Assembly (NCBI GenBank): GCA_905221605.1
Contig: CAJNDS010000027.1
Coordinates: forward strand, 187,244 to 251,243
DNA from: Symbiodinium natans
Lineage: Eukaryota > Sar > Dinophyceae > Suessiales > Symbiodiniaceae
Reading direction: 5' to 3'
Length of the DNA stretch: 64,000 bases
Numbering within the stretch: the stretch's first letter is position 1; every line of letters starts with the position of its first letter. This document shows, piece by piece, positions 1 to 64,000 of this stretch. A program made the translations under genes and the position numbers. The notes below the pieces were generated by a model. The model had not been told where the DNA came from, searched no databases, and saw only the letters and a list, made by a program, of their open reading frames with translations.

Positions 1-30
1 CCTTTGAGTGCTGGGGCAGACATTCCCGAG

Positions 31-283
31 CCCCCCCCCCCCCACCCCCCCCCCCCCCCGCCCCCCAACCCCAACCCCCCCCCCACACCCCACCCCCCCC
101 CCCCCCACCCCCCCCCCCCCCCCACCCCCCCCCCCACCCCCCCCCCCCACCCCCCCCCCACCACCCCCCCCCCCCCCCCCCCCCCCTCCCACCCCCCCCC
201 ACCCCCCGCCCCACCTCACTTTCCCCCCAGACCCCCCTGCCCGGCCCCGGCCCCCGGCCCCCCCCACCCAACCCCCCCGCCCG
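31..283. repeat. C-rich low-complexity tract
   Basis: About 250 bases of almost pure C broken by single A, G or T. Both long open frames across it translate to proline-rich strings that only reflect the base composition, so it is not called coding. Confidence 0.95.
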
Positions 284-3200
284 TGAAAGCCAGGCCAATC
301 GGCGGCGCAGGGGAGTCCAGATTTCCAGCACTGCAAATCTGCACTCCCCAGCGTCGGGCCCGATGCCCGATGCCGGTTATCATTCTCGGCATCACTTTTT
401 TCGAGCAAGCTCATCATAAACCTCATCGCAACCTGTCATCCTCCCCGGTCCTGCTGCGGTTTCCTTCGAACGGCCCGAACCGATACCCGCATGATCCCGC
501 ATGTTGGAAACCGAACCGAGGAACTGAACTGTTCATTATCAACCCGAAACCGAACCGGGCCCTTGTCAACGATGGACCCGACACAGTTGATCAGTATGGC
601 AGTGTTGAGTACGTCGGTGACTTCAGGGGCTCGCAAAAAAGGCATGGACGCAAAGGCACCGAGGCACTACTTCAGGTGCAGTGTGGGGCAAGATTCCGGC
701 AGCAAGGACCCTGACATCCGCGATGCTCATGTTTAACTCATTCTTTCAAAGTGACGGTAAACATCCACGATGTGGCCTCACGATATACGACATGACGATC
801 TACGGATCATTCATAATCCTTCCATGCCCCCAACTCACGCTTCTCGTTGCATAGCGAACTGCCACTGAAAACTGGAAAGTGCAACTTGGCTTGAGAGTTG
901 CTCGCAAGTTGCTCTCACGGCTGTGTTTAGCTTTTGTTTCGAAACGTTTCGGATCGTGGCAGAAATCTCGTGCGACACATTGCGACACGCTGCAGCAAAC
1001 AGCAGCACCGAGGTCCATGCTCGGCAAGGGTTTGTAGCCCTGACCTTAGCGGGCAGGCATGGGCAAGCACTTGCACTTGTTTGCACTAGAATGCCTGGAC
1101 GCAATCTTCCCGCTCCTCCGTAAATGAAGCCAGGGAACCCTTGTCCATTCTGAATTCGAATGATAGTAAACAGAAGCAACTATAAAGGCACTGATATACG
1201 TCACAATGTCATGACTACACGTTCTGGCTGGGTGCCATCCTCTTGCCGTCTTGCCAGCAAGTTTCTGTCATCCCAGAAAAGGCTAAAGCGTTCACAGAGT
1301 TGTAAAGTTAGCCTCAAGAGTATCTGACGCACGCAGCTAAGGAGTTGATGGCCAGCTCGGCTGCCCTGTGGCTCTTTCCTGTGTTCTTCGCCGCCGCGGT
1401 AAGTCCAGGCGAATTCGGAGGTGGCAGCTGCTTGCGAAGCCAAAAAGGCTCTCACAGAAGGAGAAAGCTAGCTGATTCAATTGCTTTCGATACAGAACGT
1501 CACATGGAAGAGCCCCATCCCAGCAGCTGCCACGCATCTCTGCTCTTGAACACACGCCGCCCCGAATTTCCGGAAGCATGCAGGTCATGCATGGCATGTG
1601 TCCGTGGGGCGGCCTCCCAGCCCCAAGCAAGCTTGGAGGCCGCTCCGCTCTGCGCACCCTCTCTGCCTCCTGTGCCTACACATGCCTGCATGTGCCTGCA
1701 GTAGGCCTACACTGTGGCACTATTGGGAACCGCCTGTAGCCACACTTCCCAACGAAGTCCCCGCGTATCTTGTGGTCATTCTGTGGTCATACCACATGCG
1801 TTTGACTACAGCCTCGTGGCAGCCTGAGAGGTTGCTCCAGAGAACTCCAACCAAAAAACTAACGCTACATTGACCTGAGGTTCAGCACACGCAGCTAGAA
1901 ACTCGAAAGATCTTCCACTGAAGCCACGCACAACATCCTTTTGGCGTCCTGCTGGCAGGACAGGTGCAGCCTCACTCCAGGCGTCTGCACCACGAACAAA
2001 CAAGCTTTGAGAGAAGGAGCAGAACCACGAGAGCTGCGAGAATTGCGAGAAGCGACAATATAACAAACGGATGTGCAGCCAAGGGGCACATCGGCTTTGG
2101 CCATCTTTGTACGAGAATCTGGTCAAACAATCTAGTCAAAGTATGCCGAAGTGTCGATCGTAGCCATCAGCTGTTCGCTCTTGTCGCGACTCTCACTTCG
2201 CACCTCATCGGCATCACAAGCGTACACAAACTGTCCAGCAGCTTCTCAATGGCGAGTCTCTGTGCTCAATCTGTGGCTTGGTGTAAAGAAGGTAGGAGGA
2301 AGCCCAATGCAGGAGGAAAGGAGCTTCAGGGCCAGAGTCAACCAAAAAGCATTCAGGGAGGCAAGGATCAAGCCCCTCCGAGCCTTGCAGTGCCATTCTG
2401 CGATCGGGCAGGCTCTGAAAAGCGCCTCCGCTGCAGCCCAGACTAGTGCAGTGCCCACGGCACTCTGCATTCAAGTTGTCTAGGTTCTCGCAACTCCCAC
2501 TTCAGGTATGACAGCCCTCAGACCCGCTCAGATCTGATCGCCTTTTGGCCCGGTTCCTCTCGGAAGCCACCGCTGCAATGCGCTCGCGCTCCAGGACCTG
2601 AGAACGCGCGGAACGCTACTTTTCGGACATCGTAATACTAGTGCTCGGTTCTTCCAAAATGCTGGAGTGCACTGAATATGGTGCAAAAGCGAATCAATGG
2701 CTGTTGAAGCAAGGATCAACATGAATAAAATGCCACTATGTGATCGACTAATGATACCATGTGGCAGCCAAACCTGGGAGGCTGTCACTCCGAACTGCAG
2801 AAAGGAGCTACACAAAGCAAAACGTCGGTCTGAAAACGTGTAACGGCATTAAACTCATTAAACATTCTTAGCACATAAGGGACGCTTCAATTGACGAGCC
2901 CGGGCACTGAGGCTCCCCGACCTTCCTGACCCGTACGATTTGCATACTTCAAGGTGCATAGGTGCGTTCAAACCAGCACACATCTTCAACTTCTCCCAAG
3001 GTATTCAGACACAGAACTTATTTAGAAGTACTGTTGCAGCCCAGCCGCGGTCACTAAACGGAGCTGCTTCTCCGACCGGGAGAGCGGCCAGTCCATAACG
3101 ACGGAGGACCTGAAGCAGACATTCTCACGTAGGATGTAACCGTATGTAGTCATCGTGTTCGTTTCTGCACGCTCCTGCTGTTCCGCCTTACTTAAGTATC

Positions 3201-3506
3201 GCAGATCCTGTACAAGGACTCTACGTGACTACAACATGAAGCAGCTCAACAGCCCCAGCAAATCCCACGAACCCCCAGGAACCAGGCCCGAAGGGAATCT
3301 CCTCCTCTTCTTCGCCGGAGGATGCTGCAGCTGAGGGAGTCCGCGGTTGTTCCTCCGCGCGGCCGAGTGGCCCTCTCGAACTAGAACACAGTTTCGATTC
3401 ACTATGAAGTACTTCACCAAATCATGAAGGCCTTCTCAGCCACAGCCCGCTCACGCTCACTCAAGCGAGCCTGGCAGGCGCTCAGGTTTGCCCCTATCAG
3501 ACTGAG
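284..3506. other. Region with no well-supported gene
   Basis: Only weak open frames are seen. The more protein-like ones are 835-1179 (minus), 2151-2483 (plus, a basic stretch beginning QEERSFRARV) and 2528-2815 (minus). None has a convincing start or a pair of splice borders. No repeat, RNA gene or recognisable domain was found here. Confidence 0.45.
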
Positions 3507-3746
3507 TTAGCTTGTGGGGAGGATTTCCGTCAGAACATGAAGCAAGAAGTCCGACTCCACGAAACGGAACGTGAAGACACATGGGACCAACTTGAGGCAC
3601 GCGTCGTCAGCCACTGAGACACTGAGAAATCGGCAACGGAAGGCAGGAGAAGGAAGCGAGTCCGCACCAGAGGTGCCAGCTTTTTTAGTAAAAAAACACA
3701 TAATGTAAGATGTTAGCTGGCATGTCTGAGATTGCACTTTCACCAA
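3507..3746 (-). CDS. Exon-like ORF, unknown product
   Basis: A 79-codon open frame that begins at TTG, so the true 5' border is probably a splice site. Its second half (AFRCRFLSVSVADDACLKL onward) has a globular, hydrophobic and acidic mix typical of protein rather than noise. It ends at TAA. No family is recognised. It may be the last exon of a minus-strand gene whose other exons were not found. Confidence 0.33.
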   Translation of the reverse strand: MVKVQSQTCQLTSYIMCFFTKKAGTSGADSLPSPAFRCRFLSVSVADDACLKLVPCVFTFRFVESDFLLHVLTEILPTS

Positions 3747-3976
3747 GCCTCACGCTGAGTCAGCTCAGTCTCCTTCTCGCCTCACAGATGGTGCAAAACA
3801 CGTTACAGCGTTGAACATCATTGAACTCAACATTGCTGGAGGTTCTCGCAGTCCTCGGGCCTTGAGACTTCCTTTGATGGTCGACGACTGTAGTTATCGT
3901 TACAAACACAACTACTAAAGGCAAAGAAAATTGCTGAACCTGTCATCTACAGGCAGCTTTGCCTGTTGATTCTATG

Positions 3977-3996
3977 GCTCTCTCTCTCTCTCTCTG
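3977..3996. repeat. (CT)n microsatellite
   Basis: A pure CT dinucleotide run of about 20 bases. Confidence 0.85.
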
Positions 3997-4189
3997 AGCC
4001 TGGGGAAAAAAAATGAAGTCGGATCGGGGAAGTCCGCTGCCATTCACTGCCCAGGTGATGCAACTTGAGACTCTGAGTTAAGGAACCCTGCGTCTGAGCT
4101 GCTTCCGCCATTCCTAGCCATGCCCATGCAGCAAGAACCAAATTATCCGGGTCAAGCCAAGCGTCTCAACAGCTTTTCACGGCATGCCT

Positions 4190-5631
4190 CACGGTTTGCG
4201 GCCCCCCGCGTGGATATTCGTGGAGGTGATTCTCATGTGAACTTCTTGTGAACCACTTGCGCCTCGATGCGGCCCTTCGGGAAGTTCGGGAGGGCGCATC
4301 GCATCGCCCGTGCGTCTCGCAGCCTTTCGGCTTTGTAGCAAGCGCATGCCGGCACAGTTGCCAGCGCAAATGCCAGTGCTGTGACTTCTCGGAAGCATCT
4401 GACAGAATCCGATGGTGCTTGAATGTCCCTCAGCACTGCCGCCATGTGTCGGGCAATATCTTACGTTGCAACAGCTGTCAGCTGTGGCCAAGACATGTGA
4501 GTAGCAAACCCCGCTGAGACAGCTGCAGTTTATTCAAGGCATCCAGCGCATACTCTGTAGGCAGCCGAAGCCAAGCCACCTCCTTTGTGCCTCCAGTGTG
4601 TCAGCAATGTGGCATAATGTGGCGAAACGTGCAGGCACAAGAAAGTCTGCTACAGTATATTCAAGTTCTGAACTTCAAGTTCGTGCTACATTCTTCTCAG
4701 CCTCACCTCAACTCCTGGATGGCGCGAAATGGCGCACAAAATTCTGAGATGCATCCAACTCGAGAACTCGAAATGTGCCGAGCTGCCCAATCGCAATGCA
4801 ACCAAACACGCACTCCTGAGGCATGAGCTGTAAAACCAGCAGTCGGGATTGAACATCCGATTCACATCGGATGAGACTCCGGACGAGGTCCATAATCGAC
4901 AAGTGCAAAGTTAATTGCCGGAAAGGCACAGTCTGCACCAGCTGCTCACTATCACACTCTTACTCAGTTCTTTGCATTCTCAAGAAAACCATCGCTTGAT
5001 CCAAAATAGAAGGAGTTCGCAGATCAACCAGACGCCCTGGAGCGCAAGAATGAGTCCGAGAATGTCGGAAAAGGACGCGGTGCTCACAATCATTTCGGCC
5101 AGATGCCCCCCGCCCCCCCCCCCCCCCCCCCCGAAGATGTAAAACTCAGTGGCACAAAAGGGGAGCCCTGAAAGCACTTCGCCTGTACATTGCCAACAGG
5201 ACCCACAAAATCTTTCAGCTTAAAAGCCACCTTTGCTGGGAATTGGGTTCCTCGGCCTTCAGCCCGCACACCACGCACTAAGTGGACATGTAACATTTTT
5301 TGGCGAGTGGTGGCAAGCATCGAGCTTAAACTTAAACCTCCATGCCTCCTACCGTACCCAGAACGCTGGCAAGACATGGCCGTGCTGCACATGCTAATTA
5401 AGCGTCAACAACTCTCTTCGGAACAATGAAGAGGCCGAGTTTCGACCCGATCTTCTCCACGGATGTGAAAAGCTGCATGGCCACGGGTGTCTGACTGGGA
5501 CCAGGCTCCTTCAACGTCAATGGGACACGATTGCAACGAACACAGTGCTTCTGCTTGCAATCGCAAGTACAGCACATGCTGAAACTCTGCTGCAATTGTA
5601 ATCTATGGCGCATGCCCTGGGCAAGATTCAT
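4190..5631 (-). CDS. Possible multi-exon gene, Cys-rich N-terminal segment
   Basis: Four protein-like open segments lie in order on the minus strand. 5631-5398 holds a cysteine cluster CCTCDCKQKHCVRC that could bind zinc. 5392-5150 contains FPAKVAFKLKDFVGPVG. 4890-4708 begins MDLVRSLIRCESDVQSRL. 4445-4233 begins MAAVLRDIQAPSDSVRC. AG/GT-like borders occur between them, but phases could not be matched, so the joining is inference. Separate genes or chance frames are possible. No family is recognised beyond the cysteine spacing. Confidence 0.28.
5106..5132. repeat. poly-C tract
   Basis: A run of C interrupted once by G. Confidence 0.9.
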
Positions 5632-5639
5632 GATGCGCA

Positions 5640-6120
5640 GGCATCCTTCTTGTAGAAGCAGATCATCAAGTCAGCATCCAAGCTGGCACTGGCTGGCTCG
5701 ATGATACAATAACGGCTCAACCAGATTCCCCACTCCACTGGCAGAAGAATCGGTGCCTGAGTCTAACAGTCCAACAAGACACAGCTGGAGAGCCCCAGAC
5801 TAGTGTCAAATTGTCTTGCTGCGCTGTCTCCCGCTTCTCAGCTCGGAACGTGCAATCGGACATCCACGCAGCAACGGAGCTTCCGCTGCATCGCTTGCAT
5901 GGATTTTGACCGAATCAATTACCTGTGGGCCTGCGGGCTCCACACTCTATCCAAGCACAAGAAGTGAGATGTCACAGTAATGCAATATACTCAGCAGTGA
6001 TTAGATTAGTCGTAGAAGTATCAGCTGTTTTTACATAAATGAAATGCTGGAGGAGCCAAAGGGGAGTCATGATGGACGGCCAGAAGACTTGCAGCTGCAT
6101 CGGTGGAATCCGTGGCATGG
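5640..6120. other. Intergenic stretch, nothing recognised
   Basis: No convincing open frame, repeat or RNA gene is seen between the candidate gene at 5.6 kb and the telomere-type block at 6.1 kb. Confidence 0.5.
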
Positions 6121-6286
6121 TTTAGGGCTTAGGGTTTTAGGGTTTAGGGTTTTAGGGTTTAGGGTTTAGGGTTTAGGGTTTAGGGTTTAGGGTTTAGGGT
6201 TTAGGGTTTAGGGTTTAGGGTTTAGGGTTTAGGGTTTAGGGTTTAGGGTTTAGGGTTTAGGGTTTAGGGTTTAGGGTTTAGGGTTT
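6121..6286 (+). repeat. Interstitial telomere repeat (TTTAGGG)n
   Basis: About 23 tandem copies of TTTAGGG. Imperfect units (CTTAGGG, TTTTAGGG) occur only at the left edge and the rest is nearly perfect. TTTAGGG is the plant-type telomere unit, also found in dinoflagellates. Unique sequence on both sides shows it is internal, not a chromosome end in this window. Confidence 0.97.
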
Positions 6287-6383
6287 CGTATTTGACTGAG
6301 GTCTGCACGACGCCCGGAATCTCCTTCGCCAAGTCTGCCGTCAAATAGTGGGGAAGCGGAGCTCTTGGCCTGGTGGCAACTTC

Positions 6384-6491
6384 TTCGCAGTCCACTTTCC
6401 GTTGTGGAGTCTATCCCGAGAGCCGGGCAAGGTTTGAGCGCCCGGGTCCTGCAAACGGCACAAGTTTGGAGAGATGTGGAGTCTGATGTGG
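6384..6491 (+). CDS. Single exon candidate, unknown
   Basis: An open segment between an acceptor-like CTTCGCAG and a donor-like GGAGG|GTAGTT. The translation (SPLSVVESIPRAGQGL and on) is protein-like. No partner exon with matching phase was found and no family is recognised. Confidence 0.28.
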
Positions 6492-7062
6492 AGGGTAGTT
6501 TGTGGGTAAGGGGAAGGCTGGGGTGGGAATGGCTCGACAACAGAAGCCACACAAAACACTCCTTGGGTCCCGGAATGAAGATGAAGCGGGTACCATGCGC
6601 AACGTGGGCTTCAAGTCCCCGCCTTCAGGTTGACCGGTTGACAGTGGTGTGTTGACGCGAAATCTTCTGGGCAGAATTGCGGGCTGACAATGGCTGACAC
6701 CAACCAGCCTGTGTCCTTTGGATGCTGCCTTCCGTAGTATGTTCAGCCAAGTTGCATCATGAGCTTCAGCCGATCAAAGCCTTCACGATAGCTTTGGACC
6801 TGAGCAGCACAGGATGTCATCGGCTTCCTGCTCTCTAAGGACTGGATTCAGGTCACTTGACCAGGCAGCATCAAGCGAGACCAAAACGTCTTGCCAAGGC
6901 TCCCGGCACCCTCAGCTGTGGAAACAAAAGCTCGGGAGCTGAAGTTGCCCATGAGAATGTATGCTGCTGGCCTTGGGGCACTGATGACTCTGCGCATGCC
7001 CCACAGTTTGCAAACATCTTGCCTGCGAACCGATGCGAGCTGCGCCAGCATCCGTTAACAAG

Positions 7063-7077
7063 CACACACATATATGT

Positions 7078-7111
<34 letters not shown>

Positions 7112-7118
7112 ATATATC
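7063..7118. repeat. (CA)/(TA)n microsatellite
   Basis: A short CA run passes into an imperfect alternating TA tract with ACATATAC interruptions. Confidence 0.93.
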
Positions 7119-7299
7119 AGCGGCTGTTTGGAAATGATGTCAAGAAACCGGTTGTTGCAGAGGCAAGAAAGCAACTTCACGTCCATGTCTGTTGGTTGAT
7201 TCAGAAGCTTGAAATCAGTTTGAAGGTTGGCTGCAACATGCTACAACCACAACCTTCACCCTTGGAAAGCCCTAGCTGGGCTTTGTGCGGACCGGCTTC

Positions 7300-8500
7300 C
7301 TCATAGCCTGACGGTGAATCGGTTGAAGTGGCAAAGCTTCAGGTCAAGCTGTGACCCAGCGTGACTCACAGAGCCTTGTTGATTGCACCAATGCACACAC
7401 ACACATCACACCACATGCAGAGGAATGCAGGGGAGGCCACGAGCATGCCTTGAAAAATGATCTGGAGCATGTCACAAACCGGCGCCTCGGGTGGGTGTGG
7501 ATGGGTCTCAAGGCAGTCACTGAAACGACGGGAACCGCAAACTTTACAGAACTTTGAATTGCCCGTTGCCCTAAAAATGCCGAGAGAGCCATCATGCCTG
7601 GGCGTCAGCACATGAAAACCTCTCGACCCCTGTGCTGTCGGGCCCAAGTTGTATCCTTCACACATTCATAAAGAATTCTGTGAGGGCCGGACACTGTCAA
7701 GATGAACCTCCGAAGAAGGCTGTGAAAAGCTGTGGCAACTAGATACTGCAGATAGCTGGAGTCTGCCGAGGCTTCATGGCTTCTCCTTCAATTAATCTGC
7801 ACATGCATGAGGAGATGTCCTGGCCTCAGACAACACCACGAACATACCATCAGGGAAGGCCGGTTCGTAATGCATCTGGCCAGCGGGTTTCGGCGAAAGC
7901 AAGGTCGAATTAGCTTAGGTCACCATCGCAGCACCACAGCTGCTAGCTCAACTACTTTGCCCTTTCCTGCTGAGGCTCAGCCCTTGAGTCTGCTGAGCCC
8001 AGCTTGTGCCTTGCCATTGAACCGGGAAGTTACCTAGAAAGGGGCCGGGGAGTGAGAAGAACGCACCGGCGGCCCGAACTTTGTCATTTTGTTTATCGGA
8101 TCCCGACGCCACCCCACCCCGGGGCATGTCCACGGCTGGAGTCCTGCATCGGCCAGTTTCCTGAATCGGCAACAGTTTCCTGAATCCCGGCTTCCTGTCT
8201 CGCGGATCCCAGTTTCCTGATCGCCTCTGAATCAGGGAGCGTTACGTTCTGACCCACAGGAAACGCTGCGACTATCGCTGAGATCCGCTTGTCGGCTTTG
8301 CACGTGAGCAGCCGCCTGCCCTGAACAGACCTCGTGAGCCCCTCGTGACTAGTCCATCCACCAAAGGCATATTCTCTTGAGTTGAGTTGAGTTGCTTGGG
8401 AGCTTTCAGACGCCAGGGCGTGCCATATCCCCTTGCCGGTCAACCCTGAGACAGAACTGGATGCCAACACTCAATGTCACTAAACCCTCAAGCCTCAAGC
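7300..8500. other. Region with no well-supported gene
   Basis: Weak overlapping frames only. Near 8150-8240 the motif GTTTCCTGAATC and variants recur several times at short spacing. No domain, RNA gene or clear splice pair was seen. Confidence 0.45.
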
Positions 8501-8501
8501 C

Positions 8502-8846
8502 TTAAAAATGCCACCGAAGGTCTATGGTCCAGAACGGCTGCTTATAGGCCGAAGCAATACAAAGCGTGCTTTGGCGAGAGAGCCAGGTGGCCCAAGCAAT
8601 ATTGCAACCGGCCTCGAGTTTCTTCAACTGGTCCTCGGTGAGGTTCCCACCGAAGACCTGCCTCGGCACCTCCTCGCAGAGGCTCGCCTGTTCCGGGGCT
8701 TGTACAGTAGGCTCGGCAAGCGCCAGGCAACGACATCCTTCAACAGCCCCATCTAAGCGTCTAAGCGTGCCTTGCGTGATATCGCTTCGACTTGGAGCAG
8801 GCCATCGATCTCGGAGAAGGGGGAGACAGGACAAAAAGACACTCAT
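8502..8846 (-). CDS. 114-codon ORF, unknown product
   Basis: The central part (PRQVFGGNLTEDQLKKLEAG and on) looks like a real helical protein segment. The opposite strand is also open here (8508-8756, 82 codons) and looks only slightly less protein-like, so strand assignment is uncertain. No family is recognised. Confidence 0.33.
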   Translation of the reverse strand: MSVFLSCLPLLRDRWPAPSRSDITQGTLRRLDGAVEGCRCLALAEPTVQAPEQASLCEEVPRQVFGGNLTEDQLKKLEAGCNIAWATWLSRQSTLCIASAYKQPFWTIDLRWHF

Positions 8847-9070
8847 TCTTCCATGTCACAAGACTTTCACTGTTGTCAATGATTCGGCATGAAACTTCGA
8901 AATTCTATGACACCGAAAGCTGCATGTCCGAATTCCACACACCATTTTGCCACAGGCTACTCCCAGTACCTACTTCAACCGTCAGGTCGATTCGGGCGCG
9001 CATGCATGTATGCTCAGTTCATGCTCCGCTCGGGATTTCGCCTGCCTTCGGCCCCGTAACACACATGAGA

Positions 9071-9304
9071 TCACGCTCCGCATAATGTTCTCGGGGCTCT
9101 TTGAAATTTTGTGGTCACAGCAGTTGAACACGGCATCGTAAAGTCTAAACTCGGCTCATCCCGGCTAAACCCCTTAAGCCGCAGTGTGAGAGGCTTGAGG
9201 GAGGGGGCGGGGACCTGTGGAGGGCCGAACGCCTTGGCTTCCTTACTTTGAACCCCAAGAACAGCCCCTCTTGGATGCTCGGCTCCAGGCTCGAAAGGCA
9301 CCAT
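9071..9304 (-). CDS. 77-codon ORF, unknown product
   Basis: Begins with ATG (MVPFEPGAEHPRGAVLG) and is rich in proline, lysine and serine with a reasonable codon third-position bias. It may be a first exon. No domain is recognised. Confidence 0.28.
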   Translation of the reverse strand: MVPFEPGAEHPRGAVLGVQSKEAKAFGPPQVPAPSLKPLTLRLKGFSRDEPSLDFTMPCSTAVTTKFQRAPRTLCGA

Positions 9305-9477
9305 CTTTCAGTTCACCCTCAGCAAGGATGAAGGACGTGTCGATCACAAAATGGTCAGACCTGACATGTCAAGAGGCATGCCCTGGGCATGCCTGAACCA
9401 CCACTCTTACTGTTCGTCTGGGCGCGTTCTCATCTCTTGCACGAGTCTAGCAGATGGCAGCAGCAGAGAATCTGAGT

Positions 9478-9753
9478 TTAGGGCGCTTCAACGGCCAGCT
9501 CCACCGGCATCACCTCAAAGGCAACGAGGTAAGTGAAGAAATCTTCACAGATAGTAACGATATTTGGGTCGGGATGGTAGGGCAGCTGGATGCAGCTGGC
9601 CTTGTGCAGGTCTTCAATGACCCACCTGCCATTGAGCCTGCAAGCGGGAGGGCTCTCTTGACTTCGGAAGCCTCCTGTCCGAGGAATTCTGCGTGGCTCT
9701 GACGTCTGAAAGGCTGTGTCGTTACTGCAAACCGATCGCATGAGGGGAGCCAA
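9478..9753 (-). CDS. 91-codon ORF, faint kinase-like motif
   Basis: Its C-terminal half uses mainly C- or G-ending codons, more than the opposing plus frame (9454-9702). It contains PDPNIVTICEDFFTYLVAFE, which faintly resembles the alphaC-beta4-beta5 stretch of protein kinases (HPNIV...YLV.E). No glycine loop, VAIK lysine or HRD motif is visible, so the kinase reading is speculative. It ends at TAA after a short hydrophobic tail. Confidence 0.3.
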   Translation of the reverse strand: MAPLMRSVCSNDTAFQTSEPRRIPRTGGFRSQESPPACRLNGRWVIEDLHKASCIQLPYHPDPNIVTICEDFFTYLVAFEVMPVELAVEAP

Positions 9754-9980
9754 GTCTGTTCATGCACCTGCTTGGAACTCACAGAAGCAGCACACGAAAA
9801 ACGCAGGCAATGCTGTGCTTCCCTTCTCAAGCCGCCAGGTGCCATGTGAACGCTCTGAAAGCATAGGGAAACCCGCGCCTGGTTGCTCCTGCTGAGGCTG
9901 CGGCTCGTCGTCCAGCTTGCGCAGCAGTCCGAACGTGAGCTTTCGTCCAGGGTTGCCGACCAGCGACCTGCAGGGCCCCC

Positions 9981-10018
9981 CCCCTAAACCCTAAACCCTA
10001 AACCCTAAACCCTAAACC
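9981..10018 (-). repeat. Interstitial telomere repeat (CCCTAAA)5
   Basis: Five near-perfect CCCTAAA units preceded by a short C run. Orientation is opposite to the block at 6.1 kb. Confidence 0.95.
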
Positions 10019-10173
10019 CGAAAGAGCCAGCTCTCCGGGAACTGCTCTGGCTTTGACACATGCCCTGCTGAGCTTCTGACGATACAGTTGTCAGCACCCG
10101 CTGTCCCGGAAAGATTCCTTGCTGGGCCTGGTCGCAGCTTCAAGTTTCTCAGGCCCTGCACGGCTAGCCAACA

Positions 10174-10291
10174 TACAGTAAACTCCAGAAAGTTGGAACA
10201 TGGTTTAAGGATGATTAGAGCTGGGATTCCCTTTAGTTTTCCTTTTGAGGTATGAGGATAGGGATGTTCCAACTTTTTGGTGTTTACTGTA
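10174..10291. mobile_element. MITE-like element, Tc1/mariner type ends
   Basis: A 114-bp element (10176-10289) has about 28-bp terminal inverted repeats starting CAGTAAAC, with four mismatches, and TA on both flanks. TA target duplication and CAGT ends are typical of Tc1/mariner DNA transposons. The short interior has no ORF, so it would depend on a transposase supplied elsewhere. The pairing is seen directly; the family is inferred. Confidence 0.7.
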
Positions 10292-10489
10292 TGCCAACAT
10301 CCATTTCTTCAATCCTGGCCTTTGTTTCGGGCACCAGGAATGGCCTCCGTCGGAGGCACAAACAAAACAAACAAGCTTTTCAGCATCTCTGATGCAAAAA
10401 ACCCGAAACGTTGATGAATCTAAAACTCGTTTTGGCTTCTGCATGCTTCCCGTGCCGTCCGCATGAGAGCAGCTTCTCACCGAAACGGT

Positions 10490-10921
10490 CTAGTTCCTTG
10501 CTGAGGACAGCACTGAAGATCTTTGTTCAGGTTCAGAAAGATTCGAGAGTACAGCATGTGATAGCCTGGGCTGGCGAGCTCCACTGCTGCAAGATTGACA
10601 CGACTCTCGTCTTGGTTTATCTGGCAATACTCTGCATATTGGTCTCAGGTGGAAGCGTTCCTGGTAGATTCTGCCTTTGGAATCCACTGGAGGAAACAGC
10701 GATGGTCTCGGCTCGACTGGCAGTGGCGTGACATGGTATCCTACTTGCTCACGGCCAGAATGACCATTCCTGTAGCTCGAATTGCAGCTGAGGACACACG
10801 GGGCCAACAACATGCGCTCAGGGCGTAAGACGGCGGCTCTCGATTGGAAGCTTCCCAAATCCTGGAAGCTGTGTTGAAGGCATAAGGCTTCACCTGCAAT
10901 CAGATCTTGCCAGGATTCCAT
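10490..10921 (-). CDS. 143-codon ORF, unknown product
   Basis: A long open frame starting with ATG (MESWQDLIAGEALCLQHSF) with mixed polar and aromatic composition. Plus-strand frames overlap it but are shorter. No domain, signal peptide or clear splice border was seen, so it could be a single exon or a chance ORF. Confidence 0.28.
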   Translation of the reverse strand: MESWQDLIAGEALCLQHSFQDLGSFQSRAAVLRPERMLLAPCVLSCNSSYRNGHSGREQVGYHVTPLPVEPRPSLFPPVDSKGRIYQERFHLRPICRVLPDKPRRESCQSCSSGARQPRLSHAVLSNLSEPEQRSSVLSSARN

Positions 10922-11597
10922 ACTGGGTGTTTTCTCCGGTGGACAATGGTGGACACGACCTTGTTAAACTTTATTAAACACAAGCTTCGTGCCTGCGTTA
11001 GAGCATTGTAGACCTGCACGGGGTCGACTTGCTCCCGCAGCCCCTGCCATGAAGCCGGATGTTGGTCAGTCAACCTTTATTTGTTGCTGAGCGTGCCCGT
11101 TCTCAAACCTTCGCAAGTCGTAGCACAACCACTCGCAATGCTTGTTCGCCTTTATGCTGCTTGCATCTGTCTGCTGCAGGACTGCGTTCGACTCTGCATT
11201 TTGGCCGTGGCGAGAGGACAAGTCAGAGCTCCTTCTCCAGGTTGAACCACCACACCTTGCAGGATGCGGATATGCGGGATGTTCGTTGTCACCGTGAGTG
11301 CCAATGTGCCACTACAAAAGCACCCAATTGCTACAAGATTGCTACACTTAATCCCTGGTGTACCAGAGCCGTGGCGTGGAGATGCCCACTGCAATCATCA
11401 GAGCGACTTGAAAAGGACTCTTCTCCCAGAGTCACAGATCCTAACATATGAGTAAAATGACACCCAGTAGAAAGCGGTAAAATTCGCTTGAAGGGGAGCT
11501 CGCCTTGAAATTACTTACATCCGAATAACTATCCACATACCACTCACCAGGCCATCAGACTCTTCAGCAAACCCACCCCCCCATCCCAAGGCACTCC

Positions 11598-11935
11598 TTG
11601 CCCCACCGCAGCACCACACCACAGACTGTCAGACGCCACCACACACGACTTCCACCACGCACTACCACACACCATCACACCCCGTCACACATCACACACC
11701 ATCCCACACCACCACACACTATCACATGTCACCACACACTCCACCTCCACCACGCACACCACCATGCACACCACACAAACCACCACGCACAACAACACAC
11801 CCACACACAACACCACACACGACACCACACACAACACCACACACAACACCACACACAACACCACACACGACACCACACACAACACCACACACGACACCAC
11901 ACACGACACAACACACAACACCACGCACGACACCA
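11598..11935. repeat. CACCACACA minisatellite with 12-bp core
   Basis: A/C-only tandem DNA. From about 11810 it becomes a regular 12-bp unit, RACACCACACAC, repeated about ten times with A/G variants at the first base. Open frames of up to 154 codons cross it on both strands and encode monotonous Thr/His/Pro or Val/Cys repeats, as expected from the composition. Confidence 0.95.
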
Positions 11936-12794
11936 CCGCTGTTGTTGTTCTGGGAGTGGCTGCAATCCATCTGATCAGTTCTCTATGGACCCAGCCCTCC
12001 TCCCCGTCCCCTCCACCCCTGCTGTTTCCTGCCTTCCCCCCGGGTGTTTCTGAAATTTTCCCGGTGAATGTGGGCTCCGTTTCCTGAATGCTGCTACTCT
12101 GTCTTTTAGGCTTATGACTTGACGGTGTCAAGGAGTTGTGCCTCATCATCTCACTTAATTAGACTCGTCCTTCACATGTCCAGGTCCTGCTGTCGAGGTA
12201 AATCCAACCTCGTCAGTCGCCTTTCCCAGTTTCATGCGGTGAATAGCCTGGTGAAGCTCTTGCACATCGAAAGATGGTTCTGACAAACTAGGCGCAATGG
12301 ATAAGCTATAATGATCTATAATGTATATGTAAGTGCAATGTTTCCGGCCACTAGGTGAGAGAGGTCATGGCTGATTCAATTCCAAGACTCGAAGCTATCC
12401 TGCCATTCTTCGGCTCTGCCGACATCTGAAGCTGAGTTGCGCTGTTCGCGGCCAGGTTCAGCACTCCTGGCAGATTGGGTGTAAGCTTCTGCAGTGTTTG
12501 AACTACACCTTGCAGATACACACCCTTGTCGTGAACTTTGTCTCACTGTGCTGCCGCGCTGGTGCCCCTCAGGATCCCTCAAGCTGTTTCCTGACCCACG
12601 CACAGGACCACGGCCGGCGCGAAGCTCAGCAGCGAGATTCAGCACGTTCTTCAGCACGCCTGGAAACCTTTGTGGTTGCAGGCGGAGAGCTGCATACTAT
12701 TGTGGGGGATCGGTTTTTGTTGTCTGCCCTTCGCGGGACGCGGGAAATGGACCCCAAACCACCAAACCCGCTGAGACCTAAAGCCCCCTGAAAG

Positions 12795-13315
12795 CCTTCG
12801 ACACTAACACCCTAAACCTTATAAGCCCTAATCCCTAAACACGATGATAAACCCTAAACCTTAAATCCTGCCCTCAACCCTAAAACGCAGCAAAAAAACA
12901 AAAATTTGAAACCTTGAACTCTAAACCCCCAAAACCCTAACCCCCGCACCCCCAACCCTAAACCCTAATCCGTAAACACCCTCAACCAACCTTATAAGCC
13001 CTAAGCCCTAGATCCCTAAAACCGTCTCAAAGCCCTCCAAAACCAAAAACCCTCAAACCCTATAAGTGCACTACACCCTATAGCACCCTACGCCGCAAAA
13101 CCTGAAAAACCCGACACCCCGTAAGCCCTAAACCCTACAACCCTAAATCGTAGAAACCATTTACAGCCCATAAGCCTCAACCTCCACCCCCCAAACACTG
13201 AACCCTAAACCCTGGACCTTAAGGCCTGTAGACACACTAAGCTTCTAAGTCCTATAACCTAAGGCCCTCGATCCCTCTAAACCCCAGGCTCTAAACCCTT
13301 ATACGTCCCGAACCA
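12795..13315 (-). repeat. Degenerate CCCTAAA-like repeat field
   Basis: About 520 bp packed with decayed CCCTAAA units (CCCTAAAC, CCCTAATC, CCTTATAAGCC) mixed with TATAAGCCCTA variants. No coding frame spans it. It reads as an old interstitial telomere array that has mutated, in the same orientation as the block at 9981-10018. Confidence 0.82.
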
Positions 13316-13385
13316 ACCCACAACCACACCATACATGTGCATGTAGAAAAATGTATCCTTGCATATGCAAGTATATACAACGATT

Positions 13386-13455
13386 TATATTATATAGATA
13401 TATATATATATGTATATATGTGGTAGCATATATATATATATACACGCATACATAC
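13386..13455. repeat. (TA)n-rich tract
   Basis: Alternating TATATA runs broken by TGTGGTAGC and followed by ACGCATACATAC. Confidence 0.92.
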
Positions 13456-13490
13456 ATTAAATGCAATGGGCACACATGTGGGGATTGCTA

Positions 13491-13597
13491 AGCGGGGCGC
13501 GGAATGCGGGGGCACGACGCGGGGGACGGGGCAAGCGGCAAGCGGGACGCGAGTCGTGGGACGCGCCACGCGGGACGGGGATGCGGGACGCGGGATC
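13491..13597. repeat. Degenerate GGGACGCGG repeats
   Basis: GGGACGCGGG, GGGACGGGG and GGGACGCGAG variants recur about every 10-20 bases, making a G-rich strand with potential for G-quadruplex structure. Confidence 0.75.
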
Positions 13598-13872
13598 GCA
13601 GCGTTCGCGCAGGCCAAGTTCGCGAGTGTCACCAAACTCACCACCACGCTGCATACCCTGTGAGACGAAACCTATATTGTAACGACTGTCTCAGGACACA
13701 GTTCTTATTTCTCATAGGAGTCACGCCCTTTGAGGTCCAGCGTCAGCCCACTTCCATCACAATGCCAGTGCTGGACAACATACGTCTTACAGTAGGGAAG
13801 CTCATTGAGCGCTGTGCATCTCTCGTGATATGGAAGTAAGGACGACTTTGTCCTCCAAACCAGCAGCTCTAA

Positions 13873-14112
13873 ATGGCTACTGTGGACTCGAGAAAGCAAG
13901 AGTTGAAATCATGTGCAAGACGTGCCTCGGATGACTGGCACCTAGACGGTTTCTTATTGCAATCGAAACAAGGATCAGACTTCAGATTCAAGTTGAAGTC
14001 AGATATTGCGGGTCTGGCACCACCATCCGAAGCATTTTTGCTAGTGGTCAAGCATTGTCAAGCAACTCTCCTCTTACCATGCGCCGCGCATGCCAGACAG
14101 CTGAGCCTCTAA
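13873..14112 (+). CDS. 79-codon ORF, unknown product
   Basis: Starts with ATG (MATVDSRKQELKSCARRASD) and reads as a plausible soluble protein to its stop. A protein-like segment in another plus frame (about 13725-13835, containing PVLDNIRLTVGKLIERC) lies just upstream, so the two may be exons of one gene. No family is recognised. Confidence 0.33.
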   Translation: MATVDSRKQELKSCARRASDDWHLDGFLLQSKQGSDFRFKLKSDIAGLAPPSEAFLLVVKHCQATLLLPCAAHARQLSL

Positions 14113-14689
14113 ATGTCTCCGCTGCCTGGATAGTACCCGAGCAGGAATGTTATACCTGTTTCCCATCCCTTGTCTCAAGAGCACCCACCTTTAAATCCCA
14201 AGGTCGCTGAGATCATATGATATTGTGCTTTACTCTCGCTATTTTTGAAGAATCGGTCTTGAGCTTGGGCACCACGAGGTGACAAAATGGCAACTCACTT
14301 CGAAATCCATCTGCGCCCTTCGCCGTACCTTGTCTTGTCAACAGCAGCGTTGTTACTTTGAGCGTTCCGGCGGGAGCAAGTTACAAAGATAAGCAACCGG
14401 TCGAGCATCATCAGACAAGCGGCTCACTTTGAATGCGCCTTCTGAGTACCTTGGCACCTTAGACACAGCGGCACCATGTTTACACTGACAAGACAGGACC
14501 CTTCATCCAAAGAAAGAAAGTCAGGGTTTGGGATGACCCGGACCTGACCTAGGCACTTGCCGACGATTGAAATGCCCTTTAGTAGGAGACGACTCGGGAC
14601 TGCTTGGCGATTCAGGGTCTTTCGGCAGAGGAGACGCTGAAGGGCTGTGATGTCGCGTAAGGCCGGCTAAAAACTTTCAACGTGTGAGG

Positions 14690-14873
14690 TGCTTCACGGT
14701 GCTTCCAAGAAGGCTCCCTTTCGAAGCGAACCCAGTCAAGCCTCTTGCCCAGACCTATCGGATGGCATCATGCACTGCCAAGTGGCTGTTCTTGGCCTTC
14801 TTCAGCTCAGGACTCTTCCAAGGCTTTCCCATCTCATCCAGAAGATTCCTGCGAAATATGTTGACTTAAGAAG
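14690..14873 (+). CDS. Exon candidate with strong 5' splice site
   Basis: An open segment (SKKAPFRSEPSQASCPDLS... to ...KIPAKYVDLRR) ends exactly at a consensus-like donor, AGAAG|GTGAGT. The following intronic sequence quickly closes the frame. A weaker plus-strand candidate follows at 15007-15204. No domain is recognised. Confidence 0.38.
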
Positions 14874-15512
14874 GTGAGTTCATCATATCCTCAGGAGGTA
14901 GCTGCTGAGAGGAGCGGCATCAAAGGGACAACTTATGGACCTCGCATGCACCAGCAACTATGCGTGGCGAATGCTTGCAGCCAGCGGCACTTTTTAGAGT
15001 TCTAGCTTGGAGCATCGATCTCGTAACATTCTCGTGACAGTAGTACGCGGCAGTGCAACTGCGAAGAGAGCGCTGTTGCCGCAATTGCGACAGATGAACC
15101 CCAGCTCCTGCCAGAGTCAAAGCCTGCACTGTCACCACCCAGGTGAATATTCTTGCCAAAGACGCCTCGGAGTATCTCGGGTCATTTTGAGTGATGAGTT
15201 CTAATTTCATGATGCCTGAATGAAGAAGCTTGCATTCCATCTGGAAGCTCGTGGAAAGCACGTGAGGACGGCACTGAGGTCACCTTCATACTGCACGCCC
15301 AGCTGAACGCGCGGTCGCTCACCCCACTCCCTGCCTGCGGCCATGGAGCACATGATGGCACCCGGTGTACAGTGGTGTTCACATCATGGCACAAGTCACG
15401 TCATGACACATAATTATGACAGCTGGGCACGACCCCAGCATTTTCATGGATGCACTGCCGATGCACCTCCCCTTCATACATATTGACTGAAAGCATGCAG
15501 TGCCCGCATGCT

Positions 15513-16082
15513 CTATCTACTGGTAGGTATACGCTCTAGTGAAGCGCGCCTTTGTAGATTTTGCCAGTTCCGCGCAGGAAGCTGCCGCCTGAGCAGCAGG
15601 CTCTGGCATGTGCAGCTCGGAGGCGTTTTCTCTCCCAGCAAGCGTGCAACAAGCTTCCCTTGCGGGCACAAATATGCGCACAGAACCTCGCCGCAACCCA
15701 TCCGTGCAAGCTGGTTCGTGTTTTCAACCCATGTTCTCATCACTCTGAAACAGAATGAAATGTTGCTACGCGTGGAGTGGAGTTGGGCCGCAGATGAGGA
15801 ATGGACTCCTAGACAACCGGCAGCTAGAATTTTTGCCGATGTGCAGCAGGAGGCCCCTACAGTACGGGATGAGCGCGCACCGTCAATTTGGGCAGGGGCT
15901 TGAGCGGCAACGTGCACGTCCAAGAGCCATGCGTGGAATGCAGTTTGGCCCCACGTGCCTTGCGTATTGCGTAGTCTGATTACCGGAAGGTTTACGCACG
16001 CACTCATAAACAATGTGAAAGTTTGTCTGGCCAAAACGCCTTCAATCCGCGACTTATTCTGAAACATTTCCGCAGCAGCCAA
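15513..16082 (-). CDS. 189-codon ORF, unknown product
   Basis: A long single open frame (begins MAAAEMFQNKSRIEGVLAR). A 131-codon frame lies opposite at 15508-15903, and one of the two must be a shadow. Length favours the minus frame. No domain or transmembrane run was recognised. Confidence 0.28.
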   Translation of the reverse strand: MAAAEMFQNKSRIEGVLARQTFTLFMSACVNLPVIRLRNTQGTWGQTAFHAWLLDVHVAAQAPAQIDGARSSRTVGASCCTSAKILAAGCLGVHSSSAAQLHSTRSNISFCFRVMRTWVENTNQLARMGCGEVLCAYLCPQGKLVARLLGEKTPPSCTCQSLLLRRQLPARNWQNLQRRASLERIPTSR

Positions 16083-16740
16083 AAGGCGAAATACAAAAGG
16101 GGCTTGGCGCGTGCAAAATTCGTTGGAGGCTCAAAGCCTTCGCAGCCCAGTCGCCCGGCTACCAAAAGATCCCGCTTCAGCCGAGACCGACTCTGGGATG
16201 CAACACATGAAACTATGAAACGCTTTCATCCCGGCCCCGGTGCTCTTCCCCCGACTCTTGAAGTTTGGAAGCTCTATGAAGCTCTTCTGGGCTCTTCCGG
16301 AGAGCACTTGGAGAGAACTCGCTCTTTGTTTTGCAAAGGCGCTTGGAGCACTGGGGTTTTCTTTCGTGTCATGGTCTCTGTTTGGGGTATACGCTGGCCG
16401 TCTCATACCAAGTCACTTGACTATCTACAGGCACCCTCGAACCTGGCCAGAGCCTCAGCCCCGACAATGTGGAGATGCAGACGGCCACAGGAAACCGGGT
16501 GCCTCCGAAGTTCACGCGTGGAAGCCTCACTTCGGCTGCCTGCCTGAGCCATGCACGAGAGCGAGAGAGAGAGTGTGTGGTACGTGTGTCTGTGTTGAGT
16601 GTGCAAAGGCGTGTTGTTTAAACCACGATAGTGAATTTCAATTGCAGGGTCCAAGTTGCCGGATGCCCTCGGGACCATCGGAGGACATCTCGTATCTTGC
16701 ATCCACCCCACGCCTCGTTGAGCACATATCGAAGACATAA
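16023..16740 (+). CDS. Two overlapping plus-strand ORFs, one with a membrane segment
   Basis: 16023-16547 (174 codons) and 16240-16740 (166 codons) overlap in different frames. The second holds a hydrophobic stretch, LGALGFSFVSWSLFGVYAG, flanked by basic residues, consistent with one transmembrane helix. Splicing from the first frame to the second near 16250 is possible but not proven. No family is recognised. Confidence 0.3.
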
Positions 16741-16989
16741 TATGTCGAGAAAACTCAGACAGGATTAGCTTGGGCTGATTTGGGCTTGTACGTGGCTTTG
16801 CGTCGCTTCTCCCTTTCCATCCGCTTCCCAAGTCTTCAGCCAGGTGGCAGATTCTCGGCCGAAACGCGGAAAGCACTCTGGACATCTCCAGAGGTCGCCA
16901 GAGTGGCGACTCCTGATGCCTTCACCTTCCAGGAGTTTGCGAGTGCTGCATGTTGAAGACTTGCCGAAGAACTGTTGATGCATGTTGAA

Positions 16990-17548
16990 CTACAAGAATT
17001 GACTCCATGCCCACGTGGTCATCTGCAAGACGGCCTCAGGCACTTGCTTCGATCGGAAGGTCAAGGTCCCGGACAAGGAGGGCTGGTCTGAACCCAGCTT
17101 GTAGCGGCTGCGGAGGTAGAGATTCCTTGGATGCCGTGGACACTTTGCGCTCCAGCGTGCTCTTCCTTTCCACTTTCCCTTTATAGGTTTAGGTTGATTA
17201 CACAAGACTCACAAGACAACCGGATCCCCCAGTGCGACCGCTGCATCGAGCCGGCGGCTGCCACGGCGGGTGCCAAGGTTGCAAGATCGGCAGACAATCC
17301 GAGGCCCACTGGTGCCATCGAGACGTTGCGCTCCTCGAGACACAATTGGGTGGAGGTGCTGCGCTATTGCCAACTACTGAGTCCGAGCCAAACACAACCT
17401 GGATGGCTGAAAGAACAGACTCTGACTCTCTGCAGTACCCTTCCACACTCTGCTTCGGTGGCACCTTCACCGTGGCCTTCGCGTCTGCATTCAGTTCCAG
17501 GCCCTTCCTGATTTCCTGCAGCTTGGAGCCATACTCAGTCATATTCAT
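16990..17548 (-). CDS. Three-exon gene model, 126 aa, unknown function
   Basis: Exon 1 is 17399-17548 (50 codons, starts ATG, MNMTEYGSKLQEIRKGLEL). Exon 2 is 17221-17333. Exon 3 is 17107-16990, ending TAG. Both introns start GTTGT and end AG (65 and 113 nt), and the phases match across both. An in-frame stop lies just upstream of the ATG. Codons end mostly in C or G. Exon 2 is alanine-rich (APVGLGLSADLATLAPAVAA) and exon 3 is basic. Further coding-like segments lie on both sides, about 16855-16950 (AALANSWKVKASGVATLAT) and near 17640-17700 before a CTCA|GTGAGT donor, so the real gene may be longer. No family is recognised. Confidence 0.55.
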
Positions 17549-17831
17549 ATAAGACCGCTACCACAATGTTCAGTGCATGAAGAACTGTGAGAAGCATACT
17601 CACTGAGAAATCCCTCTGGGCTCAGGTCCGACTTGCCCTTCCACTCTGCAAAGCCTTGCGCTTGGGAGAGGGAGGTACATGCTCGCCGCATGACGTAGAC
17701 GCCTAGCTTCGACCACTTATCGGGGAGGGGGGGGGGAGGGGAGGGCCGTCAAACAGCAACCGGGGCCAAGTCTTTGAGCAAGTGCAGACGTGGCTCCGTC
17801 TTTTAGGTGTGGGGCGGCCTTGTTTAGACGT

Positions 17832-18335
17832 TCAGGCTCCCACTAAAGTTCTTCTGAGAGCAGTGTGGCCTGTGAGTCCATGCATGTGTGAGCATGAGTG
17901 CATAACCTGCACTTGGATACCTTCATATGCCTTCCCAACCTTCACTGCTGCAGCGCGCCTGACATCGTTGGTGACCCCTCCAAGGGCACGCTGGCATCCA
18001 CACCGAAGGAAGTGCCCAACTTGGCAGGGGCACGGACCTTTGCATCTAGGCCTCGGAGAAAGAGGAAGAGACAAGAGGATCATTGCAGCCTCCCCTACGG
18101 ACCGGCAGCAGTCTACACTGGAAGCTTGGATAAGCTTGGGGATGCGGTTGCATGTTGCCCTGCTGCGCTCAAGCTTCAGAGGACTTGTTAACCGGCTCCG
18201 GCCTGTCTCAGAAATCTTCAGGATGTACTGAGGATCGGTAGTGAGTATTTTGCCAGCTTTCTTTTCAAGTCCTGCAATGGCACATGAGCTGCAGACCCAC
18301 TCAACGTCGATACCCCCTTTGACAAAGCGGGTCAC
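17832..18335 (-). CDS. 167-codon ORF, unknown product
   Basis: The N-terminal third (MTRFVKGGIDVEWVCSSCAI) and a later stretch (LGGVTNDVRRAAAVKVGKAY) are both protein-like, and the frame stays open throughout. Weak GT/AG sites inside could make it several exons. Plus-strand frames opposite look like shadows. No domain is recognised. Confidence 0.43.
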   Translation of the reverse strand: MTRFVKGGIDVEWVCSSCAIAGLEKKAGKILTTDPQYILKISETGRSRLTSPLKLERSRATCNRIPKLIQASSVDCCRSVGEAAMILLSLPLSPRPRCKGPCPCQVGHFLRCGCQRALGGVTNDVRRAAAVKVGKAYEGIQVQVMHSCSHMHGLTGHTALRRTLVGA

Positions 18336-18585
18336 CTACGCTCTTGTATCAATTCTCTGTTTCAGTAGCCATGTACTTAATGTACTTTGCAGTCTGCCGT
18401 GGCGAAGTCTCAGGCTACCAGGCTGGCAGCCCAAGCTTGCCAGTGTGCAGTCTGTCCTTGAAGCCTCCCCTTCAGGAAAGCCTGGTTGCGGAGGGTATTT
18501 CTCGCATGTCACGCAACACACTCAAACTCAAAGATTCTGAAACAGATAGCGCAGGGTTGCTCCAACATCGAGCAGTATCAAGCAG

Positions 18586-18692
18586 CCAGAGACTCCAAAA
18601 CCCCTTAATTAAGGAGTATACCTTAAATCATATTAGGGTTCCTATTATAATTTAAGGTATATTCCTGAACTAAGGGGTTTTGGAGTCTCTGG
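18586..18692. mobile_element. 107-bp inverted-repeat (hairpin) element
   Basis: Two arms of about 42 bp beginning CCAGAGACTCCAAAACCCC pair with about four mismatches around a roughly 20-base AT-rich loop. The structure fits a foldback MITE. A target-site duplication is not obvious, so the superfamily is unknown. A structured RNA or recombination palindrome is an alternative. Confidence 0.7.
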
Positions 18693-18761
18693 GCAAAAGG
18701 GAGCAGCCGACCTCCCACTCGAGAGTGCTCTTCTCGCTCTCTGGGTCAGGCTGGAAGACAT

Positions 18762-19285
18762 TCATCTGCAAAAGGAGAAAAGATGTGTACTTTGCAAAAA
18801 AAGCTCAGCAGCCAATGTGTGGCACGTCTGTGTGGCGCGTCTCTGGAAGATCGGGAATTGCAAGGGGGGACTTGCGAAAGCTGCCTTCAACTCTCCGATC
18901 TTTGAATTGTATGCCAGCCCGGCACTCGACTGGATCCAGTTGGGCAGAATGCCTTTGCCAGCAAAGAAGCAGTCCCAAATCTCTTGCTCGGAAAGAACAC
19001 GCAAACACACCGCTGCACGAAGGTCCAAGATGCTTGGAAAACAATCCTGAATCCTGTTCTAGCCCAGCTGCTGTCGCTCATGCCCGAGCGCTTCTTAGCA
19101 TCCACGGCATAAAGAAGAGACACGCCGTTCTTAATCTGCTTGTCCCAACCAAGGGCTGCGTCATAAACCTTGCAACGGCCGCAAGTCTCCATCCCGCCAC
19201 CATCAAAGCTCTGTCCGGGCCAAGGCTAACTGCGTGCCAGCAACCACGTCGTTGCTGTTGCCGGTGATTGAGAAGTGTCGCGCTT
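18762..19285 (-). CDS. Multi-exon gene candidate, possible frameshift
   Basis: Three protein-like segments run in order: about 19285-19205 (ARHFSITGNSNDVVAGTQL), 19185-19065 (KVYDAALGWDKQIKNGVSLL) and 19028-18850 (LRVLSEQEIWDCFFAGKGIL). The second and third meet near 19035 in frames one base apart without room for an intron. That may be a frameshift, an assembly error or an unseen splice. The plus-strand 195-codon ORF opposite (18680-19267) reads as a shadow. No family is recognised. Confidence 0.42.
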
Positions 19286-19491
19286 TATCTCCTCAAGCTC
19301 GACATGAAGCGTTTTCCGCACGAGTGGGATCAAAAATGCAGGCAGGTCTTGCCTTGCACGGACACTGTCCAGTCCAAATCGTTACCCTCCTGGCACGAAG
19401 GGAAGCGATTCACCCTATATCGTTGAGAACAGGAATTTCAGAGGGGGCGCCCACGTTCGCAAAACAGGTGAGGCTTTTTTTAACTTTCGGC

Positions 19492-19513
19492 AACCCTAAA
19501 CCCTAAACCCTAA
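19492..19513 (-). repeat. Interstitial telomere repeat (CCCTAAA)3
   Basis: Three CCCTAAA/CCCTAAT units only, CCCTAAA orientation. Confidence 0.85.
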
Positions 19514-19609
19514 TTCCTCAGGCCGGCTCTGGAGCCGGGCCCCAAGAGCAGCGAGAAGGTTCCGCCATCCAGCACACAAGGACTAAGGTTCTTCAGCTTG
19601 CAGTTTGGC

Positions 19610-19905
19610 GCTTCGCCTGAAATTTGTGAAGGCTGAAGCATCTGAAGCTTCTTTAGCTTCGCACTTCTGAAGTTTCCATCTTAGCACTAGCTGCGGGTTT
19701 GGCCCCTGAAACTTGCAGCCTCAGGCTTCGCTCTGCGCGTTTCAGCCTGAGTCTGAAACTTCGCGCTTCGCCATGCGCTTTGCCTGAAGATGTCTTGAAT
19801 CTGAAGAACTAAGTGTTGCACTTCGGACTTGGCTGAAGATTCACGTTTCGCATGAAAACAGGCCTGAAATCTGAAGTTTCTAGCTTCATGCTCCGCGTGA
19901 AGATT
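19610..19905. repeat. Degenerate CTGAAG/CTTCGC repeat
   Basis: TCTGAAG, GCCTGAA, CTTCGC and AAGTTTC words recur every 10-30 bases for about 300 bp, giving a decayed short-unit repeat with palindromic tendency (CTTCAG/CTGAAG). No frame is convincing here. Confidence 0.7.
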
Positions 19906-20012
19906 CTTGTCTCACCACAGAAGCTCGCAATCGAACAAAAAGAAGCATTCTCGAACTTCACGCAAGTCATCGAGCCAACTACCAGGATCAATCAAAATCA
20001 GAGCATGGACGT

Positions 20013-20396
20013 TTGAAACACGTTGCTCTCCTCATCGCCTGTCGCGGACGCGGCGACCCGAGTATTGCCCAACGGCTTCAGTCTGCTCTTCCTGGCATCA
20101 GAGACCCAGTTTTGCAAACTCTGACGCACACTTTGGACATGTTGGAAATTTTTGCACAGAATCATGAAAGTCACCTGACCTCAAGAACAAGCCCAGCAGC
20201 ACTGGCTGTGACAGGCTGTCTTGCAAAGACTAAAGACAAGTACACAAGTAGCACAGCGGCTCGAAACATCACGAACACGTGTCAGGCTTGCAACATGTGG
20301 ACCCTTCGTTCTACGGAGTGGTCACAGAATTCATTCCAACGTAGCAAGCACACCGCAAAAGGTAGCACGCGCACAGCAGTAGTGCAGAAATACTGA
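20013..20396 (+). CDS. 127-codon ORF, unknown product
   Basis: A protein-like frame beginning at TTG (so probably an exon), with KHVALLIACRGRGDPSIAQR early and an amphipathic stretch LQTLTHTLDMLEIFAQN. It lies opposite the expected continuation of the minus-strand amidase-like gene, and both cannot be exonic at the same bases. No domain is recognised. Confidence 0.33.
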   Translation: MKHVALLIACRGRGDPSIAQRLQSALPGIRDPVLQTLTHTLDMLEIFAQNHESHLTSRTSPAALAVTGCLAKTKDKYTSSTAARNITNTCQACNMWTLRSTEWSQNSFQRSKHTAKGSTRTAVVQKY

Positions 20397-20414
20397 AAGA
20401 GAACATACGAGAAC

Positions 20415-20590
20415 CTAGCCATCATGAATTCCTGAACCCGAAGCCTCACATTATCTCGTATCTCACCAAGCCACGCAGAGTCGTAGTTCATTCCATAGAC
20501 AACGTTGCCACCATCCTCACGCGCGACGAAGAGTGCTGACGAGGTCCTGTTGGACGGCTCCGTGGCCCTGCGCAGAATTGCCGGGGTTGA
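20415..20590 (-). CDS. Acid amidase / acid ceramidase-like exon (NAAA family)
   Basis: The exon is bounded by acceptor CTGTCAG and donor GCTAG|GTTCTC. Its translation (STPAILRRATEPSNRTSSAL, then FVAREDGGNVVYGMNYDSAW, then LGEIRDNVRLRVQ) matches the pattern at the mature beta-subunit start of N-acylethanolamine acid amidase and acid ceramidase (CTS-IVA-D--G---HGRN-D, then a run before V-F). Those enzymes hydrolyse fatty-acid amides in acidic compartments, using the N-terminal Cys released by self-cleavage. Here the position that should be Cys reads Ser, so it may be a non-canonical or inactive relative. The remaining exons were not found. Family is inferred by eye. Confidence 0.45.
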
Positions 20591-20814
20591 CTGACAGGTC
20601 TAAAGGACATTATGACCATGAGATGCTGCTATGAAAGAAAGAATGACATGAGCAAGGCGAAGAGCAGTCACTTCACGGACAGGACTGCGAGCTGAAGGTA
20701 AAACGTCTGGTGCATACGTTAAAAAAACTTGACATGAAGTGCTGCGAATGGAACTGGAAGACCATCACATGTCAGGGTAACCTGGACATGGGGGCCATGT
20801 GGCGGAAAAGCGCA

Positions 20815-20867
20815 GGGGGGGGGGGGGAGAGGGCGGGGTGGGGGGAGGGCCCCCCCCCCCCCCCCCC
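20815..20867. repeat. poly-G followed by poly-C
   Basis: A G-rich run (about 35 bases, few interruptions) abuts a C run of about 17. The two halves could pair as a hairpin or form a G-quadruplex. Confidence 0.92.
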
Positions 20868-20954
20868 GACAATTGCTGAAGAGCTACAAGGAACTAGCTT
20901 TTGCAAAACAACCCCACACCGAGCGTGAAGAACATTACTTCGAACATCCAACCC

Positions 20955-21982
20955 TTAAAAACTAAGCAATTGACAGGCACTGTAGGGATCACTCGGATGG
21001 GGATTCCAGGGATGCTTGCTGCAAGGATGCTCTGCACAGATCGGCCCGAACCCCACAACATACAGAAAGTACAAGTTCAGTTCTGCTGGCATCCAAAGTT
21101 GTCCGAAACGCCTGTCCTGGCTAGCTCGAGTTTTTAGACGACCACGCGCAGGCCTGACTTGCCACTGTAGAGCACCCTGAGACACGGTGTCAAGCGCAAA
21201 GTCTGGACCAGCGATTCCTGGGAAGCTGAGTTCACTTCTTACTTTCGCTGGATCGTTCAGCAGCACGGTAGAATCGGGCAGAAGCTGCGGTTCTGGACAA
21301 AGCTGCAGAGAGGAACTACAAGCTCGACAAGAAATCTTTCTGCAGCCCAGCGGCGAATGCTGTGGGGCTGCTTCCACACCTGCAGAACGGAATAGAATGG
21401 CATAGAATGGCCTAAATGGCACTGAAAGTAAGGTATACAGCAAACACAGGCACAAGCTCTGGTGCAGCCAGCACTTCGACAGTCTGCGCGTGACAAGGCC
21501 TTCAAAGTCTTTTCAAACCTCAGCATCGCGGCAGCTGTCTGGTACTTGGACATTGCTTGTTGCGCAAGTGTGGGCACACTGACACTATGTACAGGGTTCT
21601 AACGTTTATAATAGTCGAGGAGGCGTGGGCTGGTGTTACTGCGCAGCACACCCGCTCCAGCGCAAGGCTCCCGCTCACCTAGCGACGAACATTCGGTTCG
21701 AAAACGTTCGAAACGGTGGAAAACGGGTTATCGCCAAGATCCCGCCAGGTCCGCAGATTCTCGGGGAAGAAACTAAGATTTGGCATCGTTCCATGTGCTG
21801 AATCGCGTTCTCACCTTGGTCCCGTGTGCATTTCGCAGTCGAAATGGTCCTTCCGCCTCAGTTCTGAGCACGGTCTGGTGCTCGAATCGCTCGATGTTCA
21901 CAAAACTTGGCAGGAACGTGTTATTCGTCCTCTCTTGTTCTTGGACGGGCTCGCATCGCTTTTCCGAAATGGCCTCCCGCAT
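20955..21982 (-). CDS. Multi-exon gene candidate, unknown function
   Basis: A 56-codon first exon, 21982-21815, starts with ATG (MREAISEKRCEPVQEQERTN) and ends phase 0 at donor CCAAG|GTGAGA. Downstream are protein-like segments at about 21577-21480 (PTLAQQAMSKYQTAAAMLRF) and 21385-20955 (ending in MPAELNLYFLYVV). The latter follows a good acceptor, CTATTCCGTTCTGCAG. Phases between the later segments were not resolved. Long plus-strand frames lie opposite the first exon (21716-22186), but the clean donor favours minus. Confidence 0.43.
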
Positions 21983-22467
21983 GCTCCCGCCTCAGTCCTG
22001 CGTGCATGCTCTCGAAGTGCCGAAGATTGCAGAAGTGCCGCATTCGGATTGTTGCTTTTGTGTTGGTCTCTCCGGTTCGCGCCTGTACTGCCACATGATT
22101 CAGTAACACCAGGATTGCGTACCGTCAACCAACAATATGGATCAATCTGGATGGACCCTAAAACCCGCAGCTGCCATCAGTTGTAGAGCGGCTGCTGCTT
22201 CGTTTCTTCCTTGCTCCAGAAGCCGAGGGTCCTTGGACAACATGACAACTCATGGAATGATGAGGAGTTGACTATGGAATGGAGCTAGCAGCAGCAAAAC
22301 CTGACGCGCATGTAGGCTGTTGGTGCAGAGGCGGGGTTTCGTCAAAGAATCGGAGAGCGAAGGCCCACAATTGCAGCGATGACCGCCACCTGCAGCAAGG
22401 AACAGTCTTAGGAGCGATTGTCAGTGGAAGGGGCAGGCAAGCATAAACTACACTTTTCTCCGCCAAG

Positions 22468-22749
22468 GTCTTGGTGAAGCTTGATGCTCTGTTTATCCAA
22501 CTAGATTTTGAGACGGGGTGCGTGACACACAGCACAGCCGAAATCGCAGCTGACTGCAGCATAGATGCACTTAGCGCCGCTGCGCGTAGTCCACGGCGAC
22601 TGGTTCGGCCCGGCATGCCCGCAAATAAGCAGCAGCAGAGAGGCTTCCCAAATGGCTGCGAAACGTCGCACGTTCCCCGTGACATGTCACAAAGACAGCT
22701 CAATCGAGTCCTGCACGTGTCGCAGGACAGCATGGACAGCACGGACCCT
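22468..22749 (+). CDS. 94-codon internal exon, unknown function
   Basis: Exactly 282 nt between acceptor CGCCAAG and donor GACCCT|GTGAGT, open throughout and phase 0 at both ends. The translation (VLVKLDALFIQLDFETGCVT, later IAADCSIDALSAAARSPRRL) is protein-like. The minus 166-codon frame opposite is serine/leucine-rich and reads as a shadow. A plus segment at 22894-23163 could be a later exon, but its phase does not match the nearest acceptor. Confidence 0.48.
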
Positions 22750-23184
22750 GTGAGTTGAGCTGAGATCCGCACATGAGAGTGAAGTCATGTCCCGCAAGCA
22801 CACGGCGTCCAGCCCCAGGCTTGGCCGCCAAGACCCTACAAAGCAGGAAAATGAATGAAAATGATGCATGATGTTTGCTTGTGATGCTTTGCGATGCTTG
22901 CAGAGGCTCCTTTTTCGTTTAAGACACACAGGGAGACCATAGGTTGGATTGTCGGGAGAAGCATGGGGAAAGCGTTCCTCAGATGCATCAAAAGCATCAA
23001 AATAATAGATAAAACCTTTAGGGCACTGGCCAACGCACAACTTCTGTCGTACGATTCCCAACCGACCCAACTTCCCAACCCTTGCCCGACATTGTCGGTG
23101 CTTCACAGTAGGCATGAAGTTCATACTATAAAGCTTACAAACTGTCGGAAGCAACGAAGCTAACGACTTATCAACAACAGACAT
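22687..23184 (-). CDS. 165-codon ORF, unknown product
   Basis: Starts with ATG (MSVVDKSLASLLPTVCKLYS) and stays open for 165 codons, with clusters of basic residues. A good-looking plus frame (22894-23163) opposes it and strand choice is not certain. Its last 60 bases also overlap the better-supported plus exon at 22468-22749. No domain is recognised. Confidence 0.28.
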   Translation of the reverse strand: MSVVDKSLASLLPTVCKLYSMNFMPTVKHRQCRARVGKLGRLGIVRQKLCVGQCPKGFIYYFDAFDASEERFPHASPDNPTYGLPVCLKRKRSLCKHRKASQANIMHHFHSFSCFVGSWRPSLGLDAVCLRDMTSLSCADLSSTHRVRAVHAVLRHVQDSIELSL

Positions 23185-23190
23185 GATCAG

Positions 23191-23377
23191 ACTGGATCAT
23201 CCGACCGGCCGGGGAATCGAGCTTGTAGCTCTTTGCACATGGCATGAAATTGCACTCAAGTTTCTTCTTTCTGACAACATCTGTCTTCAAAACAGATGTG
23301 AACAACAACGAGGTGTTCCGCACAGGAAACCCTAGAAGCATTCCTTCTCCCGTGCCAGCGCAGCCAGGACAGAACAC
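23191..23377 (-). CDS. Short exon-like ORF
   Basis: About 62 codons beginning FCPGCAGTGEGMLLGFPVRN, ending near an ATCCAG that could be a splice border. It lies just upstream of the 165-codon minus ORF and may belong to the same gene. Function unknown. Confidence 0.28.
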
Positions 23378-23436
23378 ACTGCAAGCTGCAGAGTCATAAG
23401 CTTTCGGGGCATCATGCTTTCCTCAATAGTTTCACC

Positions 23437-23697
23437 TTGGAACACCATCCCACCTACCTTGCCTTTTTTGTGATTTTCTTCTCAAAGAAAAGGGTTTTAC
23501 AACAAAGTGCCTTCATCACTCACGTCGTGTCGCTGGATCAAACGTTAGTTCATTGTCCAAGGTTCCTCACTGCTGCCTCCATGTGGATTCTGGCAACGTG
23601 TTTCAGCTCCAGTTCGGCGGATCATCCTCTCCGATCCGCTAAAGACTATTGGCTTGGCATGTCTTTTTTAAACAGCCCACAGACAAATTTTGCTTAG
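23437..23697 (+). CDS. AT-richer ORF, doubtful
   Basis: An 86-codon frame with a hydrophobic start (TYLAFFVIFFSKK). Base composition is more AT-rich than the neighbouring exons, so it may be non-coding. No start or splice site is convincing. Confidence 0.18.
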   Translation: MEHHPTYLAFFVIFFSKKRVLQQSAFITHVVSLDQTLVHCPRFLTAASMWILATCFSSSSADHPLRSAKDYWLGMSFLNSPQTNFA

Positions 23698-23921
23698 GCT
23701 CATCGAAGGTCGCGTGCCTTGAAATTTCATTTATGCGAATATGTCCTTCTTTCCATTCATTGATTTCAATCCGAGGAATTATGCATAAAGCAAAGGCAGA
23801 TTCCTACTTGTCTTGCTTTGAACGATTCTAGAGGCGAACCACACGAAACACCGGCCCTCGGTCAACCTCCGGAAGCCATCCAGTGTCCACTCGGTGTGCC
23901 TCAACCACACTTCGATGTCTT

Positions 23922-24033
23922 CAGCCACGGCGACCTGAATTGCTAAACGCCATCACAGCCTGCATCAAAACCATTCAAAGTCTTGAGAGCACCGAGCCCC
24001 TCAAGGCCGCAAACAAGGGAAGGGCGCTTAGTT
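23922..24033 (+). CDS. Exon candidate, unknown function
   Basis: The segment reads RPELLNAITACIKTIQSLES and on through EPLKAANKGRAL, followed by a GTAAGT donor (CTTAGTT|GTAAGT). The frame afterwards becomes proline-rich intronic sequence. A helical, soluble exon with no recognised family. Confidence 0.43.
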
Positions 24034-24354
24034 GTAAGTTGAACTTAACTTTGCTTCCTGCGCCTTTTCCTTGCTTCCCACTCACCCCTTGCGGATTTAT
24101 CTCACCTCGCCCTCCCCCCTTCCCACCCACCCCACAGAAAACACAGAGGGAACTGCTGCCCGGAAGTAGGGGTCAGGTGTGCAGAAGGTTTCCGCCTCAG
24201 GCTGGGGCTTCGTGTGCCGCCAACATCTATTTTCAGGGTTCCACTCAACCTATCCAATCCCAACTTCTCTTTCTGTGGTCGACATGTCCTTTTCCGCTTC
24301 TGGCCTTCCCAGCTTACACGAACCCTACAGGCTTTCAAGCCAAAAATCATCTCT

Positions 24355-24822
24355 CCTTCTTAGGGTTTCGGGCTTGCCACGCAGCATCTCCCAATTAGAG
24401 TGCATGTTTTAAGGGGTGGGGGTTTGCTCCCAACACATGTTTGGTCAAGCTCTAGGGCTCTAGGGTGCCCCTCAATACAGTAGGGCTTCGGCGTTGCCAC
24501 GGACATGTCCGCTTAAGACCTTTTAGGGCATGGCGGCATAGCGTTTGCCAACCGACATCTGCTTTTAGAGCTTCGGGCTTTCCACCAAACAGCTCCGTTT
24601 GGGGGCTTCGGGATAGCCATCCAGCATGCCCTTTCAGGGGGTTGGGTTTGCCACATCTCTCTTGGGAGCCTTGAAGGCTACAGGTTTGCCACACCAAGAT
24701 GTGTTTTAGTGCTTTGGGCTTGCCCCCTTTCCTTGTTTTAAATTCTCCTTTTAAGGCTAGAGCTTGCCACGTAACATTTGCTTTTAGGGTTTTGGGACTG
24801 CCACCCAACATCTATTAGGGCC
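24355..24822. repeat. Degenerate ~48-bp repeat with TTTTAGGG cores
   Basis: About nine decayed units of 40-60 bp following the pattern TTTTAGGGCTTCGGGCTTGCCACxxxACATxT. Each carries a TTTTAGGG- or TTAGGG-like core next to a GCTTGCCAC block. It behaves as an old minisatellite built on a telomere-like core. Confidence 0.8.
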
Positions 24823-24829
24823 CGCAGCA

Positions 24830-25376
24830 CAACACATCTCAAGTCAGGAAAAACCATTTACAATTGAGAAAAAACAGAAATGTTGACTTAGCTGAGGGAA
24901 AACCCTGTGCGACGGTTCTCTGAGATTCTAGGTCTTCTCTCATGGCCTCAGGTCAAAGGACGCAAGGAGAGGAAACACCCACGGATGTGAGGAGACTCGT
25001 CAGTGGTCTCGTGCCTATTTCAGTACTTCAGTACTCTTAGTCTTTAGTTTGCCTCATAGCATGTGCTTTTCACACATGGGAGCAGGTTCGGGATTCGTCA
25101 CATCATGTCACATCTACAAATGAGATTTAACTTGCGCGCCATTCGGGTGTGGCCGCTGCGGATCGTGTGAAGTTTCCGAGAACCCGAGTCTGCAACCATG
25201 GCTTGAACGTTTATACTGTTTACACTACATTCGTACTACGCCAATGTCTGCCAATGTACAGGGGTCGTGGAACCATTTGCAACCCAGCTCTGCCTGGGGC
25301 ATGGTTTCAAGCTTTGCCTCTTTACCACCTTCACGTTTCTGAAAAAGCTCTGTTCAATTAAGCCAGGCGAGGCCAC
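24830..25376. other. Intergenic or intronic stretch
   Basis: Nothing recognised apart from weak frames. It lies downstream of the methyltransferase-like gene, and later exons of that gene could be here, but no SAM-enzyme motif was found. Confidence 0.4.
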
Positions 25377-26706
25377 CTCAGAATGGTCTGCATCCAGGAA
25401 GACCAGCTCTGCCCCTTCACTGAAGCGCCGGCCCGCCTGCACCAGGTTCCACTGATCTCCACAGCTTAAGCATGCAGCATGCTCATAGCCTCTCGGAACG
25501 GCTCAGCTCAAGCCAGGCACTTGAACCTCGACTTTATGACAGCGGGCCTCGACAGAGGTGGTCTTTCGCAACTCAGCTCGTCCAGGAGCCGCGCTGTAAA
25601 CTGCCTACGCAGAGCAGCTCTTTCTCTTGACGATTGGACTGCGGGGCCTCTACATCCTGCGGGGGCCTGCCCAAAGACAGAATCTGCGCCGACCCCGGAC
25701 TTCAGGAGTTACCCGCGGCTGCAATGGCTGCACGACTCACTAGTGAAATCCAACAAATTACTTTCGAACATGTCGGAAATCTTTTTGGGATTCTTTGCTT
25801 CTTCTCGTGCTTTCGCCTGGGTTGGAAAGTGCTGAGAACTCTTTACACCTTGCCCGTCCCTCAGGCCTCGGCCGCAGCCGCAATGCCTGAAGACTTGCAT
25901 CCGTATGCGTTAGTACTCGGTAGATGTGCTGTGATGCGACTGTAGCTTTGGGACCTTCAACAAACAAAGGCACAGTCTCATGCGATCTGTCTTTTCAATA
26001 CCCCACGAATAGTGCTGCAGCTAGAACTTGTTGCCGGTTTTCTGCACCTTGCAGCCACAATTTTCTGTAGCGAAGAGGCAGCAACTGTCTTTGGTCCTGG
26101 CCAGCTGAATAGATGCATTGTCGAGTCCCCGGATGATAACAGCAACCGTACAGTTACAGCCTTCTTCCACCCGGTCAAAAAGGATGCCAAACATTTTGCT
26201 GCTTGCTGGATTTGAATTTCCCGCCAACAACGACAACTCGAAAACTCAAACAATACAACTCTAATTACGAGATACTCCACTGGCGCCTGCTCGAGGTGTG
26301 TTAGTTCCTCGGCCTTGGCAGTAGCATCACTGAAGGCTTCTGAGGAAGACAAAGCAAAGTGTTTGGCGTCCGGCAGAAACCTCGTACTTGAAGGGGTCCA
26401 CTCCCACCAGTCGTACTCGGTCGGGCCTGGAGGCTATGACAAACCACTCTACCTGGCGAGGTTGACCAAGAGAACTTTAGCTGCGAGGTGCAGCAGTGCC
26501 AGCAACTCTGCCGATGTCTCGCCTGTCTCGACGCCAACCTACAGGTCCCCCCCCCTCCCCCGCACAAGGGAGCCGACATGTTTGTTCAACTGAACTGGCC
26601 AGGCCAATGAACTGCTTTCGGGCAAGAAAGACTGCCTCTGCCAGTGTGATGTTCTTTGCGGCAAATCCGCTTTCTTGCACAATGCTGGCGATCACCTCGC
26701 CACCTC
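25377..26706 (-). CDS. Multi-exon gene with methyltransferase-like exon
   Basis: The exon at 25377-25436 (20 codons, phase 0) reads AGRRFSEGAELVFLDADHSE. LVFLDADHSE matches the acidic strand motif of class I SAM-dependent methyltransferases of the Methyltransf_24/FkbM type (FIDGDHSYE). Upstream exon candidates on the same strand are 25609-25656 (16 codons, DVEAPQSNRQEKELLC, donor GTAGGC), about 25526-25562, about 25741-25842 (donor GTGAGT), 26055-26213 (FGILFDRVEEGCNCTVAVII), 26272-26336 (acceptor TTTGTCTTCCTCAG) and 26580-26706 (ASIVQESGFAAKNITLAEAV). The glycine-rich SAM-binding motif I was not found, and not all phases match, so two genes may be merged here. Confidence 0.43.
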
Positions 26707-27148
26707 AACATCGCAATCCATGCTTGAACCGTTTTTCGAAGAAATAACTTTGCAACTTGCTAGCCTGACTTGGGAGCTGGCAGCCATCATTCTGCGAAGA
26801 GTTTTTTGGATGACGACATGTTGCTGCTTCATGATTCACAAGTATGGTGCACCAGGAAAGTGTTTGTGAGGCAGCTTGAGTTGTGATTTTTGCTGCTTGA
26901 ATTCTCCGAGTTGCCTGAAGTGTGGCCCTCTAACCGAGTGTCAAAAACCCAGGGCTCCGGCTGGTGCAGCAATAGTCATGAAACTTCACCTGAACAGAAC
27001 TGCCCATGCAGTGTGAACGCCAAGTCCTCTACAGTCTACAGTGGGGTAGCTGCTTGACTGCACGAGAGAACACGAAGACACCTATCAGATCGAGTCAGGC
27101 CTTCACAGGTATGTCTGGCATCAGAAGTGCGATCAGGAAGTAAGACAG

Positions 27149-27469
27149 GTGCCACCTCCATTTACAGGACTGCTGCGTCGACTGCGCAAAACATGTTTCG
27201 AGGCATATTCTTCTGCTTCCGTGTTAAAATCGGGAACTGTGACAACAAGTGAGTCAAAAACACAGACTCGAAATGCAGCTAATATTTCCATGGAGTTATA
27301 TGTATGTATAAGATACCCTAGTTCAGCCGAGTTGCCTCATCTATCTGTGCTTGAAACATCGGTCGAAGCTGGTCATTCGTGGGCGTCTGAATCAGAAGCC
27401 ACACGATTGCACGAATTTGCACTGCAACGTACACTGCAACTATCTGCAATTGCTATTTGCTCCCTTTGA
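27149..27469 (+). CDS. 106-codon ORF, unknown product
   Basis: Protein-like throughout (NISMELYVCIRYPSSAELPH, then LSVLETSVEAGHSWASESEA). It begins at GTG just after a CAG, so it is probably an exon. A second plus segment at about 27480-27600, lysine- and alanine-rich, may follow. Function unknown. Confidence 0.4.
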   Translation: MPPPFTGLLRRLRKTCFEAYSSASVLKSGTVTTSESKTQTRNAANISMELYVCIRYPSSAELPHLSVLETSVEAGHSWASESEATRLHEFALQRTLQLSAIAICSL

Positions 27470-27596
27470 CAACTTGCCCGTCCTGAAAACTTCCAGACGC
27501 CGGGCCAGGCCGTGGCAGAGCTCCAATGCCGCTGCGAAGGCAAAGGCAGTGCTGTGCACCTCAGAGCCAAAAGCACCAAAAAAAACACCACTTCGC

Positions 27597-28105
27597 ACCC
27601 CCCCCCCCCCTCCTAAAACCCAATTGCAGGGATAACACATACCAGTATCGTCCCTGGCCCGCTTGTTCAGGCAACATTCCTGCGCCTCCTTGCTCCGGCT
27701 TATTAAGAGACGACAATTCCGAGCAGCCTGCTTATTTTCAGGCAAGAGTGCGGTTCAATTGCTTACCTGGCCTGCTTAAGCAACATCCCGGTACAAGCGA
27801 CCGCCTGGGTCTTGAGCCTCCTTGCCCTAGTCTGGGACAGCTGCCAGCCTAAGCCTCTTAGGCCTGCGTGTTAAGTGTTACGGCAACATTCTGGTATAGT
27901 TGCCCGCCTGAGCCGCCCTGGTCTGCATATTACGGCAATTGGTACAGTTGCCCAGCTGACCTCCCTTGTCTGCTTGTTGCGGCAACATTCTGGCACAGCT
28001 GCCTGAAACTTCCATGGCCTGATTGTTGCGCGACCGTTTTCCGTAGAGGTGCCCGTCCTGAGCCTCTTGCCGCCTGCAGTTGCCCGTTGCCTGAAAGCTG
28101 TACTG
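27597..28105. repeat. Degenerate ~65-bp repeat after a poly-C run
   Basis: After a C13 run, decayed units follow the pattern CTGCTTGTTGCGGCAACATTCTGG, then TACAGTTGCCCGCCTGAG, then CCTCCTTG. About seven copies are visible, spaced 55-75 bp. Frames across it give repeated peptide shadows on the plus strand. Confidence 0.78.
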
Positions 28106-28475
28106 CTTGCCGTTCTGCCTAACGCGATTCAGTGCGAGTATGTTCTGAGGATGGTGTGCGATTCAAGCACACGGAAAACCCACGTCTACCCTGAGCAAAT
28201 CTGCAGCTGAGTCTCCGGAACCCTCCTAGCGTTTGAAGGACCGGGCGGTGAAGGAACCCAAGTTCTTGAGGTGGAGGTAGCATTAGGATCATTCGAATAA
28301 CAAGCTGCATCTACAACTCAATGATGTTCATGGCTTGAGCCGCAAGTAAGAAAAAACCCTGCGTGACCATCACGATAACCTCGACAAAGATCGCTTCAGA
28401 GCCTTCGCACGGCATGACCAAGGACGAAGCCCCATGTGTCATGTTCGCCGCTGCGGAGGCAGCAGCCCAGTGCCT

Positions 28476-28654
28476 GGGTTTAGGGTTTAGGGTTTGGGGT
28501 TAGGGTTAGGGTTTAGGGTTTAGGGTTTAGGGTTTAGGGTTTAGGGTTTAGGGTTTAGGGTTTAGGGTTTAGGGTTTAGGGTTTAGGGTTTAGGGTTTAG
28601 GGTTTAGGGTTTAGGGTTTAGGGTTTAGGGTTTAGGGTTTAGGGTTTAGGGTTT
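28476..28654 (+). repeat. Interstitial telomere repeat (TTTAGGG)n
   Basis: About 25 tandem TTTAGGG units with one GGGTTTGGGGTTAGGGTTAGGG irregular patch near the left edge. Unique sequence flanks both sides. Confidence 0.97.
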
Positions 28655-28962
28655 CTGTCTTCGGCCTAGATTCCTAGATCCTGCTTCTTCTAGTCACATG
28701 GAGTGCGAAGCCAAGGAAACTTGAGGGCGCGTTTAGAGGGCTTTTCAACCTTCCACTTATTATACGTAACACAAAGGCAACCCCATCAAAGGCCCACAAC
28801 TCAGATATATGCCGGCTGAGCTGCTGTTTACTGCAACTTTGAACTTCCTACCGCGACCTGCTGTCGACGTAATGTGTCAGAAAGGGTGCTGCCGGCGAAT
28901 GGTCAGAGAGCTCCCGAGACCCGACCAGGACTCCGCAAGGTCACCTGTGCCGAACTGAAAGG

Positions 28963-29880
28963 ACAACGGAGTGGAGCTACGCTTGCATCCACTGGTGCAA
29001 GCAGCATCAACAACAACTGATTTTCTTCTGATTCATGATGAGACCCGCATCGTCGCCCATCTCGAGCTGCATTGTCCAAACGTGTAAACCCGAACTCTTG
29101 GCAGATGAAGTTTATTGTAGCACATGCGCTCACCTCACATTGTCTCCGCCGCATCCGTCCCGATTAAGGCAAAGGCGTATGGCGTATGCAGCTGCACGAA
29201 AAACTACTGAAGTGGCGAGATCAGAAGCCTGCATCTGAATCTGGCAGCAGTGCAGTGCGCACCTCGGCCAAAAAGCATTTTCCTGCGTGCAAGTTGATAA
29301 AGCCAGCTGCGCAGTTGCATTGAACAGAGCTGCTTACAGGTTCGCGGAAACTTGCTATGTGGCACCGCGGCAACAGCATTCGCCAGACGCCGGGCAGGCC
29401 CGCGACAGCGATGTGATGCCTGGCACCGCGAGCAATACTTCGGGGGATCGCGCCGAATTTGTGCAGCTGGCGAAGAGAACAACAACAAGGGTCCCAAGCG
29501 AGTGCTCAACTGACTGCGCCACCTGGCGCCAGCGGAGATGCGAAATCTCACAGCCGCCGAGGCCCTGCAAGGACATGCGCTCTAACCTTCCACGTCAGGC
29601 AGTCGCCTTGTCCGGCGATCACTGCGGAAAAGAAGCTAAAGCAGTTGGGCGCATCCACGCTCGTAATTGCTGTAGACCACTGAATCATTGCACATGGCCC
29701 TGCAAGGGCCATCCCCACCTGCAAGGCAACGAAAACTCTGGCGGCCAAGCGCTGCAGGAGCTCGAAGTCCGCGTGCAGCCTGGGGAATATTTGGTGTGGC
29801 CAAAACTCGAGCCGCGGCTAAAGGCATGGGTGCAAAGCCGGGTCCATTTCTCAAATACGAACTCGTGGCGCAAGAACTAT
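28963..29880 (-). CDS. Multi-exon gene candidate, unknown function
   Basis: Minus-strand segments with strong C/G-ending codon use. About 29815-29590 (LHADFELLQRLAARVFVALQ, later STAITSVDAPNCFSFFSAVI) reaches donor GGAAG|GTTAGA. 29576-29355 begins MSLQGLGGCEISHLRWRQVA. About 29330-29210 includes CNCAAGFINLHAGKC, an EGF-like cysteine spacing. About 29090-28963 ends at donor CACAG|GTGACC. The opposing 214-codon plus ORF (29287-29931) is probably the shadow. The first two segments meet in different frames only 22 nt apart, too short for a normal intron, so the model is incomplete. Confidence 0.38.
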
Positions 29881-30362
29881 TCAACAACCTGCAACAACTT
29901 CTCAAATCGTCTCAAGATTGGCACCTCGTAGAAGGCTCCACCAGCTGCCTGCTGAGAGCGGGCTGTCGTTTTTTTTGGGGTGGGGCCTTATCGCTTTGCA
30001 GGACTTCGGCTTAACATTGCCACAAAACCTATCGCCTTGTTGGCATCCTTGATTTGCAGTACAAGCCCGGTACTGAAATCGACGTTTCTGCGAGCCGGCG
30101 GAATTTCATTAATTTGTAGTACAAGCTTAGTACTGGAACCCATACCGGAATCGATACTGGAACCGACGTCTCCGTGAGCCGGCTGGCTTCTCATAAATAC
30201 TGTATTGAGGGTTATTCTGTTTTTTGTGGAGGGTGGGGGGTTCCGCTTTTACACAATACTGGCCTGAACATGAGATTTCATCTCCACCGAGAGCAACCTC
30301 TTACAACATGATAAAAGTGATCGCTCATAACCGCTGGGGAGGGAGGGAACACACAAGAGAGG

Positions 30363-30722
30363 ATGGAGCAGTACACTCTCCACAAGAAACCTCCAACCAT
30401 GATTCTTGCAAGCTACTCGCAAGTTCGAAAGATGCAAGTTTGCGACATCTTGCGTCGCGATTTCTTGAGCCAACATGCCGGGTTGCGCAGTGTAGGAGTA
30501 CGGTCGCTCGCCGGCCCCCCAGTCCTGTCAGTCAACAGCTGCTTAATCCCAAATTCCGGCATGTTGTGGCTGGCCAAGTATGTGTGCAGGCTGGGCAAGA
30601 ATGTCGGGAAAATCCCACCACGGTTCAACAATGTTCAACACAGACCACAACGAAGCTTCCGGCCTTTGGCTGCAGGAAAGCACTCTGGAAAGTCTGGGTG
30701 TCCCATTCGCCGAGGCACATAG
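30363..30722 (+). CDS. 119-codon ORF, unknown product
   Basis: Starts with ATG (MEQYTLHKKPPTMILASYSQ) and is rich in basic and hydrophobic residues (LWLAKYVCRLGKNVGKIPP). A 72-codon minus frame opposite (30413-30631) is also protein-like, so strand is uncertain. No domain is recognised. Confidence 0.33.
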   Translation: MEQYTLHKKPPTMILASYSQVRKMQVCDILRRDFLSQHAGLRSVGVRSLAGPPVLSVNSCLIPNSGMLWLAKYVCRLGKNVGKIPPRFNNVQHRPQRSFRPLAAGKHSGKSGCPIRRGT

Positions 30723-31349
30723 CTCATGATATATAATGGGCTGTTCGAGGATTGCACCATTCTGCTGCTGTCCAGGTTGCCATTGCTTCTGTTTTCCATT
30801 TCATGATTCAAGGGGGTAGCCTCATCACATTCGCATTGCTCACGGCTAGATTCCGAAGCTTGTCGTCTACCAACCCTGAGATCAGTGACTCCTTACTTCT
30901 TATGCGCAGTGCTTGTTTTGCTTGGGTTGGTAGCATTTTGTTATTCTTCTGCGCTGGCAACGTGTGAATGCATGTTTGGTAGCAGAACAAGCACACGAGG
31001 GCAGTCAATATTGGCCTAAGCGGGCCTACGCGCCAAGCGCAAAACCTTGAGCAGGACCTACGCGGGGTTTCGCGACTGTGGCTCATGTAGACTGCCTACC
31101 CGAATGCCCTGCAGGGAACATGACGTGGCCGACTTCGTTAAACTCTCATATGACACCACTCCTGTTCATCTGGCGAAGCCGCGTCCAACGAGCAGTGTCA
31201 GAGCCATGGCATTTGGCGTGTGCAGTGAGCAGGGACAAACAAGCCACTCGACCTCCTCTGCATCTTCTCTGGGACCCGCCGATGCCTGTCAAGGCTGCAC
31301 CAAGGCGTTGTGAGGATAGAAACATGAGAACAAGCGACAACCTCTAAAT

Positions 31350-31604
31350 ATGACGAATGGCAGCCCGCGAGAGAAGGCAAAAGAATGGCCAAGCCAAGCA
31401 CTTCTTCTGAACATACACCCCTTTCTGGGAACCACCAGCCTCAAGCAGGTCTCCAACAACCTGGCAGCGAACTGCGATGTTGGAGAATGGTCGTTGAAGG
31501 TAGCATGCGTTTGGCGCGGGCAGTCTACCTACTACAGCTTCCAGGTAGAAACACAGCAGGAAGGAGAGGTCCATCCAAAACGTCATAATCAAGGCCTACA
31601 TTGA
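31350..31604 (+). CDS. 84-codon ORF or exon
   Basis: Starts with ATG (MTNGSPREKAKEWPSQALLL) and contains two donor-like sites, TTGAAG|GTAGCA and TTCCAG|GTAGAA, so it may end as an exon at either. The opposing minus frame begins with a signal-like MIMTFWMDLSFLLCFYLEAV and is a serious alternative. Confidence 0.33.
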   Translation: MTNGSPREKAKEWPSQALLLNIHPFLGTTSLKQVSNNLAANCDVGEWSLKVACVWRGQSTYYSFQVETQQEGEVHPKRHNQGLH

Positions 31605-31906
31605 AACTGAAACTAAACCATACTAAACCTGATATTGATATAACTGCGCGTAAGACAGGCGAGTCTAAAGATGAAAGCTTCTTGAGGTTCTGGGTACAGG
31701 CAGTCTCGGTGACCAGGCTCGAGTGAAGCCGGAGGCGTGTCTTCCATGAGATTGTCTGATGCGTGGGGTGGGGCTTTAGGTTAGAAGTCCCGCAACCTTT
31801 CATAGATCAATTGATGACAGGGATGAGCGGTGATGTCCCAATCTCTGATTCGTGGGGCTTCTTCATGATGGAGCTTCAGGTAGATGGTTTTGTCTGAACT
31901 GTTCGT

Positions 31907-32275
31907 TCATGATCTTCCTTGCATCGTGACTGGGACAAATTCCCAAGGCAATCCTGGGCCCGCGGCCGCTTTGACAAGCTCCTCATCGATGACGGGAGTG
32001 AAAACGGTGAGCTCGTCCAGCCGCGCCTTCTTTTGCAAAAGCGCGTGCCCACTGCCACAGCTGCTGGTACTTGGGGGATTTGCTGTTTTGAGGCCCGTGT
32101 GCCGTAGAGTTGGTGTGTTGGGCAGTCTGCACGTTGTGCCATTGGAATTTCTGCCACCAGCTTGGACATTTGATTCTGACAGCCCTTTGCCAAGCGAGAA
32201 TAAGCTCACGAAACTCTGTTGCTCCACATGCAATGACGCGAAGGGAAGCTCCGAAGAGACATGAACCCTGACCAA
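31907..32275 (-). CDS. 122-codon ORF, unknown product
   Basis: The C-terminal 45 codons (KKARLDELTVFTPVIDEELV, ending TMQGRS and TGA) use mostly C- or G-ending codons and look clearly coding. The first part is less certain and could be intron plus another exon. It starts at TTG, so the 5' border is unknown. No family is recognised. Confidence 0.48.
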   Translation of the reverse strand: MVRVHVSSELPFASLHVEQQSFVSLFSLGKGLSESNVQAGGRNSNGTTCRLPNTPTLRHTGLKTANPPSTSSCGSGHALLQKKARLDELTVFTPVIDEELVKAAAGPGLPWEFVPVTMQGRS

Positions 32276-32903
32276 CCTTGGTGTGCGCGATCAAGTCTTC
32301 AATCGCTTTTTCTCTTTCTGCCTCTTGGCCTGGGGCAAGCTGGCACTTGATGGATCTTGACTATGTCGGGAGCAGGACTTGAGAGACTTTGGCGTACACT
32401 GCTGTTGATACCTGACCTGTGTGTCGCAGGCCGCATTCAGAAGACTGCACATTCAGAGTCCCATGTCACTGTACTCCATCTTCCCATCATAGCATCTCCC
32501 CAGCAAACCCACACCAGGAACAGGTGCAGAGATAGGAGTGAGTGGGGCAACCATAAACCCTGAAAACCTAAACGCAGAACATTAAAGCCTGGAGCAATTG
32601 GAGGAGGCAATGGTTTGCACTACTGTAGTATCAGATGCTTGTCTGAAAGGTGATTGACGTATGTTGCTGTTGCTCTGTGCCTCACCGAATGCATCGCATC
32701 GCTCAAGCAGACCACGGATGCCGTGCAAGCCAAGCGAACATGTTAACTCTATCACACAGCCACACGAGCCGCGAACTTAAAAACATCTAGACGGGATGCA
32801 GCGTGTCTGGTGTCCGCATTTGCCAGAAACTCCTCCCGAACCTTTCGTTCAGCGTCCCCTCAGTAGCACATAATGAGTGCTTGAGGCCTGATTACCTCCT
32901 CTC

Positions 32904-33329
32904 TTAAGCTCGATCGGTTTGCTGAGGGTGCAAGTTCCCGAGCGAGCTTTCACCGGAAGCACATGACGCCAACAGCTGGAGGGTTGCTGGGCACTTTTTG
33001 TGCAGCAAGAAGAAGCCTTGGTCACGCAACATCATGCAACTGAGCACACAACAGGTCTCCAAGAAGGACGCGATGAGCTTTGCAGCCTGTGCTTGGGGAC
33101 ATACTTTGTACAGCGGTTTGGATGTATCCCGCCCGAAACTTGCACAATGAATCAGTTCTCCATCGTTGACATGGCCTGGGGTCTCAAGAAGTAGCCCAGC
33201 ACGTTGAACTCTCGAAGCCATGCCTTCCTGGTCAGCGAGGGGAGTCTGTGAGCAGTGAAGGCCGATCATGATCATGGCCAGCACGGCATAGATGCACAAG
33301 GATTGCATGTTGCTATCGGGCTTAGTCAC
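32904..33329 (-). CDS. 141-codon ORF with possible signal peptide
   Basis: An ATG at 33308 begins MQSLCIYAVLAMIMIGLHCS, a short N-region followed by a hydrophobic core and a plausible cleavage site, as in secreted proteins. The rest is cysteine-containing and mixed. The frame is open to a stop near 32904 after a possible intron. No domain is recognised. Confidence 0.3.
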   Translation of the reverse strand: MTKPDSNMQSLCIYAVLAMIMIGLHCSQTPLADQEGMASRVQRAGLLLETPGHVNDGELIHCASFGRDTSKPLYKVCPQAQAAKLIASFLETCCVLSCMMLRDQGFFLLHKKCPATLQLLASCASGESSLGNLHPQQTDRA

Positions 33330-34030
33330 AAAAGCTTCTCAGGTCAGTTTGGTCAGCTGCCTTCATGGAGTTTGCACAGACACTCCCAAAGCTCCGAGCA
33401 AAACGAAGCGGTCCCATCTAGGACCTGTCTCCCAGTTCTCATTGTTATTGGAGTAGTATCACGTACGTTGCTTAAGTAACACTAGTTTTATAGTTTTATG
33501 ATACATCTGCGACGAACAGCAAAGAGAGTGCAGATACCCATTTCAGATCCAACACATAAACCTTCGTAGAAAATCAGGTTGCTCCGACGAGGAAATATTA
33601 ATGACTAATATCTAATGATTCAAGTACTGCGACATATTATGTAACAGTTACTCAATTACCTTCGTGAACATCGCCATACATCGCCATGAGAAGTGTAGTG
33701 TAGAATGAAGCCAGCCGACATTTGGTCTCGAAGAGCGAATTGCCACGGTTGCAGGAAATGTTTGGTGGCCACATGCTGTCACCGACTCTGCGATGCCAGA
33801 TGACTGAGACTGGGAGCGGTGCTGCATGCTGGGCAGGACCGACTGCTGCGCTACAGGCCAAATGGGGATTGGAGCCAGAAATGGCGAAAGCAATCCACAC
33901 AGTGTGTTCCAAAAGTCACAAATCAAGCGATTGCGCGGCATTAGGATACCCACGAATGCACTTTACATCGGCAGAGCATGTTCGTATCCAATCTACATTG
34001 ACGTGTTCCAACGTGCCCGATCATGACTAC

Positions 34031-34126
34031 CCCCTCCCCAGATGCCTCTGTCTGTGCCTTTGATGGTGGCAAAGGTGGCGGAGGTGGCTTGCTGGCCACA
34101 TTCATCGTCACATCCGCAGCAGGCAC
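34031..34126 (-). CDS. 32-codon proline-rich internal exon
   Basis: Exactly 96 nt between acceptor GTCAG and donor GGGG|GTAGTC, phase 0 at both ends. It reads VPAADVTMNVASKPPPPPLP and then PSKAQTEASGEG, a proline linker. It lies just downstream of the amplified-exon gene on the same strand and could be one of its last exons. Confidence 0.42.
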
Positions 34127-34394
34127 CTGACACGTCAACACGTGAAGCACCGCACTGTGCTAGGTATGGCCTGCAAAAGTTCCGGAGATGTACCGAAACA
34201 CGGCCGACGGCAAAAAGATACAAAAGCAGGAGATCCAAGAGAGCCTGGGTACCAGAGTTTAAATACCCTAACTTGAATGGCGTAGTGTGGTTTGGCACGC
34301 TATGGCTGTGGCGTGGCGGAACATCGATTCACTAAGGTCTGGATGTTCCGCTTCACTGGCGTACTGGAGTCTGCATTTCACACACCAGCAAATT

Positions 34395-37300
34395 GTCCGG
34401 ATGACGCGCGATGATCAAAACCACCACGGGCCCTGCCTCTTGAACTGCAGCCGAGGCAGTGCCGGTGTCCTGCAACAGCCAACTGCACAAATGCATTCTG
34501 CCCTATTCATCTCTGGCAAGGGCACCAATTAACCAATTAACTTTCGCGGATTCTCCTTTCGCGAGACTTTCGCGGACATCTTGCTTTACATCTTCAGAGC
34601 GTTTTAAATATAGAACCAAAGACACGGACCTTTGCATCAACCCTCAATATGCCATCGTGTCCTGCTCCGGCGGCTTGTTCACGACTAACTCACCGAGCAA
34701 GTCAGCGGCATCTTCTGGCGCGGCCTGACTACAAAGGCAAGGTGCAATGGCGACGTGCTGAGGCAGCAGGAAAGATCACGCCCAACATCGCACACCACGC
34801 AAAGAAACAACTGCCAATCTTTGCTAAGAATGGCTCTTGCTCCGCTGATGGCTCGTTTTTGGCCATCGTGTCAAGCAGCTCTGCCGACTCCTCAAGCAAG
34901 TCATCGAAGTCAAAATTGCCCCCCCGGCCCCCGCCCCCCCCCCGGGCCCCCAGCGTGCACCACTATCCATACCTAGGACCTAGAAGACACATTTGCAAGT
35001 AACCTGCATCGGCCGGTTATCCGTTTCATCAATCAAGCTGGCTCGCATTGTTGTTTCGAAAGCCCGTGGGTCCGTGTGTACTCCGAGGTGCTCGAGCAGA
35101 GCATATCAAAAGCCATACGGTGCGCCCACAAAGGCTGTGCAGCTAGAGGCAGCTACTGGTAGCAGCGACGCACGATGATGCGCGCAGTGGGCGGTCCTCA
35201 TGCTCTGGCTCTGGTGGCGCCACTTTGGCCACATCTGCAGAAGCCGCTGCAGCTTCCTGCGCCAGCTCTTGTGACATGGCTCACAAAGTCTAGCGTCGAC
35301 TGGGCAATCACGGCCAAAAAGGAGCAACACCTGACAAAACTGCCTCTACGCCAACCTGGTCCATGATACTCCACGATATTCAAGACGAACACGGGCCCGA
35401 CCTCTGGAACTGCAGCCGCGGCAGTGCCGGTGTCCTGCAAATGCCAACGGCAAACGGCATGATGTCCTATTTAAACTCGTACCTACGCCGTGCCGTCGTC
35501 TCCTGCTCCAGCGGCTGATCCACAGCTAACTCACCAAGCAAGTCAGCGGCATCTTCAGGCGCAGCCTGACTACAAGGTGCAAGCGCGATGTGCTGAAGCA
35601 GAAAGAGCACGCCAACACGCAAAAACACTGACAATCTTTGCTAAGAATGGCGCTTGCTCTGCTGACGGCTCGTCTTTGGCCATCGTGTCAAGCAGCAGCG
35701 CCGACTCCTCAAGCAAGTCATCGAGAAAGAGGAGCATTGCGCGGTACAGTACCCTTACCCATGCCGATGCCCGTGAACCCCAACCATTCATGACTTCTGC
35801 ACCTCACAAAACTGCCCTCTACGCCAACCTGGTCCATGATACTCCATGATATTCAAGACGAACACGGGCCCGACCTCTGGAACTGCAGCCGCGGCATTGC
35901 CGATGTCCTGCAAACGCCAGCGGCAAAAGGCATGACGTCCTATTATCCCTGGCCAATCTCGTACCTATGCCGTGCCGTCGTCTCCTGCTCCAGCGGCTGA
36001 TCCACAGCTAACTCACCAAGCAAGTCAGCGGCATCTTCGGGCGCAGCCTGACTACAAGGTGCAAGCGCGATGTGCTGAAGCAGAAGAGCACGCCAACACG
36101 CAAAAACATTGACAATCTTTGCTAAGAATGGCGCTTGCTCTGCTGACGGCTCGTCTTTGGCCATCGTGTCAAGCAGCAGCGCCGACTCCTCAAGCAAGTC
36201 ATCGAGAAAGAGGAGCATTGCGCGGTACAGTACCCTTACCCATGCCGATGCACTTGAACCCCAACAGCGCATGACTTCTGCACCTGACAAAACTGCCCTG
36301 AACGCCAACCTGGTGCATGATACTCCAGGATATTCAAGACGAACACGGGCCCGACCTCTGGAACTGCAGCCGCGGCAGTGCCGGTGTCCTGCAAATGCCA
36401 ACGGCAAAAGGCATGATGTCCTATTTAATCTCGTACCTATGCGGTGCCGTCGTCTCCTGCTCCAGCGGCTGATCCACAGCTAACTCACCAAGCAAGTCAG
36501 CGGCATCTTCGGGCGCAGCCTGACTACAAGGTGCAAGCGCGATGTGCTGAAGCAGAAGAGCACGCCAACACGCAATTACACTGACAATCTTTGCTAAGAA
36601 TGGCGCTTGCTCTGCTGACGGCTCGTCTTTGGCCATCGTGTCAAGCAGCACTGCCGACTCCTCAAGCAAGTCATCGAGAAAGAGGAGCATTGCGCGCTAC
36701 AGTACCCTTACCCATGCCGATGCACTTGAACCCCAACAGCGCATGACTTCTGCACCTGACAAAACTGCCCTCTACGCCAACCTGGTCCATGATACTCCAT
36801 GATATTCAAGACGAACACGGGCCCGACCTCTGGAACTGCAGCCGCGGCATTGCCGATGTCCTGCAAACGCCAGCGGCAAAAGGCATGATGTCCTATTTAT
36901 CCCTGGCCAATCTCGTACCTATGCCGTGCCGTCGTCTCCTGCTCCAGTGGCTGATCCACAGCTAACTCACCAAGCAAGTCAGCGGCATCTTCGGGCGCAG
37001 CCTGACAACAAGGTGCAAGCGCGATGTGCTGAAGCAGAAGAGCACGCCAACACGCAAAAACATTGACAATCTTTGCTAAGAATGGCGCTTGCTCTGCTGA
37101 CGGCTCGTCTTTGGCCATCGTGTCAAGCAGCAGCGCCGACTCCTCAAGCAAGTCATCGAGAAAGAGGAGCATTGCGGTACAGTACCCTTACCCATGCCGA
37201 TGCACTTGAACCCCAACAGCGCATGACTTCTGCACCTGACAAAACTGCCCTGAACGCCAACCTGGTGCATGATACTCCATGATATTCAAGACGAACACGG

Positions 37301-38625
37301 GCCCGACCTCTGGAACTGCAGCCGCGGCAGTGCCGGTGTCCTGCAAATGCCAACGGCAAAAGGCATGATGTCCTATTTATCCCTGGCCAATCTCGTACCT
37401 ATGCCGTGCCGTCGTCTCCTGCTCCAGCGGCTGATCCACAGCTAACTCACCAAGCAAGTCAGCGGCATCTTCGGGCGCAGCCTGACTACAAGGTGCAAGC
37501 GCGATGTGCTGAAGCAGAAGAGCACGCCAACACGCAAAAACATTGACAATCTTTGCTAAGAATGGCGCTTGCTCTGCTGACGGCTCGTCTTTGGCCATCG
37601 TGTCAAGCAGCAGCGCCGACTCCTCAAGCAAGTCATCGAGAAAGAGGAGCATTGCGCGGTACAGTACCCTTACCCATGCCGATGCACTTGAACCCCAACA
37701 GCGCATGACTTCTGCACCTGACAAAACTGCCCTGAACGCCAACCTGGTGCATGATACTCCATGATATTCAAGACTAACACGGGCCCGACCTCTGGAACTG
37801 CAGCCGCGGCATTGCCGATGTCCTGCAAACGCCAGCGGCAAAAGGCATGATGTCCTATTTAATCTCGTACCTACGCCGTGCCGTCGTCTCCTGCTCCAGC
37901 GGCTGATCCACAGCTAACTCACCAAGCAAGTCAGCGGCATCTTCGGGCGCAGCCTGACTAACAAAGGCAAGGTCGCCAGTGCGATGTGCTGAAGCAGAAA
38001 GAGCACGCCAACATCGCCAACACGCCAAAAACACTGACAATCTTTGCTAAGAATGGCTCCTGCTCTGCTGACGGCTCGTCTTTGGCCATCGTGTCAAGCA
38101 GCACTGCCGACTCCTCAAGCAAGTCATCGAAGTCCAATACTGCCCCCCCCCACCCCGGCCCCGAGCGTGTTTCATCATCCAAGCTGGCTGGCATTGTTGC
38201 TTCCAGGGCCTGTATGTACTCTGATGTGCTCAATCAGAGCTATACGGCGCGCTCCGAAATGTCAAAACGGCTGTGCAGCTACATGCAGCTACTGGTAGCA
38301 ACGGCACACAATGATACGGACAGTGGGTGGTCCTCATGCTCTGGCTCTGGTGGCGCCACTTTGGCCACATCTGCAGAAGCCACTGCAGCTTCCTGCGCCA
38401 GCTCTTGTGGCATGGCTCACAAAGTGGAATTTTGGGCAACCACAGAGAAGCAAGCTCCGTGCATCACCTCGCCATTCGACGTCCCACAAAAACAACATAG
38501 CAGCTGGGATCGAAACTTAATGGATGCTGGTCCTCCACAGCATCAAGCAAACTGGCTTGACCTGCAGCTTCCGCAGCCTGTGGACACTATGTTCAAAGCA
38601 GGCGGTTCAATCAAAATACCTCCCA
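34395..38625 (-). CDS. Gene with tandemly amplified acidic exons, unknown function
   Basis: Minus-strand order: about 38600-38490 (AAEAAGQASLLDAVEDQHPL); 38440-38340 (QELAQEAAVASADVAKVAPP and PEPEHED); 38233-38170 (MSTSEYIQALEATMPASLDD); then a three-exon module seen seven times: [A] DDLLEESA-LLDTMAKDEPSA and EQ-PFLAKI, [B] AAPEDAADLLGELAVDQPL, [C] AAAAVPEVGPVFVLNI. Near 35290-35040 the ELAQEAA and SLIDET exons recur, followed by the last, diverged module (34912-34400). A and B are separated by about 66 nt starting GT and ending CAG. The modules are acidic and helical. No domain is recognised. The 229-codon plus ORF at 37986-38675 lies antisense to this gene. Splice sites for A are not intact in all copies. 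Confidence 0.5.
35511..37898 (-). repeat. Tandem array of five ~480-bp units
   Basis: Unit starts lie at 35511, 35993, 36465, 36947 and 37427, giving lengths 482, 472, 482, 480 and 472. Units are nearly identical. A sixth, more diverged copy continues to about 38140, and another lies at 34640-34912. Length differences come from a 10-bp indel (TATCCCTGGCCAATC versus TAATC) and a 2-bp deletion near 37174. Confidence 0.96.
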
Positions 38626-38668
38626 AAGGTTACGTCACTACCACGATGGCAGGGGGCCACAACCACTA

Positions 38669-38860
38669 CATATAGGTATAGATATAGATATAGATATAGA
38701 TATAGATATAGATATAGATATAGATATAGATATAGATATAGATACAGATATAGATACAGATACAGATATAGCTATAGCTATAGCTATAGATATAGATATA
38801 GATATAGATATAGATATAGATATCCATATAGATATCGATGTCGATATCGATATAGATATA
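38669..38860. repeat. (GATATA)n satellite
   Basis: About 30 copies of a GATATA/TATAGA hexamer with GCTATA and GATATC variants. Frames across it encode Tyr-Arg or Ile-Ser repeats and are not real genes. Confidence 0.96.
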
Positions 38861-39077
38861 CCACGACAAGGAATGCTCACCACGACAAGAATTTGAGTTG
38901 CACGACGTCAGTAGAGGAGAGAGGAGGGACCTGGGAGTGGGGGAGCGCGGGGAATCCAGCGACAGGGGCGGGAGCTGTGGGGGACCCTTGGGAGAAAGGG
39001 CGCAACCCTTTGAAACCCCTCTGAAAGACGTTCATTTGGGTTTGTATTTTAATGGGGAGGCGCGTGACACGTGTTGG

Positions 39078-39236
39078 GGTCGGGGTATGTTTCGCGGGTA
39101 TGTTTCGGGGTATTTTTCGGGGTATGTTTCGGGGGTATGTTTCGGGTATGTTTCGCGGCATCAGGAGCTACTTTACCTGCAATCTCGGGGGTATGTTACG
39201 GGGTGTTACGGGGTATGTTTCGCGGGTGTGCAACCT
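39078..39236. repeat. Degenerate GGGTATGTTTCG repeats
   Basis: GGGTATGTTTCG and shorter GGTATTTTTCGG variants recur about nine times, spaced 10-17 bp, with a gap near 39160-39185. Confidence 0.85.
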
Positions 39237-39651
39237 GTGTGCCATTCTTAAACCTGAGCCCCCCAAAAAAACACAAACCCATTTGGCAACCTTTGAAGGA
39301 CACTGGAAACCCTAGCAAAAGACTCACGGACATGCCACCGAAACGTCCCAGAGACCGCCAAGAACAGGTGCACTGGAAGCGTTTGGACCCTTCCTGTGGG
39401 CATGACTCGAAAAAACACTTTAAGGATCTGAACTAAGGCCTTGTTGTGCCAAGAAATGATTTTGTCAGTGCAAGGTCACCGTACGAGACGTCCTTGTCAA
39501 TGTGCAAAAAACCTTCTCGCGGAACAAACACCCACCCCCCTTTCTTCTGTCAATACGTTGAAGTATCTGAGCGAAAACTGACAGGACACTTTGACCTCGT
39601 CATACATGTCCGCGCTCATAGCACTGGTCTCCTGCAGCTGACGATGCTAAG

Positions 39652-40362
39652 CTATAAGGCACGGACTGCGGGGCCTGCAAAAAAGCTCAACCGTGGCAAC
39701 TGGACAGCTTGTTCGACAGTTGCAAAGTTGTCATCCTGCGGTATGTCGAGGTCCAGGGCATCGTCCCAGCCATCTCTCAACAATGCAGATTGTGATAGAG
39801 CACTACTGTACCGAATTTTGCAGAGTTCTGCAGAACTGAAGCTCATTGCCAGGTCAAGAGATACATTCAGGATTGGACATTGGTTTCTTTCCCTTCTCCG
39901 AGTTGCACACCCAATTTCACGGGACTCCATGCCTGTAGCTTCTTGTAGGAGGTCTGCTGGCGCAAGGTCTGGTTCCCAACCTGCAGCAAAGGGATATGGC
40001 AAAAACACGGGCTCTGTAGCCACCACACTTTCAGAGCCGTAGTTCGTACTACTGCACAACAGGCTTTGGGATTCGACCAAGGCTTGCCGATTGATTCTGG
40101 AGAGGCGAATGACACGATGTTTGGGGGACGCGGAAGCACGGAGAGTTGGACGGTGCTTGCAGAGTGCAAATGGCCTTCCACAGCGTTCGGAGCATCTTCT
40201 GCTTCCCCAGGGCCTGAGCGGCTTCGTTGCGAAATCTTGCCACGAGATTGCTCGGTGCGTCTCTGCGCTGACTGGCGATGCATGGCGTTGTACAAAGTTG
40301 CAAGCCGCAACGCCTGCAACACTCAAGGGCATCTCACCTGTCCCGCTGGACACTAGGATCAT
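39652..40362 (-). CDS. 236-codon ORF region, unknown function
   Basis: All three minus frames are open over 40049-40300, and one stays open for 236 codons. Likely real pieces are about 40010-39925 (PVFLPYPFAAGWEPDLAPAD) and 39785-39700 (RDGWDDALDLDIPQDDNFAT). The latter is a tryptophan/aspartate motif seen in acidic tails of vesicle-traffic proteins, but that is only a resemblance. Another frame reads STVQLSVLPRPPNIVSFASP near 40150. The plus 198-codon ORF (39446-40042) lies opposite the lower half and is taken as a shadow. Confidence 0.35.
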   Translation of the reverse strand: MILVSSGTGEMPLSVAGVAACNFVQRHASPVSAETHRAISWQDFATKPLRPWGSRRCSERCGRPFALCKHRPTLRASASPKHRVIRLSRINRQALVESQSLLCSSTNYGSESVVATEPVFLPYPFAAGWEPDLAPADLLQEATGMESREIGCATRRRERNQCPILNVSLDLAMSFSSAELCKIRYSSALSQSALLRDGWDDALDLDIPQDDNFATVEQAVQLPRLSFFAGPAVRAL

Positions 40363-40549
40363 CTAAAAACAGGACCAAATAAGACATGAGAAGTAGAGTT
40401 CGGACTTGCAGCTTCCTGAAGCAAAATCGTGCAAGACTCCAGTGACCGACCTTGATGAAACAACAATTTGCTGACGGGAAATGTTCCGACCCCATCTGGA
40501 CATTGCGTAGCCAAAGATCAGGCTATGCTATGACCATGGCACATGCATC

Positions 40550-40682
40550 TGGACAGCTCAGAGGCCAACAATGGCCGTGAGAATTTGGAGCATTTGCAAA
40601 CTCTCAGCTTGCAGCCCGGCTTGATGACCACGTCCGACTCAGAGCCAGGGGCAGTGGCGGCGGCTGTCGTCGTGCGGCCTGC
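40550..40682 (-). CDS. Exon candidate between two minus genes
   Basis: After acceptor TTGATGCAG the frame reads GRTTTAAATAPGSESDVVIK and then PGCKLRVCKCSKFSRPLLAS, with almost only C- or G-ending codons. It lies downstream of the PDZ gene on the same strand. The opposing plus ORF (40543-40764) starts with ATG but has weaker codon bias. Confidence 0.4.
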
Positions 40683-40888
40683 ATCAACCCCACACAGACC
40701 AAAGACTTTCCTGAAACTCCCTAGTCGTAGGCTCTCTGTGCTGACTTCAAAACTTCAGTCATGACAACAACAGAGAAGGACAAATCAGGGAAATAACTGC
40801 CTTGTGGAGCTCCATCAGGATGTTCGAAGGTCAAAGAAATCTCATTTGCAAGGATGCTGAATGCTGAAACTGTTGCGGCAGGGGCTTG

Positions 40889-41416
40889 CTAGCCATAGGC
40901 TACTGCTCCTGCCAAGCTGCATGACACCGGTGCTTGCTTCTCAGAACTCCCAGTGCTGCCAGGCAGCTGGTCGGGACTTGCCTTGGATCCACTTCCTGAG
41001 CTCGCTTCAACAGTCTCCCCTGCTTCGTATACGCTTGGCTTCCTGGTGAATAGCAGGACAACCGCAGGGGTCTTAAGATGCCTGATCGAGCATCAAGAGT
41101 GCCTCTGCAACAAAAGCTATGGATTGAAAGGCCATTGATGCCCTCCCCAGCTCTCCTTGATGCCAGAGCACCGGATGAGCCTCTTCACGCGTGCGTCTCC
41201 CGTAGCAGGTGAATCCTGCAGACGGTAGCATGTGCAGCCAAAAAGGCGGCGGCAGCAGCAGCAGCAGCAGCATCATCATCATCATCATCGTGATACTCAT
41301 GGTCCTCATGATCGTCCTCGTCGTAGTCACCATCGTCATAAAGCGCATCATCAGCGTTATCGTCACCATAATCCTCATCAGCTCGTCATCGTCATCACCA
41401 TCATCATCATCAGCAT

Positions 41417-41473
<57 letters not shown>

Positions 41474-42607
41474 GTCCTGCAGCAAACTGAAGCACAACAT
41501 CTGGGTAGATGGGCAAATGGCCTCTGCTGGCGGTGCGGGAATTTTCTCGCCATTCACGGCCATCAGCCGAGCGCCAGGGCACAGACCCAGGCGCTGCGCC
41601 TGACCCTCGGACGACACACGATCACAAAAAGCACAACGCATGTGTTTGTACATGCTCAAGGGCACAGAGCATCTCAAAGATGCTTGGCTTAAAAGTTGAA
41701 GCGCCTCTTCAGTCACTGCCACCACCCGAGGACCTTCCAGCTCGAAGCCCAAAGGCCCATCCTTCAAAAATCTCAGCAGCTAAGGCTGTCTGAAGCTTTG
41801 GCGTGGTCCAGGACAACGCCTTCAAGATCTATGCCGCTCCAAACCCTGCACCCCGTCATACCACATCCCTGCGTATCTCCGATTCTCTCTGCCCACAACC
41901 ATCACCTCAAACAGCAGATCAACTGTAGATGGCTTTGTCTCCACGGGCAGCTGAAGCAGGCGCTCCTCAGGGCCCAGTGGTCGACCAGAATAAACTGGCA
42001 ATAAAAAACGACTGCCCCTACACACGCGGCTGCACGTTGCATGTAACACGGCGCCTAGCGGCCTAGCTACAAGTACTGCAAAATGGTCTGCAGCTTGGGC
42101 GCAGCCCCTTGAGCTAGCCCTGAAGCCTCAGCACCACAGCTTCTTGTAACTTTCGCCAAGTCTTTGCACAATTGGTTTGCAAAAGCTTCAGGCTTATACT
42201 TCAGCTCAAGCTACACAGCGGAGTCGAAAGTGCACAGCGGAGTGCTCTGGGATCTGGACAGCTGCCTGCGCTTCCTCACGTAGTTTTGCTGCCTCTTTGG
42301 CCGCCTTCTCTGCAGCCTCGCTTCAAACGAATCTTCAACGAAACATCTCAAAACACAAGCTCTCTGCCCTCAAGTAATCTCCCTGTAGATTCGTTACCGT
42401 CAGGGTCGTGTGATTTTGAGACCCTTGGCCCTTGACTCTGTTAGAACTGAATGTACAACTGAATGTACAAGTATGGAGCATGGAAACCATCTTAGAAACC
42501 ATAGCCATCAATGGCATCACTGGCATCACTCCTGGGGGTGCCTCCTTTGCTGCTTCCTGGGCTGCTTGTGCCATTGAGGCCGCGCGGGACAGCCATGATG
42601 ATGCCAT
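40889..42607 (-). CDS. PDZ-domain protein gene, multi-exon, with GC-AG introns and a frameshift
   Basis: Exon 1, 42542-42607 (ATG, MASSWLSRAASMAQAAQEAA). Exon 2, 42260-42316 (AAEKAAKEAAKLREEAQAA); the join continues an alanine/lysine coiled coil. Exon 3 starts at 42204 (LKYKPEAFANQL). A further exon, about 41990-41840, includes LLFEVMVVGRENRRYAGMWY. PDZ exons: 41705-41761 (DGPLGFELEGPRVVAVTEE), 41522-41605 (GQAQRLGLCPGARLMAVNGE) and one starting at 41102 (ALLMLDQ). GPLGFELEG is the PDZ carboxylate-binding loop and GARLMAVNGE the usual core. These exons are phase 0, and introns after exons 1, 5 and 6 read GAG|GC...GAG|G. In the last exon the frame stops at TAA, but one frame over it continues KTPAVVLLFTRKP to a stop at 40889, so a one-base insertion is likely. 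PDZ domains bind protein C-termini; the partner is unknown. Confidence 0.65.
41246..41470. repeat. (CAG)n and (CAT)n trinucleotide tracts
   Basis: A (CAG)6-(CAT)6 block and a (CAG)19 block flank mixed TCATCG/CATCAT sequence. On the minus strand this is CTG/ATG. The tract lies wholly within the predicted GC-AG intron 41103-41521 of the PDZ gene, so its Leu/Met, Ser or Ala translations are not expected in the protein. Confidence 0.95.
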
Positions 42608-42656
42608 GGTACGGGAGCGGCACAAAGGGAGGGCTTATACGGACACGGGAACCAAG

Positions 42657-42750
42657 GGTTTAGTTTAGGGTTTAGGGTTTCGGGTTTTAGGGTTTTAGGG
42701 TTTTAGGGTTTTAGGGTTTTAGGGTTTTAGGGTTTAGGGTTTAGGGTGTA
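42657..42750 (+). repeat. Interstitial telomere-like repeat, TTTTAGGG variant
   Basis: TTTAGGG units at the edges enclose six TTTTAGGG octamers. The octamer is the unit known from Chlamydomonas telomeres. The block sits about 50 bp upstream of the PDZ gene ATG and about 40 bp below the next minus-strand gene. Confidence 0.95.
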
Positions 42751-42785
42751 AGGGGTAACTAATGCACAAAGGTAGGGCTGTGCGG

Positions 42786-44300
42786 CTACAGTGGGTCGAC
42801 AGTTGGTAAGTTTTTGTCGCTGCAGAGCCGAGCTCGCACACGACTTGCTGCTGATCGTGTGTTTTGCAGCAGGCCTGACGCCTGGGAGCACTCTTGCTTG
42901 AGTGAGGACGGTAGATCGGACAGAAATTCAATACCTGGTGCATTCTCCGACCAGATGACTGGTGTCAGCCGCAGCTGAATCCCATTTTCGCCGTTAGACA
43001 GCAACGCACAATGCTGTGCTCGCCACAGAGGAGGGCGACTCTTTGTACAAAAGTGTCCAAGAGCGGCGGCGGTTGCAATGAGAGATGCTGGAGTCAGAAC
43101 TCAACTACTTTGTGACTTCGTGGATGCAACTCCACCTCAAATCCTTGAACTATATGGCTAGGTCCTACGTCCTGGGTCCAAGTGAAATGCGACATGAGCT
43201 CGTGGCCGCCGCCCCTCTTGGCTGACTGCTTGCTGAAAGCAATGAAGCAACGTGCAAAATGCTTTGCAGCATGCGTCAACACTTCACGCCGGCACTGTTG
43301 GTCTTGCGCCATATAAAGGTGAGATGACAGCCACATCGACCAAATCTAGGCAACGTGCTTACCATCACGCGTTAACACCAACATCTCTGAAATCCGAGAA
43401 TCCCGATTCCTTAGCCTGAGCATCGCAGTATGCAGAACCGCACAGGGCTGATCTTATTCTGGAGTGCTAGGGAATGCTGGCAATTGGTAGAAGAATCAAG
43501 TGCCTGCTGGCATCTTCCATGAGTTCATTGTTTGTAGCCTGTGACTGAAGCTCGACAGCAAACAGTTGACATAGTTGGACAGATTCATCAACTTTGGTGT
43601 GGTTGAAGGGACATGCTGGGACATGCGGGCAAGGCATTCTCGCGGACTGCTGGTGTGCAAAAATCCTGGATGATGCTGACTGATGGACTCTGGTAGAAGT
43701 GGCTCATGCAGCTGTGGCTCATACCCTGACATTGACTTTCAGGGCGCCTCTGAAAGGCCGTCAGAATTGCGGAGGTTGTACTAGTCGCACATCTCTCCAC
43801 ATCGCTGCAGCTGTGAAGCGGGCAGCAGAGAGCCAAGCGTATGCTACGGGATTGTGCCTCTTCTGCTGTACAAGTGTGAGGCGCCGATCATGCAATGAGG
43901 CACGAAGGCTCGGCTGGCATGCTAGTAAATTACTCCCAAAGGTCCTCCCACCCTGACAGACTCAGTCACATCCTTTAGTGACAGTCCGGACTCGTCTGGC
44001 TGCAGGGGCCCGACAATGTCCGCATCACTCGGAGACGACTCCCGTGCAGGTTCCGGACTTTTGTCTGCATGTTCAGCTCCATCTGCACCATCTGCTCCCT
44101 TACAGTCACATGTACTCAATGACTCAATGTACTGACTTCACTTCTGCTGACAAAGCTGACGCAAGTTGCCTCCTCTGCTCGACGATGACGGTTGCTGACC
44201 CACTCATAGGTCTTGCGAACGCCTTGCTTCACAGGAATGACGCATCGCACATCGAGACAATCCCTTTCAAAGACCCCTTCAACAGATCAGCGGTCGATGC
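42786..44300 (-). CDS. Multi-exon gene candidate, unknown function
   Basis: Same-strand segments with coding composition: about 44300-44160 (VEGVFERDCLDVRCVIPVKQ and GVRKTYEWVSNRHRRAEE); 44105-43935 (CKGADGADGAEHADKSPEPA, later LQPDESGLSLKDVTESV); 43732-43500 (LHEPLLPESISQHHPGFLHT); 43325-43094 (AQDQQCRREVLTHAAKHFAR); 42995-42790 (GENGIQLRLTPVIWSENAPG). The second is a clear acidic, disordered exon. Introns were not fully resolved, and an upstream segment at 44634-44347 may belong too. No domain is recognised. Confidence 0.48.
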
Positions 44301-44883
44301 ACTCCGACGCACTATGCACCATGTGGGCACCGTATGGATTTTTGCCTTAAATGAGCTTCTCACACGGACAGCTTTGGGGTGGCACCTGTGGAGGCGGCAG
44401 CACCAACTGCGCAGCCACATAGGATGTGCCCGGTGAGCACTGCTGCTCCTCTTGCAAGAGTGGAATTTGGCACTTAACACCTCTGGCAGCGAGAGGAAAA
44501 AGAGCTCTGAGAGAAAAATTCGGTCCTATACCCAGCGCCATCGTGCCCGCAGCGCCTCCTACACGCAATTTGCAGGGTTCAGCGGGATGCTCATGGTACC
44601 GACCAAGAGACCCGCCCGTCAAGGGGCATGGCATGTCTAGCTATCAAGCCTGCCAGCCCTCCAGTTGCAAGGCCTCGGTGGGCAACATGAGCACGCAGTA
44701 GCTCGCTCGGGGGTAGCTGGGTAGCTGCAGATCACATCCAAGGGACTGCTGCCCAACGTCGACGCTGTCTTCGCACCTGAAGATTGCGGACTGCCAGAGT
44801 CTGTCAAAACTGTTGCAGAGATGCAGAGCCAGCAGCGCGAAGTGCCATCAAGCGCGACCGTTAGAAGCCCTAAATCACATCAA

Positions 44884-45249
44884 CTACTGACGAACAATGG
44901 CAACTTGCGCATAATAACCGCTGCAGAACCCACGCAACATCCACGACCCAACATCACTCAGCTCGCTGCAAAACAAGCCTTTCAGCACACCGTTGGTGAT
45001 GCTGATCTTGGCGGCTGAGCGACTCCGAGAACAAACATACAGCCCTCTATGCACAACTTGTATCTCCTTCGATGTTACCAGTGGGTTCGTCTTTTCCTTG
45101 AAGCATCTCTGCACAAAGCAAATTTTCAGCAGCTCGAAGATGTTCTGAGTCTGCACATGCCTGGCCAGGTTCCCACGCCGCACGTGCGCTCCGCTCAATG
45201 ACCTGGTGCGAGCGTTCACATACACGTATTGGCACACCCATACCCACAC
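44884..45249 (-). CDS. 121-codon ORF, unknown product
   Basis: The stretch NIFELLKICFVQRCFKEKTN and on to SDVGSWMLRGFCSGYYAQVA is protein-like. A different minus frame (45047-45409) is also plausible (DSEHLRAAENLLCAEMLQGK), so the correct frame is uncertain. Confidence 0.28.
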   Translation of the reverse strand: MWVWVCQYVYVNARTRSLSGAHVRRGNLARHVQTQNIFELLKICFVQRCFKEKTNPLVTSKEIQVVHRGLYVCSRSRSAAKISITNGVLKGLFCSELSDVGSWMLRGFCSGYYAQVAIVRQ

Positions 45250-45251
45250 AG

Positions 45252-45443
45252 GTGATGCAAACGAGTCTAAACGAGCGTCCCAAGTGCCTCCGCGAGGCGC
45301 TGGTCATCGGGGCTCGGGGCGTCCTTGATGCCCGGCAGGCGCTTGAGTACATCCACGGCAAAGTGCTGACCTTGGAACTTCGTGAGATGTGGACCCTCGT
45401 GGACCCCATGTGGGCTCAAGATGCTGTCCAAACCCGAAGATGA
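45252..45443 (+). CDS. Exon candidate, unknown function
   Basis: Follows an ACACAG acceptor and reads VMQTSLNERPKCLREALVIG, then ARGVLDARQALEYIHGKVLT, an amphipathic helical sequence with good codon bias. The minus frame opposite is arginine/serine-rich and looks like a shadow. No donor was confirmed. Confidence 0.38.
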   Translation: MMQTSLNERPKCLREALVIGARGVLDARQALEYIHGKVLTLELREMWTLVDPMWAQDAVQTRR

Positions 45444-45449
45444 GGCCCA

Positions 45450-46403
45450 GACAGTTGCAACCTACCAGGCCATACATCCGGTAAGATTTCATCACTTCCA
45501 TGGCCTGTGTCAAGCGAGCATGAAGCTGTATCCTTAATTGGACCTGAAGGATGGTAAAGCCAAAAGAAGAACCCGTGAAACAAGCGTCATGCATCTTGAC
45601 CTCGTGATTTGTCCAGCGCATGCAGTGAAGCTACAGCCTTCCGCTTGCACATTCATTCATCGTCGTACCCATCAGCAGCTAAATGGAAGCTGCATCGAAA
45701 CAGCACATCTGTGATGCACAGGCACGGAAGAAAGATTGCGCAACATGCTACGTATTAAGATATCTCTCCGGCCTGCTCGGCGATGTGTTCTAGTGTACAA
45801 GGTCCGGCTGCACCGAAGTCTGCAACGTTCTCCTTGACGGGGTCGAAGCCTACCAGCGTCGGCTTTTGGTTCAGAGTTTGGGGGAGAGACAAGGGCGGCA
45901 CTGGCTAGACGTGTTAATGCGCCAAGAGTCGCTTGAATTGCAGTGGCTACAGTCGGCCAGAAGGCGTCAAAAACCAAACAGCTTCGCATGCTTCGCGTGA
46001 TGTGCCTTTTTCACCTGAGACTCCCCTGAGGGCCCCGCTGGGGAAGACCGAAAGGTACGGAAAGAACTCCTGGCAGAACACGAACTGCATCGAACTGCAC
46101 TCTGAGGTGCAAGTTCACTCCCGTGTACACAGCTGCACCTTGATATTTTGAGTGACTGTCAGTCTGCTTGTGGAGGCGATGGTTTTTCTTCAGAAAGCTT
46201 GATGGCTTTGAGCAAGCTCACCGCAAGAGCTGCAGAAGAGGATCCTCGCATGGCCACTCAGCCACCAAGAGCTCAATGACTACATAAGTCTGGCTCACCT
46301 CAGGCAGGTGGACCGGTAGCAGCCAAACCATGTACATCTAGCAAGCACGCCTCAGGTCAGGGCAGGCAGCTGTACCACGCAGCCCTGCCAGAGCCCCCAC
46401 AGC
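45450..46403. other. Region with no well-supported gene
   Basis: Weak frames only. The best is 45933-46151 (plus, 72 codons, containing RDVPFSPETPLRAPLGKTER). No repeat or RNA gene seen. Confidence 0.4.
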
Positions 46404-46718
46404 ATGAAGCAACGTTGCGAGCCCTCTTCCCTTGCAGCCTGTCCATCGCTGCGCCGCAAATATTCTGGATCTACACGAAGCGTACGGTTGGTGCGGTGCT
46501 CTGAGCCTGGTGCAGGTAGCACAGAACAGGCCGAAGCATATGGCATTTTGTTTGGATGCTTCATGATGCTTATGCCTGTCACAGCACTCGGCCGCACTTG
46601 CATGATGCCGACACGTCCCGCCACTGGTCTCCATTCTTTCGTTCAACATTGGTCGGCTAAGGAAGGAGCAAAAATTGTGTTCACTTTGAAGTGCCCCGTA
46701 CCCTCACAGGCCCAATAG
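46404..46718 (+). CDS. 104-codon ORF with hydrophobic segment
   Basis: Starts with ATG and includes AYGILFGCFMMLMPVTALG, a possible membrane helix. The minus frame opposite (46352-46624) reads HRTNRTLRVDPEYLRRSDGQ and has equal codon bias, so strand is unresolved. Confidence 0.28.
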   Translation: MKQRCEPSSLAACPSLRRKYSGSTRSVRLVRCSEPGAGSTEQAEAYGILFGCFMMLMPVTALGRTCMMPTRPATGLHSFVQHWSAKEGAKIVFTLKCPVPSQAQ

Positions 46719-46924
46719 CAGTCCTGCCCCTCCCGGCTCCCTGCCCCCGCGCTCGACACTCAACAGCAGCCTGTGCAGGCTCACGAAGCCAACGTTGGAC
46801 GCTAAACCGCTAAACCAATGAAAACATGTGTCACAAAACCTCGAGAACAGGCCCAAAAAGCCATGAAGCCCCAACATGACAATCACCTGCACTACAAGGT
46901 CACAAGCCCACCAAGAAGCCGTCT

Positions 46925-47165
46925 CGGAAACCAGAACGACTCCATCAGAAACCAGAATTGCACAAATCGCAAACCAGAACTGACTCGGAAGCGAGAAGCG
47001 GACAAATTTCAATCCAGAACTGAGAACGCCTGAATCGGAAACCAGGGGGAACTCGAAAAAACTGGCAATGGCTGATTCGGAAACCCTGCTCCGGAAACCG
47101 GAAATAGATGATCCAGAAACTGGGAAACGATTCGGAACCCGCCAAAGAGACGATTCGGAAACTCG
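46925..47165. repeat. Degenerate GATTCGGAAACC repeats
   Basis: TCGGAAACC, GAAACCAGAA and GATTCGGAAAC recur about a dozen times over 240 bp. The 208-codon minus ORF over 46704-47330 (phenylalanine/serine-rich) is an artefact of this repeat. The same word, inverted, clusters at 8150-8240. Confidence 0.72.
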
Positions 47166-47246
47166 GAACAGGCAATTTCTGATGCTCTCTGGCTTTCCAG
47201 ACTCGATTAGGCCCCCAAACCCCACCCATCCCCACCCCAGTTTCCG

Positions 47247-47481
47247 ATGCATGTGCGAAGGCCCTGGGAAGCCCCCACTGGGCGACGTGTCCGCTCCAAC
47301 ACCAAGAGGGTGCCACACCCGCGTTGGCAAATGTTTTGTTGCTATCAGTGGCTATTACTCTTTACGGGCACTTCAGGCAACTCCGGCCTTCTTCTCCCAG
47401 CCGTGGATGGAAAACGAGCGCCCAGTGCCGCCTAACCATCCACCTCAAGCTGTCGTGGCCACAAAGGCAAAAACTACTTAA
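47247..47481 (+). CDS. Short ORF downstream of degenerate repeats
   Basis: A proline-rich tail of an open frame from 47068 (KCFVAISGYYSLRALQATPA near 47330). Two plus frames are open. Function unknown and coding status doubtful. Confidence 0.22.
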
Positions 47482-47561
47482 AACGACTTAAAGCGCATGG
47501 CGGCTTCCCACACGGACCCGCAGGGATCGCAACAAGGCTTCCAGTCCAGTGCTTCAACTGA

Positions 47562-48271
47562 TTAGTACAGTAACTCGAGTGCCGAGGAGCAAGTGCACAT
47601 CCCAGCACACTTCCTTTGCAAGGTCCTGACATGGACAGAACACCTGGAAGTTCTCACACGATGCACAAAACCGGCACAGGCCGCCAATTCAATTGTTCGG
47701 ACAGTGCGACACTGCTGTTGGACCATTAGGCTGTCGAAGGCGACCGTGCGACCTGACTCCCCTAGGCCCAGGTAAACGCCACCCGCCCGCTTCATAGTTT
47801 TCACATAATCAAAGAAGCATGCTGGAAGTGCCGTTACCCAGTCAGCACTACCGCTCGCATTCGCCGAATTCAATGCTCGCTGCATGCCGATCTATGCAGC
47901 CGTGGTCCCATGCTGCTGCGCTAGCGAGCGATGGACTGTGCGAGGTCATGTCTGCCCGTACACCCCTGAGGAAGCCTTTGCAACCATAGGTTCCAGTACG
48001 AAATCCCCAGGGCGTTCAGCAAGGGAGACACCACATCTGCATGTTGTTGGTACCAGGTTGGCTCGGTGACAACTGGGACAGTCTTGACACAACGAGCATC
48101 TGAGGGGGCGAGTTGCTGCGCTTGTCTTGCCTTAAATGTGAGGCATGATTCACTGATGGGGACCCGAACCAATAGTCTGGACCAATGGAAGGCATGCACT
48201 TGCGTGCTCAAATTCTGTACTGTAACTACCTTGCACACACCAGCAGCGATCACACGTGCAGCTGATGTCAC
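47562..48271 (-). CDS. Minus-strand gene candidate, 107-codon last ORF
   Basis: 47885-47562 is a clean ATG-to-TAA frame of 107 codons (MQRALNSANASGSADWVTAL, then GGVYLGLGESGRTVAFDSLM) with good codon bias. Upstream on the same strand, 48271-48228 (TSAARVIAAGVCK) reaches donor GCAAG|GTAGTT, and about 48031-47921 (VVSPLLNALGISYWNLWLQR) follows acceptor AACATGCAG. They could be earlier exons or a separate gene. No family is recognised. Confidence 0.5.
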
Positions 48272-48304
48272 GGCTGATGTCCTTATTCATCAACTGGAAG
48301 AGCT

Positions 48305-48538
48305 GTGCCCTCTCATGGAACTCGGCCATTGCATTCGTCCGGAGATTGCCATAGCCTCATGCAGATGTCGACTGAGATGCGAAGATACATGCAGGAAGTC
48401 GAGCGAACCAAGCCAGAAACTTTCGAACCGTGCGAAGCTCACTGGGCTTTCCGGGTGGGCTATGCAGCGCCGGGGCTGGCAGCTTGTAGAACCTGCACTG
48501 ACGAAGCCGCTGTCAAATCAAACCTGCAAGGAGCTTGA
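48305..48538 (+). CDS. C-terminal ORF, unknown function
   Basis: From an ATG at about 48359 the frame reads MQMSTEMRRYMQEVERTKPE and on through AHWAFRVGYAAPGLAACRTC to a TGA, with C- or G-ending codons favoured. An overlapping plus frame just upstream (about 48235-48350, ADVTADVLIHQLEELCPLME) may be the preceding exon. Three cysteines near the end could bind metal, but no known spacing is met. Confidence 0.48.
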   Translation: MPSHGTRPLHSSGDCHSLMQMSTEMRRYMQEVERTKPETFEPCEAHWAFRVGYAAPGLAACRTCTDEAAVKSNLQGA

Positions 48539-48875
48539 AGTCACAAGGGCTTGCACTCCAACGATCGCTGCGGGCCCCTAGATTTGTGTGAGTTGCCATG
48601 AGTTGCCTCTCTTGCTGCCTGCCCAGGCCATTTGCGCTCGAGCTTGGCGAAAGGACTTCCATCTCAAGCTCACAGCGTTGAGGTGTTGAAGCGACGTCTG
48701 TTGTAATTTTCAACTCAAGCTCACAGCGTTGAGGTTGCCTATGGTTGCCTGCAGTTGTCAAACATAAAGTCACCCTACAGATCACCAAACAGTGTAAGAT
48801 CAGCTGAGCTTTCAAACAGTGCAGACGGGGCCAAGAAGCCAAAGCACCAGACACCAGAACAGCTGCCCAAAGCGT

Positions 48876-48925
48876 GCACACGCACACACACCCACCCACG
48901 CACGCACGCACACGCACGCACGCAG
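48876..48925. repeat. (CACGCA)/(CA)n microsatellite
   Basis: CACACACACCC followed by CACGCACGCA repeats. Confidence 0.92.
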
Positions 48926-49265
48926 GCACTGCTTGCTGTAGTTGCATGACATACACGACCTGTACTGATGCGTGTTACCCCGTCATCCTATGGTCAGAGC
49001 CCATGCAGTCAACTCCGACGCAATTCTGAAAGCCCTTGTGGCCTGCACATATGTGGTGGCATGTCGATGCGACGACTCTGCGGAATTACAGAACAATGCA
49101 AAACCCCCGCACGTTTTAGAGCCGCTGCCTTGCTCTGAGACTTGATTCATACGTCAGCCTCTCCCGGGTTCTTCAAAGGTTAAGGACCACAGGAGTGGGC
49201 CTCATGATTACTTGGCTTACTAGGCTGCCAGGCGCTTCAGAATTATTCATCTAGGGTGAACTAAA

Positions 49266-49614
49266 ATGATCCGTACTTTTTGGTTTCGGCCGATGACTCT
49301 TCCACAAAGCGGGAAGTGTCCTCGAAAATTGCGGTATCACGGAAGACCCAGAGTCAAGCCAGTCCATGATCTTGGCATGCAGGCCGTCAATCGCTCATCA
49401 AGACCTCATTGCCACGTAAGCGGCAGCTGCAGTGCTTTCAGGTCTGGCGTTCCTCGTACCACTATTACAATGGCTCCTAGAAGGAAGATGCCATGCACTT
49501 CTTGCAGAGTGCAACGAGGTAATAATGAGGTACGTATGCAGATTCTCACTCAAGCCTTCCGGACTTCTCGATGGCGCGAGAAGTGGAATTAGAAGGGAGC
49601 TGGAGCAGTCGTAA
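49266..49614 (+). CDS. Two-exon candidate, unknown function
   Basis: 49266-49409 starts with ATG (MIRTFWFRPMTLPQSGKCPR) and ends at donor TGCCAC|GTAAGC. A second open segment, about 49436-49520 (SGLAFLVPLLQWLLEGRCHA), sits between acceptor CTTTCAG and donor ACGAG|GTAATA. The phases of the two do not match in the simplest join, so they may be parts of different transcripts. Confidence 0.33.
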
Positions 49615-49765
49615 CAGAACGACAAGCGAAGAAACAACTCGTGGCTGCCTGGCATGTTCCATCCTTTTCGTTTGAGATTGCATGTGCTGGCCACCGTCTG
49701 CGCCTAAAAAGAAACTGGGCCCCGAAGCCGTGCCGTGACATGGATGGCCGCATAGACTGAGACAC

Positions 49766-50080
49766 GTGCAGAACTGTGGAACTTATGCGCCAGTGTCCAG
49801 GCATCTGGGCGATCCTCACACCGCCTTCCACGCTTCAGTGATCCTAGCAACCTCAACATCTGCGTGCTGTGTGAAGGGGTTTGTCGAGTGCAGACCGTAT
49901 TCAAAAGCATGGCCCCGTAAGAAGGCCGTCGGTTCAGCTGTTCTGAATGTCCCGGGGATTATCCGCTCAGAATTTAAGGTCAAAGCGTCTCGACTCCCCG
50001 CCTTCGCAAAGGCGATGGAGGCTACCGCCTGTCAACCTTGTCAGGCTAAGCACTGCCTGCTTAGATGTACTGGAATGTGA
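49766..50080 (+). CDS. 104-codon ORF, unknown product
   Basis: QNCGTYAPVSRHLGDPHTAF and on through RKKAVGSAVLNVPGIIRSEF to a TGA, with good codon bias and several cysteines near the end (CQPCQAKHC). The minus frame opposite its second half is lysine/serine-rich and less convincing. Confidence 0.42.
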   Translation: MQNCGTYAPVSRHLGDPHTAFHASVILATSTSACCVKGFVECRPYSKAWPRKKAVGSAVLNVPGIIRSEFKVKASRLPAFAKAMEATACQPCQAKHCLLRCTGM

Positions 50081-50201
50081 CGAAGACTTGGGGCTGCTAG
50101 CTGCATGCGAACCTTCTTGAACCTTTTTTTTCCCAGTCGAGGTCCGCTGCTTCACAGACCCTGTCTACAGAGGTACCTTTGATACCCCTGCTTCTGTGCA
50201 G

Positions 50202-50474
50202 GACCATGGGCTGTGGCCGCTGCTCATGAATACCTGGTATCCCACACGTAAGCTCGATCTGCTTACTAGCCCTTCACAAGACAAGGCCATAGCCATGATC
50301 GTGGTGGGCACCGCGTTTCGGGTCAAGGACTGCCTTATGTGCGCAATTAGGTTCCACTATGCGACCCCTCGTTTCGAAGCGTTTGCATCGAAATCGCTGC
50401 CGTCTCTGACGCGTCTTGGCGGGCCAATTTCGACAGCTGCATCTATCTCCAGAACCTGGACTTCTGAATTCTGA
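50202..50474 (+). CDS. 91-codon terminal exon candidate
   Basis: After acceptor CCCTGCTTCTGTGCAG the frame reads DHGLWPLLMNTWYPTRKLDL, then AIAMIVVGTAFRVKDCLMCA, to a TGA. It probably belongs to the same plus-strand gene as the ORF at 49766-50080. No domain is recognised. Confidence 0.48.
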   Translation, partial: DHGLWPLLMNTWYPTRKLDLLTSPSQDKAIAMIVVGTAFRVKDCLMCAIRFHYATPRFEAFASKSLPSLTRLGGPISTAASISRTWTSEF

Positions 50475-50872
50475 AGAGGTGCAGCTGATAGATGAAAATC
50501 TCATTATCGACGTATCCACAGCACAGTAGCGCAATGGAGATCAAAGAGGATTAGCAGTGGCTACACCTCATTTGCCTCAGAAGCCAAGGGCCCCAGGATT
50601 ACCTGCGAAAGTGCAGCACTCTTTAGCACTCTATTAGAATCTTGCAAAGTGCCATGCAAAGAACACGTCGCGGTCCCTCGTTGTGCAAAAACGTGCAAAA
50701 CTAACCTCGCCTGCAGCTAGCTCCAAGAGAAAAAACGTCCCCGAAGAACTCACAGAGGCGCCTTGGAGGATCACCTATCTTTTCTTATCCAAACTTTAAA
50801 AAACACACCCCGCTGCAGGTCTCAACGGGGGCTTGTGTGGGGGTTTGCTGGGAGAGTGCGGAGTAAGCATGT

Positions 50873-51173
50873 GTGACACTGGCTAAACTGGAAGTTCTGT
50901 CTGAGCTTCGCTTGGTACTCTGCCGGAGACAAGAGGTGCAGCGCCGTCTGCTCGTCGCAGGCATCGCTGGCCGGAACTGTGTAGTTGGAAGCCCAGCTGA
51001 AACTCCTGAAGCGCCCCACAGATGTGAGATCTGCTACGTATCAAGCAAGATTAAAAATTCTGGAAAGAGAGCACGGCTTCAACTGGCCAAAAACCAAGCT
51101 CGAAGCCTCGGAGCTTGCATTTGGTCGTTCAGCGACACTGAGGAGACCAGCAAGTTGTACTGCTCGTCCTTGA
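50873..51173 (+). CDS. Two-exon candidate, basic helical protein
   Basis: The first segment (about 50876-50980, LAKLEVLSELRLVLCRRQEV) and second segment (from 50991 after acceptor GTGTAG, LEAQLKLLKRPTDVRSATYQ and on through LKILEREHGFNWPKTKLEAS) are in different plus frames, as expected for exons. Both are charged and helical. An antisense minus frame (50822-51019) is weaker. Confidence 0.45.
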
Positions 51174-51480
51174 ATGTGGGATGGTTTGAACATGTTTCAA
51201 CGCACCTTCCCCTCAAGCTGCGTTGCTCTAAGTATTGGAGTCGGCATAACACTCAACATTGATTCAACATACTCAGAGTCGCCTTGGCCCTCTCCTTGGC
51301 CCCGGCCGTGGGCGTCAGAGGTTCCCCATACGGCCAGACGCACCCCAGATTCCCCACCTCTAATTGTTAGGGGTCCCCTATGAAGCCCATAGGCACCCCT
51401 CTGAGGCGTAGGGCACTTGAGCTGGCTCCTGAAAGCACCGACGCCCAATTGGAATTTCAGACTTGCTCGCGCTTGGCTAT

Positions 51481-52016
51481 TCAGGCATCCTCTGCATATG
51501 ACCCATCTATGGATCCTTGTGGACCCTCTACGGACCCCCATGAACTGATCTCTTCCGGTCGTTGCACACTCTTGGCGTTCGGCTTCCAAAACTCACAGAA
51601 CCTCAACCCCAGTTGTTCCAATGTTGCGCTTTCCATAATCCAAAGATGCTGGCACATCTGTAGGGACATGCCTACCGAATGGCCGGTGCTTTCTGAAGAA
51701 GGAGGGCACGGAGTATGTCTCTTCCTCATTCGTTGAACTAAAGTCTTCCCCAAACCTCGCTCCCAAATCTCAAAACCACAACATTCCACAGCCGCTTCAA
51801 CAAAAACCCTTACCTCTGCAATCCTCACTTCACGGCCACAGCCCAAGGCACTTGAGAGAACTCAAAAAACTCACGAATCTCGGGAATATTGAAAATTTTG
51901 GGCTCTGCGGCCTGACCCAAAGGGCATATGACAAAAAGAGTCCTCGGTCCCCAAAGACCCCCTAAACGCCATCCCCCTGGTGCCCGAGGCTCCTCGAAGG
52001 ACCCCCAAAACTTCAA
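51481..52016 (-). CDS. Two-segment gene candidate next to telomere block
   Basis: 51825-52016 (PLGQAAEPKIFNIPEIREFF) ends at donor CGTGAA|GTGAGG. 51846-51481 is open for 121 codons (EVRVFVEAAVECCGFEIWER, later KRHTPCPPSSESTGHSVGMS). Its TGTGGCCGTGAAGTGAGG start overlaps that donor, so the true second exon begins later. The gene starts within 20 bp of the TTTAGGG block. Function unknown. Confidence 0.42.
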
Positions 52017-52030
52017 AGGGGGCGCATTCT

Positions 52031-52114
52031 AGGGTTTAGGGTTTAGGGTTTAGGGTTTAGGGTTTAGGGTTTAGGGTTTAGGGTTTAGGGTTTAGGGTTT
52101 AGGGTTTAGGGTTA
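52031..52114 (+). repeat. Interstitial telomere repeat (TTTAGGG)n
   Basis: Twelve near-perfect TTTAGGG units with unique flanks. Confidence 0.97.
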
Positions 52115-52191
52115 GATTTTTGGGGCCCGGCGGTATCCGGCGGTCGACTCACAGCGTTTATTACCGGGCGCATGGTAACACAGCACGCCAA

Positions 52192-53659
52192 TCATCGCAA
52201 GTCAGGAGACGCTGGGCATCGCGGCATCCTTAAACAGACATTGTCGCCAGCAGACTCTACGCTGTGCAACATCACCCTAGCGCCATTCTGCCTCTCTTTG
52301 GTTTGTGCACGTATCGCCGAATCTCGCCAGGGAGCATCTAAGGAGCGAATGACGCCAATGCGAGTGGCATTGTTTGCCACACGATCGGCAAAGCTGGCTC
52401 TCAAGCTTACCTCGTACCAGCACGGGGAAAGAGCATCATTCACATAGGCAGCGGACAGGCTAAGCGTGCTGGGCTTTTTTGCTGCAAGAAGCGCCTCACT
52501 GAGCCTTGTCTGCAAATTGAACTCGCAGCGGCTCTGTACCTGCACATCTAGATCATTGTACTAAACAAATGTGCCGGATGCAGGGAAATATGTGCCGCGA
52601 GCCTGCCGAGTAAGCAGGTCTGCGAACAGTGGCGAATTCCAGCTGCCCAGAACACGTACCACGTAAGCTCGCATCAACGCCTCGCTGCGTGTCAGCAAAG
52701 AAAGAACCCCCTTAAGAAGCACCATCCCAGGAGTAGCATTTGAAGTCATCAAGCACTCGAGTCAAGTTTCCCCTCTTCAAAAACATTTCTTGCACAGCCA
52801 GCCCTGTCACCGTATCCTATATTCTGCACCTGTCTGAGGCTGCAGGAAGCGGCAGACGAATATCGAAGAATCATGCGAAACCCGATGACAGAATTGCATG
52901 GCAGGAAGTGGGGAATCTGCTGAACAGCATCGCAGCCGCCTCGAAGTCGTGCACGACTCCGTCCACAAGCAGCGCTGCGACGCGCGGCTCCCGAACGAAG
53001 GCACGCTGTGCTGCGAAGCCGCCAAAGTCGAAACCTTTGGAGATGTGATTGAAAAGACGATAGTTTCCGAAATGTGTTCTGATCTTGAAACATCCATTTT
53101 TTCCGTGCAAGAGGTGTAGCATCCAACTAACTTTATCAACCCTGGTCAAATTTACACGCACCAATGTTCAAGAGACTTTGTTTCGGTTGGGTTTGCTCGC
53201 TGTCTCAGCTCGTCTTGATGTGCTTCAACTTGCGCACAGGGGCATTGACGTAGGTTACAGGGCGAGTGGCAGCGAATCTCACATTGACATGAGAGCAGAC
53301 AAGGGCCCCGGAGCCTTAAGAATGACATCTTTCGGATCCCTTCGGAAGTGTCGGAACTGCTAAGGCTTCAACCCATAAGGGCCACCTGGCTGGCAGGCAG
53401 CGCGCCTCCACAACAGCGACAGCATACGACAGCATAAGACTGCAACATTCGGTAAATCTCATACATCTCACACTGCATCGGCACGACGTCTAAGATGGCA
53501 CAAAGGACCACATTCGATCACATTGAGTGCCCACCGGCGTGGACTCCGGCCTCCAAGCAGTCCTTCCGGGTCTTCTACTGCGTAGTCCCAAGCTCCAAGA
53601 ACTGCGTCATCGTCCAGCAGCCAGGAACTTTGGTTCTGTCGCCTAAAATCAGAAAGCAT
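52192..53659 (-). CDS. Alpha/beta-hydrolase-like multi-exon gene
   Basis: The key exon, about 53090-52890, reads SKGFDFGGFAAQRAFVREPR and then VAALLVDGVVHDFEAAAM. This matches the nucleophile-elbow region of acyl-aminoacyl-peptidase-like alpha/beta hydrolases (G-x-S-x-GG-xAA-R, EPR-AA-DGGVxDF). The nucleophile position is Asp (GFDFGG) rather than Ser. Other same-strand segments: 53645-53530 (QSSWLLDDDAVLGAWDYAVE, acceptor CTGATTTTAG), about 53320-53240 (VRFAATRPVTYVNAPVRKLK), 52752-52570 (SEALMRAYVVRVLGSWNSPL) and 52540-52400 (SRCEFNLQTRLSEALLAAKK, up to GAG|GTAAGC). Catalytic His and acid were not placed. Joining is inferred. Confidence 0.42.
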
Positions 53660-53735
53660 CGGTGAGTTCGCTGGAAAAGTGTTGGGCCTGTTCTCTTGGC
53701 TCTTTGCTTAAGCCTCGCTTGCGAATTGACCCAAG

Positions 53736-54733
53736 CTCCCTGCCCACGAGAACTGGCATATTGCGGGCCAAGACGCGTCGCTGCAAGATCTTCTATCTCG
53801 GTTCGCAGGTAGGCTTCATTTCATGTCACATTGCTGGCTTCATGTCATGCCACTCCAATCCATTAAGAGTCTCACGATCAGCGCGCTGATACCTGTGAGC
53901 CGGAGGAAGTAGCCAGCTGCCTGTGCCTCGTGACCAATATCAGCTGAGAATCTCACAACTGCCGCATACTCTACTTCCAGCTGAATCTGTGTGTGTGTGT
54001 GTGTGTGTGTCCAGAGTGCTCCCCTGCATGTAGAGTGATCATCTGCCATCATCTCAAAACTGCATGCTCGAAAATGTAAAAGCAGAAATCTGTGATTAGA
54101 GTTTCTTTACAGTGCACGTTCGTCAAAAAGGTATAAGCATGGCACATGACCTGGCTCGAACATTTGGAGCAGAAACGTCTGGATATTGTTGGTGTGTTCT
54201 CGACAGAACTCAGAAGTTGGAGCTGTTGAATTGGAGGAGACAGTATTGGAGGCATCATCTGCGCTAGCTACCGCGAGGTTGCAAGCATGTCGGTCGATTC
54301 ACTTCAGATTGAAGGATCCAGTGCTCTCTACGACTCTACGCAACTACTGCCAGCAGGTGCAGGCGATGTGCTGTGCTGGCAAGGCCATGTGAGCGGCGTC
54401 CATGGACGATCACCTTGACCAAGTAAGCAAGGCAAAGTCTCACCCGCATGCACCAATGCAAGCATGCCCTCTCAAGGAACTCGGCTGGTGGACAACTTGG
54501 GGATCCAAGAGGCCACACGCGGCGAAGAGGCAGAGCTGGGCAGAAAGATTGCTGCTGCCTGTGATGAGAGAGAGCTTCTGTCGCTTCTTTTTGCTTCTTC
54601 AGATCCGCTGACAGACAACCAACCTATCATTGTGCCATCATCCAGCCTGCTTGCGAGAGCCTCGCGTAGTAAAGCGAACCTCTCGAAAACCGTTTTGGCG
54701 ATTGTATTCCTCGATGATTTTGATCAAGGGTGA
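53736..54733 (+). CDS. Plus-strand multi-exon gene candidate, helical
   Basis: Exon 53736-53808 (PAHENWHIAGQDASLQDLLS) ends at a textbook donor, TTCGCAG|GTAGGC. 54211-54388 (VELEETVLEASSALATARLQ, then FRLKDPVLSTTLRNYCQQVQ) ends at GCCAT|GTGAGC. 54490-54733 (EATRGEEAELGRKIAAACDE, then LLSLLFASSDPLTDNQP) ends at TGA. Phases between the last two were not matched. Mostly alpha-helical, no recognised domain. Confidence 0.47.
53989..54011. repeat. (TG)n microsatellite
   Basis: A pure TG run of about 22 bases inside a predicted intron of the plus-strand gene. Confidence 0.93.
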
Positions 54734-54978
54734 AGCCTCAGCTCCGCGAGTTTAGGGCCGAAGCCTTCCCACCGACAATGGCTGCAATGTTATGTGAGAG
54801 AATGTGTTACAATCAGCTAGTGCCCTGCCTACCCCCCGAGCCCGATCCGCTCACTACCGGTTCGGGTTCGGATACAAGTTCGGGTTCGGCCCCACCCCTC
54901 TCGCCGGACTCTGGGACAGGTCGTAATTGCTTGCAATGCCACCAGAGGACAGACACATCCGGAGACAATAGAGAGATG

Positions 54979-55083
54979 AGATGTCAAGTTAGTCGTGGAA
55001 GCTGAGCCATCGGCCTGCTTCTTCAGTGCCACGCACTGCCCACGCAGCGCATCAACCAGATTTTCCGGGGTCCCCACCTGAGA
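54979..55083 (-). CDS. Exon candidate, unknown function
   Basis: After acceptor AGCTCTCAG the frame reads VGTPENLVDALRGQCVALKK and then QADGSASTTNL, a helical segment. The end of the exon is not certain. Confidence 0.33.
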
Positions 55084-55554
55084 GCTGAGAACCACGTGCG
55101 GAGTACGTGTGGACTACGTGCGGACTACGGAGATCCAACGCAGACGCTGCTGTCGGTACCGAATATCCTGTGGCCTTTGAAGGCCCTGGAGCCAGAAAGG
55201 GGTGTCGGCTTTCGACTCGGTACCCGGACCGAGCAGGCGCAAGATGTACTAGTCACCTAGCTAGATGTTCAAGAACCGGGCCAGACTTGGAGTGCGCCTG
55301 ATGAGCTTCTGAAGAGTTCGGTACCATTCGAGACCCGCAGAGAATCCTGAGCTTGATGCCCATTGCCAGGGCTCCACGACTGTCAGCTCATCCCCAACCT
55401 GCCAAGATCTGCCCAGGATCTGCCCAAGATCCAGCATGACTCAGCACTTCAGCACAGTCTGCACCCCCACGCCTACACACTGCAGTTTTCTGTGCAAGAC
55501 CATGGGCTGCATAATCAGGGAATATGTACAGTCTGGCCAATTAGCGCATTTAGG

Positions 55555-56036
55555 GCCAAAGGATGTCAACAGTGTTAACAGCCTTTGGGATCTTCGAGGC
55601 GTTTTTCTGATGATGTGCTTCTCTGATGATGAACCGTGCCCGATCTGGAGCCACCTGGTTCCCAAGGACCACGAAGCCCACAATGAAGCTAACAATGGCG
55701 ACTGCAAGCACACTGAGGAGTAGCCTCGGTTTGGATCAAGGCCTACGCACCGAGGTACAGCAAGCATCCGCCGACCCCGGGTGGCTGCTCCAGAGGAGAA
55801 TCATGACTGACTTTCAAAGCTACTTCTGCCTTTGTGTTCTGCATGCTTTCCACAGCCTCTGCTTTGCATGCCCTCTGAATCCACTGCAGCTCTGTACCCC
55901 GGTCCGAATGGTTTCTAACACACCTCTGCAACCCTTCGATCCTGCGTGGAACTCCGCTTCGATAAGGTGCTAAGGGAAAATGAGGGAAGCGTGAACGGGC
56001 TGAACCATATTTAGGAACTTTAGTAAAAGAATTCAC
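55555..56036 (-). CDS. Small membrane-protein gene candidate
   Basis: The last exon, about 55726-55555, reads LLLSVLAVAIVSFIVGFVVL, a clear transmembrane helix, and then GNQVAPDRARFIIREAHHQK to a TAA. A probable upstream exon, about 55945-55790, reads GLQRCVRNHSDRGTELQWIQ and KAEAVESMQNTKAEVALKVS. A single C-terminal membrane anchor followed by a short basic tail is suggested. No family is recognised. Confidence 0.42.
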
Positions 56037-56067
56037 CGACTGTTTTCAAGGCTAGAGTTCTTCTGAC

Positions 56068-56346
56068 ATGTGGTCCTTCGGATTCTCCCACAAACTAGAC
56101 TGGACTTTAACGTGCCTGTTGGAGGGGCTACTGTGGTGTGAACTTCCCCACCTCGCGGCTTCATGCCCTACCCTGTCTTATCGGAATTTGGGCATCGTGG
56201 GGAAGGCCCCCCCCAGCCATAAAAATAGATTGATCTTCTGTCGGTGTGGTAACAGGTTGCGCACATGGCAAGAATATGGTGTGATTGACTGCAACCTGCT
56301 TGAAGCTTACAAGCTTGCCCTGTGCCGCTTGCCCGGATATCCCTAA
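56068..56346 (+). CDS. 92-codon ORF, unknown product
   Basis: Starts with ATG (MWSFGFSHKLDWTLTCLLEG) and continues with RLIFCRCGNRLRTWQEYGVI to a TAA. An opposing minus frame (56168-56455) is also plausible. It is followed closely by another plus ORF. Confidence 0.4.
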   Translation: MWSFGFSHKLDWTLTCLLEGLLWCELPHLAASCPTLSYRNLGIVGKAPPSHKNRLIFCRCGNRLRTWQEYGVIDCNLLEAYKLALCRLPGYP

Positions 56347-56362
56347 GTCTTTGTAAGGTCAT

Positions 56363-56629
56363 TTGCCAGAAGCAGGGAATACCAGCTTTGGCCAGGTTGC
56401 AGAAATCCTCGCCTCGGCACATTACGAAACTTACTGTCAAGTCTCGGCTGTCCATGAATTCAACCCAACCAACAGCACGGGCAGCCGGTCGTCACAAGTG
56501 ATCTACCTTGTTGACCAAGCGGCCAGAAAAACGCGTCGATTTTTGAAGCTGTTGCTTCCTTCATCCAAGGTCTCTGCGTGGCAGCGTTACTCGTACCACG
56601 TTGGAATACGTTGGACATTGTACTGCTGA
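56363..56629 (+). CDS. 88-codon ORF, unknown product
   Basis: AGNTSFGQVAEILASAHYET and on through SSQVIYLVDQAARKTRRFLK to a TGA. It begins 16 bases after the previous plus ORF in another frame, which suggests two exons of one gene or a frameshifted single frame. Confidence 0.4.
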   Translation: MPEAGNTSFGQVAEILASAHYETYCQVSAVHEFNPTNSTGSRSSQVIYLVDQAARKTRRFLKLLLPSSKVSAWQRYSYHVGIRWTLYC

Positions 56630-56691
56630 TGAGAATTCAGGGTGTTGGTGAAGTGCGGCACTGAGGCGGTCATAGAGGAAGCTATTGGCTG

Positions 56692-57225
56692 ATGTTTTAT
56701 GTTTTATTGGACCATATAAAGGCATGTCTTCTTATTCCAATGGAAAGTCGATGGCGCAGGTCGTCCTTGAAAAACAGACCGGTGAAGCTTCGCTTTCGCT
56801 GCCCGCTGCCTGCAGGAACAGCAAGAACAATGGGATTTGGACTCAGTCTTGTCAGGTCATCACATGTACATATGGCAACAAGTGGCAACATGTGCAATAA
56901 GCCTGAAAGGCGTGCTGGCGGTTCCTGGCTCTCCTCCTTGAGAGTTGCAGCCCGGATCTGCAGGGAAGCGGGACAGAACCCCAGCAACAGCTCAGCACGC
57001 AACCGCAAAGTGACCGACGTGCCCCCGGTAATCATGGTCCAAGAAGCCATCTCGCGGAAATCATCAGTCGACACCAGTGAGCTGCCCTGTCCCAGCAGCG
57101 AAACCCCGAAAACAACAAAGCCGCTGCACCAGGCGTGTGTAGGTCTACAGCATTGCAAAATTGGGCTTCAACAGTCTAAGTCTACGACACGCAGGCCTGA
57201 CCATCGTCTTGCGAAGATGAATTAA
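56692..57225 (+). CDS. 177-codon ORF, strand uncertain
   Basis: A long plus frame, serine/lysine/arginine-rich toward the end (SSARNRKVTDVPPVIMVQEA). The minus strand is open for 153 codons opposite (56697-57158) with equal C/G third-position bias and a plausible core (LVSTDDFREMASWTMITGGT). Only one is likely real. Function unknown. Confidence 0.28.
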   Translation: MFYVLLDHIKACLLIPMESRWRRSSLKNRPVKLRFRCPLPAGTARTMGFGLSLVRSSHVHMATSGNMCNKPERRAGGSWLSSLRVAARICREAGQNPSNSSARNRKVTDVPPVIMVQEAISRKSSVDTSELPCPSSETPKTTKPLHQACVGLQHCKIGLQQSKSTTRRPDHRLAKMN

Positions 57226-57598
57226 CAAAAACAAGCGAGCCACGAAATGAAAGATTTTAAGGAGCGGAGGAGCACATTGCCAAGAGTAGGCTGTCACAGG
57301 TCGTCCCAAGATGATGTCCTAACAGTCCGGCGCATCTTGAGGAGTCCTCTGCAGTCCTGTTGAGACAGAGGGGAAACACAGAAACATTCAGGACCCGATG
57401 GAATAAAACTACCCAGAACTGACAAACGGAACGAGAATCCAAGTAGGGTGATGTGTTTGTGCCACATCTCACCGCCATGTTCGTGTAGTTGAGACAGTGG
57501 AAAGTTCGGCGGATGCGGACTGACCTGGTTGCGGCTAACAGCCAGCAGCTCGTGGGTCGCTTCTGCACGCGTTGAAGGTGTACCCAACACCTGCAAAG

Positions 57599-58190
57599 GT
57601 GGAGGAATGGAACACTCAAGCTTGCATGCAGTCTGGCGGTGGCTGCGTGAAGCTTCAAGATGTTCGCAGGATGACTACGGCCAAAGATTCCCGAGATGGG
57701 AAGCCTAGCAGCAAGAGATGTCCGAAGGTAATGGGCCTGGGCATCCGGCAACGCCTGCCGCACACAACAAGGGTGAGCATGGGTGAGCACAAGAGGGGGT
57801 TCATTGGAATGGGGGGGAAGGGGGGTGTTCGACTCGTGAGATTGGAGGACTGAGAGCTCAGTTGCCTAAATTTGCAAACATGAAAACTCCCAGCTCTGCA
57901 TGGCACGGGAAAACAAAAACAACGTCGGAATGCGTTCGAACATCATGTGCGAATCTTGCTTCACTGCGGTGCAAGCTTACTGTGGTGCTTGTCCTTCTCG
58001 ACAGGTAGGCTGTGCAACGGGGCCGCCGGCGGAGCAACAGCCTGAGAACTCGGCAAAAGGCGGCAAGTGCACAAGCGCAAGCCCATGCGCAAGGCACAAT
58101 TGTCGGTTCTTCCAAGATGCCCTACCGTCCAACAGGACAGATTCCACTGGCCAAGAGACCTTCGGGGGAGTAGTGTGGATGTTGCCTTAG
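57599..58190 (+). CDS. Multi-exon gene, Cys-rich protein
   Basis: Exon 57599-57727 is exactly 43 codons (VEEWNTQACMQSGGGCVKLQ) between acceptor CCTGCAAAG and donor CCGAAG|GTAATG. Exon 57894-58004 is exactly 37 codons (NNVGMRSNIMCESCFTAVQA, then YCGACPSRQ) between acceptor ACTCCCAG and donor CGACAG|GTAGGC. The 166-nt intron joins them in phase 0. The second exon has CxxC-x8-CxxC spacing that could bind zinc. The frame also stays open to a TAG at 58190 with more cysteines, so the 3' end is not fixed. The minus 177-codon ORF at 57257-57790 is antisense. No family is recognised. Confidence 0.6.
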
Positions 58191-58368
58191 CTCATCGCAG
58201 CTCTGCAGGCAGCAGCCCGACTCCTGTTTGATTGTATGCATCAGACTAGTGGCTAATTAAAGCCGTGAGCTCGATGCTTGCCAGTGGCAAATGAGGTCAA
58301 GCAGTCACACCCACGCACAAAGAAAAATCACATCAACCATGTCACACAACAAGTTTGGATTGCAAGTC

Positions 58369-58737
58369 TCAGTACAGGCTTGGGCCACTTGAGATGGCAT
58401 GTCGCCACATGTAGCCATAGAACACTTGCTGGGGGCGGAACTCCCTGAGACCAGCGAGCCACACGCGGCGACGGCAGCTGAAAAGGTTGATGCCGTATCT
58501 GTCGCGAAGAAGGGGGCGTGTCGATTCCACTAGTCCACACCCCTGCCTTGCAGGGCTCCTGCCTTCATGCGCCTCTCGCGCACAATCTGAACACCAAGCC
58601 ATCGTGTCCTGCAGAAAGCTCGACTCGATCAACTGGCAAGTAAAAAACACTGTCATACAGTGCAGGATCAGAAGGCGGAGTTTCGAGTCATTCTTACTCA
58701 TTCTTTCCAAAAGCTGTAGCTGCTCATGCTGCGGCAA
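58369..58737 (-). CDS. 122-codon ORF or exon, unknown function
   Basis: Begins after acceptor GTTGCCGCAG and reads HEQLQLLERMSKNDSKLRLL, then WCSDCAREAHEGRSPARQGC and LFSCRRRVWLAGLREFRPQQ to a stop. The composition is convincing and the opposing plus frame less so. Cysteines are scattered without a known pattern. Confidence 0.45.
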   Translation of the reverse strand: MPQHEQLQLLERMSKNDSKLRLLILHCMTVFFTCQLIESSFLQDTMAWCSDCAREAHEGRSPARQGCGLVESTRPLLRDRYGINLFSCRRRVWLAGLREFRPQQVFYGYMWRHAISSGPSLY

Positions 58738-58738
58738 C

Positions 58739-59270
58739 TCAAGCCTTCAGCGCCACGAGGAACACTGCCCATGGACAGCGTGGACCATGGCAAGGCAAGC
58801 AATCAAACTGTGACAAAAACCGGCGTAGTCGTGTGGACGCTTTGGCCAGGCTTTGTCTGTGATCGAAGAGAACATCAAGCCATGCTGCTTCTGCATGGCG
58901 CTTCGTTGGTATCGTGGGTCGGGTACGCAGCTTTGACTCATGGGGTTTGCATCCGTGCAAGTCACAGCACATAAATGCACATGGGTGCATTGTCAGCTTC
59001 CGAGCTGGTCAAATCGCCGCCACATAAAAAAAGACGTTTTCTGGCAGATTGGAGGGGATGCCACAGCAGAGAATGCTTCTCTGTAGACTCCACAACCTAC
59101 AATTCACGGATCTTTACATCCTCCAATTCTAACGACGTGTTGGCAGCTCTTCTGAGTGCCAGAACTGACGAAGAAACAGGTTTCTGACCTGAGCCATCAT
59201 GGTATTGGCTGACAAATCTCCCCACGAATTTTCTTGCATCAGAGGTCAGCAGAGGCAGCTCTGACGGGAA
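58739..59270. other. Region with only weak frames
   Basis: Overlapping frames on both strands (58726-58974 plus, 58747-58980 minus) cannot be ranked. Nothing else seen. Confidence 0.35.
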
Positions 59271-59858
59271 CTATAGAAACAAAGACGGGCGCTTGCAATC
59301 TCCCACAGGCCCTACAGCCCTACAGCATCGTGTGTTCTGGGCCGGACCCGCTGAGCGACGCAGACTGCCCTGGCACAGCAAGCGAAGGAAGTGAACAATC
59401 CGGAACGGCGAGGAGCCCAGTGCTTGCCTCAAACAGCCCAACCCAGCTGTCACCCAAGCCTCCGTGGCTTCATCGAAGGAAGAACACCTCTGTGCAAAAA
59501 GCTTCACCCAGATTCAAAGAAACGAAACACTGCGTAAGCGTTGACAGGCATAACCGGTATCACACGCAATCAGATCGCGAGGTGGACTGGCATCTATCCG
59601 AATCTGTGCCGAAAGCAACCAATACGAACAGGTCTCCGAGGTCAGTGCCCACGATAAGACATGTTCACGGATGATTTGAATCATTTGCTGTACCTCAAGG
59701 CACTGACACTCAAGGCTGCTAAGTACATCAACCTGCGGGGTAAGATTGGCCAGCGCAGACTGCGAACTATATACTGGTCTCCTCAAAACTACCGCCGAAT
59801 CGCAGTCGACGCACGTCCATGAAGCATCACGACTTGACACCCAAAGATCCCCACGCAT
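59271..59858 (-). CDS. Two-exon gene, 127 aa, unknown function
   Basis: Exon 1, 59694-59858, has 55 codons from ATG (MRGDLWVSSRDASWTCVDCD, ending LECQCLE) and ends at donor CTTGAG|GTACAG. Exon 2, 59271-59489, follows acceptor GCTTTTTGCACAG and reads RCSSFDEATEAWVTAGLGCL, then FRIVHFLRLLCQGSLRR, to a stop. The 204-nt intron keeps phase 0, and C/G third positions are enriched on this strand. Paired cysteines (CVDC, CQC) are present. The plus 146-codon ORF opposite (59234-59674) has weaker codon bias and spans the intron. No family is recognised. Confidence 0.6.
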
Positions 59859-60229
59859 GGCCTTGTGCGATTGAAGCAGCTGGCTGAACGAAAAGTGTCA
59901 CCCCTTCCCCGAGAAAACCCTGCAAGCATGCGTCCTTGAAGATTGAAAACAAAGCTCATCTGTTTGCAGCCACCATGAGGCTGCCACGTTCCACATTGAA
60001 TGATTTTAATCCTGAGTCGCTGAATTGAAACCGTTGGTCACACAGAACATGAGCGTAGATTCATTGTGACCCAGATGCAACTCAGGCATCTTGCTTGCAT
60101 CATCACGCTTGCCACAGCCCACACGGCCCACACATTGCTAGGCCTTGCTTGCCCTTCTTGCTTCACTTCACCGGCCATCCACCCCACGGGATCAAGTGTG
60201 GAGAACAGCTGATATGCATACACATGTAT

Positions 60230-60335
60230 ATGGAATATCGATATGTACACACACACATATATATATATACATGCACATTGTATATATGTATATGTGTGTA
60301 TATATGTATATACACATGTGTATATATATAATCAT
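60230..60335. repeat. (TA)/(CA)n microsatellite cluster
   Basis: CACACACATATATATA followed by several TATATGTATATG runs. Tyr/Ile-rich frames across it are not real genes. Confidence 0.94.
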
Positions 60336-60963
60336 TCAGTGTGCATTTACTTACTTATTCAGCTGTTGTGCATTGAGAGTTCCCTTCCCGAGAACAAATA
60401 GCTTTGTTAGAAAAGTTAGCGTTCTCTGTCACGGTCTCATGTACATAGTCTGCACACACACACACATACACGAGCACACTATTCCCTGGCATTGTCCCAG
60501 ACCGATCACGCCCCACTCTAGCAGCGGACTTACCACCAAGGTCTGCACGATTGGCGTATTGCGATCTGACTTTGACAACATATCTCGATATCCCAGGCCC
60601 CCCGGGCGCTTGTGCACACGAATCTGTGAACCCGGCCAATGTCTAGGGATGCAGATAGGCCCGGAGCCTGGACAAGGAAGAAGGGCAGAATACGTCCAAT
60701 ATGGTAGAATGTCATGATTTGGCTTAGACACGTGTCTCCCCATGACAGGTGTGCATAACCGTTGCCTAACCGGCCTAACACCGGCCTAACCGCGCTCTCG
60801 ATACGTCTTTGCAGTCGGTCATCGTGACTGGACGATGCTTTTCGAGCCTCGACCAAAGGCTTGGACCTCAAACTTCAGTGACGAATGCATCAATCAACCA
60901 GCTATTGCCAAGAATATGAGAAAAACAAAGCATGTCAGGAGATAAGTCGCAACTCATAAAAGA

Positions 60964-61496
60964 CTAGTGACCAAGCAGTGACTGCAAGAAACGACAAGAA
61001 ACAGAAGACTGAAAACGTGTGCAGGGGTCATGTTGTCCTGATGATGCCCAGCAGCTCGCGCCCGGAGGCCGTGCGTGGGCGTGGCCCATGCTGCATGGCC
61101 TCTTGCAAGACCAGTGGCACCTGTGCAAAAATGGAGTCAAGAAGAAGCCTCCAGTCTCTTTTGCAGCAACTGTCGGACATGTCTGCTTCGCCTTGCTTGG
61201 CTCGAAGGAAGGCAGGCTGGCATGAGACAGGTAGTCTCGCTGCACCAGGCGGCTGCCGATCTTGGTTGCTCTCAGTCCCGCAGCTAAATCCGCAATCTGC
61301 AACTCATGTGCATGAAATGCATGAATGTTCGGTCTTTGCAGTTCGAGACTTGGCCGGCTTGGCTTCGGGTATCGTGTTTTTGATGAAACCAGCTGCAGTG
61401 ACACTTTTGGATTCAGCATCCTGTCCACTTGCTGGTTTCGGGGTAGCACATGGTGGAACCCTTCATGGCTCAGGTCCGAGAACCTCAAGAAACTAA
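60964..61496 (-). CDS. 174-codon ORF with opposing 172-codon ORF
   Basis: The minus frame (LQIADLAAGLRATKIGSRLV, then FEPSKAKQTCPTVAAKETGG) and the plus frame 60978-61496 (TSGTCAKMESRRSLQSLLQQ) mirror each other over 500 bp. A third frame, plus 61019-61225, is also protein-like (AWPMLHGLLQDQWHLCKNGV). One gene is likely here, but its strand is not settled. Confidence 0.27.
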
Positions 61497-61558
61497 CTCA
61501 AGAGCTACATGCCCATCAAACCTTGATCTGCAACTGCAGCGCTTTGAGTATACTGTAG
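61325..61558 (+). CDS. 77-codon ORF, unknown product
   Basis: Aromatic- and serine-rich start (GFGYRVFDETSCSDTFGFSI) and helical end (SENLKKLTQELHAHQTLICN). It may be an exon. No splice site confirmed. Confidence 0.27.
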   Translation: MFGLCSSRLGRLGFGYRVFDETSCSDTFGFSILSTCWFRGSTWWNPSWLRSENLKKLTQELHAHQTLICNCSALSIL

Positions 61559-61905
61559 ACGGCCCTAGACTAACTGCCCTGTGTCGGACTTCCTGGCCTA
61601 TGCGCAAACTGCAGGCATCTCTCAACTCGGCGCCCCTACGCGGCGATGCTCACGTCTGGCACGAGCCTGCATGGCCCCCAAACACCGCCTCACCGCACCT
61701 AACCGAACACCCCCTCGCTTCCATCTCCACCCCGGCCTGACGCGAGGGGCGAGACCGGCGCGGGCGCGGGCGCGGGCCTTAGGCTACTAGACCGTGCTGG
61801 AAGGGCTGAAGCACGGTCACCAGGCAGATGCGATCTCCTAGTACAAACAGCAGTAAGTTGTGTCTGGGCTTCAAACTGTGAACAGGAGCACTGCTCTGCG
61901 GGGCG

Positions 61906-62298
61906 TTGGCCTTCATCTCCAGCAGCTTTCAGGTTTCTTCTACGAGTCTTGCATCTTGGACATCCATTGCAATAGCTTCAGGGTACACTTCATGGTGCAT
62001 TGAAGGCCAGCCTTATGAAGCCTCATTCGATGCTTCTGGGCTCACACTCGCACTGCTGCAACGGAGACGCTTTCGCTTTGGCCAGTATGATCCAGCTGGA
62101 ATCCAGCTCCTGCCTGCTCTGCAGCACTGGTGCCCTCCGCCATCTCGAAGGAGATCAGGTCCTGCCGGCAGAGCATGTCCAAAGGTTCCGGTATGTTCGG
62201 GTTCCGTCATTCCGAAGATTCCCGAGGTGGTTCCACTGCACTTCGGGAACCGCTCCTCATTCCACTCCGGCATGGGCGGTGTCACAGTTGTCAATTGA
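61906..62298 (+). CDS. 130-codon ORF, unknown product
   Basis: ASGYTSWCIEGQPYEASFDA, then LTLALLQRRRFRFGQYDPAG, has mixed composition with good aromatics. An opposing minus frame (62013-62294) is proline/glycine-rich. Function unknown. Confidence 0.33.
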   Translation: MAFISSSFQVSSTSLASWTSIAIASGYTSWCIEGQPYEASFDASGLTLALLQRRRFRFGQYDPAGIQLLPALQHWCPPPSRRRSGPAGRACPKVPVCSGSVIPKIPEVVPLHFGNRSSFHSGMGGVTVVN

Positions 62299-62339
62299 GT
62301 GGAGACCTCTACCGCTCACAACATCTTCCAGGCATCTAG

Positions 62340-62690
62340 AGAACTAGCATCAAAATTAAAGCTTCTCAAATAACAAAAACTTGACAGTGCCTTTCAGAAA
62401 CTGCCAGGATCATCCTTCGACTATTTCGCAACCGCAGCAATCACTGTTCATGTTACTTGTCTTCCAGACACACTATTCCCCATGTCCGCTTGTCTGCGAG
62501 CCATCTCATTTTGTGAACCGCTACTTCTAATCAAGGAGCAACCATTTCGGGGCCTTTGTGAAGCGCAACAAGCTCAGTGTCAACAACGCGGAAGGCAGAC
62601 CGGGACAGTGAAGGAAAAACAGCTGCTTTAACAAAAGCTAGCGCCTGACGGCCAACCACCGGCTGGAGTTCATGTTGCGAGAAAATCAGG
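62340..62690. other. Intergenic stretch, nothing recognised
   Basis: No open frame worth calling, no repeat. Confidence 0.5.
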
Positions 62691-62691
62691 G

Positions 62692-62898
62692 TTGAACAGG
62701 ATTGATGTGATCGGGCCGATGGCCCTCATCGACATTCAGACTGCCGTGATGCTCCACAAATGCAATTCTCCTGCCTGTGGCATCGGAGAAACATTGGGCA
62801 GGCAGCGTGTGATCACTACCTGCTTCGCAGAATGCTTCGGCGAAGCATGCAAGTGTTTTACACCTCGTTTGCAGTCAACGATTGGAGCATCTAGTTAA
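62692..62898 (+). CDS. 68-codon ORF, unknown product
   Basis: Begins at TTG (an exon border is likely) and reads RIDVIGPMALIDIQTAVMLH, then CFAECFGEACKCF, with closely spaced cysteines, to a TAA. Confidence 0.38.
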   Translation: MNRIDVIGPMALIDIQTAVMLHKCNSPACGIGETLGRQRVITTCFAECFGEACKCFTPRLQSTIGASS

Positions 62899-62943
62899 TC
62901 CAATTCCAAAGCGGAATCAGAACCCACAGGAGCTGCACAATGC

Positions 62944-63240
62944 GTGTCGGCCATGCCCATACTCCGTAAACATGTTGAAGCTTCAGCGCAATCCTCAGAT
63001 CAACCTAACCTTACATGTAAAGTCCTAAAGCCGGCTCTGGCTGCACCTAAAGTGCTTGCCTTTCTGTATCCCGGGAGTCGCATTCATGAGATGGGGCGCA
63101 AAGGCGCCTGCGCGCGGGGCACACGGCTCGGTGTCGAACGCATAGCAGCGGCGGCAATGGCAACCGTTGCCTCAGCCCGGAAGCAGAAAGATACGACAAG
63201 ACGGGTGCGGACCGTCAACCATCGTACATATGGCATCTGA
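62944..63240 (+). CDS. 98-codon basic ORF
   Basis: Reads LKPALAAPKVLAFLYPGSRI, then a basic alanine-rich tail (RIAAAAMATVASARKQKD), to a TGA. Starts at GTG, so the upstream border is unknown. Confidence 0.33.
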   Translation: MSAMPILRKHVEASAQSSDQPNLTCKVLKPALAAPKVLAFLYPGSRIHEMGRKGACARGTRLGVERIAAAAMATVASARKQKDTTRRVRTVNHRTYGI

Positions 63241-63323
63241 AGAATGTTGAAGATGTTGAAGCCACCAGGCCGGGGTGGCTTCATGACTGCCAGCTCAGAC
63301 CCCTGCAAGCATGGCAGCTGGCC

Positions 63324-63761
63324 ATGCTGAAGCAGCCGGGCGAAGAATGGACGGATGCGCCTGGGGCACTTCAGCTGAGAGCCAATGAATCATGCGAGAC
63401 TCACTGGCATCTTAAGGAGCCTGAGCTGCAGCCACGGACCGAGTCACCTCCGGAGCAGCACTCTGCGACTAACGGTGCACTGAGATGTTTTGGGGCCCTT
63501 CCTAGCGGCCAGGAAATGATTTCGAGTGGTTGCATGACCTCGGCATACTTATTTTGGCGTGCTTACCTTGAAACGGGCAAACTGCCAACTGACCACGTGG
63601 ATTGGAGGCCCTTCCAACACAGTGAGAATTGCTGCAGAATCGACCTTGTTGCCAGCTGGAGTAGTGATTATGGACTTCAGTCTGTGGAGCCAACAAGCCT
63701 CAAACAGTTTTCTTGCCCAGCCTGGGTCGGGCGCACGGTCGCGGCCACGAACGAGCGTTGA
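63324..63761 (+). CDS. 145-codon ORF, unknown product
   Basis: Starts with ATG (MLKQPGEEWTDAPGALQLRA) and runs to TGA without interruption. It includes an acidic, proline-containing first half and an aromatic stretch, SAYLFWRAYLETGKLPTDHV. No domain or signal peptide is recognised. This is the longest clean plus-strand frame at this end of the window. Confidence 0.45.
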   Translation: MLKQPGEEWTDAPGALQLRANESCETHWHLKEPELQPRTESPPEQHSATNGALRCFGALPSGQEMISSGCMTSAYLFWRAYLETGKLPTDHVDWRPFQHSENCCRIDLVASWSSDYGLQSVEPTSLKQFSCPAWVGRTVAATNER

Positions 63762-64000
63762 TCACCTAGGTCTGCGTACATGCCACAGGTTTGCAGATGA
63801 TTCCGGTACAACATGTGTCTGCATGTGTGGAATGCTCCCAGTCTCGGGCCTCGGAGCTGCCGAACTTAGCATGCGCTGGGTCATGCTGGGTCCCGGGCAG
63901 CTTGCTGCAAAGGTGATTCCGGCAACGATGAGTCCCAGCGCGAGGACCTGGCAGGAAATTGCAGCATCAATGATAGCCAGGAGTAGCTGTCGCCTGTTTC

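Follow-up and report, generated by a model that had tools for sequence, protein, structure and literature searches.

Does a tandem array of ~480-bp units in the genome of Symbiodinium natans encode the exons of a repeat protein, or is it a non-coding repeat in which remnants of exons stay open? The question was raised by an earlier note on the window, as we call the whole stretch of 64,000 nucleotides analyzed here. The note described three segments (E1, E2 and E3 below) that stay open in each of five units and proposed that selection keeps them as exons and ignores the introns. Judging from sequence comparisons, we consider it probable, at about 0.55, that at this locus a block of three mini-exons, coding for part of a putative acidic alanine-rich protein on the minus strand, has been duplicated in tandem. 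The rival readings considered below overlap, and the confidence placed in each of them need not total one.

Organization of the array

Tandem Repeats Finder reports an array at 35328-38130 with a period of 482, 5.8 copies and 94% matches, and the copy-to-copy spacing is 472-482 bp. This confirms the five near-identical units of about 480 bp, which lie head to tail at 35.3-38.1 kb and are further referred to as U1-U5. What the earlier description missed is a diverged copy at each end of the array, U0 at ~38.1 kb and U6 at ~34.9 kb; each of the three segments is present in seven copies, all on the minus strand. U0 and U6 sit in a duplicated module (38425-37790 vs 35289-34437) that opens with a further conserved block of 81 nt, X, having two differences between its copies. 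An in-frame TGA is located two codons upstream of the ATG of the putative exon X in the upstream (high-coordinate) module. In a search of the same genome (759,417,921 bases in 2543 contigs; the counts of such searches are lower bounds) the array matched this locus only.

Table 1. Predicted features of the locus. Positions are those of the window; exon ends are the refined ones.
Feature	Positions	Strand	Predicted peptide	Remarks
Whole locus	34410-38425	-		two modules X-E1-E2-E3; the upstream (high-coordinate) module has E1-E2-E3 six times in tandem
X (putative exon)	38333-38413	-	MPQELAQEAAVASADVAKVAPPEPEHE	2/81 differences vs 35277-35197; ends putative
U0 E1	38048-38113	-	ESAVLLDTMAKDEPSAEQEPFL	alternative donor 12 nt earlier, after SAEQ
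U0 E2	37891-37953	-	AAPEDAADLLGELAVDQPLEQ	
U0 E3	37790-37822	-	DIGNAAAAVPE	
U1 E1	37557-37622	-		
U1 E2	37419-37481	-	AAPEDAADLLGELAVDQPLEQ	63 nt
U1 E3	37308-37340	-	DTGTAAAAVPE	33 nt
U2 E1	37077-37142	-		
U2 E2	36939-37001	-		
U2 E3	36828-36860	-		
U3 E1	36595-36660	-		
U3 E2	36457-36519	-		
U3 E3	36356-36388	-		
U4 E1	36123-36188	-		
U4 E2	35985-36047	-		
U4 E3	35875-35907	-		
U5 E1	35642-35707	-		
U5 E2	35503-35565	-		
U5 E3	35402-35434	-		
X, second copy	35197-35277	-	MSQELAQEAAAASADVAKVAPPEPEHE	
U6 E1	34825-34890	-	ESAELLDTMAKNEPSAEQEPFL	
U6 E2	34662-34724	-	AAPEDAADLLGELVVNKPPEQ	in-frame TGA five codons past the proposed donor
U6 E3	34437-34469	-	DTGTASAAVQE	

The plainest history of the locus has two steps: X-E1-E2-E3 was duplicated, and E1-E2-E3 was later amplified in the upstream copy. 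An older duplication would have copied the whole module, and unequal exchange would then have amplified E1-E2-E3 to six head-to-tail copies in the upstream module, perhaps partly in two-unit blocks. Four columns around the E3 acceptor show a strict alternation of unit types between U0 and U5. This pattern, like that of a two-unit higher-order repeat of about 955 bp, suggests that the array grew two units at a time. Columns near the alternating ones break the pattern, consistent with mixing of units by repeated exchange.

Several simple repeats were seen elsewhere in the window. A 190-bp array of the ATATAG hexamer occupies 38670-38860, ~0.25 kb upstream of the putative exon X. Interstitial telomere repeat arrays of the TTTAGGG type, with up to 26 copies, are located at 6119-6286, 28476-28654, 42664-42747, 52030-52113 and 9982-10023, the one at 42664 having an 8-base unit. 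A C-rich low-complexity run of ~250 bp lies at 31-282, near the left edge of the window.

Frame breaks, divergence and coding signal

All four changes said to break a continuous frame were found again, and all lie between the segments: an extra base near 35603 in U5, common to U0; a TAG near 36699 in U3; a 2-bp deletion near 37174 in U2; and, past the second segment, an indel of 10 bp that U1, U2 and U4 carry and U0, U3 and U5 lack. Two more indels of 1 bp each, near 35944 (U4) and near 35343 (U5), are also outside the segments. Thus the placement of the breaks holds, but alone it is weak evidence (P 0.08-0.14): the chance of all four breaks falling outside the segments is P = 0.135, that of all five is P = 0.082, and for the five inner-unit indels P is 0.08-0.12. 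Resting on the named breaks, the claim as stated is only suggestive.

Substitutions among the inner units amount to 10/249 in the segments vs 18/221 in the spacers (Fisher p = 0.045), and to 6/162 in the refined exons defined below vs 22/308 elsewhere (p = 0.095). The outer copies U0 and U6 are a better and firmer test than the named frame breaks; the segments had been drawn from the five inner units, the outer-copy sequence being outside that description. Between U0 and U6, 22 of 189 positions differ inside the segments vs 55 of 194 outside (a gap run counted as one), and 3 of 383 circular shifts of the segment mask, the unshifted one included, give a value as low. For U1-U6 the differences are 24/189 inside and 52/186 outside, with 8/375 shifts as low; the corresponding ranks are 10/366 for U5-U6, 8/365 for U3-U6 and 9/369 for U0-U1. 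With the refined exons these ranks become weaker (U0-U6, 11/383; U1-U6, 20/375; U5-U6, 17/366; U3-U6, 14/365; U0-U1, 68/369).

Over the wider U0-U6 module, the refined exons differ at 20/243 positions and the rest at 74/370, the Fisher value of 3.7e-5 not being independent, given that the refined ends and the thresholds were picked after viewing the alignment. The same two copies are separated by 12 indels, all outside the refined exons and none inside, and no stop or indel is found in the refined exons of any of the seven copies. The low U0-U6 divergence is mostly due to X and E1. Differences per exon are 2/81 in X, 5/66 in E1, 9/63 in E2 and 4/33 in E3; per intron, they are 36/210 (X-E1), 15/92 (E1-E2) and 23/68 (E2-E3). 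E2 and E3 are slightly below the introns preceding E2, and the E2-E3 intron, the fastest part, lifts the intron average. When the segments are drawn longer, the U1-U6 divergence of E2 (17/81) and E3 (15/70) equals that of the spacers (15/65 and 13/60). Since E2 and E3 are near intron rates and X and E1 are clearly conserved, conservation supports X and E1 well, and E2 and E3 mainly via their splice-type ends and the lack of indels. Conserved sequence extends beyond both ends of E1.

The dN/dS comparison that the earlier note had proposed yields ratios of 0.35-0.65, with p from 0.15 to 0.54. The ratio for X+E1+E2+E3 between U0 and U6 is 0.45 (random placement gives a value as low in 30% of trials); for E1-E3 it is 0.35 between U0 and U6 (19% of random trials as low) and 0.37 between U1 and U6 (15%). 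Between U0 and U1 it equals 0.65, matched by 54% of random trials. The U0-U6 ratio is lowest in the sense frame, the other five frames having 0.60-0.88, a small difference, and X and E3 carry replacement changes only. Therefore, of the proposal that selection keeps exons and ignores introns, the lower divergence of the segments and the position of the indels stand, but purifying selection on the encoded protein is not established.

In synonymous codon usage the proposed frame did no better than 19% of the random windows did; two other frames, which contain one and three stops, scored well above it. The reference set of 2858 codons came from six HSP70-type loci, represented by their longest open frames, the end-to-end HSP70 identity of which was unchecked. 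The joined product of 135 residues had a best Pfam E-value of 0.28 (11.7 bits vs a cut-off of 28.9) and no PDB match at E <= 1. Neither this product nor any of the nine open frames from the window that were also submitted to Pfam (ten proteins in all) scored above the cut-off. In one of the open frames, at 41073-41582 on the minus strand, a (CAG)20 tract (41411-41470) encodes a run of alanines, and there is an acidic stretch; the weak similarity of this frame to 60S acidic ribosomal protein in Pfam (E 0.01, below the cut-off) is probably compositional. Both E1 and E2 contain GACTTGCTTG, with E of 14-19 among the matches listed, and this is a lead only as regards a relation between the two exons.

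Many of these results would also be expected under the main rival reading, by which the units form a non-coding tandem array, derived from a segment with former exons or with none and now intronic or intergenic, the open segments being remnants. Such an array would fit the weakly uneven divergence of the inner units (p 0.045-0.095), the probability of 0.08-0.12 for their indels, the rates of E2 and E3, which are nearly those of the adjoining introns, the lack of significance of dN/dS and of support from codon usage, and the failure to find a homologue in the own genome, Pfam or PDB. It is harder to reconcile with the U0-U6 contrast in segments defined on the inner units, with 12 of 12 U0-U6 indels outside the refined exons and with splice-type sites conserved on one strand and not on the other. 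We regard this reading as credible but doubtful, and exons as probably the better one.

Splice-type sites and exon ends

The source genome is that of a dinoflagellate, and the dinoflagellate spliced leader has 104+101 exact matches in it (0+0 for the reversed control). Passages of PMC4083563 and PMC5177918 describe GC, GT and GA donors and AG|G acceptors in Symbiodinium introns. A splice-site model was built by spliced alignment of E. coli DnaK to seven HSP70-type loci of the same genome. Of 82 introns, 76 were used, five introns of L069 (low score) and one 45-bp intron of L068 being excluded; they are not independent, given that L066 and L067 are related copies with many common intron places. 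The donors are GC in 47, GT in 16 and GA in 13 introns, the program permitting only these donors and AG acceptors. AG before the donor (42/76) and G after the acceptor (71/76) were not imposed by the program. The phase is 0 in 55/76 introns, and the median length is 109.5.

The sites flanking the segments of the array share the form of the published Symbiodinium introns, as do the HSP70-type introns, whereas E1 has no AG-preceded donor in 6/7 units and splicing here is predicted. All seven units keep four acceptors and six donors when their minus strand is scored, some of these ten places being one AG|G scored as both; they include the acceptors of E1, E2 and E3 and the donors of E2 and E3. 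At the same thresholds, which were set from the proposed sites, no splice-type site is kept 7/7 on the plus strand, and a plus-strand gene was rejected. The number of minus-strand sites is ordinary (U1 has 5 acceptors, and the window has 12.6 per kb), and therefore the weight of the splice evidence lies in position and conservation. Among the stretches of 20-150 columns between conserved sites, only E2 and E3 are open multiples of three in all seven copies.

The acceptor of E1, TTGAG|GAG, is kept in 7/7 units in phase 0. The E1 donor TTA|GCAAAG (after FL) was rejected, as its score of -2.5 is under the 5th percentile of the model introns (-0.5). The donor after AEQ (AEQ|GCGCCA or AEQ|GAGCCA) scores better, with 3.6 in the inner units and 4.0 in U0, yet is weak in U6 (1.8). 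An alternative E2 site, TAG|GTACGA, was not the first choice: the frame of U6 reaches a TGA first, and E3 leaves the open frame. In contrast, CAG|GA and ACG|GC (ATG|GC in U6) preserve phase 0 in 7/7 units. We infer refined exons of about 18-22 codons for E1, 21 for E2 and 11 for E3, all in phase 0. The exon reading is favored by divergence, indels and splice-type sites, with boundaries that need shortening: PVFVLNI and the tail that follows VDQPLEQ more likely belong to introns, as does DDLLE in the inner units. Otherwise U6 would reach an in-frame TGA after the second segment, and past the breaks of U2 and U3 no further AG precedes DDLLE, the TAG of U3 itself providing an AG. The refined ends put both the U3 TAG and the 2-bp U2 deletion in the intron that precedes E1.

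Alternatively, the locus could be a dead or dying copy in which X and U0 work and the inner block is skipped or untranslated, its uniformity being due to youth and not to selection. The inner units do differ very little, no further AG is available ahead of DDLLE past the U2 and U3 breaks, and a duplication joint forms the left edge of E1 in these units, where the sequence is unlike that of U0 (59/82 differences) and U6 (54/82). However, the AG|G acceptor of E1 lies inside the conserved stretch in all seven units, and seven copies of the refined exons have neither stop nor indel, so we consider this reading unlikely. A continuous unspliced protein of 154-codon modules is largely refuted by the frame breaks and highly improbable: the minus strand does have open frames of 154 codons at 35943-36407 and 37377-37841, but the frame is broken in the other three inner units, U0 and U6, a stop separates E2 from E3 in U1, U2 and U6, and E2 and E3 are in different frames in U0, U3, U4 and U5.

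Predicted product and significance

That the array is transcribed and spliced, where exactly its exons end, and the existence and role of the protein are all inferred here from the DNA. If the three mini-exons were spliced in series with the GC/GT/GA donors and AG|G acceptors of this genome, every exon would start and end in phase 0, and units could be gained or lost without a frame break. The product would be a repetitive acidic, alanine-rich chain with about 50-54 residues per unit, most likely serving as a flexible spacer or a low-complexity binding stretch. The stronger proposal, a length-variable acidic repeat protein generated from a phase-0 three-exon cassette by unequal exchange, possibly in two-unit steps, is tentative and, in our estimate, rather improbable.

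Repeat proteins made from duplicated symmetric exons include titin PEVK and the products of collagen genes. Like these, the array has short, phase-matched repeated exons, whose number could change without a frameshift; it differs in that its exons come in blocks of three and its product is putative, the sequence relation having been compared via Pfam and PDB. In dinoflagellates, tandem exon duplication is stated to be common in a passage of PMC8045281 that concerns Symbiodiniaceae and Polarella, and the array is likewise head-to-tail, in one orientation and in a dinoflagellate genome. The same paper also reports PacBio IsoSeq for S. natans. The cases described in the relevant part of PMC7245778, one of two sources cited there, are whole single-exon genes, e.g. 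PCP and ice-binding genes, whereas the array repeats a three-exon block inside a putative gene without a recognizable domain. Tandem exon duplication is thus already known in dinoflagellates, and the locus is a new instance.

The array is probably an ordinary case of gene lengthening in these algae. If its units are not spliced in series, it adds to the young tandem repeats that contain remnants of exons. If they are, it provides a compact system in which to ask if the permissive splice sites of dinoflagellates allow exon blocks to multiply in frame, and a comparison of unit numbers across Symbiodinium strains would reveal the pace of length change in such genes. Should the cassette proposal prove true, relaxed splice sites of the dinoflagellate kind, with AG|G on either side, would accommodate exchange at nearly any point, and intragenic change of copy number would routinely generate variation among the proteins of these algae.
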